The notes under the pieces were generated by a model. The model was not told the origin of the DNA, ran no database searches, and was given only the letters and a program-made list of their open reading frames with translations. Of a DNA stretch of 64,000 nucleotides, positions 1 to 64,000 are shown in pieces (positions within the stretch are counted from its first letter, which is position 1; every line of letters begins with the position of its first letter). The DNA is taken from positions 19,736 to 83,735 of the forward strand of contig JAFTGH010000012.1 in the NCBI GenBank assembly GCA_017458005.1, read 5' to 3'. This DNA comes from Prevotella sp. (GTDB lineage: Bacteria > Bacteroidota > Bacteroidia > Bacteroidales > Bacteroidaceae). The position numbers and the translations under genes are program-made.

Positions 1-1
1 G

Positions 2-193
2 GTGAGCAAGGGCGACATCGTGGGTTTCCTCTGTAAGAAAGGTGGTCTGCAGTCTGACGAGATAGGGCGTATTGATGTCAACGACCGTTATGCCTATGTC
101 GCTGTGAGACGAGAGAAACTCGATCAGATTATCCGTCAGACACAGGGTGAGAAGATCAAGGGCATTAAGACTTTAGTGGAGCCTGTGAGATAG
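2..193 (+). CDS. DEAD-box RNA helicase, C-terminal DbpA-like end (partial)
   Basis: The last 63 codons of a gene that enters from the left edge. The residues match the small RNA-binding DbpA domain found at the C-terminus of DEAD-box ATP-dependent RNA helicases of the CsdA/DbpA type: a KGDIVGFLCKKGGL stretch, then EIGRIDV and a Y-A-Y-V-A-V strand. In those enzymes the domain binds structured rRNA during ribosome assembly. The helicase core lies outside the window, so the subfamily cannot be decided. The GTG at the left edge is an internal codon, not a start. Confidence 0.8.
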   Translation: MSKGDIVGFLCKKGGLQSDEIGRIDVNDRYAYVAVRREKLDQIIRQTQGEKIKGIKTLVEPVR

Positions 194-260
194 AGAATTG
201 CAACGCAGACTTGGCAAAACGTAAGAAAATTGCGTAAAATGCTTAATTCTTGCTCAAATA

Positions 261-292
261 TTTGCCTAATTGAAATAAAAAGTGTAATTTCG
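261..292 (+). promoter_or_regulatory. serC promoter
   Basis: TTTG (261-264), a 20-bp spacer and TAATTTCG (285-292) match the Bacteroidetes sigma-ABfr promoter (TTTG / TAnnTTTG) with one mismatch in the -7 element. It lies 60 bp upstream of the serC start, so it probably drives serC-serA. Confidence 0.6.
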
Positions 293-351
293 CATCGTTT
301 TTACGAAACAGATAATAAAAAGTATAACAAATAATTAAATTCACAATCAAA

Positions 352-1419
352 ATGAAGAAGTACAACTTTAACGCAGGTCCTTCGATGCTTCCCCGCGAAG
401 TGATAGAGAAGACTGCACAGCAGTGTTTAGACTTCAATGGCTCTGGTCTCTCTCTGATGGAGATCAGCCATCGTGCCAAGGATTTCCAGCCCGTTGTTGA
501 CGAGGCAGTGGCTCTGGTTAAGGAGTTGCTCCAGATTCCTGAGGGTTATTCTGTCATCTTCCTCGGTGGCGGTGCTTCTCTGGAGTTCTGCATGATTCCT
601 TACAACTTCCTGATTAAGAAGGCTGCTTACCTGAACACCGGTGTTTGGGCAAAGAAGGCTATGAAGGAGGCAAAACTGTTTGGTGAGGTAGTAGAGGTGG
701 CTTCTTCCGCTGATGCCAACTATACCTTCATTCCAAAGGGATGGAGCGTTCCTGCTGACGCAGACTATCTGCACATCACAACCAACAACACCATCTATGG
801 TACTGAGATCCGCAAGGACCTCGACGTTAATGTTCCCCTGATTGCCGATATGTCATCAGATATCTTCAGCCGTCCTATCGACGTGAAGAAATACGATGCT
901 ATCTATGCTGGTGCTCAGAAGAACCTCGCCATGGCTGGTGTCACCATCATCATCGTGAAGGATGAGAAACTGGGTAAGGCTCCTCGTGAGATTCCTACCA
1001 TGCTCGACTATCGTACTCATGTTGATAAAGGCTCTATGTTCAATACTCCTCCTGTTGTTCCTATCTATTCCGCATTGGAGACACTCCGTTGGATCAAGAA
1101 GAGCGGTGGTGTTGAGGCGATGGACAAACTCGCCCAACAGCGTGCAGAAATCGTCTATGGTGAGATCGACCGCAACAAGATGTTCAAGGGTACTGCCGTT
1201 GAGGAGGATCGCTCACTGATGAACATCTGCTTCGTAATGGCTGACGAGTATAAGGAGTTGGAGAAAGACTTCCTCGACTTCGCTACCTCTAAGGGTATGG
1301 TTGGCGTGAAGGGTCACCGCTCTGTAGGTGGTTTCCGTGCTTCTTGCTACAATGCCCAGACCATTGAGGGTGTCAACGCGCTCGTTGCTTGCATGAAGGA
1401 ATTTGAGGCTAATCATTAA
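352..1419 (+). CDS. serC: phosphoserine aminotransferase
   Basis: Converts 3-phosphohydroxypyruvate and glutamate to 3-phosphoserine, the second step of serine synthesis. In Bacteroidales the same fold also serves in pyridoxal phosphate supply. The 355-residue length is normal for SerC. The N-terminal [10 protein letters not shown] motif and the PLP-lysine region [10 protein letters not shown] (Lys190) are plain, and [10 protein letters not shown] near the C-terminus is the usual phosphate-binding segment. serA follows after 30 bp on the same strand, so the two enzymes are co-transcribed from the promoter at 261-292. Base composition is like the other core genes. Confidence 0.96.
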
Positions 1420-1449
1420 TACATTAAACATTAAAGATTAAACATTGAG

Positions 1450-2367
1450 ATGAAGATTCTTGTAGCAACAGAAAAACCATTTGCAAGTGCTGCTGTTGAG
1501 GGCATTCGCAAGGAGGTAGAGGCAGCAGGCAATGAGTTGGTGCTGCTGGAGAAATATACAGAGAAGGCACAGTTGCTGGATGCCGTGAAGGATGCCGATG
1601 CGATGATTATCCGTTCGGATAAGGTGGACGCTGAGGTACTGGATGCCGCTAAGCAGTTGAAGATCGTGGTTCGCGCTGGTGCTGGTTATGATAATATCGA
1701 CCTCGCTGCCGCTACCGCTCATAACGTAGTCGCAGAGAACACTCCAGGTCAGAACGCCAATGCCGTTGCCGAGTTGGTATTCGGTCTGTTGGTGATGGCT
1801 GTCCGTGGTTTCTATAACGGTAAGAGCGGCTCTGAGTTGTTGGGTAAGAAACTGGGTATCCTTGCTTTCGGTAATGTAGGTCGCAACGTGGCTCGCATCG
1901 CCAAAGGCTTTGGCATGGATGTTTACGCTTATGATGCATTCTGCCCTGCAGAGGTTATCGAGAAGGCTGGTGTACATGCTGTCGCTAATCAGGATGCGCT
2001 CTTCGAGACCTGCGACGTGGTATCTCTCCATATCCCCGCTACTCCTGAGACCAAGCAGAGCATCAACTATGCGTTGGTTGGTAAACTGAAGAAGGGTGGT
2101 GTCCTCGTGAACACTGCTCGTAAGGAGGTTATCAACGAGCCTGAGTTGATCAAACTGATGCAGGAGCGTGAAGACCTGAAGTTCGTGACCGACATCATGC
2201 CCGATGCCAACGACGAGTTCCAGAAGTTCGAGGGACGTTATTTCTCTACTCCTAAGAAGATGGGTGCCCAGACTGCAGAGGCTAATATCAATGCAGGTAT
2301 TGCCGCTGCCAAGCAGATCAACGCCTTCTTCAAAGATGGTGACACCAAGTTCCAGGTGAACAAGTAA
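1450..2367 (+). CDS. serA: D-3-phosphoglycerate dehydrogenase, short form
   Basis: A 2-hydroxyacid dehydrogenase expected to oxidise 3-phosphoglycerate to 3-phosphohydroxypyruvate with NAD, feeding SerC encoded just upstream. At 305 residues it is the short type: it ends after the substrate domain and has no C-terminal ACT domain, so the serine feedback of the long form is not expected. The nucleotide-binding loop reads LGILAFGNVGRNVAR (about residues 135-149) and the conserved arginine lies in NTARKEVINEPEL. Odd point: the segment that normally carries the catalytic histidine (P-H-[IL]-G-A) reads P-K-K-M-G-A at 268-273. I believe this is shared by Bacteroidales homologues, so it is a lineage trait rather than a broken gene. 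Confidence 0.92.
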   Translation: MKILVATEKPFASAAVEGIRKEVEAAGNELVLLEKYTEKAQLLDAVKDADAMIIRSDKVDAEVLDAAKQLKIVVRAGAGYDNIDLAAATAHNVVAENTPGQNANAVAELVFGLLVMAVRGFYNGKSGSELLGKKLGILAFGNVGRNVARIAKGFGMDVYAYDAFCPAEVIEKAGVHAVANQDALFETCDVVSLHIPATPETKQSINYALVGKLKKGGVLVNTARKEVINEPELIKLMQEREDLKFVTDIMPDANDEFQKFEGRYFSTPKKMGAQTAEANINAGIAAAKQINAFFKDGDTKFQVNK

Positions 2368-2390
2368 TCCAGATTACTATAGGATATGAA

Positions 2391-2417
2391 AAAGGAGAGG
2401 ACACGTTCCTCTCTTTT
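2391..2417 (+). terminator. terminator after serC-serA
   Basis: AAAGGAGAGG, a 7-nt loop, then CCTCTCTTTTTT form a short GC-bearing stem (one G-T pair) running into six T residues, 24 bp after the serA stop codon. Confidence 0.7.
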
Positions 2418-2481
2418 TTCGTTTAGTATAGATTCATGGTGTACAACAATAAAACCCATTTGCCCTGCGTTTATGATATAA

Positions 2482-3135
2482 ATGCAAAATGTGATGACAA
2501 GAAAAATCATGGTAGTTGCTTTCCTCTGCCTTTCTCTGGGTATGAAGGCACAACAAGAGAGTGGTTCGTGGACATTGACTCCACGTGTAGGTGTGAACTC
2601 CTCCAATGTGGCAGTAGAGGACCTTTGGGTGATGCCCGATAAGGCTTTCTGCGCCAAGCGTAAATGGGGTTTCGTAGGTGGTTTTGACGCTGAGTATCAG
2701 GCATGGCAGCAGGTTGGAATCTCTGTGGGCGTCTTCTATTCTAACGAGGGCTACACCTATGGTGACATTCCTGATATGGGCAGGGTGACACAGACACTCC
2801 ATTATCTCAATATCCCTGTATTAGCAAACTTCTATATAGAGCCGAATATCCTGCCGGGCTTGGCACTCAAAGCAGGCTTCCAGTTAGGATATCTGATGAA
2901 GGCGAAGATGAAAGACGGCTTGGGCAACTATAGTCGAGGAGACAATACCAGCGACTACAAGCATATTAACATCTCTATTCCTGCTGGCATTTCCTATAGT
3001 TACAAGAATTTCGTTGCCGACCTACGTTATAATATAGGTGTTATGAATATCTGTAATACCCAATTAGAGATTGACGACTCCTGGAAAACCAATTCCCTCT
3101 GGTTTACCCTTGGCTACCAATTCAGGTTGAGGTAA
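2482..3135 (+). CDS. outer-membrane beta-barrel protein, PorT/OMP_b-brl type
   Basis: A 217-residue protein with an N-terminal signal peptide (Met-rich start, then VVAFLCLSLGMKAQ). The mature part is built of alternating amphipathic strands (GFDAEYQAWQQVGISVGVFY; PGLALKAGFQLGYLMKAKM) and ends in the aromatic strand WFTLGYQFRLR, as expected for a small eight-stranded outer-membrane barrel. Families of this look include PorT-like OMP_b-brl_2 proteins; I cannot say which ligand or partner it has. It is the last plus-strand gene before a convergent junction with the GH5 gene, and the space between them holds a palindrome array. Start choice: the next in-frame Met (MTRKIM) would also work. Confidence 0.7.
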   Translation: MQNVMTRKIMVVAFLCLSLGMKAQQESGSWTLTPRVGVNSSNVAVEDLWVMPDKAFCAKRKWGFVGGFDAEYQAWQQVGISVGVFYSNEGYTYGDIPDMGRVTQTLHYLNIPVLANFYIEPNILPGLALKAGFQLGYLMKAKMKDGLGNYSRGDNTSDYKHINISIPAGISYSYKNFVADLRYNIGVMNICNTQLEIDDSWKTNSLWFTLGYQFRLR

Positions 3136-3233
3136 TCTCATTTTTTTAATTTTTGCTAAAAGAACATCGCAAACATCACTCCTCTTGATTATCAGATAGT
3201 TAGGGGTGATATTAGTGGTGATGTTTGTGATGT

Positions 3234-3314
3234 TTCCCACGTTGGGAATAATGCATTCCCACGCTGGGAATAAATCATTCCCACGGTGGGAAAGATACAT
3301 TCCCATGGTGGGAA
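3234..3314. repeat. four palindromes on a 22-bp grid
   Basis: Four copies of the 15-bp palindrome TTCCCA-NNN-TGGGAA at 3234-3248, 3256-3270, 3278-3292 and 3300-3314, separated by 7-nt spacers (TAATGCA, TAAATCA, AGATACA). The 6-bp arms are invariant. Only the three central bases (CGT, CGC, CGG, TGG) and the spacers vary. The array lies in a convergent intergenic space, downstream of both neighbouring genes. Confidence 0.9.
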
Positions 3315-3362
3315 TGATTTGTCTACCAAGAACAAAGTGGGAAGAAAAGTTTGTCAGATGTC

Positions 3363-4703
3363 TTATCTCACCACGTATTTCTTCCCGTTCTGGATGAAGA
3401 TACCGTGCTGTGGTTTTTGGACTTGTTGACCGTGGAGGTTGTAGATGCGAGGGTTGTTTTGATACGGGTTAGCCTTTATTTTGGCGATGGCAGTGATTCC
3501 CAGTTCCTCCATCGCCTCCTTGATTCCTTCCATCATATACGGATTGTAGATGGCGAGGTTGGAGCGATTGATGATGGTCATCTGGTTGTTACCAGTGCTA
3601 TTGGTGTCCCATGCGAGAGGAACGATTCCTCGTTCCATACAGAGTTTGTTCATCGTCTTGTAATAAGCCTTGATAGAGGCATTATGTTTCTCCTGACTCT
3701 CATTTACACCAGAGATATTCGTACGCCAGATAACCCCATACTCCCCGTTGATGACAGGAATGCCTTTGTCTACAAAGCATGTTTTTAATCTGTCTGCCAA
3801 GGCTTTCATGTCGCTTTCCTCACCGTATGTAGCATTATGTGTAGAGCCTGATACGTGATTCCCGCTACCCCAATAGTAGAACATGTTGCCCCAACTTTCA
3901 TCTTTTGTCATTCCCCAGAAATTCCAAGGATAGTAGAAATGGATCTCGATGGCGAGTTTATTGCCTATAGGGTCATTAGGCATCTTGTTCGTCATCCAGT
4001 TGCAGGTCTTCTCCGTATCCGTTGATGGACCTTGTACCACGAGTAAGCGTTTGGCATTGTTGCCTCCCGTAGCACGTACGGCATCGATGAATACCTGTTC
4101 GTATTCAACGAGGCTTGTAACAACAGATTGTTGCTCGACATTCGGCTCATTCAGTCCTGCGAAGACAAGATGCTCGTCATAGTCTTTGAACTCAGTGGCT
4201 ATCTGGGTCCAGATGCTTTTCAGCACCTCTTTGTTCTTCGTCTTTGTAGTCCCTGTGGCATTGATATGCTCTTCCAGCCATCCTCCGTCCCAGTGGTCGT
4301 TTAGTATGACGTATAGACCATCATTGATGCAGTAGTCAACTATCTGCTTGACACGTGCCATCCAAGTGGCGTCAATCGTATAGTTTGTGGCATTACTGAT
4401 ATGACCGTAAACCCAGGCACAAGGTATTCTGACAGAACGAAATCCTTGAGCCTTTACAAAGTCTATAATCTGTTGGGTCGTCTTTGTTCCCTGCCATGCT
4501 GTCTCTGAGGCAAGTCCACCGTTATTGTTAAATACAGCGGCGGGATTGCTTCCCCAATTAATAGCAGCCTCCATCGTATTGCCAAGATTCCATCCAGGCA
4601 TCATCTCTTTTGCTATCTCTGTGGCGCTTTTGTCCAATCCGGATTGTGCATGGAGTATGCATGCCGATGTGATAAGGATACAGATTGTTAATAGTCTTTT
4701 CAT
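3363..4703 (-). CDS. secreted GH5 family glucanase (cellulase-like)
   Basis: A 446-residue secreted glycoside hydrolase. A signal peptide (MKRLLTICILITSACILHAQ) precedes a single GH5 TIM-barrel. Typical landmarks are GWNLGNTMEA (about 37-46), VRIPCAW (91-97), the acid/base glutamate in LNEPN (Glu186) and the nucleophile in NGEYG (Glu321). The family cleaves beta-1,4-glucans such as cellulose, lichenan or xyloglucan; the substrate cannot be read from the sequence. The last 30 residues (IYNLHGQQV ... GIFIQNGKKYVVR) look like the short C-terminal tails common on secreted Prevotella proteins, probably a sorting or anchoring signal. It is transcribed alone from the divergent promoter region at 4731-4770. 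Confidence 0.93.
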   Translation of the reverse strand: MKRLLTICILITSACILHAQSGLDKSATEIAKEMMPGWNLGNTMEAAINWGSNPAAVFNNNGGLASETAWQGTKTTQQIIDFVKAQGFRSVRIPCAWVYGHISNATNYTIDATWMARVKQIVDYCINDGLYVILNDHWDGGWLEEHINATGTTKTKNKEVLKSIWTQIATEFKDYDEHLVFAGLNEPNVEQQSVVTSLVEYEQVFIDAVRATGGNNAKRLLVVQGPSTDTEKTCNWMTNKMPNDPIGNKLAIEIHFYYPWNFWGMTKDESWGNMFYYWGSGNHVSGSTHNATYGEESDMKALADRLKTCFVDKGIPVINGEYGVIWRTNISGVNESQEKHNASIKAYYKTMNKLCMERGIVPLAWDTNSTGNNQMTIINRSNLAIYNPYMMEGIKEAMEELGITAIAKIKANPYQNNPRIYNLHGQQVQKPQHGIFIQNGKKYVVR

Positions 4704-4730
4704 TTTCGCTTATAGTTTAAGTTTCTGACT

Positions 4731-4770
4731 GCAAAGTTACTGATAATTCAGAAATTATCAGTAACTTTGC
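4731..4770. promoter_or_regulatory. perfect 40-bp inverted repeat with back-to-back promoters
   Basis: GCAAAGTTACTGATAATT, a 4-nt centre (CAGA) and the exact reverse complement of the first 18 bases. Each arm contains a -7 element pointing outward: CAAAGTTA (4732-4739, read TAACTTTG on the minus strand) toward the GH5 gene, and TAACTTTG (4762-4769) toward the HIT gene. The symmetry forces the two promoters to share the same core and probably the same regulator. Confidence 0.7.
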
Positions 4771-4801
4771 ATCAGAATTAACTCTAAAACATCTTTTTAT
4801 T

Positions 4802-5227
4802 ATGCAAAGTGATCCTAAACAGTGCCTTTACTGCACTAACAATCAGACACTGCACGACTTGATGATTGAGATTTGCGAGTTGTCAGTGTCTCGTGCATTC
4901 CTTTTCAAAGAACAGACTTATCGTGGTCGTTGTCTCGTTGCCTATAAAGACCATGTGAACGACCTCAACGAACTCTCCGACGAGGACCGTAACGCTTTTA
5001 TGGCTGACGTGGCTCGTGTAACCCGTGCCATGCAGAAGGCATTCAACCCCGAGAAGATTAACTATGGTGCCTATAGTGATAAACTCTCGCACCTGCATTT
5101 CCATCTTGCCCCGAAGTATGTGGATGGTCCAGACTATGGTGGTACCTTCCAGATGAATCCAGGCAAGGTGTATCTGTCGGATGCTGAGTATCAGGAACTG
5201 ATTGACCAAATCAAAGCCAATCTTTAA
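4802..5227 (+). CDS. HIT family nucleotide hydrolase
   Basis: A 141-residue HIT protein. The catalytic histidine triad appears as SHLHFHLAPKY (His97, His99, His101), and a C-x2-C pair near the N-terminus (Cys8, Cys11) suggests a bound zinc, as in several HIT branches. Members hydrolyse nucleotide phosphoramidates or dinucleoside polyphosphates; the physiological substrate is unknown. The gene lies 38 bp upstream of the DUF1015 gene on the same strand and is read from the plus-facing half of the symmetric promoter. Confidence 0.88.
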   Translation: MQSDPKQCLYCTNNQTLHDLMIEICELSVSRAFLFKEQTYRGRCLVAYKDHVNDLNELSDEDRNAFMADVARVTRAMQKAFNPEKINYGAYSDKLSHLHFHLAPKYVDGPDYGGTFQMNPGKVYLSDAEYQELIDQIKANL

Positions 5228-5265
5228 AAGGTAAAAAAGTAAAAAGGTAAAAAATAAAATTAATC

Positions 5266-6513
5266 ATGGCAATCGTAAAACCATTTAAGGGAATACGTCC
5301 ACCAAAGGAGTTGGTGGAACAGGTGGAGAGTCGCCCCTATGACGTGCTCGACTCAGAGGAGGCACGTGCCGAGGCAGGCGATAATGAGAAGAGTCTGTAT
5401 CATATCATCAAGCCGGAGATTGATTTCCCCGTTGGCACTTCCGAGTATGACCCTCGTGTCTATGAGAAGGCTGCGGAGAACTTCCAGAAGTTCCAGGATA
5501 AGGGCTGGCTCATTCAGGACTCGTGCGAACATTATTATATATATGCCCAGACCATGAACGGCAAGACGCAATATGGACTGGTGGTAGGTGCCCATACGGA
5601 TGACTACATGAAGGGCAATATCAAGAAGCACGAACTGACGCGTCGTGACAAGGAGGAAGACCGTATGAAGCATGTCCGTGTGAACAATGCGAATATCGAG
5701 CCTGTCTTCTTCGCTTATCCTGATAACGCAGTCCTCGACCAGTTGATCATGCGCTATGCCGCTACTGAGCCAGCGTATGACTTCATTGCTCCTATTGACG
5801 GTTTCCGCCATCAGTTCTGGATTATCAGCGACGAGCAGGATATGCAGACCATCACCGCAGAGTTTGCCAAGATGCCCAGTCTATATATTGCCGATGGTCA
5901 CCATCGATCTGCCGCTGCCGCCTTGGTGGGTGCAGAGAAACAGAAGCAGAATCCCAACCATACAGGTACGGAGGAGTATAACTACTTCATGGCTGTTTGC
6001 TTCCAGGCAAGTCAACTGACGATTCTCGACTATAACCGTGTGGTGAAGGACCTGAACGGTATGTCGTCCGAGGAGTTCCTGGCTGCCTTGCAGGTGAACT
6101 TCATTGTAGAGGATAAGGGTACGGAGATCTATAAACCCGCAAAACTCCATGAGTTCTCTCTCTATCTTGACCAGCACTGGTATAGTCTGACCGCCAAAGA
6201 AGGAACTTATGACAATACCGATCCGATAGGTGTCTTGGACGTGGATATCAGTAGTCGTCTGATTCTCGATGAGATACTGAACATTGGCGACCTCCGCTCC
6301 TCGAAGCGTATTGACTTCGTGGGTGGACTGCGTGGCTTGGGTGAGTTGAAGCGTCGTGTGGACAGCGGTGAGATGCGTGCCGCCCTTGCCCTCTATCCTG
6401 TCACCATGCAGCAGATCATGGATATTGCCGACAGTGGTAAGATCATGCCACCAAAGGCTACCTGGTTTGAGCCGAAACTGCGTTCAGGGCTGGTAATTCA
6501 TAAACTGTCGTAA
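5266..6513 (+). CDS. DUF1015 family protein
   Basis: A 415-residue DUF1015 protein, recognised by the N-terminal PFKGIRPPKELVEQV..PYDVLDSEEA, the central IADGHHRSAAA motif (about residue 206) and overall length. The family is widespread and often lies next to serC-serA in Bacteroidales; a role in serine or amino-acid metabolism has been inferred from that linkage, but no reaction is known to me. Here the serA link has been split by three genes (outer-membrane protein, GH5, HIT). The 38-bp leader before the start is a run of AAAGGTAAAAA-type near repeats. Confidence 0.9.
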   Translation: MAIVKPFKGIRPPKELVEQVESRPYDVLDSEEARAEAGDNEKSLYHIIKPEIDFPVGTSEYDPRVYEKAAENFQKFQDKGWLIQDSCEHYYIYAQTMNGKTQYGLVVGAHTDDYMKGNIKKHELTRRDKEEDRMKHVRVNNANIEPVFFAYPDNAVLDQLIMRYAATEPAYDFIAPIDGFRHQFWIISDEQDMQTITAEFAKMPSLYIADGHHRSAAAALVGAEKQKQNPNHTGTEEYNYFMAVCFQASQLTILDYNRVVKDLNGMSSEEFLAALQVNFIVEDKGTEIYKPAKLHEFSLYLDQHWYSLTAKEGTYDNTDPIGVLDVDISSRLILDEILNIGDLRSSKRIDFVGGLRGLGELKRRVDSGEMRAALALYPVTMQQIMDIADSGKIMPPKATWFEPKLRSGLVIHKLS

Positions 6514-6545
6514 TATCGTTTCTCGTTATATCGAAAATCGAGATA

Positions 6546-7124
6546 ATGACTGACGAGTTCAAGACCATCAAGGAAGTGGCTGAGGGCTACTATACCGAGA
6601 AACGTAGTAAGTTTTTTGCGTTTGCCCACCATGTAGAGACGGTCGATGAAGTCAAGGATATATTGGTGGGTTATCGTAAGAAATATTACGATGCCCGCCA
6701 TGTATGTTATGCCTATATGTTAGGGGCGGGTAGGGAAGAGTTCCGTGCCAATGATGATGGAGAACCATCGTCGACGGCAGGCAAGCCGATTCTCGGACAG
6801 ATCAACTCCAATGAGTTAACAGATATCCTCATTGTCGTGGTGCGCTATTATGGAGGTGTGAACCTTGGTACGAGCGGACTCATTGTTGCCTATCGGGAGG
6901 CTGCCGCTGATGCCATAGCCCATGCCACCATAGAGACACGACAGGTAGAGGAGGTCATCACCTATACCTTTGCCTATCCGCAGATGAATGACGTGATGCG
7001 GATTGTGAAGGAGATGAGTCCCCGTATTCTCTCCCAGACTTTCGATAATACTTGTGAGATCAAGTTGTCTATCCGTCAGAGTGAGGCAGAGGAGTTACGC
7101 AATCGTCTTGGCAAGTTATTATGA
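6546..7124 (+). CDS. YigZ/IMPACT family protein
   Basis: A 192-residue protein of the YigZ/IMPACT family: an N-terminal UPF0029 domain (TEKRSKFFAFAHHV; RHVCYAYMLG; NDDGEPSSTAGKPIL; RYYGGVNLGTSGLI) and a smaller C-terminal YigZ-type domain (residues about 130-192). The eukaryotic relative IMPACT regulates the Gcn2 kinase through translation; the bacterial function is not established. It starts 32 bp after the DUF1015 gene, so both are probably co-transcribed. Confidence 0.9.
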   Translation: MTDEFKTIKEVAEGYYTEKRSKFFAFAHHVETVDEVKDILVGYRKKYYDARHVCYAYMLGAGREEFRANDDGEPSSTAGKPILGQINSNELTDILIVVVRYYGGVNLGTSGLIVAYREAAADAIAHATIETRQVEEVITYTFAYPQMNDVMRIVKEMSPRILSQTFDNTCEIKLSIRQSEAEELRNRLGKLL

Positions 7125-7139
7125 TTTGTCCATGATAAA

Positions 7140-7171
7140 TTTGGCAGTTCTCTGAAAAAGTATTATCTTTG
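7140..7171 (+). promoter_or_regulatory. tRNA-Ser promoter
   Basis: TTTG (7140-7143), a 20-bp spacer and TATCTTTG (7164-7171) match the Bacteroidetes consensus fully and lie 25 bp before the tRNA. Confidence 0.8.
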
Positions 7172-7195
7172 CATCCGAATTTAAGAAGGGCAATA

Positions 7196-7283
7196 GGAAG
7201 GTTGGCAGAGTGATCGATCGCGCTGGACTCGAAATCCGGTATACCCCTTTCGGGTATCGGGGGTTTGAATCCCTCACCTTCCG
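7196..7283 (+). tRNA. tRNA-Ser(CGA), attachment target of element 1
   Basis: An 88-nt class II tRNA. The acceptor stem GGAAGGT (7196-7202) pairs with ACCTTCC (7276-7282), with G as the discriminator. The anticodon arm is CTGGA/TCCGG around the loop CTCGAAA, anticodon CGA (7230-7232), which reads UCG serine codons. A variable arm (TACCCCTTTCGGGTA) and the T loop GGTTTGAATCC are present. CCA is not encoded. The 3' end forms the left copy of the 15-bp att repeat of element 1, so the gene stays intact after insertion. Confidence 0.95.
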
Positions 7284-7286
7284 CAA
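7272..7286 (+). repeat. attL core of element 1
   Basis: CCTCACCTTCCGCAA, identical to 18741-18755. It covers the T-arm/acceptor 3' strand of tRNA-Ser plus three bases. Confidence 0.85.
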
Positions 7287-7292
7287 AAGGAG

Positions 7293-7307
7293 CCTCACTT
7301 TCCGCAA
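7293..7307 (+). repeat. second, near-identical att-like copy
   Basis: CCTCACTTTCCGCAA differs from the attL core at one position (C to T) and starts 21 bp after it in the same orientation. It could be the scar of an earlier insertion or the element's own end. Confidence 0.75.
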
Positions 7308-7314
7308 GTATCGT

Positions 7315-7343
7315 AAAAGGGAACCCAATCGGTTCCCTTTTTT
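7315..7343 (+). terminator. replacement terminator for tRNA-Ser
   Basis: AAAAGGGAACC, a 5-nt loop (CAATC), GGTTCCCTTTTTT: an 11-bp stem followed by T residues, just inside the left end of element 1. It would end tRNA transcription before the integrase, in place of the displaced host terminator at the right end. Confidence 0.85.
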
Positions 7344-7464
7344 AGTGTCTGATTGTCAGCACCTTACAATTGTAAGTGCTTGAGAATGACCCTAATAGAG
7401 GGATGGACACCTCAAAAATGCAATGCCGCATTATGAAGCATCACGCAACATCATGACCAGCAAA

Positions 7465-7517
7465 TGTATTAGAGCGTGTATTATAGCCCTCCGTAACAAA
7501 GGTCTAACTATAATACA
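7465..7517. repeat. candidate integrase arm sites, left end
   Basis: TGTATTA at 7465-7471 and 7477-7483 (12-bp step) and the inverse TAATACA at 7511-7517. The same heptamer occurs as a pair near the right end (18642-18659). Paired short repeats near both ends are what arm-type integrase or excisionase sites look like. Confidence 0.45.
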
Positions 7518-7526
7518 TTTTAGCGT

Positions 7527-8681
7527 ATGACAGTCAAAACACCGCTTGTCCAGTACGTGTGGAATCGTTACGGGAAAGCAACCTCCAAGAAGGAGGCAGT
7601 CGTCGAACTTCGTATCACCTACGAACGCAGACAGAAGTACATTTCAACAAACATTTGGCTGTTGCCCAAGCATTGGCGCAACGGCACAGTAGTTAACCGT
7701 GTGGATGCTATCCAACTCAACCAGACGCTCGATAAACTCATTGTTGAGGTCAGGAAAGTCATCTTTGAGATGATGGAGGAAGACAACATCGACATCTTCT
7801 CTATTCCAAATCGGCTCAAACGCCTACGCAGTGGTGGAATCTCGTTTATAGAGTTCTGTCAGAAACGAGCTGAGATCAGAAGCTATAACAAGTCATCTGA
7901 TAGCGCGAAGCGTTACGAGCGATTTATGCGCAAGTTTATCGAATGGGGTGAGATAGAGCACTGGGAAGATATCAGCGAAGAGAACATCATTGCTTTCGAC
8001 GGTTATCTTGCTTCTAAAGGTTTCAAACCCTATTCCAAGTGGCAAAACTATCACCGTTTTCTCAATTCATTCATCATCGATGCTGTCAATGAAGGTCTTC
8101 TCACAAAGAACCCATATAAGTGGGTACAGATTGAGAAAGAGAAGGCCAGAACAGGTATCGGTAAATATCTTACTCCAGAAGAGTTTGAGAAGATTCGCTC
8201 TGTACGGATGACAACAGAGAGCCTTGAAAGAGTACGTGACCTCTTTGTGTTTCAAACATATACTTGCATGGCTTATACGGATATGTCAGCATTCGATGCT
8301 AATAAAATCCAAGAGGTGAAAGGAATGAAGGTCTATAGTGCCAAGCGTAACAAGACCAAAGAGACCTTTACAATTCCCTTACTTTCTCCTGCTCTTGCCA
8401 TCTTGAAGAAGTACAAGAATAAACTCCCACTTATCAGCAATGTAAAATACAACGAGTATCTGAAAGTGGTAGCCCAAGCTGCAGGCATCGACAAGCCCGT
8501 ATCGAGTCACTGGGCCAGACATACAGGCGCGACTTTACTTCTCAACCAAGGTGGCCTTGACATGAAGATCGTGGCCAAGATATGTGGTCACTCCTCTACC
8601 CGCATCACTGAGAAAGTGTATGCCAAGTTGCTCGATGAATCGGTTGTTGATGCTATGGCTGGTGTAAATGAAATATTATAG
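7527..8681 (+). CDS. tyrosine integrase of element 1
   Basis: A 384-residue tyrosine recombinase that should integrate and excise element 1 at the tRNA-Ser 3' end. An N-terminal arm-binding domain with VWNRYGKATSKKEAVVELRITY and a SAM-like core-binding domain (about 105-205) precede the catalytic domain. The C-terminal active-site residues are clear: HxxR at 328-331 (HWAR), His355 in CGHSS and the nucleophile Tyr365 in EKVYAKL. The first catalytic arginine position reads TCMAYTDM, so it lacks that Arg, as in many Bacteroidetes integrases of the IntDOT kind. It is the first gene inside the left end, read inward. Confidence 0.93.
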   Translation: MTVKTPLVQYVWNRYGKATSKKEAVVELRITYERRQKYISTNIWLLPKHWRNGTVVNRVDAIQLNQTLDKLIVEVRKVIFEMMEEDNIDIFSIPNRLKRLRSGGISFIEFCQKRAEIRSYNKSSDSAKRYERFMRKFIEWGEIEHWEDISEENIIAFDGYLASKGFKPYSKWQNYHRFLNSFIIDAVNEGLLTKNPYKWVQIEKEKARTGIGKYLTPEEFEKIRSVRMTTESLERVRDLFVFQTYTCMAYTDMSAFDANKIQEVKGMKVYSAKRNKTKETFTIPLLSPALAILKKYKNKLPLISNVKYNEYLKVVAQAAGIDKPVSSHWARHTGATLLLNQGGLDMKIVAKICGHSSTRITEKVYAKLLDESVVDAMAGVNEIL

Positions 8682-8916
8682 CTTCGCGCGTACATTATTA
8701 AATATAAGAATGATAGCAAAAACAATACGTCCTCCCAATGTTCTTAGATGACAGACTTGTTATTGCACATTCTCTCGTTTTTGTGCAAAAACAGGCTACT
8801 TTTCATCCTGTTTAGTCGTAAATGTGTTAAATCAAGACTTTCTCCTTGTTTATTTTTGATATATGGATGCTTTTGTCTTATTTTGCACGTAAAGAAATAA
8901 TTTAATTCAAAACATT
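8682..8916 (+). promoter_or_regulatory. intergenic region with one copy of a 21-bp repeat
   Basis: AT-rich leader of the HTH gene. Bases 8821-8841 (starting AATGTGTTAAATCAAG) are repeated exactly at 12724-12744, upstream of the relaxase. A TTTTG-rich stretch follows, but no strong TAnnTTTG match. Confidence 0.6.
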
Positions 8917-9174
8917 ATGGACATTTTTCTTAGCGAAAAGCAGATGGAACAAATAGCTGCAAAAACGGCAAACATCATCCTTCGTAAGATGAAGGAAGAC
9001 AAAGAACCACCCACAGAGATGGTAAGTGTCAAAGAAGCCGCTCGCATTCTAAACATCAGTGAGAACCACATGCGGCGTATTAAGGATCAGTTCCCACATA
9101 TCAAAAACGGGAACAACTCCCAAGGGCACATTTTGTTTGTGCGGGAAGCATTATTAAAAACGTATGCAAAATGA
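8917..9174 (+). CDS. excisionase-like helix-turn-helix protein
   Basis: An 85-residue protein. The second half is a MerR/HTH_17-type winged helix (VSVKEAARILNISENHMRRIKDQ, about 36-59, then the wing HILFVREALLKTYAK), the fold used by excisionases and small regulators in Bacteroidetes mobile elements. The N-terminal 30 residues look helical. It overlaps the next gene by 4 bp (ATGA), so the two are translationally coupled. A role in excision direction, or in regulating mobilization through the repeated 21-bp site, is inference. Confidence 0.75.
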   Translation: MDIFLSEKQMEQIAAKTANIILRKMKEDKEPPTEMVSVKEAARILNISENHMRRIKDQFPHIKNGNNSQGHILFVREALLKTYAK

Positions 9175-9521
9175 CAAAAACAGGATTAAATGTGACTACA
9201 GAGCAGGAAATAAAGGAAATATGGAGTGAATTACTTGACTATGCCAAGCAACATGCCACCGACCACGGCTGGAACTCCGGCATCAAATGGCTGCAGCAAG
9301 CCTTTAACGAATACCTCTCCATGAGCGACGAGGTACCAGGCTATGGCATGGGTGGTGCTCCTGGCAGCAAACACAATCGTGAGGTACTTGCTGGGCGCAT
9401 CGTCCTCGAACTCGGCAACGGTGTCGGTGGCCGTCACCTTCTCACAGATCGGCAGGTTGCCCAATTGAAAGAATCACTTGATTGGGTCGTTAATGCCCCA
9501 TCGAGAGGATTACACCTTTAA
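9171..9521 (+). CDS. unknown protein of element 1
   Basis: A 116-residue soluble protein that I do not recognise. It has an acidic helical N-terminus (EQEIKEIWSELLDYAKQHA), a glycine-rich middle (GYGMGGAPGSKHN) and no membrane segment or signal peptide. It is coupled by a 4-bp overlap to the excisionase-like gene, which supports a role in the element's own biology. The ORF is real by its overlap and codon use; its function is open. Confidence 0.6.
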   Translation: MTKTGLNVTTEQEIKEIWSELLDYAKQHATDHGWNSGIKWLQQAFNEYLSMSDEVPGYGMGGAPGSKHNREVLAGRIVLELGNGVGGRHLLTDRQVAQLKESLDWVVNAPSRGLHL

Positions 9522-9556
9522 CCCAATATAAATGAATATGAAAATAAAACCGCTAT

Positions 9557-9628
9557 AAAAAAGAAAGCCCCGAACATTTCTGCTCGGGGATACGGGTTCG
9601 GAAGAACTGCGTTACCTTTCTTCTGTAG
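9557..9628 (-). ncRNA. candidate small RNA antisense to the helicase leader
   Basis: On the minus strand a TTG (9663-9665), 20-bp spacer and TAACTTTG (9635-9642) form a full Bacteroidetes promoter. About 70 nt downstream, CCCCGA-GCAGAAATGT-TCGGGG followed by CTTTCTTTTTT (9557-9589) forms a clear intrinsic terminator. No open reading frame of useful size lies between. The transcript would run opposite to the helicase gene, ending upstream of it. Confidence 0.6.
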
Positions 9629-9709
9629 CGGAGGCAAAGTTACGCATTATTTCCGAATCCTACAAGTTTTGTTTTAATTATTTTAGAAATTTACTAAAAA
9701 AGGATTGAA

Positions 9710-11260
9710 ATGATGCAATTAGCAAGGTTATATACGCTCACAGAGCAAGGAGTTAACATCATTAAGTTAGTGTATCCACAGGTAAAGGAATCAGAATTAG
9801 AGCGGAGAAAGACTGAGAAGTATGGTGAAGTGTGCTATGTGCGTGGCACAGATAATAAGTGGTACAGTCCCATAGAAGCTTACATGGTAAGCCATAAGAA
9901 AACACTGGGCAGCAAGGAGGAGTTCAAGTCTGCGATCAATGAGATAGCGCAAACCTTTGGACTTGATGGCAGGGGAAAAGAAAAAAAGGAAAGTGTAGTA
10001 GATGAAAGCGAGATAGAGGCGATTGCCTCGAAGCTATTACGTATAGGGGGAAGGTGGTATAAGAAAGCCAAAGACCCACAGACTGGTCAGACCACACTCT
10101 ATGACATCAACAGTTCGTCGATAGTCAGCGACTACGGCAAAGAAATAGGTAACATGGTGCTGAAGGTTGCACCAAAGTACCTTGCTAAGACCAATATACC
10201 CTCACATACAGACTATCAGGAGAGCATAGACAATGGTGACGGCGAATTGTTCTATAACATATATCGTCCGCTCTCGCACACTCCAACTGAAGGTGAGTGG
10301 CCGCATATAGAGAAACTTCTGCGGCACATATTCCAGGAGCAATATGAGATGGGGTTGGACTACCTCGAGATACTTTACGAAAAACCTCTACACCCACTGC
10401 CAGTAGTGTTGCTTGTCAGCGAGGAGACAGGAACAGGTAAGTCCACGTTTTGCAAATTTCTTAATGCCATTTTCTGTGAAAATGCCCTTCCTCTTACTCC
10501 TGAGATTGTGGAGTCCCGCTTCAATAGTTATTGGATCGGTAAGTTGTTGGGGTACATCGAGGAACAAGCCGATGACAGTAACGACAGGAAAAAGCAGAAT
10601 GCCAAGGTGAAAAATATAGTGACGGCAGAAACCCTACCGTCTGAGTCGAAGGGAAAAGATCCTAAGCTTGCATTCAATTTCCTAAAGATAGTCATTTGCA
10701 GTAATGACGAATATACCCCAGTTAAGATAGATCCCAATGACACCCGCTACTGGGTTCGAAAAGTTCCGGCCCTCTCAAGGAAAGAAGAAGGCACAGATAT
10801 TCTGGATGCGTGCAAGAAAGAAATACCTTTCTTTCTGCACTTTCTGCAGGATAGGCAGATGAGATATGAGCGCAAGAATCGACTATGGTTTGCACCCGAG
10901 GAAATACACACAGATGCCTGGCGCACGATAGTACGTCATAGTCAGTCATCATTGGAGCAAGAACTAAGGGAGATTCTTCTTGACATTATGCGCGAGAAAC
11001 AAGTAGAAATGTTAAAGTATGACTTTACCACTCTGGTCGAGCTCTGTGATCGACTAAAGCTATCTGTTAGACTTAAGTGTTCCATCACGCGAAACGATAT
11101 ACGCGAGATACTTCATGGATGGGGTATGGAAGCCTCTAAGAAGGCAGCTCGCTTCACTTACTATTTGCGCGATTCGGTCAGCGGAGCGTCATATTCTCGC
11201 CCAAGAATCGGCAAGGTCATAAAAATCTCCAAGAAAAAACTAAGCGAAAATGATTTCTGA
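9710..11260 (+). CDS. SF3/D5-type replication helicase (VirE/primase-associated)
   Basis: A 516-residue P-loop protein. Walker A is SEETGTGKST (237-246), a Walker B-like segment WIGKLLGYIEEQADD follows (about 275-289), and a sensor region KIVICSNDEY (about 332) matches the superfamily 3 / D5-like helicases used by plasmids, phages and mobilizable elements. The N-terminal 100 residues are not assigned; the C-terminal 100 residues look like a winged helix (DIREILHGWGMEASKKAARFTYYL). Together with the toprim primase gene downstream it probably replicates the circular form. The start chosen is the first of two Met codons; TTG or ATG three bases later are also possible. Confidence 0.8.
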   Translation: MMQLARLYTLTEQGVNIIKLVYPQVKESELERRKTEKYGEVCYVRGTDNKWYSPIEAYMVSHKKTLGSKEEFKSAINEIAQTFGLDGRGKEKKESVVDESEIEAIASKLLRIGGRWYKKAKDPQTGQTTLYDINSSSIVSDYGKEIGNMVLKVAPKYLAKTNIPSHTDYQESIDNGDGELFYNIYRPLSHTPTEGEWPHIEKLLRHIFQEQYEMGLDYLEILYEKPLHPLPVVLLVSEETGTGKSTFCKFLNAIFCENALPLTPEIVESRFNSYWIGKLLGYIEEQADDSNDRKKQNAKVKNIVTAETLPSESKGKDPKLAFNFLKIVICSNDEYTPVKIDPNDTRYWVRKVPALSRKEEGTDILDACKKEIPFFLHFLQDRQMRYERKNRLWFAPEEIHTDAWRTIVRHSQSSLEQELREILLDIMREKQVEMLKYDFTTLVELCDRLKLSVRLKCSITRNDIREILHGWGMEASKKAARFTYYLRDSVSGASYSRPRIGKVIKISKKKLSENDF

Positions 11261-11274
11261 GGAAATAGAAAAAA

Positions 11275-11458
11275 CGGTCACAAAAGTTACAACGTTACAC
11301 ATGCTGATTATCAGAGAGTTAAGCGTAACACCCGTAGCAACGAAATTTAAAATTGTTACAGAAGTTACAAAAGATACAGAAAAGTTACATGCAAAAGCCC
11401 TTTATTTATCGGGGTATGAAGGCTGTTTGTAACTTTGTAACTTTTGTAACCGACTTTT
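11275..11458. repeat. cluster of TTACA/TGTAA motifs
   Basis: Between the helicase and primase genes at least five forward TTACA and three inverted TGTAAC motifs occur in under 190 bp, mostly inside AAGTTACA or TTTGTAAC. The left part reads CAAAAGTTACA and the right part TGTAACTTTTG, its reverse complement. It could be an iteron-like origin or an operator. A 60-codon ORF (11250-11432) is open across it but its protein is Thr/Val-Lys repetitive and probably a by-product. Confidence 0.55.
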
Positions 11459-11471
11459 GAAAAATGAAATT

Positions 11472-12335
11472 ATGAACATTAAGCAAATCAAAGAAATCGT
11501 TACCTGTCTGGATTATCTGGGTGACAGAGTTGTGAAGAAGGTGGCCAATGGCTACCTGGCTCGCGCCCCATGGAGGGAGGATAACAACCCTTCCCTGACA
11601 ATCACCCCTAACGGCAGGGGATGGCATGACATGGCGACTGGTGCACACGGCAGCGTCATTGATCTTGTTATGCTGCATCTTAGTTGTGACCTGCAACGTG
11701 CCTGTGAGGAACTGGAGTGTGCCAATCCTTCTTTTTCTTTTCCCCAGCCCAAATCAGAGTATGGCGGGGGAAGAGAAAAAGAAACTTTCACACGGTTCGA
11801 CGTGGTACCGTTGCAGTCCAGAGGGTTGTTTGCTTATCTCCATCAGCGACGTGTGAACATTGAGATCGCTAAACAGTTCCTGAAGGAGGCGCACTATTCC
11901 ACCAAGCAGCCAGACGATGGTACGTATATCTACTCGCTGGCATACGGCAATGACAAAGGTGGTTATGAACTCAGGAACTCACTCCAAGTTGGGGGTAAAC
12001 TATCTAAATCGCCCAAAGGCATAACAACCCACTTTGATTGTGGGAATGCGCCTACGGTCGTTTTTGAGGGCTTCTTTGACATGCTGTCGTTCGCCACCCT
12101 GTGCGGAGGGGTGAAGCACAACTATGTCGTGTTAAACAGCATCGTCAACAAAGAGGCCGCATTGGACGCTTTGAAAACGTCACAGAATCAATTGTACCTA
12201 TGCCTGGACAACGACAAGGGAGGTGAAGACACCACCGCATGGTTCCTGAAGCAGTTTTCATCGGCCATCGACATTAGGTGCAGGTTTGCCCCTCATAAGG
12301 ACGTAAACGAGTATTTATGTAGTACTACTCGATGA
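11472..12335 (+). CDS. toprim-domain primase-like protein
   Basis: A 287-residue protein with an N-terminal CHC2-like region that keeps the fold pattern (YLARAPWREDNNPSL; GWHDMATGAHGSVIDLVM) but lacks the zinc cysteines, followed by a toprim domain: VFEGFFDMLSF (catalytic Glu) and LYLCLDNDKGG (the DxD motif). Such proteins are the primase-like partners in Bacteroidetes mobilizable elements. The ATG at 11472 is preferred to the TTG five codons upstream. The gene ends close to two TGA/TAG stops and is followed by a 690-bp gene-free stretch. Confidence 0.82.
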   Translation: MNIKQIKEIVTCLDYLGDRVVKKVANGYLARAPWREDNNPSLTITPNGRGWHDMATGAHGSVIDLVMLHLSCDLQRACEELECANPSFSFPQPKSEYGGGREKETFTRFDVVPLQSRGLFAYLHQRRVNIEIAKQFLKEAHYSTKQPDDGTYIYSLAYGNDKGGYELRNSLQVGGKLSKSPKGITTHFDCGNAPTVVFEGFFDMLSFATLCGGVKHNYVVLNSIVNKEAALDALKTSQNQLYLCLDNDKGGEDTTAWFLKQFSSAIDIRCRFAPHKDVNEYLCSTTR

Positions 12336-13030
12336 TAGAAGTACCTTTGTAGTTAACGAGAAATTTCCTTACATTCTTATGATTGGACGGTTTGACATAT
12401 AAGGGATGACTATACTATGTTCCGTACACTCCACATGAAGACACTTCGTGCTGCTCTCTACAAAGTCCCCAGAAGTATGTCATTTCTTTCGGGATTTATT
12501 GCATGCCTAATTCGGTAAGCATGCAATTTATATAGCGGTAAGTCCGAATGATTTTTATCGGTGAATTACGCCAATCTATTTCGGCTATCTCTGCACACCA
12601 TTATCTTGTGATGCTGTAGTGACTTTCTATCACCATTAGTCGTTTTCATCTGACAGTCATTCTAACCGATATTTTATCACTCCGATCTTCTTTTCAAGGT
12701 GTTTTTCTTGCTAATAAGTCATCAATGTGTTAAATCAAGACTTTTCTTCGCAGATGTCATGCAACTAATGGCGGATTTCGTAACTTCGCGGCAGACGGAG
12801 GTCTATTTTTATAAATAGACTAAACCTAATTAGGGATTTTCCAGAAATTGCCCTTTGGGACAACTCCCCAAAATCCCCGAATTAGGCCAAGGGAGCACCC
12901 CTTGGAACCCTTGAAGGGCTGCTTGCCCTTAGACCCAGACAGGGGGTGACCCTCCCCCTGTACCCTCCGCTCAGAGGCACGGCCTCTAAGAACTCTGTAA
13001 AGAAGATGTGTAACTTAATAGATGATAACA
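12336..13030. other. non-coding mobilization region
   Basis: About 700 bp without a supported gene. Contents from left to right: TTGCATGC...GCATGCAA hairpin (about 12500-12527), second copy of the 21-bp repeat (12724-12744), a GTCTATTT/AAATAGAC hairpin (12811-12830), then the hairpin cluster treated separately as oriT (12825-12987). The stretch 12530-12720 shows nothing I can interpret. Confidence 0.7.
12825..12987. other. candidate oriT hairpin cluster
   Basis: A series of inverted repeats just upstream of the relaxase: CCTAATTAGGGATTTT (12825-12840) against AAAATCCCCGAATTAGG (12870-12886), CCAAGG/CCTTGG (12887-12905), CCCTTGAAGGG, CAGGGGG/CCCCCTG (12940-12960) and AGAGGC/GCCTCT (12973-12987). 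Location and structure fit an origin of transfer for a MobV relaxase; the nick site cannot be named from sequence alone. Confidence 0.6.
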
Positions 13031-15163
13031 ATGGCGAAAGGAGTTGTACACGCTGGAAAGAAGTTAGGACTTTCATCCGGCAACGCTGACGAGAACGAAA
13101 GAAAGATAAACGATAAGGAAAGGAAGGGCGAAAAGAAAGCCTGGGACGAAAAAACCTATCGAAACAAAAACAAGATTCCCTGGAATAACTATGATTGGTC
13201 GCGTCATAGTCTGAACTTCGAGATAGCAAGGAGTAAAGACGGCAAACCGACGGTTATTCCCCTCGGTAGCCAAGATGTTACTTTGTATAGACGTTATCAG
13301 AAAATTATACAAGATGTTGGGTTCAAACAGTACAAAGTTGGGGCATCTAATCAGCAGCTTACCTACATGGAACTGATACTTTCGGGTAGTACGAAGAAAA
13401 TGCAGAAACTGGCCTTTGGAGACCAAAACGTAGATTTTACCCGTAACCCTCAGCAGTGGAAGAACTGGGGTGTTACACGAACAAGGGAAATCGAGCAGTG
13501 GGCATTAGACTGTTATGAGTTCATGTGCAAGAAGTATGGCGAAGAAAATATCATCGGTTTCGAGGTTCATCTGGATGAAACGGAGCCACATATTCACGTA
13601 AACATCGTGCCGACGGCCATCATGCAGCAGCGTGGCCGCAATGGTGGATATCATAAAGTGGATGCCGACGGAAATCCAGTAACCTACACAAAAGGCAAGC
13701 ACATTGGTGAAGTCATCAAGATATCCGAATCGAAATACAACGCCCTGTCTGAAGATAAGAAAGCGGAGTATCGCCCGAATGAGCGCGGAACCGTTCACAC
13801 GATTAGTTATGCATATCATTTCGGAGGGAATAAACCGGAAAGGAGCGCGAAGATGTTCCAACTTCACAACGAGTTCCATGAGCATGTGGGCAGTAAATGG
13901 GGATTTGATCGTGGTGATATCTGGGCAGAACTGCCGGAAGAAGAGAGAAGAAGAAGAAAACGGCGTACTAAGCAACAGGCCTACGAGGAAGAGGAAGCAA
14001 AGAAGGCTAAGGATAAAGTTCTCGAAGAAACCAATACTGCCACTGAGAAACTTAAAGAAGTGGAAGAAAAACTTGATGCAAAAGAAAAAGACCTGGAGGC
14101 CGCACAAAAAGACCTCGGACTTATTAAGAAGGTTCAGAATCTCATGGAAGAGAATTTAGAAGATTATATCCACGCCCTTCCTGATGTCGAAATATCAGTA
14201 ACTAAGGATATTCGAGCAAAACTGGCTTCTCCGATGAAAGAACATACGAGGATATTAACCTCCATAAATCCGCCAATGTCACTTCAGGAATTGGAAAGGG
14301 TACTGAAGGAAGTATTGGAAGCTGTTATTATGGATAAGGGCATTTTCCTATCCAAAGAAGATAGAAATAGGAGAATGAGAGATATTGTAACGGATATGAC
14401 AACCATCATGATCGAGGCTGCAGGTGGAAAACAAAAGAAGGAAATAACCGCTGTAGGGAGAAAACTCTATTTGTCTATTCGAAGTGAAATGGCTGATGCC
14501 GTCAGCAAGGCACTTAAATACGATAGTCTGAAGAAAGAAGGATTCGCTGATGTCAATCAGGCAAAAAGAATGAAAGAAGCAGCCAGCAGAACGAAAGCAA
14601 CAGAAGATATGTTGGAGTTCTCATGGCCAGGAGTCACAAAAGCAAAAGAGATACTGATCAACCCGGAACTGGATCAAAAATACATGTCCAAAGAAGAGCG
14701 GAATGAGGTTCTTGGCATTCTCCGAAATGACAAGAATCACCCTGAAGACCGTATTGCCGACATGTTCCGACTGCTGAAGTACGCCTGTGAATTCCGAAAC
14801 ATCCCCCTTGCTACACAGGTTGAGGCACTAATGCTCTCAACTGAAAAGGCGATTACGTATATCAAAGAAAATACCGGGTGTGATTTCATAGGTGGTGCGA
14901 ATAACATGATGGCCACCATCTGGGAGCAAATAGAAAAGCCTGCAGAGGCGGTTAATCAGATTGCGGCATCAGCAGCTTGTCTGTTCTTTGGTTTTGCTGA
15001 TGCGGCCACTACAATCTCCACAGGTAGCGGTGGCGGCGGTGGAGGTGACAGCGAACTACCGAAGAAAAAAGACGATGAGAACGATATGCAGTTTGCTGTT
15101 AGATGCCTGGTTAGCGCGGCGCAAATGCGACTCCCGACACGTAGATTGAAGAAAGGTAGATAA
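13031..15163 (+). CDS. MobV-family relaxase (Pre/Mob)
   Basis: A 710-residue DNA relaxase that would nick at oriT and lead the strand into a recipient. The N-terminal relaxase domain has the RHSLNFEI segment and the metal/active-site motif VHLDETEPHIHVNIVPTAI (about 179-197), the HxDE..PHxH pattern of MobV. A charged coiled coil (about 305-365, EEAKKAKDKVLEETNTATEKL onward) and a long helical region follow; the C-terminus has a Gly tract before a basic tail ending PTRRLKKGR. The ATG at 13031 (MAKGVVHAGKK) is preferred; one three codons upstream is possible. A TTTGCTAA/TTAGCAAA hairpin follows the gene. Confidence 0.92.
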   Translation: MAKGVVHAGKKLGLSSGNADENERKINDKERKGEKKAWDEKTYRNKNKIPWNNYDWSRHSLNFEIARSKDGKPTVIPLGSQDVTLYRRYQKIIQDVGFKQYKVGASNQQLTYMELILSGSTKKMQKLAFGDQNVDFTRNPQQWKNWGVTRTREIEQWALDCYEFMCKKYGEENIIGFEVHLDETEPHIHVNIVPTAIMQQRGRNGGYHKVDADGNPVTYTKGKHIGEVIKISESKYNALSEDKKAEYRPNERGTVHTISYAYHFGGNKPERSAKMFQLHNEFHEHVGSKWGFDRGDIWAELPEEERRRRKRRTKQQAYEEEEAKKAKDKVLEETNTATEKLKEVEEKLDAKEKDLEAAQKDLGLIKKVQNLMEENLEDYIHALPDVEISVTKDIRAKLASPMKEHTRILTSINPPMSLQELERVLKEVLEAVIMDKGIFLSKEDRNRRMRDIVTDMTTIMIEAAGGKQKKEITAVGRKLYLSIRSEMADAVSKALKYDSLKKEGFADVNQAKRMKEAASRTKATEDMLEFSWPGVTKAKEILINPELDQKYMSKEERNEVLGILRNDKNHPEDRIADMFRLLKYACEFRNIPLATQVEALMLSTEKAITYIKENTGCDFIGGANNMMATIWEQIEKPAEAVNQIAASAACLFFGFADAATTISTGSGGGGGGDSELPKKKDDENDMQFAVRCLVSAAQMRLPTRRLKKGR

Positions 15164-15259
15164 GCAGATTTGATATGAAAGTAATCAGATTTGCTAAGTT
15201 TTTAGCAAATTTTCACCAAAAGTTAGCAGATTTGATTATTTCTTCGTATCTTTGCAGCA

Positions 15260-15397
15260 GAATTAAGGTCTTGCTTGGCGATTTCCTGCCGAACCGGTTG
15301 TGACGCTGAGGAGCGCTGCGAGACCTTTCACAATAGTCCAGGCCAAGTGACTAACCTCAGCGCGATTGGTGCGCTGTTCGGATGGCAGTTCTTTTTT
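15260..15397 (+). ncRNA. candidate pseudoknotted small RNA
   Basis: A TATCTTTG -7 element (15247-15254) precedes a 138-nt stretch ending in a T-run (15390-15397). Complementary pairs: AAGGTCT 15265-15271 with AGACCTT 15321-15327; CTTGGC 15274-15279 with GCCAAG 15342-15347; CTGCCGAAC 15286-15294 with GTTCGG..GGCAG 15376-15388; TTGTGA 15298-15303 with TCACAA 15328-15333; CGCTGAGG 15304-15311 with CCTCAGCG 15355-15362. Several pairs cross one another. No ORF with a good start lies in it. The -33 match is weak. Confidence 0.55.
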
Positions 15398-15572
15398 AGG
15401 ATTGAAGTTTTAGGGATTCCCCTAATTATCTTTAGGAAAAATCCGTTTCATAAATGTAATATAATGCCTAATTTTGCATCATAATTGATGGCAAATGTCA
15501 CAATTCTGAGTAGATTTAGCTCTAAAAAGGCTGAAAAAATTCACTTTCCTTGGCTAATTGGGATAAAATTCC

Positions 15573-15580
15573 TAATTTTG
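15573..15580 (+). promoter_or_regulatory. candidate promoter of the structured leader
   Basis: TTGG (15550-15553), 19 bp, TAATTTTG (15573-15580). A transcript from here would carry the 122-nt hairpin as a leader of about 260 nt before the lipoprotein start. Confidence 0.6.
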
Positions 15581-15651
15581 TCACGGAATTAACCCGAAAG
15601 GGTGCGTTCTTAACATTAAGGGTTATATATAGAGGCGTTATACTCGACATG

Positions 15652-15773
15652 TCGCTGAAAACGTAGGAAACTTTCATCGATGTACATGAAGAGGTAGCGA
15701 ATCTCACGCATATGCGTGGGACTGTTCGTGCTACTTATCTGTACATCATTGGTTTTCCTACGACCATCAGCGA
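15652..15773 (+). other. 122-nt nested hairpin in the lipoprotein leader
   Basis: Five nested stems in register: TCGCTG (15652-15657)/CAGCGA (15768-15773), CGTAGGAAA (15662-15670)/TTTCCTACG (15754-15762), GATGTAC (15679-15685)/GTACATC (15741-15747), GTAGC (15694-15698)/GCTAC (15730-15734), and CACGCA/TGCGTG around TA (15705-15718). Total 33 pairs, with internal loops between. Confidence 0.8.
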
Positions 15774-15846
15774 AAGAGAGTGGTGCTTTCAGAACCACGC
15801 TTCTTTTGTGCTCTTTACAAAAGAAAATAACTAAAAGATTAAAAAT

Positions 15847-16563
15847 ATGAAAAAGTTATGTATCATACTAACGTTTGCAAGTATACTATTTACTTCTTGT
15901 CAAACAATGAATAATATTATGGCTAATCCTGATTACAACTTGCTGGATTTGGCAAAAAGTAAAAAATCATTCACGTTAAATGAGCCTTTTCCAGAAAAAG
16001 GTTACAAATTAAGGGGATCACTTTATTATGAAATAGAAGTTCAACGATTTACGGATAATGACACTTTGTATTATTTGAAATACAATCCAAAACGTGAAGC
16101 AAGGAATTTCTACTTCACTGTTATAGACAAGCAGACGGTTGATACATTACTCGTCAATACTCTGAGCAAAAAGGAAACATCATCAGCCTTCCAAAGAAGA
16201 ATTTGGTTAGACAAGGCTCTTATCGAACTCGGAATAGAAGACTACCAACAAAAGAAAGGCCAATGGACTTATTTTGTACCCAAATACAAAATGGTTAAAG
16301 GTAATCTCCCGACAGACATAGTAAAGTCTGGATTTCATCGCGAATATGAGAAATTCAACTATAATACAGCATTGACTAAGTATTATGAACAACGACATCC
16401 GCAGGAAAAGTTATCAGGAATGGAAGTGTTAGGTGCCTTAGTCATTATAAACATGCTATCAGGTTCTTCAGGTGACAGCCATAGATATTCATGTCGATCA
16501 TGTCCTGCATCCTTTAGCAACCAGGCCGACTTGCTTACTCACCAGAATGCATATGATCATTAA
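15847..16563 (+). CDS. lipoprotein with C-terminal C2H2 finger-like motif
   Basis: A 238-residue predicted lipoprotein: MKKLCIILTFASILFTSC gives a signal peptide with lipobox LFTSC (Cys18). The middle is a mixed alpha/beta region that I do not recognise. The last 25 residues carry Cys216-x2-Cys219-x12-His232-x5-His238 with Phe223 and Leu229 at the usual hydrophobic positions, matching the classical C2H2 zinc-finger spacing. It follows a long structured leader and is probably co-transcribed with the secreted protein gene 36 bp downstream. In an exported protein the finger would more likely be a small zinc-stabilised tail than a DNA-binding unit. Confidence 0.7.
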   Translation: MKKLCIILTFASILFTSCQTMNNIMANPDYNLLDLAKSKKSFTLNEPFPEKGYKLRGSLYYEIEVQRFTDNDTLYYLKYNPKREARNFYFTVIDKQTVDTLLVNTLSKKETSSAFQRRIWLDKALIELGIEDYQQKKGQWTYFVPKYKMVKGNLPTDIVKSGFHREYEKFNYNTALTKYYEQRHPQEKLSGMEVLGALVIINMLSGSSGDSHRYSCRSCPASFSNQADLLTHQNAYDH

Positions 16564-16599
16564 TTCTTAATTTGCACATAGAATAAAACTACTTTGAAG

Positions 16600-17991
16600 A
16601 TGAAAAAGGTATTATCAATTCTGTTCGTATTGACATCGTGCATCGCACCATGTAATGCACAATTCGGAACTTTGGGCAAAATCCTCAAAGGAGCCAAAAC
16701 TGCCAAAGAAGTAAAAAAGGCCCGCGATAACTGGGGAAACCAGAAAGTCAAGGACATCCACAAAGATGTGTCTGTTGATACTACCAGTGCCGAGTACAAG
16801 AAAGCAATGGCAGAAGCTCAACAGAGAATGTATGAGAGTAATCCACAACTCAAAAAAATGATGGAGTTGCAAGGTGACACTGCTGCAATGAGAAAGTATA
16901 TGGAAGAGCAGTATGGCGGTATGTCACAGGAGGAAATGACCCAAAAGATGATGAAAGACGCTGGTGTGGATTACGGCAGTAAAGATTTTCAAGATGCCCA
17001 CGCAAAAGTCCAGAAAATGTCTGGGTTTAGTGATGATCCCGTTTTCAAGAAGATTATGGCAGAGCAACGCCAGCCAACGATGGAAGAAGCAACCTATCTA
17101 AATGAAAAGTATGGAACAACCTTTGAATACAAAGGTATGGAAGCGCTTAATGACTCTATTGGTGTATTTGCCCATCTTGCCAGTGGCATGAAACCAATGG
17201 GTATAACAAAAATAAAGACCATTTCTGATGAAAAGCCCATACCAGATTTTGGACAGGATGCTATAAAACAGTATGTGCAGGACTATATTGGCTTCCTTAA
17301 GAATCCTCTTGCAGACCGGGAAATCATCGATAGCGTCCAAAACTACATGATATACGATGGCAGGCACGCTGACGAGCAGTTTAAGGGTACGGCAAAGTTT
17401 ACACTTTATTCAAACCTTGAAACAAACATACAGGAATCAAAAGTCAATGAGTTCCTGTCTCGCAAGATTTCAGACTTTACAGAGCCTATCGACCCCAAGA
17501 ACATCTTCGTGTTCAAAGTACATAAAGGTATTGGCTGCCGATATATGGAGTACATGTATTCAAAGATCAGTTACAAGCAGAGTGAGTTAATGGATTATAC
17601 CTGCAAGCGTCTGGTCAATGAAGGATACATTGATGCAAACATTAATCAGAAACTTTCTGATGATGAACTATTTAAGGCTATTGACAAGATGGAATTTCAA
17701 TTTAAGATAGAGAAATTTCTAAAGATTCGCCAGAATAATGAGAAGTTCATGTACACGAATACTATTCCTGCTGCAAAGAATGTGAAGTTAACATCCAACA
17801 CGCGCAAAATCGGTCATGTGACGGCTCTTGATGTTTACATAGAAGCAGAGCCAGGAGAATATGCATTCGTTATCCGAAATCCAGAGGTGGAACAATATAT
17901 CAAAGAGTTAGATGCTTCAAAGGATAACGGGTTCTATGACTTCGACATTTCAGTCTTGACGGAAGGGGCATTCTTCTTTACCATCAAATAG
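16600..17991 (+). CDS. secreted protein of unknown function
   Basis: A 463-residue protein with signal peptide (MKKVLSILFVLTSCIAPCNAQ). The N-terminal third is charged and Met-rich, mainly helical (YKKAMAEAQQRMYESNPQLKK; MEEQYGGMSQEEMTQKMMKD); the C-terminal two thirds look mixed alpha/beta without a motif that I know. The ATG at 16600 is chosen over the TTG two codons upstream. It sits between the lipoprotein and the toxin-antitoxin pair of element 1, so it is accessory cargo. Two TSCxxP-type cysteines lie inside the signal region only. Confidence 0.6.
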   Translation: MKKVLSILFVLTSCIAPCNAQFGTLGKILKGAKTAKEVKKARDNWGNQKVKDIHKDVSVDTTSAEYKKAMAEAQQRMYESNPQLKKMMELQGDTAAMRKYMEEQYGGMSQEEMTQKMMKDAGVDYGSKDFQDAHAKVQKMSGFSDDPVFKKIMAEQRQPTMEEATYLNEKYGTTFEYKGMEALNDSIGVFAHLASGMKPMGITKIKTISDEKPIPDFGQDAIKQYVQDYIGFLKNPLADREIIDSVQNYMIYDGRHADEQFKGTAKFTLYSNLETNIQESKVNEFLSRKISDFTEPIDPKNIFVFKVHKGIGCRYMEYMYSKISYKQSELMDYTCKRLVNEGYIDANINQKLSDDELFKAIDKMEFQFKIEKFLKIRQNNEKFMYTNTIPAAKNVKLTSNTRKIGHVTALDVYIEAEPGEYAFVIRNPEVEQYIKELDASKDNGFYDFDISVLTEGAFFFTIK

Positions 17992-18030
17992 ATGAATTTT
18001 TCACAGAGATGCAAAATAATTGCTGAAAAA

Positions 18031-18062
18031 CTTGCTGATATGCCAAACTTTCCTTATCTTTG
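18031..18062 (+). promoter_or_regulatory. toxin-antitoxin promoter (element 1)
   Basis: CTTG (18031-18034), 20 bp, TATCTTTG (18055-18062), 49 bp before the antitoxin start. Confidence 0.75.
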
Positions 18063-18111
18063 CACCGCAAAGTGCAATACAAGTGCATTAAAGATACAAT
18101 ACAATTGAGAT

Positions 18112-18381
18112 ATGGCAACAACAATTAAACGCAAAGCAGCATCTTTCCGTCTTCCAAGTTATCTGCTTGAAGGACTGAAGACTGAGGCCAGGAGGCAGCA
18201 TCGCAGTGTGAACAACCTCGTAGAAGTTGTTCTGTTGAAGTCGCTGTATAATGAGCCCAATGCAGAAATGCTGGCTGCAATGAAAGAATGTCAGTCTGGT
18301 GTAGAACTGGAGGACTTTGATCCGAACGAACTGGATAAGTACATCTATGCGGAAACAGCTGAAGAAGTCCACTCAGTTTAA
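18112..18381 (+). CDS. antitoxin, RHH-like
   Basis: An 89-residue small protein whose N-terminus (IKRKAASFRLPSYLLEGLKTEARRQ) has the beta-strand then helix pattern of ribbon-helix-helix DNA-binding antitoxins; the acidic C-terminus (ELEDFDPNELDKYIYAETAEE) would wrap the toxin. It overlaps the YafQ-type toxin gene by 35 bp. Expected to bind its own promoter with the toxin and keep element 1 by addiction. Confidence 0.82.
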   Translation: MATTIKRKAASFRLPSYLLEGLKTEARRQHRSVNNLVEVVLLKSLYNEPNAEMLAAMKECQSGVELEDFDPNELDKYIYAETAEEVHSV

Positions 18382-18625
18382 GAAGGACTTGAAACGATAC
18401 CTCCATCAGCCATCCAAGCTGTTGGCACTAAAGACAGTGACTCTTTCCCTTCAAGAGACAGGTCATGTGCCGCAGGAATACCAGCCACATATGCTGTCGG
18501 GCAACTATAAGGGCTTTATGGAGTGTCATGTAGAGGACAACTTTCTGTTGATCTGGATTGACGAGACTTCAGATATCATCAAACTGGTTCGTCTCGGCAC
18601 CCACCACGAACTATTCGGGAAATAA
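18347..18625 (+). CDS. YafQ/RelE-type mRNA interferase toxin
   Basis: A 92-residue RelE-superfamily toxin of the YafQ type: the STQFKKDLKR start, GHVPQEYQPHMLSGNYKG and ECHVEDNFLLIWI core, and the C-terminal THHELFGK motif carrying the catalytic His and Phe. Such toxins cleave mRNA on the ribosome. The ATG at 18347 is chosen because the residues upstream of it in frame do not resemble the family. It ends 115 bp inside the right att repeat. Confidence 0.88.
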   Translation: MRKQLKKSTQFKKDLKRYLHQPSKLLALKTVTLSLQETGHVPQEYQPHMLSGNYKGFMECHVEDNFLLIWIDETSDIIKLVRLGTHHELFGK

Positions 18626-18641
18626 CCGATAGTTTCAATAG

Positions 18642-18659
18642 TGTATTATATATGTATTA
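18642..18659. repeat. candidate integrase arm sites, right end
   Basis: TGTATTA at 18642-18648 and 18653-18659 (11-bp step), the same heptamer as the left-end pair; ATGTATTAGAG is shared with the left end as a longer match. Confidence 0.45.
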
Positions 18660-18740
18660 GAGGGTACATATTACTAAGGATTCTTGAGATAACGTAAGGT
18701 GTTGGTTCCCAACACGATTACTTGCAATAAGGAGAGGGAA

Positions 18741-18755
18741 CCTCACCTTCCGCAA
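18741..18755 (+). repeat. attR core of element 1
   Basis: CCTCACCTTCCGCAA, identical to the tRNA-Ser 3' end at 7272-7286. A GTGTTGG/CCAACAC hairpin lies just inside (18699-18715). Confidence 0.85.
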
Positions 18756-18761
18756 GAAAGA

Positions 18762-18786
18762 AAAGGCATCCGATGAGGATGCCTTT
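18762..18786. terminator. displaced tRNA terminator / CotH-gene terminator
   Basis: AAAGGCATCC, 5-nt loop, GGATGCCTTT followed by CTCTTTG. It lies 6 bp after the right att repeat, where the tRNA-Ser terminator would sit in an empty site, and also 21 bp after the stop of the minus-strand CotH gene, so it may serve both. Confidence 0.75.
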
Positions 18787-18807
18787 CTCTTTGTTTATCG
18801 TTGCTCT

Positions 18808-21186
18808 TTATTTTATCACCTTTTTGATCGTACCATCATTCATGCGGACGATGTTGATACCATGTTGAGGTTGGCTGAGGCTTTTGCCGTCGATGCTATA
18901 GTATTGAGCATCTTGGACTTTGCCTTGTTTGATGGTATTGATGGCGGTAGTGCCGATGACAGCCTTGATGGCAAGACTCTTGCAGGTTGGCATGGTGAAG
19001 GTGTATAGCGCACCGTCCACATGGCTGGTTGTAGTGGTGCCGTTGGTCGCTGTGGTAGTGATATCCCAGCCAGTTACTTGCTTGCCATCCGCTGGCGTTG
19101 CCTCAAGGGTGATGCTACGATTGGCGAAGAACTTGCCATCAAAGATGCCCTCGCTTAGTTTAATGTCATTGATGCTGACTTGAATGTCCCCTAAGTCTGT
19201 CATGTCCTTATTGACAGTCAGAGGGGTGGGAGTGCCCAGATGGTAATAGTCGGCAAGTTGTTGGTAGAAATAGTTAGTACGCTGACTGATCCATGTATGT
19301 GCACTATTGAGTTCATTGTTGTATGTGTCAGTCACACTCCAAACCCACCATGGCTTATACTTTTCCTTGTGTTTCATCAACTCCGTTTTGACGAGGTTGT
19401 ACATGGGATCCCATACAGCACGTGTCCCTTTCTCGTTGAGGAAGTCGCCCATATAAACGGCACAGCGGTCGATAAAAAGATCGAAGAAGTCCTGATCCTC
19501 CATCAAACGACGGAACAGACGGGTATGCTCGTATTGGTTTGCCCAGTTTCTATCTGCGTCATAATCGGGGTTATACAGCCAATTGATGGTCTTATAAGAA
19601 GCAGAAGAGCCATAGAGTCCCAGTCCGAAGTCTGTGTCCTTGGCAATCCAGCGCCATCTGCCGCCCTCAGTCTTGGGACGCCACATAACGATATTGTTGC
19701 CGGGGAAGTCCTGGTTGTTATAATAGAGGTTCATAATCATGAGGTTGGCAAACTCGCTGCAGTCCATCCACTGCTCGTATTCGGCAAGTGTATGTCCATG
19801 CTCTGCATAGAAAGCCTGGAAGGCATTGTAGTTGTCCCAGTCACCTTCCTTCAGTTCCCACCAGTTCTCAAACATGTCAAGGTCTTCCAATCCGTCGTAA
19901 TAGGTGTAGACATTATCCTCGTTGGAGCGGTCACGCACATTGAGCATCCCCTTATACTCACCATTAATATAGAAGACGATGGGGCGCCATGACTGCCAGT
20001 CGAGGTCCACATGCTGTGCCATGTTACGTTGGATGATGGCATCACGCATATAAAGATAGTCGAAGTCATTACCTGCATTGCGGAGGGCTATCGACTTGAA
20101 GTCGGTAACGCCTGGGCGTTGGTCTGGGAAGAACTCGTACTCCAGTCGCTTAGTGCCAAAGCGTTTGTTGGCATAAACGGCTAATGACTTCAGGGCATTG
20201 TTGCGGGTGGCTCCTCCCATGATGCGGGTCTCGCAGAGTTGGTTGAGTTTACTCTCCTCATTACCATTCTCGAAAAACTCGAAATTGATGGGACGACGCC
20301 AGTCGAATTCATAGTTTTTCTTGTCGCTTTGATAGGTGCCGTCTACGTAGATACCTATTTTATTGTCGTTCAGATATTTGTTGTCTGTTACGATAGAGAC
20401 AACGGATAATGTGGGGGCGCGATCCGTGAAGAAGATATATGACTGGACGGTAGAGCGTGGTGACATATAGCCGTCGCAGAAGATCTTGGCACGTATGACG
20501 CGGTTGCTGCTGAAGGTGATAGGGTTGCTATAGAGCGTACTTGTCTTTGTCGGCTCTGAGCCGTTAGTGGTATAGCGAATCTCAGCCCCATCAGGAGTGC
20601 CTTCTGGCAAGGAGAGTGTCAGTGTGTGACTACCAGAGGTGGTGAACACACTACCTGGAATGCTGAAGACGGGTTCACCCAACAGGTCCTTTACCGTTTT
20701 GCCACAGTTTGCCGCATTGGGAGTCGGTTCTGCCTGATATCCCCAAGTGTCACTGCCATCGGTCTTTCGTCCGTAGGCGATATTGGGAGCAGGCATCTTT
20801 TTCATCTCCGTCACTTGGTCGACAATCTCACCTCCTTTAAAGAGGTATACCTCGCCTCCCTTTCCTGACTCCAGACGGAAATCGGTATGCAGACCAGTTT
20901 CCTCTTTGTCGCAATAGATGAGGACATACTGTTTGGCAGCGACCGTCTGGCTGGGCAGTTGCCATGCCTTGTTCTCCTTGTTGTTCTTGCCTAGTTTGTA
21001 ATCACCTAGGTTGACGGCAGTAGTACCGCTGTTGTAGAGTTCTACCCACGAGTCAGGAAACTCGTTGAGGTCATCCATGATACAATCGATGTTCGACTGC
21101 ATCAACTCGTTAATCACTAATTGTGCATGGGCTGGGGCTGTCATTGACAGCAGACATCCTGCAAAGATGGTTGATATAAGTCTCAT
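18808..21186 (-). CDS. secreted CotH-type protein with lamin-tail domain
   Basis: A 792-residue secreted protein. After a signal peptide (MRLISTIFAGCLLSMTAPAHA) come an LTD lamin-tail-like domain (about 22-150: LVINELMQSNIDCIMDD, GDYKLG), a chitobiase-type Ig-like segment (about 180-245: DGAEIRYTTNGSEPT) and a CotH domain (about 265-600: TRIMGGATRN, FKSIALRNAGNDF, YKGMLNVRDRSNED). CotH proteins have an atypical kinase fold; the Bacillus member phosphorylates spore coat proteins. In Bacteroidales they are cell-surface or secreted, target unknown. The end DAQYYSIDGKSLSQPQHGINI..KKVIK is the same kind of short C-terminal tail as on the GH5 enzyme. Confidence 0.88.
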   Translation of the reverse strand: MRLISTIFAGCLLSMTAPAHAQLVINELMQSNIDCIMDDLNEFPDSWVELYNSGTTAVNLGDYKLGKNNKENKAWQLPSQTVAAKQYVLIYCDKEETGLHTDFRLESGKGGEVYLFKGGEIVDQVTEMKKMPAPNIAYGRKTDGSDTWGYQAEPTPNAANCGKTVKDLLGEPVFSIPGSVFTTSGSHTLTLSLPEGTPDGAEIRYTTNGSEPTKTSTLYSNPITFSSNRVIRAKIFCDGYMSPRSTVQSYIFFTDRAPTLSVVSIVTDNKYLNDNKIGIYVDGTYQSDKKNYEFDWRRPINFEFFENGNEESKLNQLCETRIMGGATRNNALKSLAVYANKRFGTKRLEYEFFPDQRPGVTDFKSIALRNAGNDFDYLYMRDAIIQRNMAQHVDLDWQSWRPIVFYINGEYKGMLNVRDRSNEDNVYTYYDGLEDLDMFENWWELKEGDWDNYNAFQAFYAEHGHTLAEYEQWMDCSEFANLMIMNLYYNNQDFPGNNIVMWRPKTEGGRWRWIAKDTDFGLGLYGSSASYKTINWLYNPDYDADRNWANQYEHTRLFRRLMEDQDFFDLFIDRCAVYMGDFLNEKGTRAVWDPMYNLVKTELMKHKEKYKPWWVWSVTDTYNNELNSAHTWISQRTNYFYQQLADYYHLGTPTPLTVNKDMTDLGDIQVSINDIKLSEGIFDGKFFANRSITLEATPADGKQVTGWDITTTATNGTTTTSHVDGALYTFTMPTCKSLAIKAVIGTTAINTIKQGKVQDAQYYSIDGKSLSQPQHGINIVRMNDGTIKKVIK

Positions 21187-21214
21187 GTATTTTGGTTTTT
21201 ATTTATTTGGGTGA

Positions 21215-21222
21215 CAAAGTTA
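21215..21222 (-). promoter_or_regulatory. CotH-gene promoter -7 element
   Basis: TAACTTTG on the minus strand, 29 bp upstream of the CotH start. Confidence 0.55.
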
Positions 21223-21260
21223 CGAAAAGTTTAGTAAATATCAAAATAATAAGTCGTTCT

Positions 21261-21291
21261 TTTGTCTTTAGGAAAATATTGATTACTTTTG
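21261..21291 (+). promoter_or_regulatory. rluA promoter
   Basis: TTTG (21261-21264), 19 bp, TACTTTTG (21284-21291), 22 bp before the pseudouridine synthase start. Confidence 0.75.
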
Positions 21292-21312
21292 CAGGCAAAT
21301 TGAAAATGAAGC

Positions 21313-22206
21313 ATGAGATATAATCCATACAACCAACAAGGGGAGTACGACCATTTCGTGGTCTCGAAGGAGCAACCGTTGCTGGAGTTCCTGCTGGAGA
21401 ATGTCAAGCAAAGTCGTAATAAGGTCAAACTGACATTACAGGGCAGAGGTATCCGTGTGAACGGTAAGACGGTGAGCCAGTTTGATTTCCTCCTAAAGCC
21501 TGGTATGAAAGTTGCTGTGAGCAAGACGAAGCGTAACCAGACACAGTTCAAGAGTCGCTGGTTGAAAATCGTATATGAGGACCGTTGGCTGATTGTCGTG
21601 GAGAAACAACCGGGAATCCTGTCGATGGCGGCAGGTCACTCCTCACTGAATGTGAAAGCGGTGTTGGACGACTATTTCAAGAAGTCGCACCAGAAGTGTA
21701 CGGCGCATGTGGTGCATCGTCTGGACCGTGACACTTCAGGATTGATGGTCTATGCAAAGGATATTGACACAGAGCAGACGTTGGAGCATTATTGGCATGA
21801 CATCGTCTATGACCGTCGTTATGTGGCGGTGCTTAGTGGCGAGATGGAAAAAGACGAGGGAACTATCGCTAACTGGCTAAAGGATAACAAGGCGTATGTG
21901 ACCTATTCTTCCCCCGTCGACAATGGTGGTAAGTATGCCGTTACCCACTTCCATGTGCTGGATCGTACGACAGACCATTCGCTGGTTGAGTTTAAGTTAG
22001 AGACAGGGCGTAAGAACCAGATTCGTGTGCATGCCGCAGATATGGGGCATCCCGTTTGTGGCGATGTGAAATACGGTGACGGCAATGATCCCCTGCACCG
22101 TCTTTGTCTGCATGCTTTCCTATTGTGTATGGAGCATCCTGTGACCCATGAGCGGATGGAGTTTGAGACCCCAATCCCTGTGGCGTTCCGACAACTGTTT
22201 AAGTAG
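21313..22206 (+). CDS. RluA-family pseudouridine synthase
   Basis: A 297-residue enzyme converting specific uridines in rRNA or tRNA to pseudouridine. An S4-like RNA-binding region (about 22-70: LLEFLLENVKQSRNKVKLTL, GIRVNGKTV) precedes the catalytic domain with the signature HRLDRDTSGLMVYAK, Asp138 being the catalytic residue, and KNQIRVHAADMGHPVCGD near the end. Which of the RluA/C/D targets it modifies cannot be told from the motifs. Confidence 0.92.
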   Translation: MRYNPYNQQGEYDHFVVSKEQPLLEFLLENVKQSRNKVKLTLQGRGIRVNGKTVSQFDFLLKPGMKVAVSKTKRNQTQFKSRWLKIVYEDRWLIVVEKQPGILSMAAGHSSLNVKAVLDDYFKKSHQKCTAHVVHRLDRDTSGLMVYAKDIDTEQTLEHYWHDIVYDRRYVAVLSGEMEKDEGTIANWLKDNKAYVTYSSPVDNGGKYAVTHFHVLDRTTDHSLVEFKLETGRKNQIRVHAADMGHPVCGDVKYGDGNDPLHRLCLHAFLLCMEHPVTHERMEFETPIPVAFRQLFK

Positions 22207-22231
22207 TAATGGAGTTAAGAAGTTAAGTAGG

Positions 22232-22408
22232 ATGGAGAATTTGACCTATTATATCGTATTATTGTTGATGGTGATCATCGGCTTCTTTGTTGTGAAGAAG
22301 GTGGTGGGCTGTTTGATGAAGAGCATCATCACAATCATATTGATTATCGTGATGATAGCCCTGTGGTATTTCTTCCTCAGAGAAGGAGCAACCCCGCCGA
22401 CACTGTAA
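22232..22408 (+). CDS. small membrane protein
   Basis: A 58-residue protein consisting of two predicted transmembrane helices (TYYIVLLLMVIIGFFVV; SIITIILIIVMIALWYFFL) joined by a short basic loop. It starts 25 bp after the RluA gene stop, so it is probably co-transcribed. Its 3' end overlaps the 3' end of menA on the other strand by 32 bp. No known family is recognised. Confidence 0.6.
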   Translation: MENLTYYIVLLLMVIIGFFVVKKVVGCLMKSIITIILIIVMIALWYFFLREGATPPTL

Positions 22409-23288
22409 GTCCGTAGATGAGGATGTTGCGGGCCGTCTCGCCCAGACACTCGTTGAGTTGCTTGCCTTGGTGGATGCGCCTCATCTTCAGCCATGTGAAG
22501 ACATGCAATACCAGATAGATGAGAGGTAAGATGAAGGCAAGCACATGCTGGTTTGTCCAGAAGACTATCCCCATCAGGCAGGCGATGACACCGATACTGA
22601 GGTAGAGGTGCTCGGTGGCTTTCTCGCCGATATGCACCACGAGGGTGTTCTTGCCATCCCGCTTGTCGTTGTCACGGTCACGGTAATTGTTGACAATCAA
22701 GAGCGCGTCAATCACTAGTCCACAGGCAATGGATGCGATAAGCACCTCGTAAGTGATGGTATGGAGTTGTATATAATAGGTGATACAAACAGGTACGATG
22801 CCGAAGAACAATAGCACGAGGACATCGCCCATGCCGAGATAGGAGAGATGGGTGGTGTATAGGAAACAGAACGCGACACAGAGCGCCCCGACGAGTATCA
22901 TCTCCAATCCTCCGAAATACACCAAGGGTAGTCCGATGACACATGCCGCACAGGTGGTGGCGGCAATGGCGCGCTTCATCGCATCTGTTGTGACCCATCC
23001 CTGTGTACAGGCACGCAATGGTCCCAGACGGGTCGCCGTGTCGTCATTACCACGGGCGTAGTCGAAGAAGTCGTTGATAAAGTTAGCGTCAATCTGCATG
23101 ACAAGGGCGAAGAGCATGCACAGCAGTGCTGCCGTCCAACTGAAGACATCGTCACCATAGAGGAAGGCGTCTGTATAGGCGAGTGAGAGTCCTATCAATA
23201 CTGGTACAGCAGCACCAGATAGTGTCTTGGGACGTGCTGCAAGCACCCATGCCTTGAGAGAGTTTTGCTTGATGGTTGTATCGTTCAT
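22377..23288 (-). CDS. menA: 1,4-dihydroxy-2-naphthoate octaprenyltransferase
   Basis: An integral-membrane UbiA-superfamily prenyltransferase joining the polyprenyl tail to DHNA in menaquinone synthesis. The two Asp-rich motifs are visible: NFINDFFDYARGNDD (about 75-90) and NNYRDRDNDKRDGKNTL (about 195-211), with eight or nine hydrophobic helices. The start ATG at 23288 (MNDTTIKQNSLKAW) fits the family; the upstream extension of the frame is in promoter DNA shared with the divergent HD gene. menG, the following methylation step, is elsewhere in the window (34929-35660). Confidence 0.93.
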   Translation of the reverse strand: MNDTTIKQNSLKAWVLAARPKTLSGAAVPVLIGLSLAYTDAFLYGDDVFSWTAALLCMLFALVMQIDANFINDFFDYARGNDDTATRLGPLRACTQGWVTTDAMKRAIAATTCAACVIGLPLVYFGGLEMILVGALCVAFCFLYTTHLSYLGMGDVLVLLFFGIVPVCITYYIQLHTITYEVLIASIACGLVIDALLIVNNYRDRDNDKRDGKNTLVVHIGEKATEHLYLSIGVIACLMGIVFWTNQHVLAFILPLIYLVLHVFTWLKMRRIHQGKQLNECLGETARNILIYGLTVSAGLLLL

Positions 23289-23364
23289 TTGTTTTTTTTG
23301 CTTGAATCTTCTTGCAAAAGTAAGGAATATTACGTATATTTGCAAAAATTTTAACCACTTTCTG

Positions 23365-24006
23365 ATGATTAACAATACGGCAAGTCTTGATTTGGTGGAG
23401 TTTGTGGAGACACAGATATTGCCTCGCTATGCTGATTTTGACAAGGCTCATAACCTGAGTCATGTCACTCGGGTAATACGTCGTTCTATTGATTTGGCGA
23501 GACAGACGGGGGCGGATATGAACATGGTATATGTGATAGCCGCCTATCATGACTTGGGACTGAGTGGTCCCCGTGCCATCCACCATCTGACCAGTGGGAA
23601 GATACTGATACAGGACGCACGATTGAAACGGTGGTTCTCGCCAGAGCAGTTAAAGGTTATGAAAGAGGCTGTGGAGGATCATCGTGCCTCTGCCTCGCAT
23701 ACTCCTCGTAGTATTTATGGCAAGATAGTGGCTGAGGCAGACCGTGACCTTCATCCGGAAACCGTGATTCGCCGTACTATCCAGTTTGGACTTGCCAACT
23801 ATCCCGAGATGGATAAGGAGGGGCATTGGAGACGATTCTGTCAGCATATGGCGGAGAAATATGCGGTCAACGGCTATATCCGCCTGTGGATACAAGGGTC
23901 GGAGAACGAGCGCAATCTGAATGAGTTACGCTCATTGATTGTTAATCCCACAGAGATGCGGAAAGTTTTTGATAAAATCTTTCTAGAGGAGTCTGGGGCG
24001 ATTTGA
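23365..24006 (+). CDS. HD-domain phosphohydrolase-like protein
   Basis: A 213-residue HD-superfamily protein: HNLSHVTRVI (His33) and AAYHDLGL (His62-Asp63) give the metal-binding HD pattern, and EADRDLHPE supplies the later Asp. The substrate is not predictable; similar uncharacterised proteins act on nucleotides. It is divergent from menA: its start ATG at 23365 follows a TATATTTG -7 element at 23334-23341. Confidence 0.82.
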   Translation: MINNTASLDLVEFVETQILPRYADFDKAHNLSHVTRVIRRSIDLARQTGADMNMVYVIAAYHDLGLSGPRAIHHLTSGKILIQDARLKRWFSPEQLKVMKEAVEDHRASASHTPRSIYGKIVAEADRDLHPETVIRRTIQFGLANYPEMDKEGHWRRFCQHMAEKYAVNGYIRLWIQGSENERNLNELRSLIVNPTEMRKVFDKIFLEESGAI

Positions 24007-24027
24007 ACTTTCTAGGGCTTTTGCGCC

Positions 24028-26385
24028 TTAGTTGTAGAAATTCCAAGAGACTCCAAAACGGAAGACGCTGCCATTGGTTGGATGATGAGGGGTCAGGAAC
24101 ATCATCTTATTGCCTGACGCATTGTTGACATGACTCATCATCACAAAGAAACGAGCACGCTTCAAATGGAAATTCGCATAGACATCCACGAAAGGATAAC
24201 CTCCTAATTCCACACGGCTGTCGCTATTCTGCTGAATGGCAAACTGTCCGATAAGCGGGAGATAGTCTGGGGCATTGTATTTCGTGAAGAAGGTAACGTC
24301 ACCACCGAGTTCAACACTCAGCACTTTAGCGATCTTGAATTTCAGATATAGGTTGCTGAAGATATTCAAGGCGGGAAGTGGCAACACCTCCTTGTTGCTG
24401 GAGTTCTGGTAGGTGATGACATTCTCCCAGTTGAGAATGCCTAATTGGAAATCCTGTCGCAGTTGGGCGGTCATGACGTTGATGTTTCCACTCTCCTGAT
24501 AGACATCTCCTGTCAAGTTTGAGCGACCGTAGGTGTCTGTCATGGTGTAACTCATACCGAAATAGGTGTAGTTCTGTATCTCCTCAATGGCAACACGCAA
24601 CTGGGTGCGGGTCTTAGGATAGGTGAGGAGTCCCTCTATACGGGTACGGGTCTCCTTGTCGTAATCGGAATGATCCCACCAAAGATGTTTGGAATGATAG
24701 TTTGTCTTGAAGAAGGTGGGATTGAAACGGTAAAAGGATGCCTTTGCCGCTAATTGCAGGGTGTCTCCAAAGAGCGGGAAATTGAGGTCGGTGGAGAAAT
24801 CGACATTCAGGGAGCCCGCATCAGGTCCAACCACCCACGCCTCAGCAAGCAGATTGTAGTGAAGGGTCTTACCTTGCGTCTTTGACATTTGCCCTCCTAC
24901 ACTCAGATGTCCTTCCGACCACGAATTCATGAAATAGGTATCAGCATCCTCATCCAAGTCTGGCATCTGGAATTTGCGGTGCTCATAACTGATGAATCCC
25001 TTCAGTCCAGCCTTGGCGTATTTGTTGAATCCCTCCAGCAAGGCTATGGCAAATGTGTTCTTGATAGATAGGTGTTTATACTGGTCGTAGATAGAGTCAT
25101 TGCCATATTCCCCTTTCTCATTATAGTTATAGAAGGTATCCATATAGTAGTCGCTGGGGGAGGAATATGCTTGATAGATACGACTGTGCCTATTGATGTC
25201 AAGGGTATGGATGAAACTGGTGACAGGGACATATTCCAGTTTCATAGTGGCATCAATGGAGTCCTGTCGTGCCTGTTCCGCCATCAGACTGTCCATCTTT
25301 TCAGGAGAGTCTACCTTAATACGGGTGGAGTCAACCATCTCCGTGGGTTTCTCGCCATTCATGGGAAGGTCACCCGCAATACGGGCGTTGTCAGGTCTAC
25401 CCGTAGGAGCGTTGTTGGCTATCTTTCCGCCCTTGCGCCCAAGATTCATATTCTCCTCTTTTCCCTTGTTCTCCCGTGCCAACTTCTCTTTGGCGGAGGC
25501 TGCGGCAAACTGTCGTGCCTTGATTTCCTCGTCAGTCATCTTCACCTTTCGATAGAATCCAAGGTTATAGCGATGAGTGAGGAAGAAATGGATGGAGTTA
25601 TTACGGTTCCAGTTCTTAGAGAGTATGGTGGGAATCTCCTCCTCGCTAAACTGGTCGTCGAAACTCTCAGGGTGGGTGATATAGTTGTCGTTGGTGATAC
25701 CACCATTCTCTGTCGCCTTCCGATGATAGGTCGAGAAGAGGGCATGCATCTGGTAGCGGTTACCAATATAGGAGGCGAAGAGTGATGCTCTGAAATGCGA
25801 GTTGCTTTGGTTTTGGTAATAGCCACGGGCATAATGGTAGTCTAAATCGAATCCCAACCCTAACCGCTTGTTGGCATTGATAGCAAACTTGGCATCAATA
25901 TGATCCTCACCATTCTGCTTATTACCACAGTCATCATAACTGATATTGGTATAGGGCGACAGGGTATTCACAAACAAGAAGTCCTCAGGCTGCTTCGTCG
26001 TATAGTCGTAGGGCTGTGTGAAGAAGAACTCACTCGCCAGAGGACGGTCGATGAAGATACGGCTTAGGCGTGGGGTATAGTTGCTGCCCGTGGTGTTGTA
26101 CTCTCCATAGACTCCCGTGTTGAAGATCGTGTTCTGGAAAAGATGTGGCATTGTGTCAACCTCGGCAGGGCGGATGTCCCCAAAATGACGGTCGACAGTC
26201 CATACGCGAACACCACGAGGAATCTCCTTGTTTTGGACAGAGTCACGGCGGTTGGGATTGAAATTGCCGTTACTCTCATCCCTTTGGGTGATGAAGCCGT
26301 CCTCGTCGATTTGGTTATAAACCTGTGCATGCATAGCAGATGCCATACATGCCAAGAGTGTCAGCGTATATAGATGTTTCTTCAA
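24028..26385 (-). CDS. putative porin, Porin_10 family
   Basis: A 785-residue outer-membrane beta-barrel protein of the Bacteroidetes Porin_10 family. It has a signal peptide (MKKHLYTLTLLACMASAMHAQ) and long tracts of amphipathic strands, with a poorly conserved insert rich in Asn/Lys/Met (about 285-370). The gene is the last of three overlapping minus-strand genes (DUF4468, small membrane protein, porin). Start: the frame begins with TTG at 26385, overlapping the TGA of the upstream small gene (ATTGA); no in-frame ATG gives a full signal peptide, so TTG initiation by translational coupling is likely. Confidence 0.82.
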   Translation of the reverse strand: MKKHLYTLTLLACMASAMHAQVYNQIDEDGFITQRDESNGNFNPNRRDSVQNKEIPRGVRVWTVDRHFGDIRPAEVDTMPHLFQNTIFNTGVYGEYNTTGSNYTPRLSRIFIDRPLASEFFFTQPYDYTTKQPEDFLFVNTLSPYTNISYDDCGNKQNGEDHIDAKFAINANKRLGLGFDLDYHYARGYYQNQSNSHFRASLFASYIGNRYQMHALFSTYHRKATENGGITNDNYITHPESFDDQFSEEEIPTILSKNWNRNNSIHFFLTHRYNLGFYRKVKMTDEEIKARQFAAASAKEKLARENKGKEENMNLGRKGGKIANNAPTGRPDNARIAGDLPMNGEKPTEMVDSTRIKVDSPEKMDSLMAEQARQDSIDATMKLEYVPVTSFIHTLDINRHSRIYQAYSSPSDYYMDTFYNYNEKGEYGNDSIYDQYKHLSIKNTFAIALLEGFNKYAKAGLKGFISYEHRKFQMPDLDEDADTYFMNSWSEGHLSVGGQMSKTQGKTLHYNLLAEAWVVGPDAGSLNVDFSTDLNFPLFGDTLQLAAKASFYRFNPTFFKTNYHSKHLWWDHSDYDKETRTRIEGLLTYPKTRTQLRVAIEEIQNYTYFGMSYTMTDTYGRSNLTGDVYQESGNINVMTAQLRQDFQLGILNWENVITYQNSSNKEVLPLPALNIFSNLYLKFKIAKVLSVELGGDVTFFTKYNAPDYLPLIGQFAIQQNSDSRVELGGYPFVDVYANFHLKRARFFVMMSHVNNASGNKMMFLTPHHPTNGSVFRFGVSWNFYN

Positions 26386-26555
26386 TTCTTGTCTTCAAGT
26401 TTAAGTAGACGCACGACGACCTCGATAAACTTGAACGCCATAGCGACAATGATAATATAGGTACCCGTCTCTTTATTGCCCCAATAATATGTGGCCATTC
26501 CAGCAGCGGCACCAATGACGAAAATGGTGTTGAGGATATTACGAAGGAGTCTCAT
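26382..26555 (-). CDS. small single- or double-span membrane protein
   Basis: A 57-residue protein read as MRLLRNILNTIFVIGAAAGM...WGNKETGTYIIIVAMAFKFIE...RLLKLEDKN. It has two hydrophobic stretches separated by a short polar loop. It overlaps the DUF4468 gene upstream by 4 bp (ATGA) and the porin gene downstream by 4 bp, so all three are one translationally coupled unit. The short tight overlap on both sides is the main reason to believe it is real. Confidence 0.75.
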   Translation of the reverse strand: MRLLRNILNTIFVIGAAAGMATYYWGNKETGTYIIIVAMAFKFIEVVVRLLKLEDKN

Positions 26556-27178
26556 TTCAGCAACCCCTCAATTTTATTGAACAGGTAGTCCTTGCGGTCA
26601 ATGGTCTTACGGCGGAACTTACCAGTCAATGGCAATAACTTGGTGTTCTTCTTGTTGACAGCCACTTTATCCGTGATCCAATCCTCTGCCTTATATCGTT
26701 GTGCCTTACGCTGCTCCTCATAGAGATACTTGATGTGCGACATCTCCACGACGACTTTTCCATCCTGACAGGAAGCCTTCAGCACATAGTAGAAACGGGT
26801 GCGGTCGAGGGATATGACATTACTCTGGAATACCAACCATTCCTCATAACGGGCTCCCAACTCATAGTCTGTTGTATCTGCCTTCACTATCTCGCTGTTG
26901 AGTTGGTTAGACTCCTTGGTCATATCTTGCAGAAACTTGCCGATGATATTGTATAACTCAAAAGCCGTCTTGCCAGGGGCTTCGAAGGTTCTGGAGAATA
27001 CCACTTTGCCATCTACTACAGGTACTGCGCCTTGCAAATACTTCTGATTAGGGTCGGGCTTTGCGACAACCGCCTTTGCGGCTTCTTCCTGTTTCTTCTC
27101 GGGTTGCTCCCAAGTGTTCTGGGCAAACCCCGTCATAGGTATGCTTGCTATAAGCACTGTCCATACAAAATGTCTCAT
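26552..27178 (-). CDS. DUF4468 domain secreted protein
   Basis: A 208-residue exported protein (signal peptide MRHFVWTVLIASIPMTGFA) of the DUF4468 type: a KPDPNQKYLQGAVPVVDGKVVF entry, KTAFELYNIIGKFLQDM helix and a strand-rich core with YVLKASCQDGKVVVEMSHIKYLYEE. The family has a TBP-like fold and is common in Bacteroidales; function unknown. First gene of the three-gene porin operon; a TATTTTTG -7 element is present on the minus strand near 27210-27217. Confidence 0.8.
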   Translation of the reverse strand: MRHFVWTVLIASIPMTGFAQNTWEQPEKKQEEAAKAVVAKPDPNQKYLQGAVPVVDGKVVFSRTFEAPGKTAFELYNIIGKFLQDMTKESNQLNSEIVKADTTDYELGARYEEWLVFQSNVISLDRTRFYYVLKASCQDGKVVVEMSHIKYLYEEQRKAQRYKAEDWITDKVAVNKKNTKLLPLTGKFRRKTIDRKDYLFNKIEGLLK

Positions 27179-27252
27179 TATCGTAGCGTTTTGTTGTTTT
27201 TGAGTGCAAAAATACGAATAATCAGCATAACAGCCTAATAAATTATGATAAT

Positions 27253-29283
27253 TTATTTTAATTCCAGTTCTTTCTGTAGTCTGACGATCTCGTCACGATA
27301 CTGCGCGGCCTGCAGGAAGTCGAGTTTCTTTGCCGCCTCCTTCATGAGTCTTGTCGTCTCGGCAATACTCTTCTCCAGTTGTGGACGGGTCATGCGCTGC
27401 ACGATAGGATCGGCGGCGAAGGCACCTTGCTCCATCGGACTGATGTAGACGGTCTGAGCCTGTCTCTCCGTATCCTCTCCTTCAGTCGTCTGTCGCAGGT
27501 CACTCTGTTTGATGGCTTTCTCAATCTGTTTGGGTGTAATGCCGTGCTCCTCGTTGTAGCGCATCTGTTTCATCCTACGACGTGCCGTCTCGTCGATAGT
27601 CAGTTGCATCGATGCTGTGATGGTATCAGCATACATGATAACTTTGCCATTCACATTACGGGCGGCACGTCCTGCCGTCTGGGTCAGTGAGCGGTGGGAA
27701 CGAAGGAAACCTTCCTTGTCAGCATCAAGGATAGCGACCAACGACACCTCTGGCAGGTCAAGTCCCTCGCGCAACAGGTTAACACCGACCAGTACGTCGA
27801 ACGTGCCGTTGCGCAGATTCTCCAGAATCTTTACCCTTTCGAGAGTCGTCACTTCACTATGGATGTAGGCTGTCTGAATACCGTTATTTAATAGGTATTC
27901 ACTCAGTTCCTCCGCCATGCGTTTGGTGAGTGTCGTCACCAATACACGTTCCTTGCGATGGACACGGGTGAGTATCTCGTCCATGAGGTCGTCAATCTGG
28001 TTCTCAGTCGGACGAACCTCAATCTCGGGATCGAGCAGTCCTGTGGGGCGTATCAGTTGTTCTACCACGACACCCTCAGCCTCGTTGAGTTCGTAGTCAG
28101 CAGGTGTGGCACTGACGTAGATAATCTGATTCGTCATTTGCTGAAACTCGTCGAAAGTCAACGGTCGGTTGTCGAAGGCGGCAGGCAGGCGGAATCCGAA
28201 CTCCACCAGATTGGTCTTGCGGGCTCGGTCACCTCCATACATCGCCCCGATCTGAGGGACACTGACATGACTCTCGTCAATCATCATCAGATAGTCGTCA
28301 GGGAAAAAGTCGAGCAGGCAATAAGGGCGTTCTCCTGCCAGTCTGCCGTCAAAGTAGCGAGAATAATTCTCTATTCCTGAGCAGTGTCCTAATTCCTTGA
28401 TCATCTCCATGTCATACTCTACACGCTCCTTGATGCGCTGTGCCTTGATGCCGTCGCCCATCTCCTCGAAAAACGCAACCTGTTTCACCAAGTCGTCTTG
28501 TATCTGGCGGATAGCGATGTTAGTCTGTTCCTGTGAGGTCATAAAGAGGTTAGCAGGGTAGAGTTTATACTCCTCAAAACTATTGAGGCGGTCCATCGTC
28601 ATACTGTCCAGTTCCTCAATGGCATCTATCTCATCATCCCAGAAGGTGATGCGTAAGATGACCTCATTATATGCCATGGCGATGTCGACAGTGTCGCCCT
28701 TTACACGGAAACAGCCACGTTTCAGTTCAATATCATTCCTGACATAAAGGGCTGCGACTAATTTTCTTAACAAAGCGTTACGGTCTAGGATTTGTCCCTT
28801 ATGCAACTCGATGACATTCTCATGTAGGGCGACAGGACTTCCCATACCGTATATGCAACTAATGGATGATACGACGATAACGTCTTTTCTTCCTGAGAGC
28901 AAGGCACTTACGGCGCGAAGTCTTAAGCGGTCTATCTCTTCATTGATGGCAAGGTCTTTCTCTATATAGGTGTCAGTCGTGGGTAAGTATGCCTCAGGCT
29001 GATAGTAGTCATAATAACTGACATAATATTCGACGGCATTCTCAGGGAAGAACCCTCGCATCTCCTCATAGAGTTGGGCGGCAAGTGTTTTGTTATGGGA
29101 GAGAATAAGGGTAGGGCGGTTGATATTTGCGATGACATTCGCCATCGTGAAAGTCTTGCCCGATCCTGTCACACCCAGCAACACTTGTGCCTTGTCGCCT
29201 CTCTCCACTCCATCCGTCAGTTGGCGGATAGCCTCTGGTTGGTCACCTGTCGGCTTGTATTTAGATGTCAATTGAAAGTTCAT
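27253..29283 (-). CDS. uvrB: excinuclease ABC subunit B
   Basis: The UvrB helicase-like subunit of nucleotide excision repair, which verifies damage handed over by UvrA and positions UvrC. At 676 residues it is normal. Walker A is GVTGSGKT, the beta-hairpin region follows (EYYVSYYDYYQPEAYLP), and the C-terminal UVR motif that contacts UvrC is present (LEKSIAETTRLMKEAAKKLD). The ATG at 29283 (MNFQLTSKYKPTGDQ) is the usual family start; upstream in-frame codons fall in the intergenic region with the divergent bamD gene. Confidence 0.97.
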   Translation of the reverse strand: MNFQLTSKYKPTGDQPEAIRQLTDGVERGDKAQVLLGVTGSGKTFTMANVIANINRPTLILSHNKTLAAQLYEEMRGFFPENAVEYYVSYYDYYQPEAYLPTTDTYIEKDLAINEEIDRLRLRAVSALLSGRKDVIVVSSISCIYGMGSPVALHENVIELHKGQILDRNALLRKLVAALYVRNDIELKRGCFRVKGDTVDIAMAYNEVILRITFWDDEIDAIEELDSMTMDRLNSFEEYKLYPANLFMTSQEQTNIAIRQIQDDLVKQVAFFEEMGDGIKAQRIKERVEYDMEMIKELGHCSGIENYSRYFDGRLAGERPYCLLDFFPDDYLMMIDESHVSVPQIGAMYGGDRARKTNLVEFGFRLPAAFDNRPLTFDEFQQMTNQIIYVSATPADYELNEAEGVVVEQLIRPTGLLDPEIEVRPTENQIDDLMDEILTRVHRKERVLVTTLTKRMAEELSEYLLNNGIQTAYIHSEVTTLERVKILENLRNGTFDVLVGVNLLREGLDLPEVSLVAILDADKEGFLRSHRSLTQTAGRAARNVNGKVIMYADTITASMQLTIDETARRRMKQMRYNEEHGITPKQIEKAIKQSDLRQTTEGEDTERQAQTVYISPMEQGAFAADPIVQRMTRPQLEKSIAETTRLMKEAAKKLDFLQAAQYRDEIVRLQKELELK

Positions 29284-29389
29284 AAGGTACAAAGGTACAA
29301 AAAAAATGGTGAAGTGCGAACAAATTACAAGTTTTCTTCGTAACAAACGTTATAATCCAGCGATAATTGCTAAAATTCGTTCCTTTTCC

Positions 29390-29420
29390 TTTGGAATTAA
29401 CGGAAAAATGACTACTTTTG
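29390..29420 (+). promoter_or_regulatory. bamD operon promoter
   Basis: TTTG (29390-29393), 19 bp, TACTTTTG (29413-29420), 21 bp before the bamD start. Confidence 0.75.
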
Positions 29421-29440
29421 CACGTCAAATTTGATAAAGG

Positions 29441-30268
29441 ATGAAAAAAGGCAATCTTTTGATACTCTGTATGGCTGTTCTTTTGAGCAGTTGTGCCTCG
29501 GAGTTTAATAAAGTCTATAAGACTGCGGATAACGACTATAAGTACGAGTTTGCCAAGCAGTGTTTTGCGATGGGGAAATACCAGCAGGCAAGTACGTTAC
29601 TCCAAGATTTGGTCTTGATTCAGAAAGGACGTGACAATGCCCAGGAGTGTCTCTACTTGTTGGGTATGGCTCAATATGGTAATCGTGACTATGAGTCGGC
29701 GAGTGCCACTTTTAAGAAATATTACTCCAGTTATCCGAAAGGTACTTTTGCCGAACAGGCAAGTTTCTATGTCGGACAGTCGCTTTATCAGAGTGCCCCA
29801 GAGCCTCGACTTGACCAGACTCCTACCGTGGGTGCCATCAATGCCTATCAGCAGTTCCTCGACCTCTTTCCCGATTCCGAGTTACGACCGATAGCCCAGC
29901 AACGTCTGTTTGACTTGCAGGACAACCTGGTACAGAAGGAATACCTCTCTGCAGAACTTTATTATAACCTCGGTGGCTATTTTGGTAATATCAATGCCAA
30001 TACCGAGAGTAATTATGAGGCATGTATCATCACCGCTCAGAATGCGTTGAAAACTTATCCGTTCACTAAGATTCGTGAGAAGTTCTCTGTGCTGATTATG
30101 AAGAGCAAGTTCGAACTTGCCGAGAACAGTTCTGAGGAGAAGAAACTGGATCGCTATCGCGATGCGGAAGATGAATGCTATGGTTTCCTCAACGAGTACC
30201 CAGAGTCAAAGGAATGTGCCACAGCGGAGAAGTTTATCGCTAAATGTAAGAAAATAACAAAGGATTAA
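29441..30268 (+). CDS. bamD: outer-membrane assembly lipoprotein BamD
   Basis: A 275-residue TPR lipoprotein of the BAM complex, which folds beta-barrel proteins into the outer membrane. The signal peptide ends in a lipobox (AVLLSSC, Cys18). The tetratricopeptide pattern continues: AKQCFAMGKYQQASTLLQDL, YESASATFKKYYSSYPKGTF, AINAYQQFLDLFPDSEL. It is the first gene of an operon with the RNA polymerase omega subunit (3-bp gap) and a DUF4293 gene (2-bp gap), an order I recognise as conserved in Bacteroidales. Confidence 0.93.
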   Translation: MKKGNLLILCMAVLLSSCASEFNKVYKTADNDYKYEFAKQCFAMGKYQQASTLLQDLVLIQKGRDNAQECLYLLGMAQYGNRDYESASATFKKYYSSYPKGTFAEQASFYVGQSLYQSAPEPRLDQTPTVGAINAYQQFLDLFPDSELRPIAQQRLFDLQDNLVQKEYLSAELYYNLGGYFGNINANTESNYEACIITAQNALKTYPFTKIREKFSVLIMKSKFELAENSSEEKKLDRYRDAEDECYGFLNEYPESKECATAEKFIAKCKKITKD

Positions 30269-30271
30269 AAT

Positions 30272-30619
30272 ATGGATTATAAGAAATCAAAAGCACCAGT
30301 GAACACAGTGACCCGTAATATCATGGATCTCTGTGAGGAAACAGGAAACATCTACGAGAGTGTTGCAATTATCTCTAAGCGTGCCAATCAGATCAGTGTG
30401 CAGATCAAAGAGGACCTGAGCAAGAAGTTGGCGGAGTTCGCTTCCTATAACGACTCTTTGGAGGAAGTCTTCGAGAATCGTGAGCAGATTGAGATATCCC
30501 GTTATTACGAGAAACTTCCCAAACCCTCCCTGCTTGCCACTCAGGAGTTTGTGGAGGACAAGGTATATTGGCGTGATCCTGCCCGTGAGCAGGCTTTGGC
30601 ACAAGAGGAGCATCTTTAA
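30272..30619 (+). CDS. rpoZ: DNA-directed RNA polymerase omega subunit, Rpb6 type
   Basis: A 115-residue protein of the Bacteroidetes omega/Rpb6 group: SKAPVNTVTRNIMDLCEETGNIYESVAIISKRANQI contains the conserved xRANQI core that helps assemble the beta-prime subunit. The Bacteroidetes form has a longer C-terminal tail (SRYYEKLPKPSLLATQEF). It lies between bamD and the DUF4293 gene with almost no spacing, in one operon. Confidence 0.9.
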   Translation: MDYKKSKAPVNTVTRNIMDLCEETGNIYESVAIISKRANQISVQIKEDLSKKLAEFASYNDSLEEVFENREQIEISRYYEKLPKPSLLATQEFVEDKVYWRDPAREQALAQEEHL

Positions 30620-30621
30620 TC

Positions 30622-31074
30622 ATGATACAGCGTAAGCAAACGGTATTCCTCTTTCTTGCCGCAGTTTTTGGCGTACTCGCTTTGTGTATGCAACTGGCGA
30701 CAGTGAGTTATGAGGGACTGACAACCTACCGTATCTTCAGTCTTTGGGCAATAGGGCAGAGCGGAGCGCGTTCTTTCGTTCCCTGTCCCTTGTTTATCCT
30801 GATGCTGTTGTCAACCACGTTGAGTGTCTGCACCATATTTATATATAAGCGTCGTCCTTTGCAGGCGAAGTTGTGTATGGTCAATATCTTCGTGATCCTG
30901 TTATGGTATATCTCGATGATAGTGGTTAGCAAGCAGTTATCCCCCGATGCGATGAACTTCCAGATGGAGATAGCATCCTCTTTCCCTGCCGTCATGGCGA
31001 TTCTTCTCTTTATGGCTCGCAAGGGCATCCTTGCTGACGAGAAGTTAGTTCGTGCCGCCGACAGAATAAGGTAA
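30622..31074 (+). CDS. DUF4293 family membrane protein
   Basis: A 150-residue integral-membrane protein with four predicted helices; the start MIQRKQTVFLFLAAVFGVLA is a hallmark of DUF4293. Function unknown. Last gene of the bamD-rpoZ operon; a strong bidirectional terminator follows. Confidence 0.88.
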   Translation: MIQRKQTVFLFLAAVFGVLALCMQLATVSYEGLTTYRIFSLWAIGQSGARSFVPCPLFILMLLSTTLSVCTIFIYKRRPLQAKLCMVNIFVILLWYISMIVVSKQLSPDAMNFQMEIASSFPAVMAILLFMARKGILADEKLVRAADRIR

Positions 31075-31090
31075 AAGCATATTTATTATA

Positions 31091-31128
31091 AAAAGGGGCA
31101 TTGATGTGTTATTGTCAATGCCCCTTTT
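31091..31128. terminator. bidirectional terminator
   Basis: AAAAGGGGCATTGA (31091-31104), a 10-nt loop, TCAATGCCCCTTTT (31115-31128): a perfect 14-bp stem with A-run and T-run on opposite sides. It ends the bamD operon on the plus strand and the purM end of the minus-strand operon. Confidence 0.9.
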
Positions 31129-31141
31129 CTGTTTATACTCA

Positions 31142-32329
31142 TTAGTATTCGAATGTTCCGAATTCACTATGAATGGTCAGGCTCTTCTTGCCTTCCTCGA
31201 TATGTCCGATGACTTGAGCGTCGATGTTGAAGGACTTCGAGAGACTGATGACCTTGTCGGCAACCTCAGGACGAACATATATCTCCATACGATGTCCCAT
31301 GTTGAAAACCTGGTACATCTCACGCCAGTCGGTGCCAGAGCACTCGTGGATGGCACGGAAGAGTGGAGGAACAGGGAACATGTTGTCCTTGACGACTTTG
31401 CAGTTGTCGTTCACGAAATGCAGCACCTTTGTCTGGGCACCGCCAGTACAGTGTACCATGCCATGAATCTCTGGACGCAGTTCGTCCAATAGTTTCTTGA
31501 TGACAGGGGCATAGGTGCGGGTAGGAGAGAGCACGAGTTGCCCCATGTCTGGCAGTATTGCTTGTTGATGTGCCACATCAACATGTGGAACCGCATCCGT
31601 CAGTTTATACTTACCACTATATACCAACTCGTCAGGTACGGCATGGTCGTAACTCTCTGGATATTTCTCTGCGAGATACTTAGCGAAGACATCATGGCGG
31701 GCGGAGGTCAGTCCATTGCTGCCCATGCCACCGTTATAGCGCTTCTCGTAAGTTGCCTGTCCCGTGGAAGAGAGACCTACGATGACATCACCAGGACGGA
31801 TGTTCGCATTATCGATCACGTCACTGCGTTTCATGCGACATGTGACGGTAGAGTCGACAATGATGGTGCGGACGAGGTCGCCCACGTCTGCCGTCTCACC
31901 ACCAGTAGGATAGATGCCAATACCCATCTCTCGCAGTTCGGCAAGCAGTTCGTCGGTGCCGTTGATGATAGCAGAGATGATCTCCCCGGGAACGAGCATC
32001 TTGTTACGTCCGATGGTCGAACTGACAAGGATATTGTCCACAGCGCCCACACAGAGCAGGTCGTCGGTATTCATCACGATGGCATCCTGTGCGATCCCTT
32101 TCCATACGGAGAGGTCGCCCGTCTCCTTCCAGTACATATAGGCGAGGCTTGACTTCGTGCCTGCTCCATCGGCATGCATGATGTTGCAATACTCTGGGTC
32201 GCCTCCAAGGATATCTGGGATAATCTTACAGAAAGCCTGTGGGAAGATTCCCTTGTCGATGTTCTTGATGGCGTTATGTACGTCTTCTTTGGCGGCACTG
32301 ACACCGCGCATCATATATCTGTTATCCAT
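31142..32329 (-). CDS. purM: phosphoribosylformylglycinamidine cyclo-ligase (AIR synthase)
   Basis: Closes the imidazole ring of purine precursors: formylglycinamidine ribotide plus ATP to aminoimidazole ribotide. The 395-residue length and the glycine-rich N-terminal ATP-binding segment (HADGAGTKSSLAYMYW; NTDDLLCVGA; GGETADVGD) fit the long Bacteroidetes branch of PurM. It is the last gene of the run phoH-purC-menG-aroE-TPM-lemA-purM, and shares purine synthesis with purC near the start of it. Confidence 0.93.
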   Translation of the reverse strand: MDNRYMMRGVSAAKEDVHNAIKNIDKGIFPQAFCKIIPDILGGDPEYCNIMHADGAGTKSSLAYMYWKETGDLSVWKGIAQDAIVMNTDDLLCVGAVDNILVSSTIGRNKMLVPGEIISAIINGTDELLAELREMGIGIYPTGGETADVGDLVRTIIVDSTVTCRMKRSDVIDNANIRPGDVIVGLSSTGQATYEKRYNGGMGSNGLTSARHDVFAKYLAEKYPESYDHAVPDELVYSGKYKLTDAVPHVDVAHQQAILPDMGQLVLSPTRTYAPVIKKLLDELRPEIHGMVHCTGGAQTKVLHFVNDNCKVVKDNMFPVPPLFRAIHECSGTDWREMYQVFNMGHRMEIYVRPEVADKVISLSKSFNIDAQVIGHIEEGKKSLTIHSEFGTFEY

Positions 32330-32337
32330 TTTCTTTC

Positions 32338-32925
32338 TTAGAATTTAACTTGTGGTGCTTTCTCTGCTCCAGCCTCAGCCTCGAACTTTGTCATCTGGTG
32401 GAAGCCAAAGATACCGGCGAAGATGTTCTTGGGGAAAGAACGAATCTCCACATTGTATTGCTGAACAGCCTGGTTGAACTTGTTGCGAGCCTCGTTGATG
32501 CGGTTCTCGGTTCCCTCCAACTGTACTTGCAGGTCACGGAAGTTCTCGTTAGCCTTCAGGTCGGGATAGTTCTCCTGAATGGCGATCAGACGACCGAGGG
32601 CACTGCCCAGTTCTCCCTGAGCCTGCTGGAACTCCTTCAGTTTCTCAGGAGTCAGGTTCTCCGCGTCGAGGTTGATAGAGGTAGCCTTCGTGCGGGCATT
32701 GACAACATCCTCCAAGGTCTGCTTCTCATGAGCGGCATAGCCTTTGACGGTCTCAACCAGATTGGGGATCAGGTCTGCACGACGCTGGTACGTCGACTGT
32801 ACATTGGCAAGGGCTGTGGTTGCCTGCTCTTGTACGCTAACCATTGAGTTGTAAGCACTGGCAGCCCATGCGCCAAGGATGACGACGACTGCAATAATTG
32901 CGATAAGTCCTTTACTGAGTTTCAT
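32338..32925 (-). CDS. LemA family protein
   Basis: A 195-residue protein anchored by one N-terminal membrane helix (KGLIAIIAVVVILGAWAAS), followed by the helical LemA domain: NSMVSVQEQATTALANVQSTYQRRADLIPNLVETVKG is the family signature. The function of LemA is not settled; in many genomes it sits next to a TPM-domain gene, as here (32 bp upstream). Confidence 0.93.
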   Translation of the reverse strand: MKLSKGLIAIIAVVVILGAWAASAYNSMVSVQEQATTALANVQSTYQRRADLIPNLVETVKGYAAHEKQTLEDVVNARTKATSINLDAENLTPEKLKEFQQAQGELGSALGRLIAIQENYPDLKANENFRDLQVQLEGTENRINEARNKFNQAVQQYNVEIRSFPKNIFAGIFGFHQMTKFEAEAGAEKAPQVKF

Positions 32926-32957
32926 AATCCTATTATTTTAGTTGTTTAATATTTCCA

Positions 32958-34160
32958 TTACCATCGTGAGGTGGCACCACCGCCACCAAAACTTCCTCCG
33001 CCGAAACTGCCTCCGCTGCTACCACTGCTGAAGCCACTCCCGCCAAAGCCTCCGCCATATCCTCCACCAGAGGATTCCGCCTCATAGAAAGGATTGGAAA
33101 GGAGCGTGCTGGTGGCACCAGTAATACCCAACCAATGATATTTCTGGTTAAGGCGTATAAAGATGATGCTCCATACAATAAGGAAAAATATATATAGCCC
33201 AATCATTATCGCCGTCTCATCATCAATCTCGTCTTGCTGACTGGTTAAGGACGACATCTCTGGAAGATCTTTCTTCTGCATGGTCGCAAAGATCGCCTCC
33301 GTTAGGTAGAGCATCGCACTGTCAGGCATTTCCGCACGCATTGCCGGCACGACATACCGCTGTTGCAAACGGTAACATTCGGCATCTGTCAAATCACCTT
33401 CCAGACTTCTGCCCGGTGAGATATTGATGCTGTGGTCTTGATAGCCGACGACAACCATCAGTCCACGGTCGTTTCTGCCGACACCATATTTATTACCCAC
33501 ATCTTGGGCAAAACGGAATGGGTCATCGTTCTCTATATGGTTGACGACGATGACGACCGACTCGATGTATAACTCTTTGTCCAGTCGTTGTAAGGTGTGG
33601 TTCATTTCATCTACCGTGCTTTGGGCTAATACCTTATCAGGATTAGACACATATTGACTGGCATCCTGCAAATGGGGAATGGGGATGTTGTCCGCATTCC
33701 AGTAGCGCTCCTCCGTGCTACTCATGACAGTTGTCGGAGAGGACACTCTCTCGAAATGGAGGGAACTCGAGCAACATACCATCGCACTGATAACACCGAT
33801 TACATAGACCCAACCCCATGCCTTTCGTGCCTTACACCAAGCAGGGTTCATCTGTTCCCAGGCATATAGCATCGCACGCCGTTTCCTTTGGTACTCGCGC
33901 TCTAATGCGGTATATCGTTTGGAATACTGCCGTTTGTTGTAAGATGAGGTGAGGTTCCACCCTGACTGGGTGTTCTCCATGTCATAGGCGTCCTCCAACG
34001 CACGGATCGCATCGTTGTATTGGTTTGTTAGTCTGTTAATGTCCGACGCCTTCTTGGTCAATGCCGTAGTGGGGGTATAGTCCCACTTTCGGGTCACGAC
34101 ATAACCTCCTCCCAATAGGAGGGCGATATAGCCGAGGAAAAAGATGAAAGTCGTCGTCAT
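32958..34160 (-). CDS. TPM domain membrane protein
   Basis: A 400-residue protein with an N-terminal membrane helix (TTTFIFFLGYIALLLGGGYVV), a second near residue 120, a periplasmic TPM domain (about 175-310: VSNPDKVLAQSTVDEMNHTL ... YGVGRNDRGLMVVVGYQDHSINI), a third helix and a very Gly/Ser-rich tail ending TSRW. TPM domains are usual partners of LemA. The ATG at 34160 (MTTTFIFF) is preferred; the longer frame would begin inside aroE. A 9-bp gap separates it from aroE. Confidence 0.85.
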   Translation of the reverse strand: MTTTFIFFLGYIALLLGGGYVVTRKWDYTPTTALTKKASDINRLTNQYNDAIRALEDAYDMENTQSGWNLTSSYNKRQYSKRYTALEREYQRKRRAMLYAWEQMNPAWCKARKAWGWVYVIGVISAMVCCSSSLHFERVSSPTTVMSSTEERYWNADNIPIPHLQDASQYVSNPDKVLAQSTVDEMNHTLQRLDKELYIESVVIVVNHIENDDPFRFAQDVGNKYGVGRNDRGLMVVVGYQDHSINISPGRSLEGDLTDAECYRLQQRYVVPAMRAEMPDSAMLYLTEAIFATMQKKDLPEMSSLTSQQDEIDDETAIMIGLYIFFLIVWSIIFIRLNQKYHWLGITGATSTLLSNPFYEAESSGGGYGGGFGGSGFSSGSSGGSFGGGSFGGGGATSRW

Positions 34161-34168
34161 ATCTTGTT

Positions 34169-34915
34169 TTATTTCTCGTGCCAGAACTCCCAAGAGGCAA
34201 AAGCCTGTAATAGCAGCATCTCCAGTCCGTTCTTCACGTTGGCTCCATATTCGGCACCACGTTTCATGAACAGCGTCTCATCGGGATTATAGATAAGGTC
34301 ATAGAGGATGGTGTGGCTGTCCATCGCCTCATAGGGCAGTTCTGGACAGAATTCCGTCTTGGGATACATCCCCACGGGGGTGCAGTTGACAATTACGTTA
34401 TACTCCTTCACCACCTCAGGAGTGATACTTTTATATTGGATGGTGTCGGGTTTCTCGTAGCGGCTGACATAGATGGTCTCCAGTCCGAGGCTGCGCAAAC
34501 CGTAGTTGATAGCCTTGGAGGCACCTCCCGTACCCAGGATTAATGCTTTCTGATGCCATTTCTTGTCAAGCATGGGCTCAATGCTCTTAGTGAATCCGAT
34601 GACATCGGAGTTGAAACCTTTCAGTTCGGTCTTATTCCCTCGATGGGTGATACGGATCACATTTACCGCACCGATGGCAAGCGCCTCTGGTGAGATGTTG
34701 TCAAGAAAGGGTAGCACCTTCTCCTTATAGGGGATGGTCACGTTGAGTCCTTTCAGTTCGGGATTAGAACTGAGCACCTCAGGGAGTGCGTCGATACTGG
34801 GAATCTCATAGTTCTCGTAAACGGCATCGATGTCCTCATCCTGAAACTTCTGATTGAAGTAACTGATGGAGAACGAGTGCCCGAGGGGGTAGCCAATAAG
34901 TCCGTACTTGTCCAT
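34169..34915 (-). CDS. aroE: shikimate dehydrogenase
   Basis: NADP-dependent reduction of 3-dehydroshikimate to shikimate in aromatic amino-acid synthesis. The 248-residue protein begins MDKYGLIGYPLGHSFS (shikimate-binding serines), has NVTIPYKEKVLPFLD with the catalytic Lys, and the dinucleotide motif LGTGGASKAI. The ATG at 34915 is the standard start. It lies between menG and the TPM gene. Confidence 0.94.
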   Translation of the reverse strand: MDKYGLIGYPLGHSFSISYFNQKFQDEDIDAVYENYEIPSIDALPEVLSSNPELKGLNVTIPYKEKVLPFLDNISPEALAIGAVNVIRITHRGNKTELKGFNSDVIGFTKSIEPMLDKKWHQKALILGTGGASKAINYGLRSLGLETIYVSRYEKPDTIQYKSITPEVVKEYNVIVNCTPVGMYPKTEFCPELPYEAMDSHTILYDLIYNPDETLFMKRGAEYGANVKNGLEMLLLQAFASWEFWHEK

Positions 34916-34928
34916 AATTTCTTTTCCT

Positions 34929-35660
34929 TTATTTAGTTGCAAAATAGATCGTGCAGATACCGAAGGTCAGTCGCTGGAACCTTGCCTCACTGAACCCTGC
35001 GCCTTTCAGAATCTCCATCATCTGCTCTCCTTGCGGGAATGCCTCAATGGTCTTGGTGAGATACGAGTAGGCGGCAGTGTCCTTGGATATCAGTCTGCCA
35101 TAGACGGGCAGTACAGTGTGGGAGTAGATATGAAAGAGTTGCCTCATCGGGAAGCCCACGGGGTTCGTCAACTCGGCGATGCTCAGATGTCCCCCCTTCT
35201 TCAGGACACGGCACATCTCTCTCAGTCCCTGGTCGAGGTCAGAGAAGTTGCGGATGCCAAAGGCGGCAGTCACGGCATCGAAGGTGTCACTGGCGTATGA
35301 GAGGTGCAGGCAGTCTTCCTTCTCGAAGGAGATGATGTCCTGCAATCCCTTATCAGCAACCTTCTGACATCCTATCTCCATCATACCCTCGCTGATGTCG
35401 GCCCCGATGAGGTGTGACGGCTTGAGCATCTCTGCGGCGAGGATGGCGAAGTCGCCTGTTCCTGTCGCCATGTCAAGGATGCACTGTGGTTGGTAGGGCG
35501 CCAGTTGGCGGATCGCTTTCTTTCGCCAGCCACGGTCGATGTCCCATGAGAGACGATGGTTGAGCGTGTCATAGGTGGGAGCGATGTTGTCGAACATCTG
35601 CTCCACCTGTGAGGTCTTCTCTCCCTTATGGTAGGGGTTTATCGTCTCTTGCTGGTACAT
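34929..35660 (-). CDS. menG: demethylmenaquinone methyltransferase
   Basis: SAM-dependent C-methylation, the last step of menaquinone synthesis (UbiE/MenG family). A 243-residue protein with motif [20 protein letters not shown], and [16 protein letters not shown] and [11 protein letters not shown]-like segments that are typical of the family. It starts 13 bp after purC and precedes aroE by 13 bp. Confidence 0.94.
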
Positions 35661-35673
35661 ATTCCTAGGTTGC

Positions 35674-36627
35674 TTAGGAGTTCCTGGATTTTAGATAATC
35701 ACTTACGTTCTTCTCGATGCGGGCGGCGATATCGTCGTTGTCACTTGCCTTCTCGAACTTCTCACCGATGATGTGCTCATAGAGTTCGATATAGCGGTCA
35801 GATACACTCTCCGCATACTCGTCTGTGATCTCGGGCATCACCTGTCCGGGCTCGTTCATGAAGTTATGCTCGATAAGCCACTGGCGCACAAACTCCTTGG
35901 AGAGTTGCTTCTGAGGCTCGCCCTTGGCGAGTTTCTCCTCATAGCCGTCAGCATAGAAATAGCGGCTGGAGTCTGGGGTGTGGATCTCGTCAATGAGGTA
36001 AACCTTCCCGTCGCGCTTGCCAAACTCGTACTTGGTGTCTACGAGGATGAGTCCTTGTTTCTTGGCAATCTCCTGACCACGGGCAAAGAGTTTGCGGGTG
36101 TAGTCTTCCATCACGGCATAGTCCTCGGCACTGACGATGCCCTGTGCGATGATCTCCTCTTTGGAGATATTCAGGTCATGACCCTCGTCAGCCTTTGTTG
36201 TAGGAGTGATGATAGGCTCAGGGAAACGCTCGTTCTCCTTCATGCCCTCAGGCAGTTTCACACCACACAACTCACGGCATCCGTTCTTATACTCACGCCA
36301 AGCAGAACCTGTCAGGATGCTGCGGATAATCATCTCCACACGGAAGCCCTCGCATTTCAGACCGACCGTCACCATGGGGTCGGGAGTGGCGAGTTTCCAG
36401 TTCGGGCAGATGTCGCTGGTGGCATCCAGAAACTTAGCGGCAATCTGGTTAAGCACCTGTCCCTTGAAAGGAATACCCTTTGGCAGGATGACATCGAATG
36501 CCGAGATACGGTCTGTTGCCACCATCACCATCAGGTCGTCGTTGATGTTATACACGTCACGGACTTTTCCGTGGTAAACGCTCTTTTGTCCTTCGAAATT
36601 GAAGTCAGTCTTTGTTAATGCTTTCAT
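35674..36627 (-). CDS. purC: phosphoribosylaminoimidazole-succinocarboxamide synthase
   Basis: SAICAR synthase, joining CAIR with aspartate in purine synthesis. The 317-residue protein has [26 protein letters not shown] (ATP-binding strand and conserved DRxSAFD), [11 protein letters not shown] and [13 protein letters not shown]. The start at 36627 ([14 protein letters not shown]) gives a family-typical N-terminus and overlaps the 3' end of phoH by 23 bp, so purC is translated in the same operon. Confidence 0.95.
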
Positions 36628-37582
36628 TGTTATCTTTGTTTTGTTTCTCTTTGTCGAATCGTTCGTAGGCATTGACGATACGGGTCACCAGTTTGTGGCG
36701 TACGATGTCCTTGCGATCCAGTTCCACCACACCGATACCCTCGATGTCCTTTAATATGCGCAATGCCTCCACCAGTCCACTCCTCTGCTCACGGGGCAGG
36801 TCTATTTGTGTCATGTCTCCCGTGATGATCATCTTCGTGTTCCATCCCATACGGGTCAGGAACATGCGGATCTGCTGGGGAGTAGTGTTCTGTGCCTCGT
36901 CGAGGATGACGACAGCGTCACTCAGTGTCCTGCCTCGCATAAAGGCGAGTGGGGCAATCTGGATGACATGTTTCTCCATCATGTCCTGCAGTTTCACCTG
37001 TGGCAGCATGTCCTCCAATGCGTCATACAGTGGCTGGAGATACGGATCAATCTTGTCCTTCATGTCACCAGGCAGGAATCCCAGTTTCTCTCCGGCCTCC
37101 ACAGCGGGGCGGGAGAGGATGATCTTCTTCGCTGTCTTGTCCTTCAGCGCCTTCACGGCAAGGGCGATAGAGAGGTAGGTCTTTCCCGTTCCCGCAGGAC
37201 CGACGGCGAACACCATGTCGTTCTGCTCGTAGGCGTCAATCAGTTTCTGCTGGTTCTCCGACCTCGCCTTGATGGCACGTCCTGACATGGAGTAGCATAC
37301 CACTCCCTCAGGCACCTCGTCTTTCGTGCGGTGTCCCTTGATGATGTCCAGGATGTCCTCCTCCTTCAGCGAGTTGAAGCGCAGCACATGCTGGCGCATC
37401 TTCTCGGCACTCTCCTCGAAGGCTGCCATCTGCTCCTCATCGCCCAGGATGCGGATGACATTGTCGCGAGCCACAATCCTCAGTTTGGGATACAAGGCAC
37501 GCATCATCTGCAAATGGGCATTCCCCGTTCCATAGAAAACGACGGGGTCTATATCCTCTAATACAATATGCTTCTCTATCAA
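36605..37582 (-). CDS. phoH: PhoH-like ATPase
   Basis: A 325-residue P-loop NTPase of the PhoH family: Walker [37 protein letters not shown] and [16 protein letters not shown] (Walker B). PhoH proteins are associated with RNA metabolism (YbeZ type); the exact role in Bacteroidales is not known. Start: no ATG lies near the expected N-terminus; TTG at 37582 ([10 protein letters not shown] read as Met) fits the family, and a TAACTTTG -7 element lies at 37609-37616 on the minus strand. Confidence 0.9.
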
Positions 37583-37944
37583 AATAACGTTATTTCTTAA
37601 TGAGATTGCAAAGTTACGAAAAAAGCTTGTAAAGAACAACGGATTATGGAGAATTAACGCAATTCAACCTAAAATAAAGGTAAAACGGGGAAGAACGAGG
37701 AAGTCGGAAAGTCGGGGTAATGCAAAATAGGGAGGATTGATGAAGGAGTTAGGTTTCTAAATCGTAACCCTGAAATGGCCTTGAAGACGTGGTTAAAGCT
37801 CAATAATTGACTACGAAAATCGGGGCAGAATGACGCACTCTTCACCGCCCGTTTCTTATTCCGCAAACTGCTACATTTTGCATAATGATGGATAACCCAA
37901 AAGACAGTAGTTTCGCAGCCCAAAATTAAAAAGGAATAAGAAAC
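37583..37944. other. phoH promoter and left end of element 2
   Basis: A 360-bp gene-free stretch. It holds the minus-strand phoH promoter (-7 at 37609-37616), the left 19-bp att-like repeat of element 2 (37752-37770) and the integrase leader. Nothing else stands out. Confidence 0.7.
37752..37770 (+). repeat. candidate attL of element 2
   Basis: GGTTTCTAAATCGTAACCC. The ends GGTTTC and GTAACC are imperfect inverted arms around a 6-7-bp centre, the shape of a tyrosine-recombinase core site; the two differences from the right copy both fall in that centre. Confidence 0.6.
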
Positions 37945-39165
37945 ATGAGAAGTACATTCAACATTTTGTTCTACGTGAACAAGAGTAAGGAGAAGAACGG
38001 TGTGGTGCCTGTGATGGGACGTGTGACTATTAACGGCACTCAGAGCCAATTCAGTTGCAAGAAGTCCATCCCGCTTGATATGTGGGACGTGAAGGGCAAC
38101 TGTGCCAAGGGACGAAGCAAGGAGGCTTTGCAGATTAACCGTGAGTTGGATAACATCAAGGCGCAAATCATCAAGCACTATCAGCGTCTGTCAGACCGCG
38201 AGGCTTTTGTGACGGCAGAGATGGTGCGCAACTCCTATCAAGGCTTTGGCAGCGAGTATGAGACACTGTTGAGTGCTTTCGACAAGGACATTGCCAACCA
38301 GAAGAAACGTGTGGGCAAGGACAGGGCTGCAAGTACGCTTTGGGCTATGGAACGTTCGCGGAAGGATGTGGCTGATTTCATCCAATCGCACTACCGTCGC
38401 ACTGATATGTCGATGCTTGAACTGACACCTGAATTCATCAAGGACTTCGCCACCTATCTCAGTACTGACCGAGGATTGGCCAATGGAACTATCTGGCAGA
38501 GATGCATGTGGCTGAAAGGCGTTGTACTGAGGGCGCACTACAACGGCAAGATTCCCCGTAACCCGTTCGCGCAGTTCCACATCAGCCCGAACTGCAAGGA
38601 AAGGGAGTTCCTGACCGAAGACGAACTGAAAGCTGTCGTGACGCATGAGTTTGAGGACGACAACCTCGCCTTCGTGCGTGACATCTTCGTCTTTGTCTGC
38701 TTCACCGCCCTCTCGTTCATCGACGTGAAGAACCTGACCACGGATAACATCGTGAACGTCAATGGCGACAAGTGGATTATCAGCAAGCGGCACAAGACTA
38801 ATATCCCTTTCCAGGTGAAGCTGATGGACGTTCCCTTGCAGATTATCAACCGCTATAAACACCTACAGGAAGACAAGTTGGTGTTCGGCAAGATGAACTA
38901 CTGGTCGATGTGCAAGAAACTGAAAACGGTGATGACAGCCTGCGGCATTGAGAAAGCCATATCCTACCATTGTGGCCGGCACTCGTTCGCCACGTTGGCG
39001 CTTTCAAAAGGAATACCCATCGAGAGCGTGAGCCGTGTATTGGGACACACTAACATCGTGACCACCCAGATTTACGCCAAAATCACAAGTCAGAAACTTG
39101 ACAACGATCTGACAATGCTCGGCAATAAACTCAATGCATCGTTCAAGGACATAAAGAGAGCATAA
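37945..39165 (+). CDS. tyrosine integrase of element 2
   Basis: A 406-residue phage-type integrase of the Bacteroidetes conjugative-transposon kind. An N-terminal arm domain (STFNILFYVNKSKEKNGVVPV) and SAM-like domain (about 105-205) precede the catalytic part, where HxxR (342-345, HCGR), His368 in LGHTN and Tyr377 in QIYAKI are visible. As in element 1 the first Arg position reads FTALSFID, without the Arg. Its GC content resembles the host more than the cargo genes. A strong hairpin (39193-39237) follows. Confidence 0.92.
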   Translation: MRSTFNILFYVNKSKEKNGVVPVMGRVTINGTQSQFSCKKSIPLDMWDVKGNCAKGRSKEALQINRELDNIKAQIIKHYQRLSDREAFVTAEMVRNSYQGFGSEYETLLSAFDKDIANQKKRVGKDRAASTLWAMERSRKDVADFIQSHYRRTDMSMLELTPEFIKDFATYLSTDRGLANGTIWQRCMWLKGVVLRAHYNGKIPRNPFAQFHISPNCKEREFLTEDELKAVVTHEFEDDNLAFVRDIFVFVCFTALSFIDVKNLTTDNIVNVNGDKWIISKRHKTNIPFQVKLMDVPLQIINRYKHLQEDKLVFGKMNYWSMCKKLKTVMTACGIEKAISYHCGRHSFATLALSKGIPIESVSRVLGHTNIVTTQIYAKITSQKLDNDLTMLGNKLNASFKDIKRA

Positions 39166-39271
39166 CCACTAACGGCGCATAAATACTCCAAAGCAGAAAG
39201 ACGAATGATTAGCGTTGTCTGTCATCCGTCTTTCTGCGTTATAATCCCACAGCACACGAACCACTAACGGC
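39164..39271 (+). repeat. 13-bp direct repeats around a hairpin
   Basis: AACCACTAACGGC occurs at 39164-39176 (straddling the integrase stop codon) and 39259-39271. Between them lies the hairpin GCAGAAAGACG (39193-39203)/CGTCTTTCTGC (39227-39237) with an inner ATGA/TCAT step, probably a terminator for the integrase and the converging HTH genes. Confidence 0.7.
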
Positions 39272-39284
39272 TCTTTCTTTTTCC

Positions 39285-39587
39285 CTATCGTTTATATGCA
39301 GGATGATAGCAACTTTCCAGAACTCTTGCCAAATCACTTTCACGATAAAGTACCTTGCCACCTAATAATATATATGGTAGCATGCTATCATTTCGGTATT
39401 CCTGTAGTGTTCGTCTGCTGACTTTTAGAATACTGGCTACCTCCCTGTCTGTTAAGTAGCGCTCACCATCAAGCAATGGACGATAATTGCCTATTACCTT
39501 CTTGTATATGGCAAGCACCTCCTTCATGTTCTCTAGTGCATTCTTCACACCAACGTTATGCGGCATTATCAATTCGTTCATAGGCAC
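39285..39587 (-). CDS. HTH excisionase-like protein A
   Basis: A 100-residue protein with a C-terminal MerR/HTH_17 fold: YLTDREVASILKVSRRTLQEYRND (about 44-67) then the wing LPYILLGGKVLYRESDLARVLES. A helical N-terminal part precedes it. It overlaps the second HTH gene by 10 bp. Paired HTH genes beside an integrase are common in Bacteroidetes elements and often act in excision or its control; which of the two is the excisionase cannot be told. Confidence 0.78.
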   Translation of the reverse strand: MPMNELIMPHNVGVKNALENMKEVLAIYKKVIGNYRPLLDGERYLTDREVASILKVSRRTLQEYRNDSMLPYILLGGKVLYRESDLARVLESCYHPAYKR

Positions 39588-39898
39588 TCAGTTTTGAGGT
39601 TACACATTTTGCTATCTTTATCCTTATCAGTCACAATAAAAAGAATACTCTCCACATCCTCTGGCTTATAATATACCTTGCGGTTAATTTGAGAATACGC
39701 TAACGTTCCATTGTCACGAAGCGTTTGTAATGTTCTTGGACTAATGTTTAGAATCTGGCACACATCTTGGTTGTCAAGCCAATCGCCCAACTTTTTGTCA
39801 TTGCCTCTACTTGCCATCTCCTTCATCTTTGTGACGAAACTATTGAAGCTCGTCAGCAGCTCCTCGTAGGTACTGCGCTCAATTGATACTACTTCCAT
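39578..39898 (-). CDS. HTH excisionase-like protein B
   Basis: A 106-residue protein of the same type: LDNQDVCQILNISPRTLQTLRD (about 41-62) with the wing AYSQINRKVYYKPEDVESILF, and a Lys/Asp-rich tail. It is the first gene of the minus-strand pair, divergent from the cargo operon; the 380 bp between them carries the left 49-bp inverted repeat. Confidence 0.78.
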   Translation of the reverse strand: MEVVSIERSTYEELLTSFNSFVTKMKEMASRGNDKKLGDWLDNQDVCQILNISPRTLQTLRDNGTLAYSQINRKVYYKPEDVESILFIVTDKDKDSKMCNLKTECL

Positions 39899-40047
39899 GT
39901 CTGTTTAGTTTTTGTAATTTGCGGACAAAGGTACACCATAATCTCCAAATAGGCTTATTATGAAAATTCCTTGTTGTGAAATAACAATTCAGGGAAATAA
40001 AAACCTAATGTCTGCCGAGCTTGCTCATCTGAAAATGGACAAGCATC

Positions 40048-40096
40048 TTTGTGTGGCACTTCACAGAAAAGTGCGTATTAGGCTACACCCTTCTAC
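40048..40096 (+). repeat. left copy of the 49-bp inverted repeat
   Basis: Begins TTTGTGTGGCACTT and continues ..AGAAAAGTGCGTATTAGGC; 43 of 49 bases match the reverse complement of 46189-46237. It contains GCACTT-7 nt-AAGTGC, an imperfect recombinase-site-like palindrome. GAGCTTGCTCA lies 20 bp outside it (40017-40027). Confidence 0.88.
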
Positions 40097-40246
40097 GGCA
40101 TCTATGTATGGTATTGCGAGCAATTGGTGTGTGTATACCTACTTTTATTGTGGTATAATACAAGAAAAAACAGTTCGGCTTTTGGAAATGATGATGATTA
40201 TACTTATATTTTATTAATTACATGATAATGAATTAAAATTTATGTG

Positions 40247-40254
40247 TATCTTTG
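40247..40254 (+). promoter_or_regulatory. promoter -7 element of the restriction-like operon
   Basis: TATCTTTG, 26 bp before the first operon gene; the -33 box is not clear in this AT-rich stretch. Confidence 0.55.
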
Positions 40255-40280
40255 CATCGGTAAAACAAAAATGTAGCAAA

Positions 40281-41066
40281 ATGAAAATGCAGAAAGTACT
40301 GGAATTTAATGGAATGTCTTTTGAATTGCTATTAGCAGATAGAGACAAGGAAGATTTTCCTCGTGAACGTTTTAGGGCAATTCTCAGAATAAAAAACATA
40401 AGTATTTCTAAGAAAAAAATTGCTATTAAGGAAGACGGAACAAAGTACATTTCAATAAAGCATGGTTTGGAATATGCATATCATATTAAGCCATACCAGT
40501 TTGCATTAACAGACGGTACATTCATACTTCCAGATTCATTTGCTGATGTGACAATACAATTTGATGTTGTCAAGGAGGCTCAAAACGGGGATAGAATGGA
40601 AATAGAGGTAAGAGATTTGGCATTATTACCCCTTGTCAAATGGGATGGTCAATGGTATTGGGGTATCGACGAAATTGAGGATAAGAGGATTTCTTCGAAT
40701 TCAAATAGAGAATTGACCTATGAAGAAAAGAAATCCCTAAAAAAACAGCTTAAGAGCAAAATAGAACACTTTGAATCCATTGATGAGAAGTTCGGTTTGT
40801 CTCTCCAAAATTTCTCTTTTGACATTCTTGATAACTCTACATTGAAATTGTTCTGCGAAGTATTAGCTTTAAACGGTGAAGTTCCGAAAGAAGGATTTAA
40901 TGTTGAAGTGGCTATTTACGACACGGACAATGATATTATCTGCTTAAAGAGTATATCCAAATATGACAATGAATTCAAAGGATTTGAGGTCTTTGGATTT
41001 GGGCCAATAAAGTTGGACATTCCAGTTGATGAAATAGGAAAAATTAGATTTTATCCGACAAGATGA
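40281..41066 (+). CDS. unrecognised beta-rich protein, first gene of the restriction-like operon
   Basis: A 261-residue soluble protein that I cannot assign. It seems to have two strand-rich halves: about 1-120 (FRAILRIKNISISKKKIAIK; YQFALTDGTFILPDSFADVT) and about 165-261 (LKLFCEVLALNGEVPKEGFN; FKGFEVFGFGPIKLDI; ending GKIRFYPTR), joined by a charged helix (YEEKKSLKKQLKSKIEHF). The second half looks like a beta-sandwich of the kind that recognises a ligand or partner. It overlaps the GHKL ATPase gene by 4 bp (ATGA), so both are made together. The ATG at 40281 is preferred to the upstream one at 40242, which lies on the promoter. GC content is clearly lower than in the host genes. Confidence 0.7.
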   Translation: MKMQKVLEFNGMSFELLLADRDKEDFPRERFRAILRIKNISISKKKIAIKEDGTKYISIKHGLEYAYHIKPYQFALTDGTFILPDSFADVTIQFDVVKEAQNGDRMEIEVRDLALLPLVKWDGQWYWGIDEIEDKRISSNSNRELTYEEKKSLKKQLKSKIEHFESIDEKFGLSLQNFSFDILDNSTLKLFCEVLALNGEVPKEGFNVEVAIYDTDNDIICLKSISKYDNEFKGFEVFGFGPIKLDIPVDEIGKIRFYPTR

Positions 41067-43099
41067 ACGTGAGTATAAATGAATTAAGGGATTCTCTCAT
41101 AAGGGAGGCAAAGAGTTCTCCTATGTTGCTTTCTGATCTTGCAGGCTTAGAGGCATACGTTTCTGAAAGCTATAATAGTCGCTCATTCATAGAACTGTTG
41201 CAAAATGCTGATGATGCAGGCTCGACGAGATTTTATGTAAAGCGCTATGGTAATTACCTTTTCGTTGCAAATGATGGACGACCTTTCAATATAATGGACT
41301 TAGAAAGCCTGTGTCGCAGCGCTTCTTCCAATAAAGCGAGAGGAACTTCTATCGGTTATCGAGGAATAGGCTTTAAGTCGGTAGTCAGTTTTGCTAAAGA
41401 GGTCCATCTTATAAGTGGTGAATTTGAAATAACTTTTTCAAAGGAGTTGACAAAGACTATTATTGATAAGGCAAATAAAGTTCCGCTAATCAGGATCCCT
41501 CATGAACTACAACAGAATGTCAAGCAAGAACTTGATACGGAAATATCCAAGATTCAGAAAGATGGCTATAATACGATCTTCATTTTCTCAGGTGTGACTG
41601 CAAATCAAATAGACGAAGAATACACTTCATTTGCTTATACAACCTTGATGTTCTTGAACAACGTGAGAAACATTAAAATCAGTTTGAATAAAGAAGTAAA
41701 TGCAAGTATCAATGTTTTAGAACAAAATGGAAGTAAAAAAAAGATAAGAATCGCAACCAATGAGAAGATCACGGAGTGGCTTGTTTGTTCTAATGATAGT
41801 TGTAGTATCGCATTTGCAATTAAGAATGGTAAGATAAACAGATTAGCAAGGGAAGAAGCTGTGATTCATGCCTTCTTGCCAACAGATGATTGTTGTGGAC
41901 TAGGTTTTATTGTTAATGGTGATTTTAGTACTGACCCATCACGCAGACATCTCATATTTGACGAAACAACAAAAAAAGTTATTACTGATATAACCAAATT
42001 GTATTGTAAGATTCTACAACAAGGCCTGCAAGAAGACAATGAAGGTTTATTAAATGCCATGATGCCCTACTTTGATGTTAAGCTCATCCAGTTAATGAAG
42101 CAATCTTTTGAAAGGGAGTTCGCAAATCTACTGAAAACTAATTGTAGTACCCTGTTCTCAAAGTTCAGACTCTCACCGTCATGGTTCAATGCTTCTGATT
42201 TCCATATTATTATGTCATCTGCAGCCAAGCCCTGTATAAGTCCTGAATGCGCCGAAGTAATTTACTTAGATGGTATGTTAAAATTTTTAGGGAGCAAGAC
42301 ATGTGACATAGACACAATATTATCCTTAGTAAACTCTGCTGATATATCGCTAAATGGTTGTGCTCAATTAGCTGCTTATAGTATGAAACAAATCTTGATG
42401 AATCACAAGGTCAGTGCGTTTACTAAGACGCCTATTTTTGTCAGTGGAAGTGAACTACGCAGTATAAATGATATCAATGATAACGAGAATGAGATTGATG
42501 ACTGTTTTTTGCAACTGATGATTGACAATGGCATATCAAATAAGGACATTGGCATATGCCTAAAAAAATTGGGAATGAATGATTTGTTTGACTTACAATT
42601 CAATGAAGAGATTCCCGATGAATCAGATACTGATGACTGTGACTCTGCCAGATCTTCTTCCAGTATAAGAGATTGGTTCAAAGCCAGTTCATCTTCATCG
42701 TCTGTACCTACATCGTCAAGTGTTCAGAAATGGAGAAGTGCAGAGGAAAATACGCTTGCTGCACTTAATGAAAATGGCTTTAATTTATCTGATGTCAGCA
42801 TGCAAAATGTTGGATATGATTTATCGGGGATTGATCCTAATGGAAACAAAATCTATATCGAAGTAAAATCTATTGATTACGCTGGACAGAAATTCAGAAT
42901 GACAAACAATGAGTTTGCTGCTGCACAATATAATCAGGATAACTACTATATTGCTATAGTTCATCAGACAAAGGAAGCATTGGAAATAAGTCTTGTGAAA
43001 AATCCTATTCGAAATCTTAATATGAACAGACAATGTGTCCAATGGGTCTGGGAATGTTCTGGCTATGAATACAACCCGATGAAATTCGAGTTGAAATAA
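41063..43099 (+). CDS. sacsin-like GHKL ATPase with DUF3883 domain
   Basis: A 678-residue protein. The N-terminal GHKL (HSP90/MutL/sacsin type) ATPase is shown by FIELLQNADDAGST (42-55; Glu44 and Asn48 for ATP hydrolysis and Mg), VANDGRPF (68-75) and the glycine box SIGYRGIGFKSV (96-107). A middle region of about 300 residues is unassigned, then an acidic and Ser-rich linker (about 515-553). The C-terminal DUF3883 domain (about 555-650) contains VGYDLSGIDPNGNKIYIEVKS: Asp586 and Glu600-x-Lys602 fit a PD-(D/E)XK nuclease core. GHKL ATPases linked to nuclease domains were described as restriction systems related to MORC/MutL. The partner nuclease gene is 29 bp downstream. Confidence 0.85.
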   Translation: MNVSINELRDSLIREAKSSPMLLSDLAGLEAYVSESYNSRSFIELLQNADDAGSTRFYVKRYGNYLFVANDGRPFNIMDLESLCRSASSNKARGTSIGYRGIGFKSVVSFAKEVHLISGEFEITFSKELTKTIIDKANKVPLIRIPHELQQNVKQELDTEISKIQKDGYNTIFIFSGVTANQIDEEYTSFAYTTLMFLNNVRNIKISLNKEVNASINVLEQNGSKKKIRIATNEKITEWLVCSNDSCSIAFAIKNGKINRLAREEAVIHAFLPTDDCCGLGFIVNGDFSTDPSRRHLIFDETTKKVITDITKLYCKILQQGLQEDNEGLLNAMMPYFDVKLIQLMKQSFEREFANLLKTNCSTLFSKFRLSPSWFNASDFHIIMSSAAKPCISPECAEVIYLDGMLKFLGSKTCDIDTILSLVNSADISLNGCAQLAAYSMKQILMNHKVSAFTKTPIFVSGSELRSINDINDNENEIDDCFLQLMIDNGISNKDIGICLKKLGMNDLFDLQFNEEIPDESDTDDCDSARSSSSIRDWFKASSSSSSVPTSSSVQKWRSAEENTLAALNENGFNLSDVSMQNVGYDLSGIDPNGNKIYIEVKSIDYAGQKFRMTNNEFAAAQYNQDNYYIAIVHQTKEALEISLVKNPIRNLNMNRQCVQWVWECSGYEYNPMKFELK

Positions 43100-43128
43100 A
43101 TGGAGGATAACAAAACACGGCATGAATT

Positions 43129-44511
43129 ATGAAATTACATATCTTAGGAAAAAATAAGAAAGATAAGGGAGGCCAGTTGGAGACCTTGACCAAGCTCATA
43201 TTGGCAAATCAAGGTTATACAAATATAACTTTAAATTACATCGGAACTGGAGGACATGAAATTGATGTTTATGCTATAAGGAGACAAACCGTCGGTATTA
43301 AAGAAGTAGAGTACCCTGTAATTTGCGAATGTAAGGCTCATGAAAAAATGATTTCAATGCCTGATTATGACAAGTTCAAGGGAAAAGTCACAACTGCAAA
43401 AGAAAAGAATAAGAATACATCAGGTTTACTTATTGCTCTTTCTGGAGCTATGGGAACTGTTATAGGAGCTAATGATGCAAATAAGAGTGATATACAATTA
43501 ATTGCTAATGACGATATTACAAGACTAATATCTCAATTATACTCTTTGCCATCCCCATTTGAAGTTAGAAACTATATAAGAGGTATAACCCATAGAGTTG
43601 TTGTTAATGTTGATATTGTATATTATAATAATGAGGTATATTGGCTCATAATATTTAGCAAAGGCAATTATATCCTATTTGATAGGTCTTTTAGCACAAT
43701 AGAAGCCTCCTTATTAGTTGAAATCCAGCATTTGTTAGTCAAAGTTGCCCCTGTATCTGAATATATAGACATATTTCAGGAACAAAAGGCTTTCATGAGG
43801 AAAACTTTTATTGAAAGTTCTATTATAATGTACCTAATGTCAGATAGAGTCGGCATCGATGATCTACTTACAAAAGTGAAAGACTCATCAATTATTACGA
43901 CGAAAAAAGAAATAAGAAATCTTATCAAGGAAATACCATTTGTTGTAGAAATATCTAAAGACTATTACGAACTACTTCCAGAAGAAGAGATTTCTTATAT
44001 TGACTTTTACGAGTTTGTGCTAAGAGGAAGTGTTGATCTTCAGATGTTTTCTCATTGTTATTATACAGATCATATTGACGAGAGTCTCCTTGAAAAGATA
44101 AAAGAAAGACAACACTATATTGTCATTCCAAAAGAAAAGGAAGATGAAGTGCTGTTTTTGTTAAAACATTCTCCTTCTGCTTTAGCATATGCTATTGAGG
44201 AAGATAAAAATATTACAAGATATCGCGGCAAAGATGGTAAGTGCATGTCTGAAAGAATTGACAAGGGACATAGCCTTATGTTTCTTGACAACATAATGGA
44301 TCGATTTGATAAAGACTATTGTAAAAATAGTCCTTTAGGTAACTATTACATGAATGATTTGGGTATAAATGATATTATTAGAAAGAAAGAGTTGATAATA
44401 AACTGCAATAATGGGGAGAAGCATATCGTTTCTCAAGAGCAAGATATTATGTTATGCAAATTACAAGGATATGAGAATACAATAGTTCCCGTCCGAAAAT
44501 TACCAGATTAA
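43129..44511 (+). CDS. Mrr-like PD-(D/E)XK restriction endonuclease-type protein
   Basis: A 460-residue protein. The N-terminal 110 residues form a restriction-endonuclease-like fold: an early helix with Glu (GGQLETLTKLILANQGY), GTGGHEIDVYA with Asp46, and YPVICECKA with Glu67-x-Lys69, the PD-ExK active site as in Mrr and related type IV nucleases. SGLLIALSGAMGTVIGAND follows as the next core strand. The C-terminal 330 residues are unassigned, mixed alpha/beta and AT-coded. Third gene of the operon. A cognate methyltransferase is absent, so self-protection must come from target modification dependence, activation control, or genes elsewhere. Confidence 0.85.
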   Translation: MKLHILGKNKKDKGGQLETLTKLILANQGYTNITLNYIGTGGHEIDVYAIRRQTVGIKEVEYPVICECKAHEKMISMPDYDKFKGKVTTAKEKNKNTSGLLIALSGAMGTVIGANDANKSDIQLIANDDITRLISQLYSLPSPFEVRNYIRGITHRVVVNVDIVYYNNEVYWLIIFSKGNYILFDRSFSTIEASLLVEIQHLLVKVAPVSEYIDIFQEQKAFMRKTFIESSIIMYLMSDRVGIDDLLTKVKDSSIITTKKEIRNLIKEIPFVVEISKDYYELLPEEEISYIDFYEFVLRGSVDLQMFSHCYYTDHIDESLLEKIKERQHYIVIPKEKEDEVLFLLKHSPSALAYAIEEDKNITRYRGKDGKCMSERIDKGHSLMFLDNIMDRFDKDYCKNSPLGNYYMNDLGINDIIRKKELIINCNNGEKHIVSQEQDIMLCKLQGYENTIVPVRKLPD

Positions 44512-44637
44512 TTTTTTATAGTGGAAGAAATCTGTTGTTGTGTTACTATATATTTATGGACGAAAAGTGGCGTTGTATGACAAATAAGGTTCTTTTAATG
44601 ACAAATGTATGATTATTTTTCTATACGAAATATAAAT

Positions 44638-46167
44638 ATGGACGAGAAAACAATAAAGGAAGCACTGATTAAAGGCGAACGAGTGACGCTGGAGTGTAAG
44701 CGGGCTAAGGCGGAGGTACCGAAGTCGGTTTGGGCAACCTATTCGGCTTTCGCTAATACTATTGGCGGACTGATTCTTCTTGGTGTGAATGAAGACATAC
44801 AGGAGAAGGACATCCAGAAGCGTTACCAGGTAGTTGGCGTGGATGAGCCGATGAAGATTATCACGGACTTCTGGAACACCCTCAACAGCGACAAGGTGAA
44901 TGAGAACATCCTCCTTGACAACGATGTTGAGGTGGTAAATGTGGATGGAGCACAGATTGTTTGCATTCGTGTTCCTCAGGCAGACTGGAGAGCGAAGCCC
45001 ATCTATCTGAATGGCAATGTATATAAAGGTACGTATAGACGCAACAATGAAGGTGATTACCATTGTACAGAGGCTCAGGTTAAAGCGATGATACGTGACT
45101 CCAATGTGGATGGTAACGATAGTATCTTAATAGAATACTACGGCATGGATGACATTGATCCAGATTCCTTGCGGCAGTACCGCACTGAGTTCAGGCAAGA
45201 GAATAGTACCCACGTTTGGAACAGGGTTGACGATAAGACTTTCCTCAGAAATCTTGGTGGCTATACTGAGGACAGACAGACAGGCAGAGAGGGATTGACG
45301 CTGGCCGGACTGATGATGTTTGGTAAGGGCCTTGCCATTAGAGACCGTTTTTCTAACTTTCGCATGGACTATCTGGACATGAGCCATCTGGTGGGTGACG
45401 AGCGATACCATGACCGACTGACATACGACGGACTTTGGGAAAATAACCTATACCAGTTCTTCCGCATCGTATCACCAAAGGTGCAGTTCGACCTGCCGAG
45501 ACCTTTCAAATTGGAGAAAGGTGGCAAGAGAAATGACGACACACCTCAACATGAGGCTGTTCGTGAAGCCTTTACCAATGCTATTATCCACTGCGACCTG
45601 ATGATGGATGCTGGCATTCTAAGAATAGAGAAGCATGATGACCGTCTCTGCTTCCGCAATCCTGGCTTGCTGAAGTTGCCAGTAGAGGCTATCTATCGAG
45701 GTGGTAACTCCAAGGCTCGTAATCCAAAAATTCAGAATATGCTTCGTATGATTGGCTTTGGTGAGAATGTTGGCTCAGGTTTCCCCAAGATTATCGCAGC
45801 ATGGAAAGAAACCAATTGGGGTGAGCCACAGCTGATGAATAAATTAGATGTTGACGAGGTGGAACTGGTGCTGCCTGTACCATCGACTAATTCCAGTATT
45901 GTAGGGTTGTCTGATGAGTTATCCATAGAGTTGCCTGAAGGGTTGTCTATAAGGTTATCTAAAGAGTTGTCTAAAGGGTTATCTGAAACTGCCGCTAACA
46001 TATATAAATTGATATATGCTGATAACTATATCACAAGGAGTGAGATTGCGAATAGAATCGGAATATCTGTAACAGCAGTCCAAAAGCATATCAATAAACT
46101 TAAATCTTTGAGATTCATTGACCGTGACGGATCTACAGGTCACGGTAGTTGGATAGTAATAGAGTGA
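44638..46167 (+). CDS. AlbA_2/Schlafen-like ATP-binding transcriptional regulator
   Basis: A 509-residue protein of the AlbA_2 + HATPase_c_4 type. The N-terminal AlbA_2 (Schlafen-like) domain (about 10-125: VTLECKRAKAEVPKSVWATY; FANTIGGLILLGV) is followed by a GHKL-like region (about 290-385: HEAVREAFTNAIIHCDL; GENVGSGFPKI) and a C-terminal winged helix (about 450-490: NYITRSEIANRIGISVTAVQKH). Between the last two is a tetrapeptide repeat (Leu every fourth residue, seven times) coded by a 12-bp tandem repeat. It starts 126 bp after the nuclease gene, and its base composition is closer to host genes than that of the preceding operon, so it may have a separate origin. The ATG at 44638 is preferred. 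Confidence 0.85.
   Translation: MDEKTIKEALIKGERVTLECKRAKAEVPKSVWATYSAFANTIGGLILLGVNEDIQEKDIQKRYQVVGVDEPMKIITDFWNTLNSDKVNENILLDNDVEVVNVDGAQIVCIRVPQADWRAKPIYLNGNVYKGTYRRNNEGDYHCTEAQVKAMIRDSNVDGNDSILIEYYGMDDIDPDSLRQYRTEFRQENSTHVWNRVDDKTFLRNLGGYTEDRQTGREGLTLAGLMMFGKGLAIRDRFSNFRMDYLDMSHLVGDERYHDRLTYDGLWENNLYQFFRIVSPKVQFDLPRPFKLEKGGKRNDDTPQHEAVREAFTNAIIHCDLMMDAGILRIEKHDDRLCFRNPGLLKLPVEAIYRGGNSKARNPKIQNMLRMIGFGENVGSGFPKIIAAWKETNWGEPQLMNKLDVDEVELVLPVPSTNSSIVGLSDELSIELPEGLSIRLSKELSKGLSETAANIYKLIYADNYITRSEIANRIGISVTAVQKHINKLKSLRFIDRDGSTGHGSWIVIE
45907..45990 (+). repeat. seven 12-bp coding repeats
   Basis: Seven tandem 12-base units such as TTGTCTGATGAG, TTATCTAAAGAG and TTGTCTAAAGGG, in frame, coding Leu-Ser/Pro-x-x tetrads between the GHKL-like and winged-helix parts of the AlbA_2 protein. 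Units have diverged at several bases. Confidence 0.85.
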
Positions 46168-46188
46168 GATAATCGACATGTCATTACG

Positions 46189-46237
46189 GTAGAGGGACGT
46201 AGCCTAATACGCACTTTTCTAGCAAGTGCCACACAAA
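46189..46237 (-). repeat. right copy of the 49-bp inverted repeat
   Basis: The reverse complement of this segment matches 40048-40096 at 43 of 49 positions; TGAGCAAGCTC (46262-46272), the inverse of the left GAGCTTGCTCA, lies 24 bp outside it. Confidence 0.88.
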
Positions 46238-46294
46238 ATGCCGCAATCAGTTCAAGAGCGTTGAGCAAGCTCAAAAGAAAAAGTTGATCCCTGA

Positions 46295-46372
46295 TTTGTT
46301 CAGTTCGAAGAAATTATGTACCTTTGCACCCGATGATGAGTCATAGTACGGTTGCTGGCTCAGCATCGGGTG
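46295..46372 (+). ncRNA. promoter followed by short stem-loop (possible small RNA)
   Basis: TTTG (46295-46298), 20 bp, TACCTTTG (46319-46326) is a full promoter match. Directly after it CACCCGATG (46327-46335) pairs with CATCGGGTG (46364-46372), with an inner TGAG/CTCA step, followed by TTCTTTG. Either a very short RNA, an attenuator-like stem, or protein-binding DNA at the element end. Confidence 0.4.
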
Positions 46373-46412
46373 TTCTTTGATGCAGTTTATAGCAGAATGT
46401 GGAATTGAGTAC

Positions 46413-46431
46413 GGTTTCCAATTCGTAACCC
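46413..46431 (+). repeat. candidate attR of element 2
   Basis: GGTTTCCAATTCGTAACCC, 17/19 identical to 37752-37770 in direct orientation. Confidence 0.6.
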
Positions 46432-46630
46432 CATTTTCTTTCAATTCTCCAGACTGCCTTTATACAAAGAAAAGCTGAGAATTCTTACATAGTTACGAAA
46501 AATCGAGAGCAGAACAAAATAAATTTATTTATTTTTTATGCCGATCCCTACATAGTCGCTGTAAAGTGCCATTGTTCTCGACCTGAAGTGCCGTTGTAAT
46601 CAATTGTTGGAAGCATCCTAATCGGTTGTC

Positions 46631-46730
46631 GACTCCAGTCGACAGACCTGCCGACTCCAGTCAACCAATCGTTTGACTCCAGTCAACCGGTCTGCCGACT
46701 CTAAGTCAACCGATCGTTTGACTCTAAGTC
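46631..46730. repeat. five palindromes on a 22-23-bp grid
   Basis: GACTCCAGTC at 46631, 46653 and 46675, then GACTCTAAGTC at 46697 and 46720. Each is a GACT/AGTC palindrome, some extending to TTGACT..AGTCAA. Flanks alternate (GCC.. then GTTT..), so the last four copies form two 44-46-bp dimers. It ends about 98 bp before the DUF5715 start. Confidence 0.88.
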
Positions 46731-46827
46731 AACCGGTAGTCTCTCCCATGCCAATCACTTTTCTTTGTTGTTTTTGTCTCTTAATCCTTCGCTTTTTACA
46801 AAGAAAATGTGTACCTTCGCAACCAAA

Positions 46828-47556
46828 ATGAAGATAACGAAGAATAAATATCTGTTAGGATTCGCTATTGTGGTAGTGATACTCGCAATAGTGAGGGCGA
46901 TTTTTCCTGAGGTTGACAGAGGACAACTGACAATGGAGAATGAGCAGTTGACAGCCCAGAGCCCAGAGCCAACTGCTAATAGTCCAGAGCCAACATTCAA
47001 TGGCAAGAAACACCGTATCTGGGGTGTTCGTAATTACAGAGAGTCTTTTCCTGACAGTCAGCAGGTACAGATTCTCGCTGCGGAGAAATGGGGGGTGCGC
47101 CCCGTGAAGAACCGTGAGGACGCGGAGATGCGCAAGAAGGAACTGGTGTACGTGGGGGCAAGTCCCTATTATCATGTGGACCCGCTATATAGTTCCATCC
47201 CGTATCTGGTGCCTCGTGCCGCCGTCCTTTTGGAGGATATCGGAAAGGCTTTCTATGACAGTCTGTACGTGAAGGGTGTTCCCTTGAACCAGTTGATCGT
47301 CACCAGTGTGCTGCGCTCTGAGTCGGATGTGGAAAAACTGCGCCGAAGAAATGGTAATGCGACAGAGCGCAGTTGCCATCTCTTCGGCACGACTTTTGAT
47401 ATTTGCTATAATCGGTATCACCCTGTCACCCAGCCAGTTCGTGACGACACGCTCAAGTGGGTGCTGTGCGAGGTCCTGCGTGATATGCGGGAACAGGGAC
47501 GCTGTTATATCAAGTATGAGGTGAAGCAGGGGTGCTTCCACATGACCGTCCGTTAA
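46828..47556 (+). CDS. DUF5715 family protein, membrane-anchored
   Basis: A 242-residue protein with an N-terminal membrane helix (YLLGFAIVVVILAIVRAIF), then a low-complexity Gln/Glu/Pro/Thr stretch (about 30-57) and a globular periplasmic domain that matches DUF5715: YYHVDPLYSSIPYLVPRAA; LIVTSVLRSESDVEKLRR; SCHLFGTTFDICY; CYIKYEVKQGCFHMTVR. The S-x2-R, H-x6-D and terminal H pattern is like DD-peptidases of the M15 kind, so a cell-wall peptidase role is plausible but not shown. The ATG at 46828 excludes an upstream extension lacking the helix. Confidence 0.75.
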   Translation: MKITKNKYLLGFAIVVVILAIVRAIFPEVDRGQLTMENEQLTAQSPEPTANSPEPTFNGKKHRIWGVRNYRESFPDSQQVQILAAEKWGVRPVKNREDAEMRKKELVYVGASPYYHVDPLYSSIPYLVPRAAVLLEDIGKAFYDSLYVKGVPLNQLIVTSVLRSESDVEKLRRRNGNATERSCHLFGTTFDICYNRYHPVTQPVRDDTLKWVLCEVLRDMREQGRCYIKYEVKQGCFHMTVR

Positions 47557-48878
47557 CGGCTCATCAGGAAGCGCTTGAAGTCCTCAAACTCCTTGGTCAT
47601 CTCCACACTTTGCTTCTGTCCTCTCATGAAGGCGGCAAGGCGTTCGGGTATCTCCACATCACCACTGATGATGCTGTCTACCGTCTCCTTGAACTTAGCG
47701 GGATGTGCCGTCTCACAGAACACGCCGACCTCTCCGTCCTTGAGTCCTTCTTGCAGGGCACGATAGCCGCAGGCGCCATGCGGGTCGAGGATGTATCCTG
47801 TCTCGGTATAGCACTGGCGCATCGTCTCACGAATCTGCTCATCGTTATAGGTCGCACCACTGATCAGTGCCGTGATGCGCTCATGACTCTTACCGTAGAG
47901 GTCATAGATACGGGCGAAGTTAGAGGGATCGCCCACGTCCATTGCATTGGCGAGTGTCTGTACGGATGCCTTGGGCTCATACTTACCCGTCTGCAGGTAT
48001 TTATAGAAGATGTCGTTGGCGTTATTGGCGGCAATGAAACGCTTGATAGGCAGTCCCATCTCATGTCCGAACAAGGCGGAGCAGATATTGCCGAAGTTAC
48101 CACTGGGTACGCACATCACCATTTGGTCTGCCTTGCCCAGAGCCTTCATCCGCGCATAGGCATTGAAATAGTAGAATGCCTGTGGCAGGAAACGGGCGAC
48201 ATTGATACTGTTGGCAGAGGTCAGTTTCATGTGACGGTTCAGTTCCTCGTCCATGAAAGCCGACTTCACGAGCGCCTGACAGTCGTCGAAGACACCATCC
48301 ACCTCAATGGCGGTGATATTCCTGCCGAGTGTCGTAAACTGGCTCTCCTGTATCTTACTCACCTTCCCTTTGGGATAGAGCACGTAGACGTGGATGCCCT
48401 CCACGCCGAGGAAACCGTTGGCAACGGCACTGCCCGTATCGCCACTGGTTGCCACGAGGACGTTGACCTGCTGGTTTGTTGCTGTGGTACAGCAACCAGC
48501 AGAACTGCGTCGGATAAAATACTGCAACAGCCTTGCCATGAAACGAGCGCCCACATCCTTGAAGGCGAGGGTAGGACCGTGGAAGAGTTCCAGGGTGTAG
48601 ATGTTCTCCTTGACCTTCACCACAGGGCAGTCGAACGACAGGGTGTCATACACGATGCTCTTCAATGCCTCCGCCTCCACGTCCTCACCGAAGAATGCGT
48701 CGGCGACGGTATAGGCGATCTCTTGGAAACTCTTGGTCTCAATGGTGTCGAAGAACTCCTTGGGCAGTGGCTTGATGCGTTCTGGCATATAGAGACCACG
48801 GTCCTCGGCGAGTCCTTTCACTACTGCTTTCTGCAGGTCGGCTATGGGAGCCTTTCCGTTTGTACTGTAGTATTTCAT
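47553..48878 (-). CDS. thrC: threonine synthase
   Basis: PLP-dependent conversion of phosphohomoserine to threonine. A 441-residue enzyme with the usual N-terminus (MKYYSTNGKAPIADLQKAV), the PLP-lysine in TLAFKDVGARF, and the glycine-rich phosphate loop VATSGDTGSAVANGF. Its start overlaps the ApgM-like gene stop by 4 bp, in the operon thrA - ApgM-like - thrC. Its 3' end overlaps the DUF5715 gene end by 4 bp on the other strand. Confidence 0.96.
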   Translation of the reverse strand: MKYYSTNGKAPIADLQKAVVKGLAEDRGLYMPERIKPLPKEFFDTIETKSFQEIAYTVADAFFGEDVEAEALKSIVYDTLSFDCPVVKVKENIYTLELFHGPTLAFKDVGARFMARLLQYFIRRSSAGCCTTATNQQVNVLVATSGDTGSAVANGFLGVEGIHVYVLYPKGKVSKIQESQFTTLGRNITAIEVDGVFDDCQALVKSAFMDEELNRHMKLTSANSINVARFLPQAFYYFNAYARMKALGKADQMVMCVPSGNFGNICSALFGHEMGLPIKRFIAANNANDIFYKYLQTGKYEPKASVQTLANAMDVGDPSNFARIYDLYGKSHERITALISGATYNDEQIRETMRQCYTETGYILDPHGACGYRALQEGLKDGEVGVFCETAHPAKFKETVDSIISGDVEIPERLAAFMRGQKQSVEMTKEFEDFKRFLMSR

Positions 48879-50086
48879 ATCTTCATCAGTTCGTTCATAA
48901 ATTCATTCAGTCGGAGCAATCCGTATCCGCCACTCACACAACTCTCCTCGTCATAGTGCTGCACCTCGTCAGGTGTGATTCCCTTGTGCCAGATGATAAA
49001 CGGTACAGGCTCGTTGACGTGGATGCGGAGTTCGACGGGAGTGGGGTGGTCGGGGAGGACAGCGACACACACGTCCTCGTCCATCTGCTCAATAGCCTCA
49101 AGGATGGGTTTGATGAGTCGCTTATCCAGATAGTCAATCGCTTTCAGTTTCAAGTCCAAGTCACCGTCATGACCAGCCTCGTCAGTAGCCTCCACATGTA
49201 CGAAGACGAAATCATCTTTCTTCAAAGCCTCGATAGCGGCTTGAGCCTTGCCCTCGTAGTTGGTGTTGGCAAGACCAGTGGCGCCAGGTACTTTGATGAT
49301 ACGTAGTCCCGCATAGCGTCCGATACCCTGAATCAGGTCGACGGCAGAGATGACGGCACCGCTCTTGACCTGCGGGTACTGCGCCATCAGTGTCTGCATA
49401 GACGGGCGATAGCCTCCACTCCAAGGCCAGATACTGTTTGCCTGTCGCTCCCCCTTTGCCGCTTTGGCGATATTATAGGGATGCTTGGCAAGCAACTCTT
49501 GTGATTTTAGGATCAAGTCATTGATGAGGTCGGCAGTCTCCTGCGCCTCAGGGATCTCCGCTTTCACCAGCAACGGTCGCCACTCCTCGTTGGGATGGTC
49601 ATGGGGCGGATTGCAGATAATATGCTTGTTGCCACCCTTGATGACAAGCAAGTGCCGATACTGGATGCCCGTGATGAACTTCACACGGTCATTGCCTAAG
49701 TGCTCATTCAGGTATTTGATAAGCACATCGGCATCAGCAGTCTCCAGATTACCGCCATTGTGGGTGATGATCTTCCCGTCCTCCAGCGTGATGATATTAC
49801 AACGGATGGCAAAGTCGTCATCCGCCATCTCATAGCCGATACTGGCGGCCTCCAAGGGACCACGCCCTTCATACACCTTATTCAGGTCATAGCCGAGGAT
49901 TGCCGTATTGGCGACTTCCGAGCCTGGGGGGAATCCCTCAGGGACGGTGATGAGTCGTCCAGTACGTCCTTCCTTAGCCAGTCTTTCCATATATTCGGGA
50001 CGAGCGTATTGCAGCAGCGTCTTGCCACCCAGGCGTTCCACCTTGTGGTCAGCCATGCCGTCGCCAAGAATGATGATATGCTTCAT
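48875..50086 (-). CDS. ApgM-like phosphotransferase, likely homoserine kinase analogue
   Basis: A 403-residue alkaline-phosphatase-superfamily protein of the archaeal-type cofactor-independent phosphoglycerate mutase family: IILGDGMADHKVERLGGKT, VANTAILGYDLNKVYEGRGP (Ser/Thr nucleophile region), HVEATDEAGHDGDLDLKLKA and LPDHPTPVEL carry the metal ligands. It sits between aspartokinase-homoserine dehydrogenase and threonine synthase, and the window has no thrB. Comparative genomics has proposed this family as the missing homoserine kinase in such operons; that is the likeliest role here, with glycolytic mutase activity the alternative. Confidence 0.8.
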   Translation of the reverse strand: MKHIIILGDGMADHKVERLGGKTLLQYARPEYMERLAKEGRTGRLITVPEGFPPGSEVANTAILGYDLNKVYEGRGPLEAASIGYEMADDDFAIRCNIITLEDGKIITHNGGNLETADADVLIKYLNEHLGNDRVKFITGIQYRHLLVIKGGNKHIICNPPHDHPNEEWRPLLVKAEIPEAQETADLINDLILKSQELLAKHPYNIAKAAKGERQANSIWPWSGGYRPSMQTLMAQYPQVKSGAVISAVDLIQGIGRYAGLRIIKVPGATGLANTNYEGKAQAAIEALKKDDFVFVHVEATDEAGHDGDLDLKLKAIDYLDKRLIKPILEAIEQMDEDVCVAVLPDHPTPVELRIHVNEPVPFIIWHKGITPDEVQHYDEESCVSGGYGLLRLNEFMNELMKI

Positions 50087-50089
50087 AGT

Positions 50090-52522
50090 CTAAATATTAG
50101 CGATGGACATGATGTTAGCGAAGACGCCAGCGGCAGTGACACCAGCACCAGCGCCATAGCCTTGTATCTGCATGGGGTACTCTTTGTATCGCTCCGTGGT
50201 GAGCAGCACGATATTATTAGAGCCTTCGAGGTTATAGAACGGATGGTTGCGGTCGACCTCCTGAAGGGCGACATTCGTCTTGCCCATCTCCATGGTTGCC
50301 ACGAAGCGCCAGCGCTTTCCCTCTGCCTCCAGTTTCTGTCGGCGTTGCTCGAAGTCTGCGTCCAGTGCGGGCAGTCTCTTCCAGAAGTCATCCACGCTGC
50401 CCTCGAAATAACTGTCGGGAACGAAGAGGCGTTTCTCTACGTCCTGCTGTTCCACTTGATAACCAGCCTCACGGGTCAGGATGACCAGTTTGCGTATCAC
50501 ATCAGTACCGCTGAGGTCGATACGTGGGTCGGGCTCGCTATATCCCTGCTCCTTCGCACGTCGTACCGTCTCGGAGAAAGGAACGTCAGCGGCTATCTCG
50601 TTGAAGATGAAGTTCAGGGTACCGCTCAGCACCGCCTCTATCTTCAGAATCTTGTCACCCGAGTTACGCAGGTCGTTGATGGTGCCAATGATAGGCAGAC
50701 CAGCACCTACGTTGGTCTCGTAGCGGAACCATACACCACGGTCACGTGCCGTCTTCTTCAGGCGGAGATAACTGTCGTAGTCGCTGGAGGCGGCAATCTT
50801 ATTGGCTGCGATCACAGAGATGTTATGCTCCAGGAAGGTCTGGTAGAGTGAGGCGATATCCTTGCTTGCCGTACAGTCAACAAACACGCTATTGAAGATG
50901 TTCATGCCGATGACCTCGTCACGCAGACTCTTACCCTGTGCCTCTGGTGCTTTCAGCAGTTCACGGTAGTGGGCTAAGTCGATGCCGTCACGGTTGAAGA
51001 TACCAGCCTTTGATGAGGCGATACCTACCACATTCAGTTTCAGTCCTTTGCGCTGCATCAGTTCCTCGTACTGTGAGCGAATCTGCTCTATCAGCATGCC
51101 GCCTACCGTTCCTACGCCACAGATAAAGAGGTTGAGCACTTTATATTCTGATAGGAAGAAGGAGTCGTGCAGTACGTTCAGGGACTTACGCAGGAACTTT
51201 GAGTCGACCACAAAGGAGATGTTGGTCTCAGAGGCTCCTTGTGCACAGGCAATGACGGAGATACCAGAGCGTCCTAAGGTACCGAAGAGTTTTCCTGCGA
51301 TACCTGGCGTATGCTTCATGTTCTCACCAACAATGGCAATGGTGGCAAGACCGTTCTCAGCATGCATGGGGAACATGGCACCTGTCTCTATCTCCTTGGA
51401 GAACTCCTCGTTCAGCACACGGACCGCCTCGGCGGAGTCCTCGTCACGGACACCGATAGAGGTGGAGTTCTCGGAAGATGCCTGGCTGACCATGAAGACG
51501 GAGATGCCATTCTCTGCCAGTGCCGTGAAGATACGGCGGTTGACACCGATGACACCAACCATCGACAGACCTGTTACCGTGATAAGCGTTGTACCGCTGA
51601 TGCTGGAGATACCCTTGATAGGCTTGCGGTCGTCGTCTATCTTGTCTTTGATAATGGTGCCAGGGTCCTCGGGATTGAAAGTATTCTTGACCTTGATGGG
51701 GATATTCTTCACACAAACGGGATAAATCGTTGGTGGATAGATGACCTTCGCACCAAAGTTACAGAGTTCCATCGCCTCTATATATGAGAGTTCATTGATG
51801 GTATATGCTGTCTTGATGACACGTGGGTCAGCGGTCATGAAACCGTCGACATCCGTCCAGATTTCCAAGACCTCAGCATCCAGTGCCGCAGCGATGATGG
51901 CGGCGGTATAGTCGGAGCCACCACGCCCGAGGTTAGTCGTCTCCTTGGTGTCACGGTCACGACTGATGAAGCCTGGGACGACAGCCACCTGCGGCATCTC
52001 CTTGAAAGCCTCACGTACCAGTTGGTTGGTCAGTGTCGCGTCAAGGATATGCTTGCCGTTCTTCTTCTCAGTACGGATGAAGTCACGGCTGTTCATTCGC
52101 TTGCCTCCCTTGATCAGTGTGGCAACGATATTCGAACTCAGACGCTCACCATACGAGACAATAGCGTCCGAGGTCTTACCACTCAGGTCATGGATGAGGA
52201 ATACCCCATAGTAGATACTCTTCAACTGCTCGAAGAGTTGGTCTACCTTATTGAATAAGTCTACACGCTTCTGATTGTCGAGGATGATGGTGTCAATCAT
52301 CTGATGATGGCGTGTCACCATGGCGTCAAATTCCTCACGCCATCGCTCATCCCCTTTAAGGGCGAGTTGAGAGGTCGCTATCAACTTGTCGGTGATGCCG
52401 CCTAATGCGCTGACTACTACTACGACAGGTTGCGTCCGAGCCTCTGTCTCCACAATTTTCTTTAAACTCAAAATGCTTTTAACGGAACCTACGGACGTTC
52501 CGCCGAATTTTAATACTTTCAT
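50090..52522 (-). CDS. thrA: bifunctional aspartokinase / homoserine dehydrogenase
   Basis: An 810-residue fusion that opens (aspartate to aspartyl phosphate) and continues (semialdehyde to homoserine) the threonine/methionine branch. N-terminal kinase: MKVLKFGGTSVGSV, GRGGSDYTAAIIAAAL. Central ACT repeats about 310-450 (allosteric). C-terminal dehydrogenase: LFICGVGTVGGMLIEQI and GLPIIGTINDLRNSGDKI. The ATG at 52522 is the natural start; the extension of four residues is in the leader. The promoter has TATCTTTG on the minus strand at 52589-52596. Confidence 0.96.
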   Translation of the reverse strand: MKVLKFGGTSVGSVKSILSLKKIVETEARTQPVVVVVSALGGITDKLIATSQLALKGDERWREEFDAMVTRHHQMIDTIILDNQKRVDLFNKVDQLFEQLKSIYYGVFLIHDLSGKTSDAIVSYGERLSSNIVATLIKGGKRMNSRDFIRTEKKNGKHILDATLTNQLVREAFKEMPQVAVVPGFISRDRDTKETTNLGRGGSDYTAAIIAAALDAEVLEIWTDVDGFMTADPRVIKTAYTINELSYIEAMELCNFGAKVIYPPTIYPVCVKNIPIKVKNTFNPEDPGTIIKDKIDDDRKPIKGISSISGTTLITVTGLSMVGVIGVNRRIFTALAENGISVFMVSQASSENSTSIGVRDEDSAEAVRVLNEEFSKEIETGAMFPMHAENGLATIAIVGENMKHTPGIAGKLFGTLGRSGISVIACAQGASETNISFVVDSKFLRKSLNVLHDSFFLSEYKVLNLFICGVGTVGGMLIEQIRSQYEELMQRKGLKLNVVGIASSKAGIFNRDGIDLAHYRELLKAPEAQGKSLRDEVIGMNIFNSVFVDCTASKDIASLYQTFLEHNISVIAANKIAASSDYDSYLRLKKTARDRGVWFRYETNVGAGLPIIGTINDLRNSGDKILKIEAVLSGTLNFIFNEIAADVPFSETVRRAKEQGYSEPDPRIDLSGTDVIRKLVILTREAGYQVEQQDVEKRLFVPDSYFEGSVDDFWKRLPALDADFEQRRQKLEAEGKRWRFVATMEMGKTNVALQEVDRNHPFYNLEGSNNIVLLTTERYKEYPMQIQGYGAGAGVTAAGVFANIMSIANI

Positions 52523-52588
52523 ATCTCTATGCAATTTATCTTACCGGATGGTACCCTTCAACAAGCAGGGCTTCCTCCATCGGCGATG

Positions 52589-52596
52589 CAAAGATA
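52589..52596 (-). promoter_or_regulatory. thr operon promoter -7 element
   Basis: CAAAGATA on the plus strand, TATCTTTG on the minus strand, 67 bp upstream of the thrA start. Confidence 0.65.
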
Positions 52597-52600
52597 AACA

Positions 52601-52638
52601 TAAAAAATGGACTGACCAAACAGTCAGTCCATTTTTTA
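52601..52638. terminator. terminator between acyl-CoA ligase and thr operon
   Basis: A perfect 17-bp stem (including ATGGACTGAC/GTCAGTCCAT) with six A and six T residues at its base and a 4-nt loop. It overlaps the stop end of the downstream-most acyl-CoA ligase gene on the minus strand and insulates the thr operon promoter. Confidence 0.9.
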
Positions 52639-54297
52639 TGTATAGAGGAATCGTTTGATACTTCGTTTCGGGGTCTTGGCAAACTCCTCGGTGCGTATCT
52701 CTATTTCCGTGATCTTCTCATAGGCAGGCAACTGCTCGTTGAGTTGCTGGCGGTTCTGCTCCATGATATTCTTGATGTCGTTCTCATTGAAATTCATGTT
52801 CTTTGCCTCGTCATAATCGGGATAGACAAGTCCCACGAGTTTCGTGTCACGCTGTACAACCACGCTTTCCACCACCATGGTCATGGAGTTCAGTTTATCC
52901 TCAATCTCCTCTGGATAGATATTCTGTCCGTTAGGACCGAGGAGCATGTTCTTCGAACGTCCGTTGATATATACATTACCGTCGTAGTCCATCGTGCCAA
53001 GGTCACCAGTATGATACCAGCCTTCGTCATCGAGCGTCTCCTTGGTGGCTTCCTCGTTCTTATAATAGCCCAGCATCACGTTCAGTCCACGGGCAAGGAT
53101 CTCGCCAGGCACATGGGCTGGGTCTTGGGAGTTGATCTTCACCTCCATGTGGTAGGCTGCCTGTCCGCACGACCCTTGCGCAAAGGTATGCCAGTCGCGA
53201 TAGCAGATGATAGGAGCACACTCCGTAGCACCATAGCCCACGGTATAGGGGAACTCTATCTTCTTCAGGAAACTCTCTACCTCCTGGTTGAAGGCGGCGC
53301 CACCGATGATGACCTCATAGAGTTCGCCACCAAATGCCTTGACGACCTCGGCACAAATCATCTGACGTACCTTCTTGGAGATGACAGGCATGGAGAGCAG
53401 CAGTCGCATGCGGTTGTTCTGTATCTTGGGGAATACCTTCTTACGGATAATCTTCTCGATGACCAAAGGAACGGCGATGATGATCTTTGGCTTGATCTCC
53501 GCAAAAGCCTGTGCGATAATAGCAGGTGAGGGGATGCGGTTGAGATAGTAGACATGGCAACCATGCAGGAACTCGAAGATAAACTCAAATGCCATACCAT
53601 ACATGTGTGCCATCGGCAGGATGCTGATGATACGGTCGCCAGTACCGATAATCTCACCTAGCACATGCTCTGCGAAGTCGTAGTTAGACCAAAGGGCACG
53701 GTAGGGGACCATCACACCTTTAGAGAAACCTGTGGTGCCACTGGTATAGTTGATCATGGCAAGTTCCTCGCCGTCTTTCTCGATATAGTATTTGACATGC
53801 TCCTTACGGAAGAATTTGGGGTATTTCTTACCATAGAGTTCATTCAAGTGCTCACGGGCGTAGGTCAACTTATCCGTACGGGAGACCATCAGCGAATAGT
53901 CAGGATTATTGATGATACCCTCCAGATGAGGCATCTGAACGGGGTCAATCTGGGTGGCGACATGGTCACCCACGAAGAGCAGTTTCGCATCCGAGTGGTT
54001 GACGATATTATGGATCTGGTCTGCCATGAACTCATGCAGAATAGGAACGGCAACGGCTCCATAGGTCAGTGTGGCAAGGAACGCCACAGCCCATTGGCTG
54101 GAGTTACGTCCACAGAGGGCTATCTTGTCACCTTTCTCTACACCGCAGTTCTCAAACAGGATGTGTAACTTCTCTATCTTACGAGCCACGTCATGAAACT
54201 GTAAGGTTGCTCCCTTGTAGTCGGTCAGCGCATCCATGTCCCAGTGGTCTATGATGCTCTGCTGTATAGTCTGGTTAAAACTTGGAACGTTTTCCAT
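52636..54297 (-). CDS. long-chain acyl-CoA ligase, copy 2
   Basis: A 553-residue AMP-forming ligase (ANL superfamily), activating fatty acids or related acids to CoA esters. Motifs: INYTSGTTGFSKGVM (P-loop), YGATECAPII, GWYHTGDLGTMDYDG and GRSKNMLLGPNG. The C-terminal domain ends in TPKRSIKRFLY with the catalytic Lys region. It is a close paralogue of the gene just upstream, 9 bp away, probably from a tandem duplication. Confidence 0.92.
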   Translation of the reverse strand: MENVPSFNQTIQQSIIDHWDMDALTDYKGATLQFHDVARKIEKLHILFENCGVEKGDKIALCGRNSSQWAVAFLATLTYGAVAVPILHEFMADQIHNIVNHSDAKLLFVGDHVATQIDPVQMPHLEGIINNPDYSLMVSRTDKLTYAREHLNELYGKKYPKFFRKEHVKYYIEKDGEELAMINYTSGTTGFSKGVMVPYRALWSNYDFAEHVLGEIIGTGDRIISILPMAHMYGMAFEFIFEFLHGCHVYYLNRIPSPAIIAQAFAEIKPKIIIAVPLVIEKIIRKKVFPKIQNNRMRLLLSMPVISKKVRQMICAEVVKAFGGELYEVIIGGAAFNQEVESFLKKIEFPYTVGYGATECAPIICYRDWHTFAQGSCGQAAYHMEVKINSQDPAHVPGEILARGLNVMLGYYKNEEATKETLDDEGWYHTGDLGTMDYDGNVYINGRSKNMLLGPNGQNIYPEEIEDKLNSMTMVVESVVVQRDTKLVGLVYPDYDEAKNMNFNENDIKNIMEQNRQQLNEQLPAYEKITEIEIRTEEFAKTPKRSIKRFLYT

Positions 54298-54306
54298 ATG
54301 CTTCGA

Positions 54307-55965
54307 TTATTTATATAAGTAGCGTTTAATACTCTTCTTTGGGGTTTTCTCGAATTCCTCCTCACGAATCTCTATAGCATGGATACGGCTATAGGGTGGA
54401 ATCATCTCATTGAGTTGCTGACGGTTCTGCTCCATCACGCCCTCCAGATCATCGTTAGTGAATCCCATCTCCTTCACCTCGTCCATGTCAGGATGTACCA
54501 AGGCGACAAGATGCTCGTCACGCTGTACGACGATACATTCGCTGACCATTGCCAAGGAGCCAAGTTTGTCCTCAATCTCCTCGGGATAGACATTCTGTCC
54601 ATTGGCACCTAGTAGCATGTTCTTCGAGCGTCCACGGATAAATACATGTCCGTCTATAGACATCGTGCCAAGGTCGCCGGTATGATACCAGCCGTCCTCG
54701 TCCAGTACCTGACGTGTGGCTTCCTCGTTCTTATAATAGCCGAGCATCACGTTAGTGCCACGGGTGACAATCTCCCCAGGTATGTTCTGCGGGTCGTTCG
54801 ACAGAATCCTCACTTCCATATGCTCCACTGCTGTTCCACACGAACTAGGCTCAAAGTCATGGTAGTCGCTGTAGGTAATCAGCGGAGCACACTCCGTAGT
54901 GCCATAGCCTACCGTGACAGGGAAGTCGATGTCTATAAGGAACTTCTCTATCTCCTGGTTCAGGGGGGCACCTCCCACAATGACCTCATAGGCCTCACCG
55001 CCAAAGGCTGCATACACCTCCTTGCAGATGCGCTCCTTTACCTTCTTTGAGACGACGGGCATCTGCAACAATAGTTTGATGGCGTTACTCTGTATCTGGG
55101 GGAATACCCGTTTGCGGATAATCTTCTCGATAATCAAGGGCACTGCTACTATCAGATGAGGCTTTACTTCCTTGAAAGCCTCCGCAATGATAGCAGGGGA
55201 GGGCAGACGGGTCAGGAAGAAAAGATGATAGCCTGCGCAGAAGGGGAAGAGGAATTCGATAGCCTGTCCGTACATGTGTGCCATCGGCAGGATACTCAGC
55301 ATCCTGCTGAACTTTGGCATATGGGGTGCCACCTTCTTCATGCAGAAGTCGACATTTCCCCACAGGGCACGGTACGGCAGCATCACTCCCTTGGAGAATC
55401 CTGTGGTGCCACTCGTATAGTTGAGCATACACAGTTCCTCGGGATCATCGATATACCAGTTGATATGGTCGGCACGGAATGCCATGGGGAATTTCTCTCC
55501 AAACAACTGATTCAGATGCTCGCGGGCATCCATCAGTTTCTCGTTTCGACAGGTATGCAGTGAGAAGTCGGGTAAGTTGAAGATACCTTCCAGATGGGGC
55601 ATCTCCTTCTCATCAATCATGTTGACCACGTAATCACCTACGAACAGGAGTCTGGCACCCGAGTGATTGACGATGTTATGGATCTGTTCGCCGTTAAACT
55701 CATGGAGTATCGGAACAATGATGGCTCCATAGGTCAGCGTGGCAAGATAGGCGACTGCCCAATGGGCAGAGTTACGCCCGCAGACGGCTATACGGTCACC
55801 CTTCTCGATGCCGGCAGCCTCCATCATGATATGCAGTTTCTCTATCTTGCGGGCTACGTCATGGTACTGTAATGTAGTCCCCTTATAGTCAGTCAGCGCG
55901 TCGAGTAGCCAGTTTTCCTTGATCGTCTTAACGATGTAGGAGTTAAAACTAGGTATGTCGTTCAT
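54307..55965 (-). CDS. long-chain acyl-CoA ligase, copy 1
   Basis: A 552-residue AMP-forming acyl-CoA ligase with the same motifs (LNYTSGTTGFSKGVML; YGTTECAPLI; GWYHTGDLGTMSIDG) and TPKKSIKRYLY at the end. The start at 55965 (MNDIPSFNSYIVKTIKEN) aligns with that of copy 2. Having two copies in one operon suggests different acyl substrates; which ones cannot be told. Confidence 0.92.
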   Translation of the reverse strand: MNDIPSFNSYIVKTIKENWLLDALTDYKGTTLQYHDVARKIEKLHIMMEAAGIEKGDRIAVCGRNSAHWAVAYLATLTYGAIIVPILHEFNGEQIHNIVNHSGARLLFVGDYVVNMIDEKEMPHLEGIFNLPDFSLHTCRNEKLMDAREHLNQLFGEKFPMAFRADHINWYIDDPEELCMLNYTSGTTGFSKGVMLPYRALWGNVDFCMKKVAPHMPKFSRMLSILPMAHMYGQAIEFLFPFCAGYHLFFLTRLPSPAIIAEAFKEVKPHLIVAVPLIIEKIIRKRVFPQIQSNAIKLLLQMPVVSKKVKERICKEVYAAFGGEAYEVIVGGAPLNQEIEKFLIDIDFPVTVGYGTTECAPLITYSDYHDFEPSSCGTAVEHMEVRILSNDPQNIPGEIVTRGTNVMLGYYKNEEATRQVLDEDGWYHTGDLGTMSIDGHVFIRGRSKNMLLGANGQNVYPEEIEDKLGSLAMVSECIVVQRDEHLVALVHPDMDEVKEMGFTNDDLEGVMEQNRQQLNEMIPPYSRIHAIEIREEEFEKTPKKSIKRYLYK

Positions 55966-56089
55966 TGCACAAATTTCAAAATTTTGTGCAAAGGTAATAT
56001 CTTTTCTGCACATTTGCAAAAAAAATGTGCAGTATTTTATGTGAATAGATAAAAAAGAAAGAAAAAGAGGAAAAAGGGACAATTCTTGT

Positions 56090-57712
56090 CTATAGTCTGA
56101 TCACCTCATCACAGAGTTCACTGACTGTTGAGCGATGGGTGATAAATAGCATGGTTTTCTCCTGATAGGCAGCGAAGATACGACGGTATAGTTCTTGCTC
56201 TGTTTGCTCGTCAAGACTGCTGCTGATCTCGTCGAGCAACAGGATGTTGCCAAGACAAAGCAGTCCTCTGGCTATGGCAATGCGCTGTGCTTGTCCCTCG
56301 CTAAGTCCACTACCTCGTTCTCCCAGTTCGGTGTCCAGTCCCTGGGGCAAGTCCTTGATGAAGTCAGCACAGGCGGTATGCAGCACGGCAAGCAGTTCCT
56401 CGTCAGTGGCATCGGGCTTGGCGAGTTGGAGGTTATAGCGGATGGTACCACTCATCAGACTGTTTCCTTGGGGAACGAAAACGAAATGGCTTCTGGTCTC
56501 CGAACTGACTACTTCCTCGCGTACCTTATTATATATATAGACGCTACCGCTTATAGGCTGGATGAATCCCAGCAGCAGACGGAACATAGTCGTCTTGCCG
56601 ATACCTGTCTCTCCCATGATAGAGGTCTTACTGCCTGCGGGGAAGTCATGGGTGAAGTCGTTGACCACCAGTCTGTCGCCTTTCGCATAACGGAAGGTGA
56701 CATGCTCCATACGGATGCCCTCTGCCATTGTCGAGATGGACTTGTTATGACTGGCAAGTTCCTGGTCGGCATGCTCCAGTTCGCTGAGACGGTCGATGCT
56801 CGCTGTGGCGTGGATGATGCCAGGCACCATATTCAGCAGTTGTAGTATCGGGTGCTGTATCATGCCCACCAGTTGCAGGAAAGAGGTCATCACACCAAAG
56901 GTGATGGTGCCGTTGCGTAAGCCGAAGCCTCCCCAGATAAAGGCAAGCAGATAGCCCAGTCCGAAGGCGCATCCCATTATGAGACGGGTGATGACGGTGA
57001 AGCGTGTGCGTCGCATCACATTACCACGCAAACGCTGCTGCATGCTGTCCAACCGCTCTGTCACCCATTGCTCACTGCCCAGGGAGCGCAGCACGGCATT
57101 ATGCTCCATGGTCTCCTGCACCTGCATCTGAATCCTGCTCTCATCTTGTCGGATGTCGAGCGTCATCTGTCGTAGTTTCCTGGCGATGAGTTTTCCGAAG
57201 ATAATGGCGAGAGGTGTGAGCAGGAGCAAAGCCCATGCAAGGCGGGTGTCAAACCATCGCATCAGCAGGAAGGCACCACAGAGTTGTATCATGGTGACTG
57301 CCATCTGGGGGAGGGTGTCTGTCGTCACTGTACTTACCTGCTCGATATCCTTGGCGAGGCGTGAGGTGACATCTCCTGAGTGGATGGTCTTGTCGCTGAA
57401 GAGTTGCCGACGGAACAGGCTGCTGAAGATGCGGAGCCGCAGGGCGTTGGTCTGGTAGACTCCTGCCGTCGTGGTCATGAAGTAATATACCTGTCGGAGG
57501 ATGACACCACCGACGACAGTCATGACGAGGTATCCCACCATCCATGCCACTTCCTCATCAGAGCCTGTGCGGATCGTCTCGTCGATGAACAGACGACTGA
57601 GCCACACCATCAGCAACCCCAGTCCTACCTGTCCGATGCCAATGATGATGCGTACCGCAGAGTTCCAGCGGATGCCACGCATGTTATGCCACAGCCACGC
57701 GACGTATCTCAT
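56090..57712 (-). CDS. ABC exporter (fused membrane and ATPase domains)
   Basis: A 540-residue half-transporter: six transmembrane helices (about 15-300) followed by the nucleotide-binding domain with Walker A GETGIGKTT, signature LSEGQAQRIAIARGL, Walker B ILLLDEIS and the H-loop LFITHR. No C39 peptidase domain precedes it. It lies in a tight minus-strand operon after the PqqD-like, S26B and kinase-like genes (1-bp gap to PqqD). The neighbours suggest export of a modified peptide, but no precursor is seen. Confidence 0.9.
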   Translation of the reverse strand: MRYVAWLWHNMRGIRWNSAVRIIIGIGQVGLGLLMVWLSRLFIDETIRTGSDEEVAWMVGYLVMTVVGGVILRQVYYFMTTTAGVYQTNALRLRIFSSLFRRQLFSDKTIHSGDVTSRLAKDIEQVSTVTTDTLPQMAVTMIQLCGAFLLMRWFDTRLAWALLLLTPLAIIFGKLIARKLRQMTLDIRQDESRIQMQVQETMEHNAVLRSLGSEQWVTERLDSMQQRLRGNVMRRTRFTVITRLIMGCAFGLGYLLAFIWGGFGLRNGTITFGVMTSFLQLVGMIQHPILQLLNMVPGIIHATASIDRLSELEHADQELASHNKSISTMAEGIRMEHVTFRYAKGDRLVVNDFTHDFPAGSKTSIMGETGIGKTTMFRLLLGFIQPISGSVYIYNKVREEVVSSETRSHFVFVPQGNSLMSGTIRYNLQLAKPDATDEELLAVLHTACADFIKDLPQGLDTELGERGSGLSEGQAQRIAIARGLLCLGNILLLDEISSSLDEQTEQELYRRIFAAYQEKTMLFITHRSTVSELCDEVIRL

Positions 57713-57713
57713 C

Positions 57714-57986
57714 TTATTCTGTTACTACACCTTCTTTCTGCCATTGTCCGACAATAGCGGCAACGTCTTTCTGGGCAACCTCGTTAGTCACGTCATATTC
57801 CTCGCAGAGTTTCTCTGCGAGAGCATCGATGGTGAAGTCACCCATCGCCAGTGCCTGTTTCCACAGCCACGCCGCAGTCTCATTCAGGGCGAGCAGTCTG
57901 CCGAAGTTGACGGCTTCCAGTCCCTCACCCACAATCACGTTCTCGCCACACACCTCGCGTAGCACAAATCCTTTCTTAATATTCAT
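57714..57986 (-). CDS. PqqD-like peptide-binding (RRE) protein
   Basis: A 90-residue protein of the PqqD fold: MNIKKGFVLREVCGENVIVGEG, then LLALNETAAWLWKQAL and a winged-helix-like half (DALAEKLCEEYDVTNEVAQKD..IVGQWQKEG). PqqD-like domains bind leader peptides of ribosomally made, modified peptides. Its start overlaps the S26B gene stop by 4 bp. The ATG at 57986 is preferred over a longer frame. Confidence 0.85.
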   Translation of the reverse strand: MNIKKGFVLREVCGENVIVGEGLEAVNFGRLLALNETAAWLWKQALAMGDFTIDALAEKLCEEYDVTNEVAQKDVAAIVGQWQKEGVVTE

Positions 57987-58411
57987 AGTCTCCTGTATAT
58001 TGCTAATATATATCTTCTGATAGGGCGCAACCACCACCACACCTTGACGGCTCGTAGTCGCCACTTGCTGTATAAGTCATGCTGCTTGCCGTCGGCACTG
58101 ACCACATGGGTAGCCCATGCCTTGATGTCGCTGACGGCACACTGCTCTGTCCCGATGATATTACCATCACCCATCAGCACGACATGGTCGCCCTTGATGC
58201 GGATGATGCGATGCACCACGTAGCGACAGCCGTCGACCCACGCCAATACCACGTCACCAACCTTCGGACTGCCGGGCTTCTGAAGGACGACACTCTCCTT
58301 ACCGCCGATGATGAAGGGCAGCATGCTGTTCCCCTTGACGGGCAGTGTCACACAGACTCCCTCGTTCACCAGTCGGGTGGCTTCCTCTAATATATGATGG
58401 TCACTAATCAT
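57983..58411 (-). CDS. S26B (SipW-like) signal-peptidase-type protein
   Basis: A 142-residue S24/S26-fold peptidase: GNSMLPFI carries the catalytic Ser, VGDVVLAWVDGCRYVVHRI carries a His in place of the usual Lys, and LMGDGN is the third box, all as in ER-type or SipW-like signal peptidases. A basic tail (WWLRPIRRYILAIYRRL) may form a membrane-binding helix. It overlaps both neighbours by 4 bp (ATGA). It could process a leader for the exporter. Confidence 0.82.
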   Translation of the reverse strand: MISDHHILEEATRLVNEGVCVTLPVKGNSMLPFIIGGKESVVLQKPGSPKVGDVVLAWVDGCRYVVHRIIRIKGDHVVLMGDGNIIGTEQCAVSDIKAWATHVVSADGKQHDLYSKWRLRAVKVWWWLRPIRRYILAIYRRL

Positions 58412-59271
58412 CTCTCAACACTCTCCTGACATACCTTTGCCGCCTCCTCGTCGGGCAGACATTCCAGATGCCATATTCTGACGCTCTGGGCAAGTGCGTT
58501 CTCTGTCTGATGTAGTCCGTCGGCTATTCTGGAGTCCCATCGCTTGCCACTGATACTGGGCACTAGCGCAGCGTATGCCTCAATACCTCTCAGGTGACGA
58601 ATCTTGTTGTAGGGTGCCTGACTAAGCAGGATGATACCCCCTAACGGATAACTCACATTGCGATAGCAGGGGGTCTTACCACTCCACGGACTACCATAGA
58701 CGATGACATGCTCCTTGTCGAAGACACGCACCACGGGATTGTCGTCGTTCACCAATGCCGTCCCACTGATATACTTCAGCCATAGTCGGGCATGGGTACT
58801 CTTTCCTGTGCCGCTCTTGCCAAGGAACATATACGCCTTGTCCTCATGGCTGACCACTGCGGAATGAAACAGGGCGGTGCCGTGGGCTGCTGTCGCCAAG
58901 GCATAGAGCACCATCAGTGTGTTGTCGATGGCAAGTTTGCGATGCTGTCCCTTCACGATGAGCGTTCCCTCACGATAGTCATTCGAGCACACAAGGAAAC
59001 CAGCCGTCTGGTGAAGCCAACTGAACTCGAACACTGACCTGCCGTCAGCCGTCTTGCCACAAATAATCTCCTGTCCCTCGTCGTCTTGACGCAGTTCCTC
59101 TGTATAGTCGACACCCTCGCCGTCCTCGATAGTAATGGCAAAGGCTGTCTCGCCCGCAGGGGCATCGTCGCAGCAGAACGGCTCGTAGTTTTTCATCAAC
59201 TCAAAGTCGTCCGCTTCGGCTGTCACTCCAAACAAGTGCTCAGCCACCTTATAGTATTTTGTCTCTAACAT
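58408..59271 (-). CDS. HPr-kinase-like P-loop protein
   Basis: A 287-residue protein. The C-terminal half has a HprK-like kinase core: FLGKSGTGKSTHARLW (Walker A, about 160), NDDNPVVRV, and GSPWSGKTPCYRN. The N-terminal half is unassigned, acidic. Related kinases (PqqD-linked HprK-like proteins) are found in lasso-peptide and similar clusters, where they phosphorylate the peptide. The gene is first in the operon kinase - S26B - PqqD - ABC exporter, from a TACCTTTG -7 element at 59277-59284 on the minus strand. Confidence 0.82.
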   Translation of the reverse strand: MLETKYYKVAEHLFGVTAEADDFELMKNYEPFCCDDAPAGETAFAITIEDGEGVDYTEELRQDDEGQEIICGKTADGRSVFEFSWLHQTAGFLVCSNDYREGTLIVKGQHRKLAIDNTLMVLYALATAAHGTALFHSAVVSHEDKAYMFLGKSGTGKSTHARLWLKYISGTALVNDDNPVVRVFDKEHVIVYGSPWSGKTPCYRNVSYPLGGIILLSQAPYNKIRHLRGIEAYAALVPSISGKRWDSRIADGLHQTENALAQSVRIWHLECLPDEEAAKVCQESVER

Positions 59272-59344
59272 CAGTGCAAAGGTACGATTAAGTGAGCAAA
59301 AAAGCAAGAGAATCTTGAGTTTTTTCGAATTGATATGTTAGTCA

Positions 59345-60460
59345 TCAGTCAAAGGTTATACGGTCAGACAGTGCTTGATACAACTCCTTCGGCAACGCAT
59401 GGCGGTTTAGGAACAGGTAGGTCGTGTTTAGTTGAATATAGTCGCGTGACATATACCAGATACCCTTGTATTGTCCACTCTCACCCCACGAATTCTTCAC
59501 CATATAGTATGGCTTGCCATGCTCATCGACAGCCTTGCCGTAAATCAGCATCACGTGGTCATACGTGAACCGCCAGTTGTCCCACTGTTCCTGACGCAGT
59601 TCTTGTGTGGGTATCACGCTGTCAGGTAACATCGCCAGTCCAGTCCGTGTGAAATCGCCTGTCACATCACCGCCCCATGCCACTGTATAGCCCTCGTCAA
59701 TTGCTTTGTCCAACACCTCCATCAATTGCTCGATAGGGATGTTGTAACTCGGTTTCAATCGCCATTTATAAGGTGCCTCGATGATGAACCACTTACCAAA
59801 GGGATGATGCAGGTAACTCGTCAGACTCACATAGTCGTCAAGGTCCAGCCCCAGACTCCCAGCGAACGACTTGGGCGTATATGTCTTTCCCTCATAGACA
59901 AAAGTCTCCGGACAGCGTCCTACAAAACGCTCGATCACCGCCTGTACCGAGTCCTGCCAGTGGGATAGGGGTTCTTTGGCGTCTTTTCTCACGATGTTCT
60001 TCACCGTTTGCTCCAATAGCGGAAAGAACACATTGAAGTTCGCCAGCGAGTCACCAGTAAGTGAACCTGGTGCCGGCATTGCCTGTTCAGGACAGATGCC
60101 ATGCTGACGGATGACCTCCAGCACATCATCGCACGACCCGCCTTCCGAGATCTGACTATACCCGTGCATCCGCACATAGTGCCTGGCACAGTCCATGTAA
60201 TCCTTATTCACCACAAACATCTCGCAGAGGTCGTATGTCCGTCCCGTCTTCCGCAGGATCTCGCTCTCGAAGTACCCTAGTGTCGCATAGCCCCAGCATG
60301 TACCGCTACGAAACTGGTTCTTCACGCTGGTTATCGGCAGTTCTTTCACCGTCGTGAACATCTTACCCACCGACTTGTTGCTTGCCTGACGTTGCAGGTT
60401 CTCTTGTGCCGATGCCGTGATTGTCAGCATCATGGCAAATATAATGATCACTTTTCTCAT
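59345..60460 (-). CDS. secreted C1 (papain/bleomycin-hydrolase-like) peptidase
   Basis: A 371-residue exported cysteine peptidase: signal peptide (MRKVIIIFAMMLTITASA), then KNQFRSGTCWGYATLGYFESE with oxyanion Gln and nucleophile Cys, and later YDHVMLIYGKA and YYMVKNSWGES carrying His and Asn. The order and spacing fit the C1B bleomycin-hydrolase/aminopeptidase C branch. It is the next gene upstream of the HprK-like operon on the same strand (73-bp gap), so shared function is possible but the spacing and separate promoter make it uncertain. Confidence 0.88.
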   Translation of the reverse strand: MRKVIIIFAMMLTITASAQENLQRQASNKSVGKMFTTVKELPITSVKNQFRSGTCWGYATLGYFESEILRKTGRTYDLCEMFVVNKDYMDCARHYVRMHGYSQISEGGSCDDVLEVIRQHGICPEQAMPAPGSLTGDSLANFNVFFPLLEQTVKNIVRKDAKEPLSHWQDSVQAVIERFVGRCPETFVYEGKTYTPKSFAGSLGLDLDDYVSLTSYLHHPFGKWFIIEAPYKWRLKPSYNIPIEQLMEVLDKAIDEGYTVAWGGDVTGDFTRTGLAMLPDSVIPTQELRQEQWDNWRFTYDHVMLIYGKAVDEHGKPYYMVKNSWGESGQYKGIWYMSRDYIQLNTTYLFLNRHALPKELYQALSDRITFD

Positions 60461-60565
60461 ATCTGTATAGCGATATTTATTATAATCGAGGTTAATACTT
60501 TTCGGCAAAGTTACGAAAAAGTGAGCGAAATACCGAATTTATTTGAATATTTGATAGAAAAGTTG

Positions 60566-60573
60566 TATCTTTG
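60566..60573 (+). promoter_or_regulatory. epimerase-gene promoter -7 element
   Basis: TATCTTTG, 28 bp before the start at 60601. Confidence 0.6.
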
Positions 60574-60600
60574 TCGTCAGATACAAGAACGAAGAGGGAT

Positions 60601-61614
60601 ATGAAGATATTATTCATAGGCGGAACGGGCACCATCAGCAGTGCCATTACGCGCCAACTGGCAGCAGGCGGACATGAGTTGTGGTTGTTGAATCGTGGTA
60701 ATCGCAAGGCGGAAGTACCTGAAAACGTGAAGCAGGTCATTGCTGATATCAATGACGAGACAACGGTGTTGAGACTCTTGGGCGATGAGCAGTTCGATGC
60801 TGTTTGCGACTTCATCGGCTTCGTTCCTGAACAGGTGGAGCGCGACTATCGTCTCTTCGCTGGGCGCACCCGTCAGTATGTCTATATCAGTTCGGCCTCG
60901 GCCTATCACAAGCCGTCGCGCAGTTATATCATCACAGAAGGTACGTCGCTGGCTAATCCCTATTGGGAGTACTCGCGTCAGAAGATAGCCTGCGAGGAAG
61001 CGCTGATGAAACACTATCGGGAGGATGGATTCCCTGTCACCATCGTTCGTCCGAGCCATACCTATTGTGAGCGTGGCGTTCCTGTGGGACTGCATGGTCC
61101 GAATGGCAGTTGGCAGGTCTTGAAGCGTATGATCGACGGTAAGCCCATCTTGGTGCATGGCGATGGCAGTTCACTGTGGACCATGACGTGGAATGAGGAC
61201 TTTGCCCGTGGGTTCATCGGTCTTCTGGGCAATCCGCATGCCATCGGTGAGGCATTCCAGATTATGAGTGACGAGTCGCTGACGTGGAATCAGATCTACC
61301 AGATCATTGCCGATGTGCTGGGTGTGGAGTACAAGCCATATTACGTGGCTTCCAGTTTCCTCGCTGCCGTCAGTCCGAAGGAGTGGGATGTGGAAGGCAA
61401 CCTGTTAGGCGACAAGGCCGTGAGCGTTGTCTTCGACTGCACAAAACTGAAGCGTGTCGTCCCAGGCTTCCAGGCTACCACCCGTTTCGACGAGGGCGTT
61501 CGCTGCAGTATTACTTATATGCTCAGTCATCCCGAACTACAGATTGAAGATCCCGTCTTCGATCACTGGTGCGACCAAGTCATCCACTGCTTGCGTTCTG
61601 CCTCAGATAACTGA
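60601..61614 (+). CDS. NAD-dependent epimerase/dehydratase family protein
   Basis: A 337-residue extended short-chain dehydrogenase: Rossmann motif MKILFIGGTGTISSAI, YISSASAYHKPS, and the YxxxK pair in YSRQKIACEE. The substrate is unknown; sugar-nucleotide epimerisation is typical. The ATG at 60601 is chosen because it gives the canonical motif right at the N-terminus. Confidence 0.85.
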   Translation: MKILFIGGTGTISSAITRQLAAGGHELWLLNRGNRKAEVPENVKQVIADINDETTVLRLLGDEQFDAVCDFIGFVPEQVERDYRLFAGRTRQYVYISSASAYHKPSRSYIITEGTSLANPYWEYSRQKIACEEALMKHYREDGFPVTIVRPSHTYCERGVPVGLHGPNGSWQVLKRMIDGKPILVHGDGSSLWTMTWNEDFARGFIGLLGNPHAIGEAFQIMSDESLTWNQIYQIIADVLGVEYKPYYVASSFLAAVSPKEWDVEGNLLGDKAVSVVFDCTKLKRVVPGFQATTRFDEGVRCSITYMLSHPELQIEDPVFDHWCDQVIHCLRSASDN

Positions 61615-61740
61615 AGAACCGCATCAACCCCTGTCGCTGCTCCTCATCTTGCAGCGACTCCATGTATTTTTCTTTCCCGTCTTATATCGATTATTGGCGA
61701 AATTTTGTATCTTTGCCTACAGTTAAATTAGAACAGAATT

Positions 61741-62061
61741 ATGGCAAGCAGTGCAGACTTTGTGCAGTATATCGTCGACCAGTGTAGTGGGGCGGGCGAG
61801 ATTGTTGTCAAGAAGATGTTTGGCGACTATGGTATCTATTGCGATGGGAAAATCTTCGGACTCATCTGTGACGACCGGCTCTATATAAAACCGACGGAGG
61901 CGGGTAAGGCTTTGTTGAAAACTATCGACCTGCAACCGCCTTACGAGGGAGCCAAGCCATACTTTTATATCGCTGATGTCGACGACCACGATTACCTCTC
62001 GACCCTCGTCCGTGAGACTTGCAAGACATTGCCAGAACCGAAACTGAAAAAGAAAAAGTAA
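61741..62061 (+). CDS. TfoX/Sxy N-terminal domain protein
   Basis: A 106-residue protein matching the N-terminal domain of TfoX/Sxy: FVQYIVDQCSGAGEIVVKKMFGDYGIYCDGKIFGLICDDRLYIKP, the typical core. In gamma-proteobacteria TfoX acts in competence; stand-alone small forms in Bacteroidales have no known function. It ends 2 bp before the DUF4298 gene. A TATCTTTG -7 element is at 61708-61715. Confidence 0.9.
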   Translation: MASSADFVQYIVDQCSGAGEIVVKKMFGDYGIYCDGKIFGLICDDRLYIKPTEAGKALLKTIDLQPPYEGAKPYFYIADVDDHDYLSTLVRETCKTLPEPKLKKKK

Positions 62062-62062
62062 T

Positions 62063-62359
62063 ATGGAGCAGATAGAGCGAGTCAAACAGATGGAGTGCTG
62101 TCTCGACCGTGCGTCACAGGCTGTGATACATCTCTCGGCAGCCCTTGACGAGTATGCCGAGGCACAGGATGCACTCCGCCACTTGAGCGACTACTACGGC
62201 AGCGACACATGGAAGCACGACTTCGCCGCCGACTCAGAAGGTCGCCTTCCGCAAGACCTGAAGCGTGGTGTCCTCTCCGAGGATGCCGTCTGGAACCTGC
62301 TGGAAGATGTGCGAGATTTGAAAGAACGGATGCGAGAGATGGTGGCGGATTCAAATTAA
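62063..62359 (+). CDS. DUF4298 family protein
   Basis: A 98-residue acidic helical protein: RVKQMECCLDRASQAV, ALRHLSDYYGSDTWKHDFAADSEGRLPQDLKRGVLSEDAVW is the DUF4298 core. Function unknown. Almost directly joined to the TfoX-like gene (1-bp gap). Confidence 0.85.
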   Translation: MEQIERVKQMECCLDRASQAVIHLSAALDEYAEAQDALRHLSDYYGSDTWKHDFAADSEGRLPQDLKRGVLSEDAVWNLLEDVRDLKERMREMVADSN

Positions 62360-62419
62360 AACAGATACGGCAATGGACAGATAAAGAACAAAACGACATA
62401 AGGAAATAGCGTCCGCTTT

Positions 62420-62782
62420 TCAATCTTGTTTTCCGAAATCTACAAGTATTTTGTAAATCTGTTCTTTCTTCCATGCTTTAGCCCTATGCATGTCGAGAAC
62501 GCGACACATGCGCCATATCTCACGCCTGTCCTTCGCTATTCTTTTGTTAAGGCTTTCAAACTCCGAACCGAGATAGACTATTTCCTTTGACTTTATCTGC
62601 ATCAGCCTGTCATCAAACGCTCCTGGTGTGCCAAAGAAGTCTGCATACACTTGGTCATAGAGAAACACACGTGCCCTGTCTATCACCGTATAGGTATCTA
62701 CATGCCCGTTCCACGTTCCTCCTATGATTTCCGTATCTGGAGCAACTTTCTGTAACTGCTCTATCAATTCCTTTGCTGTCAT
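62420..62782 (-). CDS. hypothetical protein
   Basis: A 120-residue soluble protein that I do not recognise. Visible features: a helical start (TAKELIEQLQKVAPDTEI), a strand-rich middle (RARVFLYDQVYADFF) and a basic helical C-terminus (KRIAKDRREIWRMCRVLD, HRAKAWKKEQIYKILVDFG). The start ATG is near TTTTGC-rich DNA; the frame is well defined and ends 60 bp from the DUF4298 gene, convergent with it. Confidence 0.55.
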   Translation of the reverse strand: MTAKELIEQLQKVAPDTEIIGGTWNGHVDTYTVIDRARVFLYDQVYADFFGTPGAFDDRLMQIKSKEIVYLGSEFESLNKRIAKDRREIWRMCRVLDMHRAKAWKKEQIYKILVDFGKQD

Positions 62783-62875
62783 ATACTATTTTTCTTAGGA
62801 ATACAAACTACAATAGCAAAATTAAGCATTTTCTTGCTAAAAGCAAAGAATATCCACCTTATTTAAGATAAATTG

Positions 62876-62907
62876 TTTGGTGATGTGCCAAAGTTTGAGT
62901 AATTTTG
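62876..62907 (+). promoter_or_regulatory. second toxin-antitoxin promoter
   Basis: TTTG (62876-62879), 20 bp, TAATTTTG (62900-62907), 32 bp before the antitoxin start. Confidence 0.7.
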
Positions 62908-62939
62908 CAACCAAGTTTAACCGAAAGCAGTAATATAAT

Positions 62940-63143
62940 ATGACACAGTTGACAGTTTCCGTTGAAGATACTTCGATGCTTGACCAGATACGTCAGGCCA
63001 TCAGTTTGTTGCGTGGCGTAACTTCCGTATCTCTGAAACGGCAGTCTAAGACGGGCATGGACAGAGCCATTGATGACATCAAGAACGGTCGAGTCTATGA
63101 AGCCAGCAGTGTGGAAGACCTTATCAGACAGTGCAAGGCATGA
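62940..63143 (+). CDS. antitoxin of the second YafQ-type pair
   Basis: A 67-residue protein: TQLTVSVEDTSMLDQIRQA then a helical, basic stretch (GVTSVSLKRQSKTGMDRAIDD) and an acidic end. Probably a small RelB/DinJ-like or Phd-like antitoxin; the exact fold is not certain. It overlaps the toxin gene by 4 bp (ATGA) with the toxin ATG at 63140. Confidence 0.8.
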   Translation: MTQLTVSVEDTSMLDQIRQAISLLRGVTSVSLKRQSKTGMDRAIDDIKNGRVYEASSVEDLIRQCKA

Positions 63144-63430
63144 AGTACACGCTGCGCTACACCGGCGAGTTCAAGCGCTCACTTAAACGTTGCCTCAAGC
63201 GGGGCTACGATGAGCATCTGCTGACTGATGTCCTCGATATCCTTGCGGCAGAAGGTCATTTACCAGAGAAGTATCACCCGCACATCCTACATGGGCAGTA
63301 CGAAGGCTATTGGGAGTGTCATATCACTCCTGACTGGCTCCTTGTTTGGGACCAAAACGATCGTGAACTGGTACTTTTGATGACCAATACTGGCACACAT
63401 TCTGACCTCTTTGGTAAGAAAAGAAGATAA
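63140..63430 (+). CDS. YafQ/RelE-type mRNA interferase toxin, second copy
   Basis: A 96-residue YafQ-type toxin: YTLRYTGEFKRSLKRCLKRG, GHLPEKYHPHILHGQYEGYWECHITPDWLLVW and the THSDLFGK end with the catalytic His and Phe. It is related in sequence to the toxin in element 1, but the antitoxins differ. The ATG at 63140 is preferred over one three codons upstream, since MKYTLRY is the usual start. Confidence 0.88.
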   Translation: MKYTLRYTGEFKRSLKRCLKRGYDEHLLTDVLDILAAEGHLPEKYHPHILHGQYEGYWECHITPDWLLVWDQNDRELVLLMTNTGTHSDLFGKKRR

Positions 63431-63634
63431 CGAATAACCCTGTGTAATCAAAAACAGAGATGCCAATGATGGATATTTGAGCGTTCCCGTTAATCGGGAA
63501 GCGGCTTAAGCCTAAGGGTAATTTAAAATCAAAGAACGTCCACTTTTATCGCCCCCCATACAGCCTTTCCTCTTAAATTTCCCGCCTATTAACAAACTTT
63601 AAGGGGGGGTGACGCTTTTTAACTAAAAAAGCAG

Positions 63635-63642
63635 TACATTTG
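63635..63642 (+). promoter_or_regulatory. BspA-like gene promoter -7 element
   Basis: TACATTTG, 47 bp before the start at 63690. The leader upstream has a TTCCCG/CGGGAA hairpin (about 63483-63502) and a run of seven G residues near 63603. Confidence 0.6.
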
Positions 63643-63689
63643 CAGCCAGATAAACCCTTAACAATAACAATTTAATAAAACTAAAGCGT

Positions 63690-64000
63690 ATGAAATGTAG
63701 ATTTTTACTCTTAGTGACGGCACTGCTGATGATTGGCAGTGGCGTGAAGGCTGACAATGTGTTGTATGCCGTGGTGGACGGTACCACGATGACTCTCAAG
63801 TATGGCGAGATAGAGGCGGGTGCTGTTGAATATCAGTATTGGAATTCAGACTGGAATGAGAGTTTCAAAGGAACTATCACAAAGGCAGTCATTGATGCTT
63901 CCTGCGCCGCCTATGCAGCCGAATCGTATTCGAACCTTTTCCGTGAATGCGACAAATTGACGACCATCAGCGGACTTGAGAATCTGAACACTTCCAATAA
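63690..64000 (+). CDS. secreted BspA-like (DUF285/LRR) protein, N-terminal part
   Basis: The first 103 codons of a gene that runs off the right edge. Signal peptide MKCRFLLLVTALLMIGSGVKA, then VLYAVVDGTTMTLKYGEIE and TKAVIDASCAAYAAES, FRECDKLTTISGLENLNTSN: the last stretch is the repeat type of BspA-like DUF285 leucine-rich surface proteins of Prevotella and relatives, which bind host proteins or carry sorting tails. Partial by window edge, not broken. Confidence 0.75.
   Translation, partial: MKCRFLLLVTALLMIGSGVKADNVLYAVVDGTTMTLKYGEIEAGAVEYQYWNSDWNESFKGTITKAVIDASCAAYAAESYSNLFRECDKLTTISGLENLNTSN

Follow-up and report, generated by a model that had tools for sequence, protein, structure and literature searches.

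Tiamat is a single-gene system whose protein, TmtA (PADLOC models PDLC03964-03972), has an N-terminal sacsin-type GHKL ATPase and a C-terminal NOV_C domain and, judging from the model lengths of 1,063 to 1,782, exceeds 1,000 residues with a long central region. The passages on Tiamat in PMC12629846 give no mechanism. VcSduA, a GHKL-type Shedu protein (type I-D; paraMORC3 architecture), likewise joins an N-terminal GHKL domain to a C-terminal PD-(D/E)xK nuclease, which in its case is DUF4263; in PMC12137116, it is described as one protein without a partner gene, ATP control of the nuclease is proposed, the E27A and K557A changes abolished defense, and the growth curves were consistent with direct, host-sparing restriction. 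MORC/paraMORC restriction operons also combine a GHKL ATPase with restriction-type nucleases, often together with helicases and methyltransferases (Iyer et al. 2008, excerpts of PMC2292703).

The locus described here holds a shortened form of the Tiamat architecture. It lies in a 64,000-nucleotide stretch of Prevotella DNA, the whole of which we call the window. At the coordinates given in an earlier note on this DNA, three open reading frames of 261, 678, and 460 aa (genes 1, 2, and 3) lie on one strand, with a 4-base overlap between genes 1 and 2 and a gap of 29 bases between genes 2 and 3. The features of the locus are as follows.

37606..46502, no strand assigned: integrative element of ~8.9 kb carrying genes 1 to 3, delimited by terminal direct repeats, relatives, and empty sites
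37606..37623, + strand: left terminal direct repeat of the element, TTGCAAAGTTACGAAAAA
37945..39165, + strand: tyrosine integrase (domain matches to Arm-DNA-bind_5, SAM_5, and Phage_integrase)
39285..39587, - strand: HTH_17 protein, platform gene; matches an excisionase model under that model's cut-off
39578..39898, - strand: HTH_17 protein, platform gene
40048..40096, + strand: left arm of the inverted repeat around the cargo (49 nt, 88%)
40247..40254, + strand: TATCTTTG, possible -7 box of an operon promoter
40281..41066, + strand: gene 1, small partner protein of 261 aa without a known family
41063..43099, + strand: gene 2, GHKL-NOV_C protein of 678 aa, a mini-Tiamat
41063..42022, + strand: gene 2 GHKL ATPase and following region (E44, N48, G72, G98, G101, G103, K105)
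42722..43096, + strand: gene 2 NOV_C/DUF3883 domain with the D586-E600-x-K602 motif
43129..44511, + strand: gene 3, Mrr-type nuclease (D46, E67, K69), 460 aa, accessory and outside the conserved unit
44605..46167, + strand: Schlafen AlbA_2 - HATPase_c_4 - winged-helix protein
46189..46237, - strand: right arm of the inverted repeat around the cargo
46485..46502, + strand: right terminal direct repeat of the element, TTACATAGTTACGAAAAA, 89%

The fusion of a sacsin-type GHKL ATPase to DUF3883 that had been proposed for gene 2 is borne out by matches to NF047352 (E = 3.4e-20), SACS (E = 1e-9), and NOV_C/DUF3883 (E = 3.1e-14). Both ends are also those of Tiamat. Scanned alone, residues 4 to 319 matched positions 12 to 352 of a 1,538-position TmtA model (E = 2e-44), and the NOV_C segment matched positions 1443 to 1519 of 1538 (E = 4.6e-15), while the middle (residues 321 to 553) matched no PADLOC model at E ≤ 0.01. 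At 678 residues, gene 2 falls short of the more than 1,000 residues of Tiamat and lacks most of its central part; it differs further in having a separate partner gene without a PADLOC match. It differs from VcSduA in that respect as well, and in its nuclease domain, as gene 2 has no match to DUF4263 at E ≤ 1. Compared with the PDB by sequence, its GHKL domain matched sacsin weakly (E = 0.0032), and NOV_C had no match (best E = 0.11, an S-layer protein); the PDB comparisons for this locus gave nothing else of use.

The acidic residue and ExK of PD-(D/E)XK nucleases are present and conserved in the NOV_C domain. The GHKL residues E44 and N48 and the nuclease-motif residues D586, E600, and K602 are invariant across 14 Bacteroidales gene 2 proteins and a relative on a Planococcus plasmid, and they are kept in a relative on a phage contig. 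This supports the proposed tie between a GHKL ATPase and a PD-(D/E)XK-type motif, and by its motif the C-terminal domain is likely a DNA-cutting, PD-(D/E)XK-type nuclease, although putatively so. It did not align with the gene 3 nuclease in a profile alignment in which both profiles were thin. Mean pairwise identity is 87% in the GHKL domain, 83% in NOV_C, and 62% in the middle (residues 321 to 520) of gene 2, versus 41% in the N-terminal part and 58% in the better-conserved C-terminal part of gene 1, which argues for selection on both catalytic ends and variability in gene 1.

Gene 1 had been called unrecognised and stays so, matching nothing in Pfam, PADLOC, or NCBIfam at E ≤ 1, nothing in PHROGs, and nothing in the PDB by sequence (best E = 0.59); a scan of 16 members of its family gave a top Pfam match of just E = 0.015. 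A reading by eye as two Ig-like sandwiches was unsupported, a single Ig-like match (E = 0.076) appearing in 1 of the 16 members. No homologues were found on plasmids, in phages, or in viral contigs. Gene 1 is present in 3 of 301 genomes of the host's family, its own included, and in the phylum sample of 296 genomes only in its own. The loci in the other two family genomes (G113 and G285) are those of L012 and L013.

Two peptide patterns matched 118 stretches, with 17 relatives, and gave 15 loci holding both genes, all from Bacteroidales and not a wide sample. In all 15, gene 1 immediately precedes gene 2, and among the 13 nonredundant loci, the junction is a 4-base overlap in 12 and abutting in 1. 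Gene 3 is absent from every one of the 15. The conserved unit is therefore the gene 1-gene 2 pair; the triad was rejected as a unit, and the earlier view of three genes forming one system did not hold. Recurrence, set beforehand as the check on the triad, was found for the pair and not for the three genes in the loci recovered. Several of the pair loci have toxin-like neighbors, which are superfluous to a simple restriction model.

Beyond Bacteroidales, the partner position in the Planococcus plasmid and phage-contig relatives is taken by a different small upstream gene of 209 to 212 aa. The resemblance between these two genes is weak (E = 3e-4), and the phage-contig one is unlike gene 1. With another gene in its place there, gene 1 cannot be a general requirement of the GHKL-NOV_C type. 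The phage-contig copy lies shortly past an amidase lysis gene. Searches of plasmids with gene 2 gave 30 records, just one covering 80% or more, and with the Planococcus protein 31 records, of which none but its own reached 80%. In viral contigs, the whole gene 2 alignment found nothing and the GHKL alignment found one locus, later scans returning none or the same contig; phage records yielded one distant GHKL match to gene 2 and no match to the phage-contig proteins.

Gene 3 itself has no Pfam Mrr match. Its one close homologue (35% in the alignment, L023) matches Mrr_cat (E = 7.9e-6) and has D46, E67, and K69 in common with it, so the Mrr-like D..ExK assignment made earlier is upheld through this relative. 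Compared with Mrr-type nucleases and the PADLOC candidates PDC-S02 and PDC-M62 (Septu-like loci), gene 3 shares the catalytic motif, matches PDC-S02 weakly (E = 3.5e-5), and differs in a C-terminal part of ~300 residues without a known family. The gene of the homologue runs into that of a Septu-like ATPase, after which comes an HNH-like gene, with matches to PDC-M62A and PDC-M62B beside it, and by eye neither gene 1 nor gene 2 was among the frames listed near it. Gene 3 occurs in 2 of the 301 family genomes, its own counted, the other being different from those with gene 1; none was found on plasmids or in viral contigs, and there was no PHROGs match. In the loci of gene 2's nearest relatives, L007 and L008 (72%), its slot holds another gene, which in L007 is AbiGi by Pfam. 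Gene 3 looks like an optional neighbor, the slot holding other genes in related loci.

With moderate confidence, we favor the explanation that the gene 1-gene 2 pair is a restriction module of two components and no methyltransferase, gene 2 being a Tiamat-like protein in shortened form and gene 3 optional. The pair is a probable antiphage system. Gene 2, in which the sacsin-type GHKL ATPase at the N terminus is followed by a short middle, a linker, and the C-terminal NOV_C/DUF3883 domain, would dimerize via its GHKL domain. The conserved C-terminal part of gene 1 may dock on it, leaving the diversified N-terminal part to recognize or report an infection signal, which might be a DNA structure, a modification, or a phage protein. 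ATP binding would then close the GHKL clamp, presumably on DNA, and the closed clamp would bring the NOV_C nucleases into action, with ATP hydrolysis as the reset. The Mrr-type nuclease in the downstream slot would be an optional extra rather than a fixed subunit. Control of cutting by ATP-driven closure, as first suggested for this operon, is the natural model, and VcSduA (PMC12137116) is a tested analogue of it. Of the earlier claim to an undescribed defense system in a mobile island, the probable defense module stands, but it is not wholly undescribed, as gene 2 has the ends of TmtA. No title on the pair appeared among the literature matches listed, in a collection with few subscription papers.

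A rival explanation, possible but doubtful in our judgment, makes the pair a sensor and ATPase core that switches on exchangeable killer neighbors (HEPN-like RNase, TIR-like, AbiGi/DUF2971, and Mrr), with gene 1 as adaptor, gene 3 as effector, and abortive protection as the outcome. Counting the window, 5 of 14 loci have a same-strand gene tightly downstream of gene 2 (gaps of -4 to +37), which is Mrr-type in the window (+29), AbiGi in L007 (-4), DUF2971 in L015 (+37) and L018 (+3), and NDT/TIR-like in L016 (+26). Upstream, 6 of the 14 have a tight neighbor (-4 to +15), comprising RDxxTH-motif proteins (L009, L012, and L016), DUF5677 (L020 and L021), and a 146-aa family-less protein (L014); in L012 and L016, the gene that immediately follows the RDxxTH gene encodes the gene 1 domain with a long extension fused to its N terminus. 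Elsewhere, the Mrr domain seen in gene 3 sits beside another ATPase. However, a pure sensor would not need the nuclease motif that gene 2 strictly keeps, and in islands defense genes come to lie together by chance. Neither Pfam nor PADLOC matches the RDxxTH proteins convincingly, and their motif is so short that chance is possible. Moreover, L010, L011, and L019 lack any such neighbor up to 70 bases away, and in L013, where the contig stops on the upstream side, the near downstream side has none, so the gene 1-gene 2 pair may stand alone.

That genes 1 to 3 instead form one restriction complex, in which GHKL closure controls the nuclease domains of both gene 2 and gene 3, is unlikely given the absence of gene 3 from all pair loci, the Septu-like ATPase and HNH-like gene beside its only close homologue, and the other occupants of its slot in L007 and L008, even though the 29-base gap, the shared strand, the similarly low GC (32 to 36% versus 45% in platform genes), and a plausible nuclease motif in each protein speak for it. 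We give very little credence to a non-defense role for gene 2 as a sacsin-like chaperone or regulator serving the mobile element in stability or incompatibility. Gene 2 is mobile-element cargo, and sacsin is a chaperone in animals according to the excerpted PMC3710099, but the same excerpts term DUF3883 an REase domain, the gene 2 nuclease motif is conserved, and the element does not need genes 1 and 2, because homologues of both occur in just 1 of 20 same-platform regions (L049, which is the L018 locus), several of these regions ending at contig edges.

The restriction module favored here travels on an integrative element. The integrase-bearing island noticed earlier is now delimited by its direct repeats; L018 is 87% identical to its left platform across 2.5 kb, L020 is 87% identical to its right end, and in the relatives L071, L073, and L087, the left flank runs continuously into the right flank, as an empty site. 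The AT richness remarked on before is likewise clear, with GC contents of 34, 36, and 32% in genes 1, 2, and 3 versus 48% in the window outside the element. Profile search found no methyltransferase, as had been said, and no SFII helicase among the element's seven scanned proteins, setting the locus apart from many MORC/paraMORC operons. The Schlafen/AlbA gene, with the 45% GC of the platform genes, probably belongs to the right end of the element rather than to the gene 1-3 operon. It was considered as a fourth subunit, which is unlikely because it recurs at the right end without the pair in L064 and as a fragment in L016.

The L018 integrase is 97% identical (amino acids) to that of the window, yet its gene 2 is just 58% alike, so the element's cargo has been exchanged. 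Restriction or nuclease genes were found in 4 of 6 sister elements with sampled cargo; the other two, L052 and L059 (1 and 3 proteins scanned, respectively), had no clear defense gene, L059 giving a single weak LmuB match (E = 8e-6). A broader and rather speculative picture, which we hold only tentatively as a whole, is a modular immune core: a mini-Tiamat with a replaceable partner (gene 1 as docking adaptor in Bacteroidales, an unrelated-looking gene in the Planococcus plasmid and phage contig) and killer genes (HEPN-like, TIR-like, AbiGi/DUF2971, or Mrr) recruited up- and downstream, the whole being swappable, inverted-repeat-framed cargo of a Prevotella element that ships diverse restriction systems. 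If the cargo is mostly defense genes, the element ends would serve as handles for finding systems not yet described in bacteria of the Prevotella type. Gene 2 has only 38 to 64% of the TmtA model lengths, Tiamat proteins being very large; as a natural short version that keeps the two end domains and has a separable partner, it would open the GHKL-NOV_C mechanism to simple mutation and biochemistry.

Rfam gave no match at gathering score within 37300-47600. The possible promoter box upstream of gene 1 was read by eye and is absent from the strict -33/-7 motif matches; it fits TAnnTTTG, the -7 box consensus of Bacteroidota. An in-frame ATG at 40242 is an alternative start for gene 1 and would lengthen its product to 274 aa.

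The gene 1-gene 2 pair is the conserved unit in the cargo of the integrative element (~8.9 kb, 37606-46502), because our recurrence scans keep gene 1 beside gene 2 while gene 3 is absent from the loci that hold them. The cargo genes, which lie on one strand and whose positions came out the same on rechecking the earlier note, are listed here with the repeat around them.

Gene 1, 40281-41066: protein without a family
Gene 2, 41063-43099: 678 aa, sacsin-type GHKL ATPase with C-terminal NOV_C/DUF3883
Gene 3, 43129-44511: Mrr type by way of its homologue L023
Inverted repeat, 40048-40096 and 46189-46237: 49 nt, 88%, enclosing the whole cargo

Genome contigs were scanned with a three-sequence gene 2 alignment through two peptide patterns; 118 stretches fit a pattern, and 17 of these proved to be relatives. 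They amount to 15 loci, every one in Bacteroidales (14 metagenome-assembled or uncultured records and one isolate, Segatella albensis). At each locus gene 1 comes immediately before gene 2, and gene 3 occurs at none of the 15 within the flanks covered, so that the three-gene operon proposed earlier does not hold as one unit in the loci found. With repeats removed (L008 repeats L007, and L017 repeats L015), 12 of 13 loci share the same 4-base overlap between the two genes, which abut in the other. Gene 1 is present twice in both L016 and L018, and in L012 and L016 its domain forms the C terminus of a 670- or 651-aa protein. The gene content of L018 also appears on a contig of genome G622, which belongs to the same genus as the window. 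Among 301 family genomes searched, gene 1 was found in three (own, G113, and G285, the latter two being L012 and L013 again, judged by layout) and gene 3 in two (own and G148). Across 296 phylum genomes, the gene 1 profile found the window's own genome only, and gene 3 found it and also matched weakly (E about 1e-4) inside two frames of 1,029-1,030 aa that, by eye only, resemble NACHT proteins. The gene 2 profile at E<=1e-10 found seven of these genomes; the six matches elsewhere lie in frames of 836-1,674 aa, bar one cut piece of 197.

Both domains previously assigned to gene 2, the sacsin-type GHKL ATPase and the C-terminal NOV_C/DUF3883, were matched. Scanned piecewise against PADLOC, its GHKL part matches positions 12-352 of the 1538 of TmtA, the Tiamat protein (E=2e-44), its NOV_C part matches positions 1443-1519 (E=4.6e-15), and its middle part has no PADLOC match when scanned alone; gene 2 therefore has both terminal domains of Tiamat but lacks most of what lies between them. 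Mean pairwise identities along gene 2 are 87% in GHKL (1-130), 74% in 131-320, 62% in 321-520, 50% in the linker, and 83% in NOV_C. Residues E44, N48, G72, G98, G101, G103, K105, D586, E600, and K602 are invariant in 14 Bacteroidales proteins (window included) and a Planococcus plasmid protein, and their counterparts do not vary either when five sequences, among them a protein from a viral-collection contig (L069), are aligned.

These two relatives, of 684 aa (30% identity over 98%) and 715 aa (30%), have the same short build, which turned up once in the plasmid search at a coverage of at least 80% of gene 2. Each has a 209- to 212-aa gene just upstream, with an 8-base overlap on the plasmid and a 36-base gap on the viral contig. 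The two upstream genes are weakly alike (E=3e-4), and comparison of the viral-contig one with gene 1 found no resemblance. On the viral contig are siphophage tail genes and an amidase; the amidase is followed by a 129-aa gene and then the pair. Prophages often keep extra genes at such a place, past the amidase. We label this phage-type arrangement a phage-borne mini-Tiamat; it comprises a 212-aa gene and the 715-aa GHKL-NOV_C gene (L069, 6910-9732), not far beyond the amidase, a lysis gene. On the plasmid (L026, 3720-5984), a 291-aa protein, a 170-aa protein, and the 209-aa partner precede the mini-Tiamat; the 291-aa protein matches the candidate defense family PDC-S32 (E=6e-10).

Gene 1 has no family at E<=1 in Pfam, PADLOC, or NCBIfam. 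Its alignment of 16 members has 21 invariant columns, and mean pairwise identity is 41% over residues 1-148 and 58% over residues 149-261. Over 14 loci, identities of the C-terminal part track those of gene 2 (r=0.58), compared with r=0.30 for the N-terminal part. From these patterns we infer that gene 1 may combine a docking half with a diversifying half.

That genes 1 and 2 form a defense module at all appears very likely. The closest tested analogue is VcSduA, a GHKL ATPase with a PD-(D/E)xK nuclease; according to PMC12137116, either E27A or K557A removes protection, growth curves fit direct restriction, and the authors propose a nuclease under GHKL domain control. DUF3883 is termed a novel REase domain in PMC3710099, and DNA looping by GHKL-S5 modules in restriction operons is proposed in PMC2292703. 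By analogy, gene 2 would close on DNA as an ATP-bound dimer and its NOV_C would cut; we lean toward this assignment of cutting to NOV_C and control to GHKL. Gene 1 would serve in recognition or docking, a role to which we give even odds, and gene 3 would be optional in the action of the pair. The pair falls outside Tiamat as modelled in PADLOC, because gene 2 is short and has a partner gene, and outside Shedu, because it lacks DUF4263; yet its ends share the build of both systems, and it probably functions in a similar way. It is therefore a variation on a known Tiamat/Shedu-like design and not a wholly new kind. The pair is not described among the matches listed in the literature searched, a coverage that mostly excludes subscription papers.

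The earlier reading of gene 3 as Mrr-like stands by way of its homologue L023, which matches Mrr_cat (E=7.9e-6) and shares D46, E67, and K69, although gene 3 itself has no Mrr match in Pfam. In G148, the close homologue of gene 3 overlaps by 4 bases the gene for a 790-aa AAA ATPase that is Septu-like (PDC-M62A, E=9e-34). After the ATPase comes an HNH-like protein (PDC-M62B, E=4e-30), and ahead of the group lie AbiEii and a gene that is probably its partner. Gene 3-type Mrr proteins therefore keep company with different ATPase systems, in a sample of two loci. The operon of this homologue (L048, 775-8155) also encodes a protein in which an HExxH-like motif can be read by eye, and is possibly an extended Septu-like system.

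Other genes flank the pair elsewhere. AbiGi follows gene 2 within 37 bases in L007, as does DUF2971 in L015 and L018 (the latter also matching PDC-S31) and an NDT/TIR-like protein in L016. Within 15 bases upstream of the pair lie DUF5677 (L020 and L021, below the curated cutoff), a 146-aa protein without a family (L014), or an RDxxTH-motif protein, placed just upstream of the gene 1 domain at three loci:

L009, 6621-7244: RDxxTH protein
L012, 883-1509: RDxxTH protein
L016, 4606-5226: RDxxTH protein

These three form one family of 206-208 aa with the motif common to all and no convincing Pfam or PADLOC match; the motif agrees with Rx4-6H, which PMC3710099 gives for HEPN. L010, L011, and L019 have no such neighbor on either side within 70 bases, and L013 has nothing close downstream, its upstream side ending with the contig.

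The integrase-bearing island and AT-richness noted earlier were both borne out. Direct repeats at 37606 and 46485 mark the ends of the element, and GC content is 32-36% in genes 1-3, 45% in the integrase/HTH part (the platform) and the Schlafen gene, and 48% in the window outside the element. Window positions 37607-40101 are 87% identical to L018; the integrase shares 97% identity, whereas gene 2 shares just 58% and gene 1 roughly 30%. Among 19 relatives' loci chosen by the left neighboring gene (phoH-like by eye), three (L071, L073, and L087) have an empty site, the left flank joining the immediate right flank directly. In 12, a distance of 0.14-0.81 kb separates the left flank from the gene region farther out on the right, leaving no room for an 8.9-kb insert, and the remaining four match on the left flank only. 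The insertion site (37606-37623) overlaps TAACTTTG on the minus strand, ahead of the phoH-like gene; TAACTTTG resembles a Bacteroidota -7 promoter box. At the right end, a promoter-like TTTG-N-TANNTTTG match (46295-46326) reads outward to the neighboring chromosomal genes, and four imperfect 23-nt tandem repeats (46637-46726) lie just outside.

Platform DNA matched 123 of 200 genus genomes, own included, many matches being short or weak. Twenty platform regions were fetched; L062 among them is the second copy in the window's own genome, and L049 is the L018 locus and the only one with homologues of genes 1 and 2. Ten have a recognizable right end (L051-L055, L059, L060, L063, L064, and L066), eight end with the contig, and L067 and L068 show no right end in 14 kb. 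Cargo was sampled in six of the ten, a count that leaves out L055, L060, L063, and L066:

L051, three proteins scanned: HNH and RhuM with DUF2971
L052, one: radical SAM protein
L053, five: MutH and C5 methylase with DO-GTPase1 and GAP1-N1
L054, five: GmrSD and YhcG
L059, three: weak LmuB match and YbjQ domain only
L064, three: type IIG RM

Restriction or nuclease genes thus occur in four of the six sampled sister elements, a case of guilt by association taken without a control set. The 49-nt inverted repeat around the cargo recurs as the same pair of inverted copies in L052, L053, L054, and L063, and may act in inversion, cargo exchange, or termination. In L063, L064, L066, L067, and others, the left ~165 bases of the element are almost directly joined to the region beside the cargo, and little or nothing is left of the integrase; these are non-autonomous derivatives. 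In L020, the integrase gene stops after its first codons. The window's own genome holds a second platform copy (L062, G000:C23:31600-39813), 68-75% similar, with other genes behind it, among them those for 126- and 310-aa proteins that appear by eye to be mobilization related.
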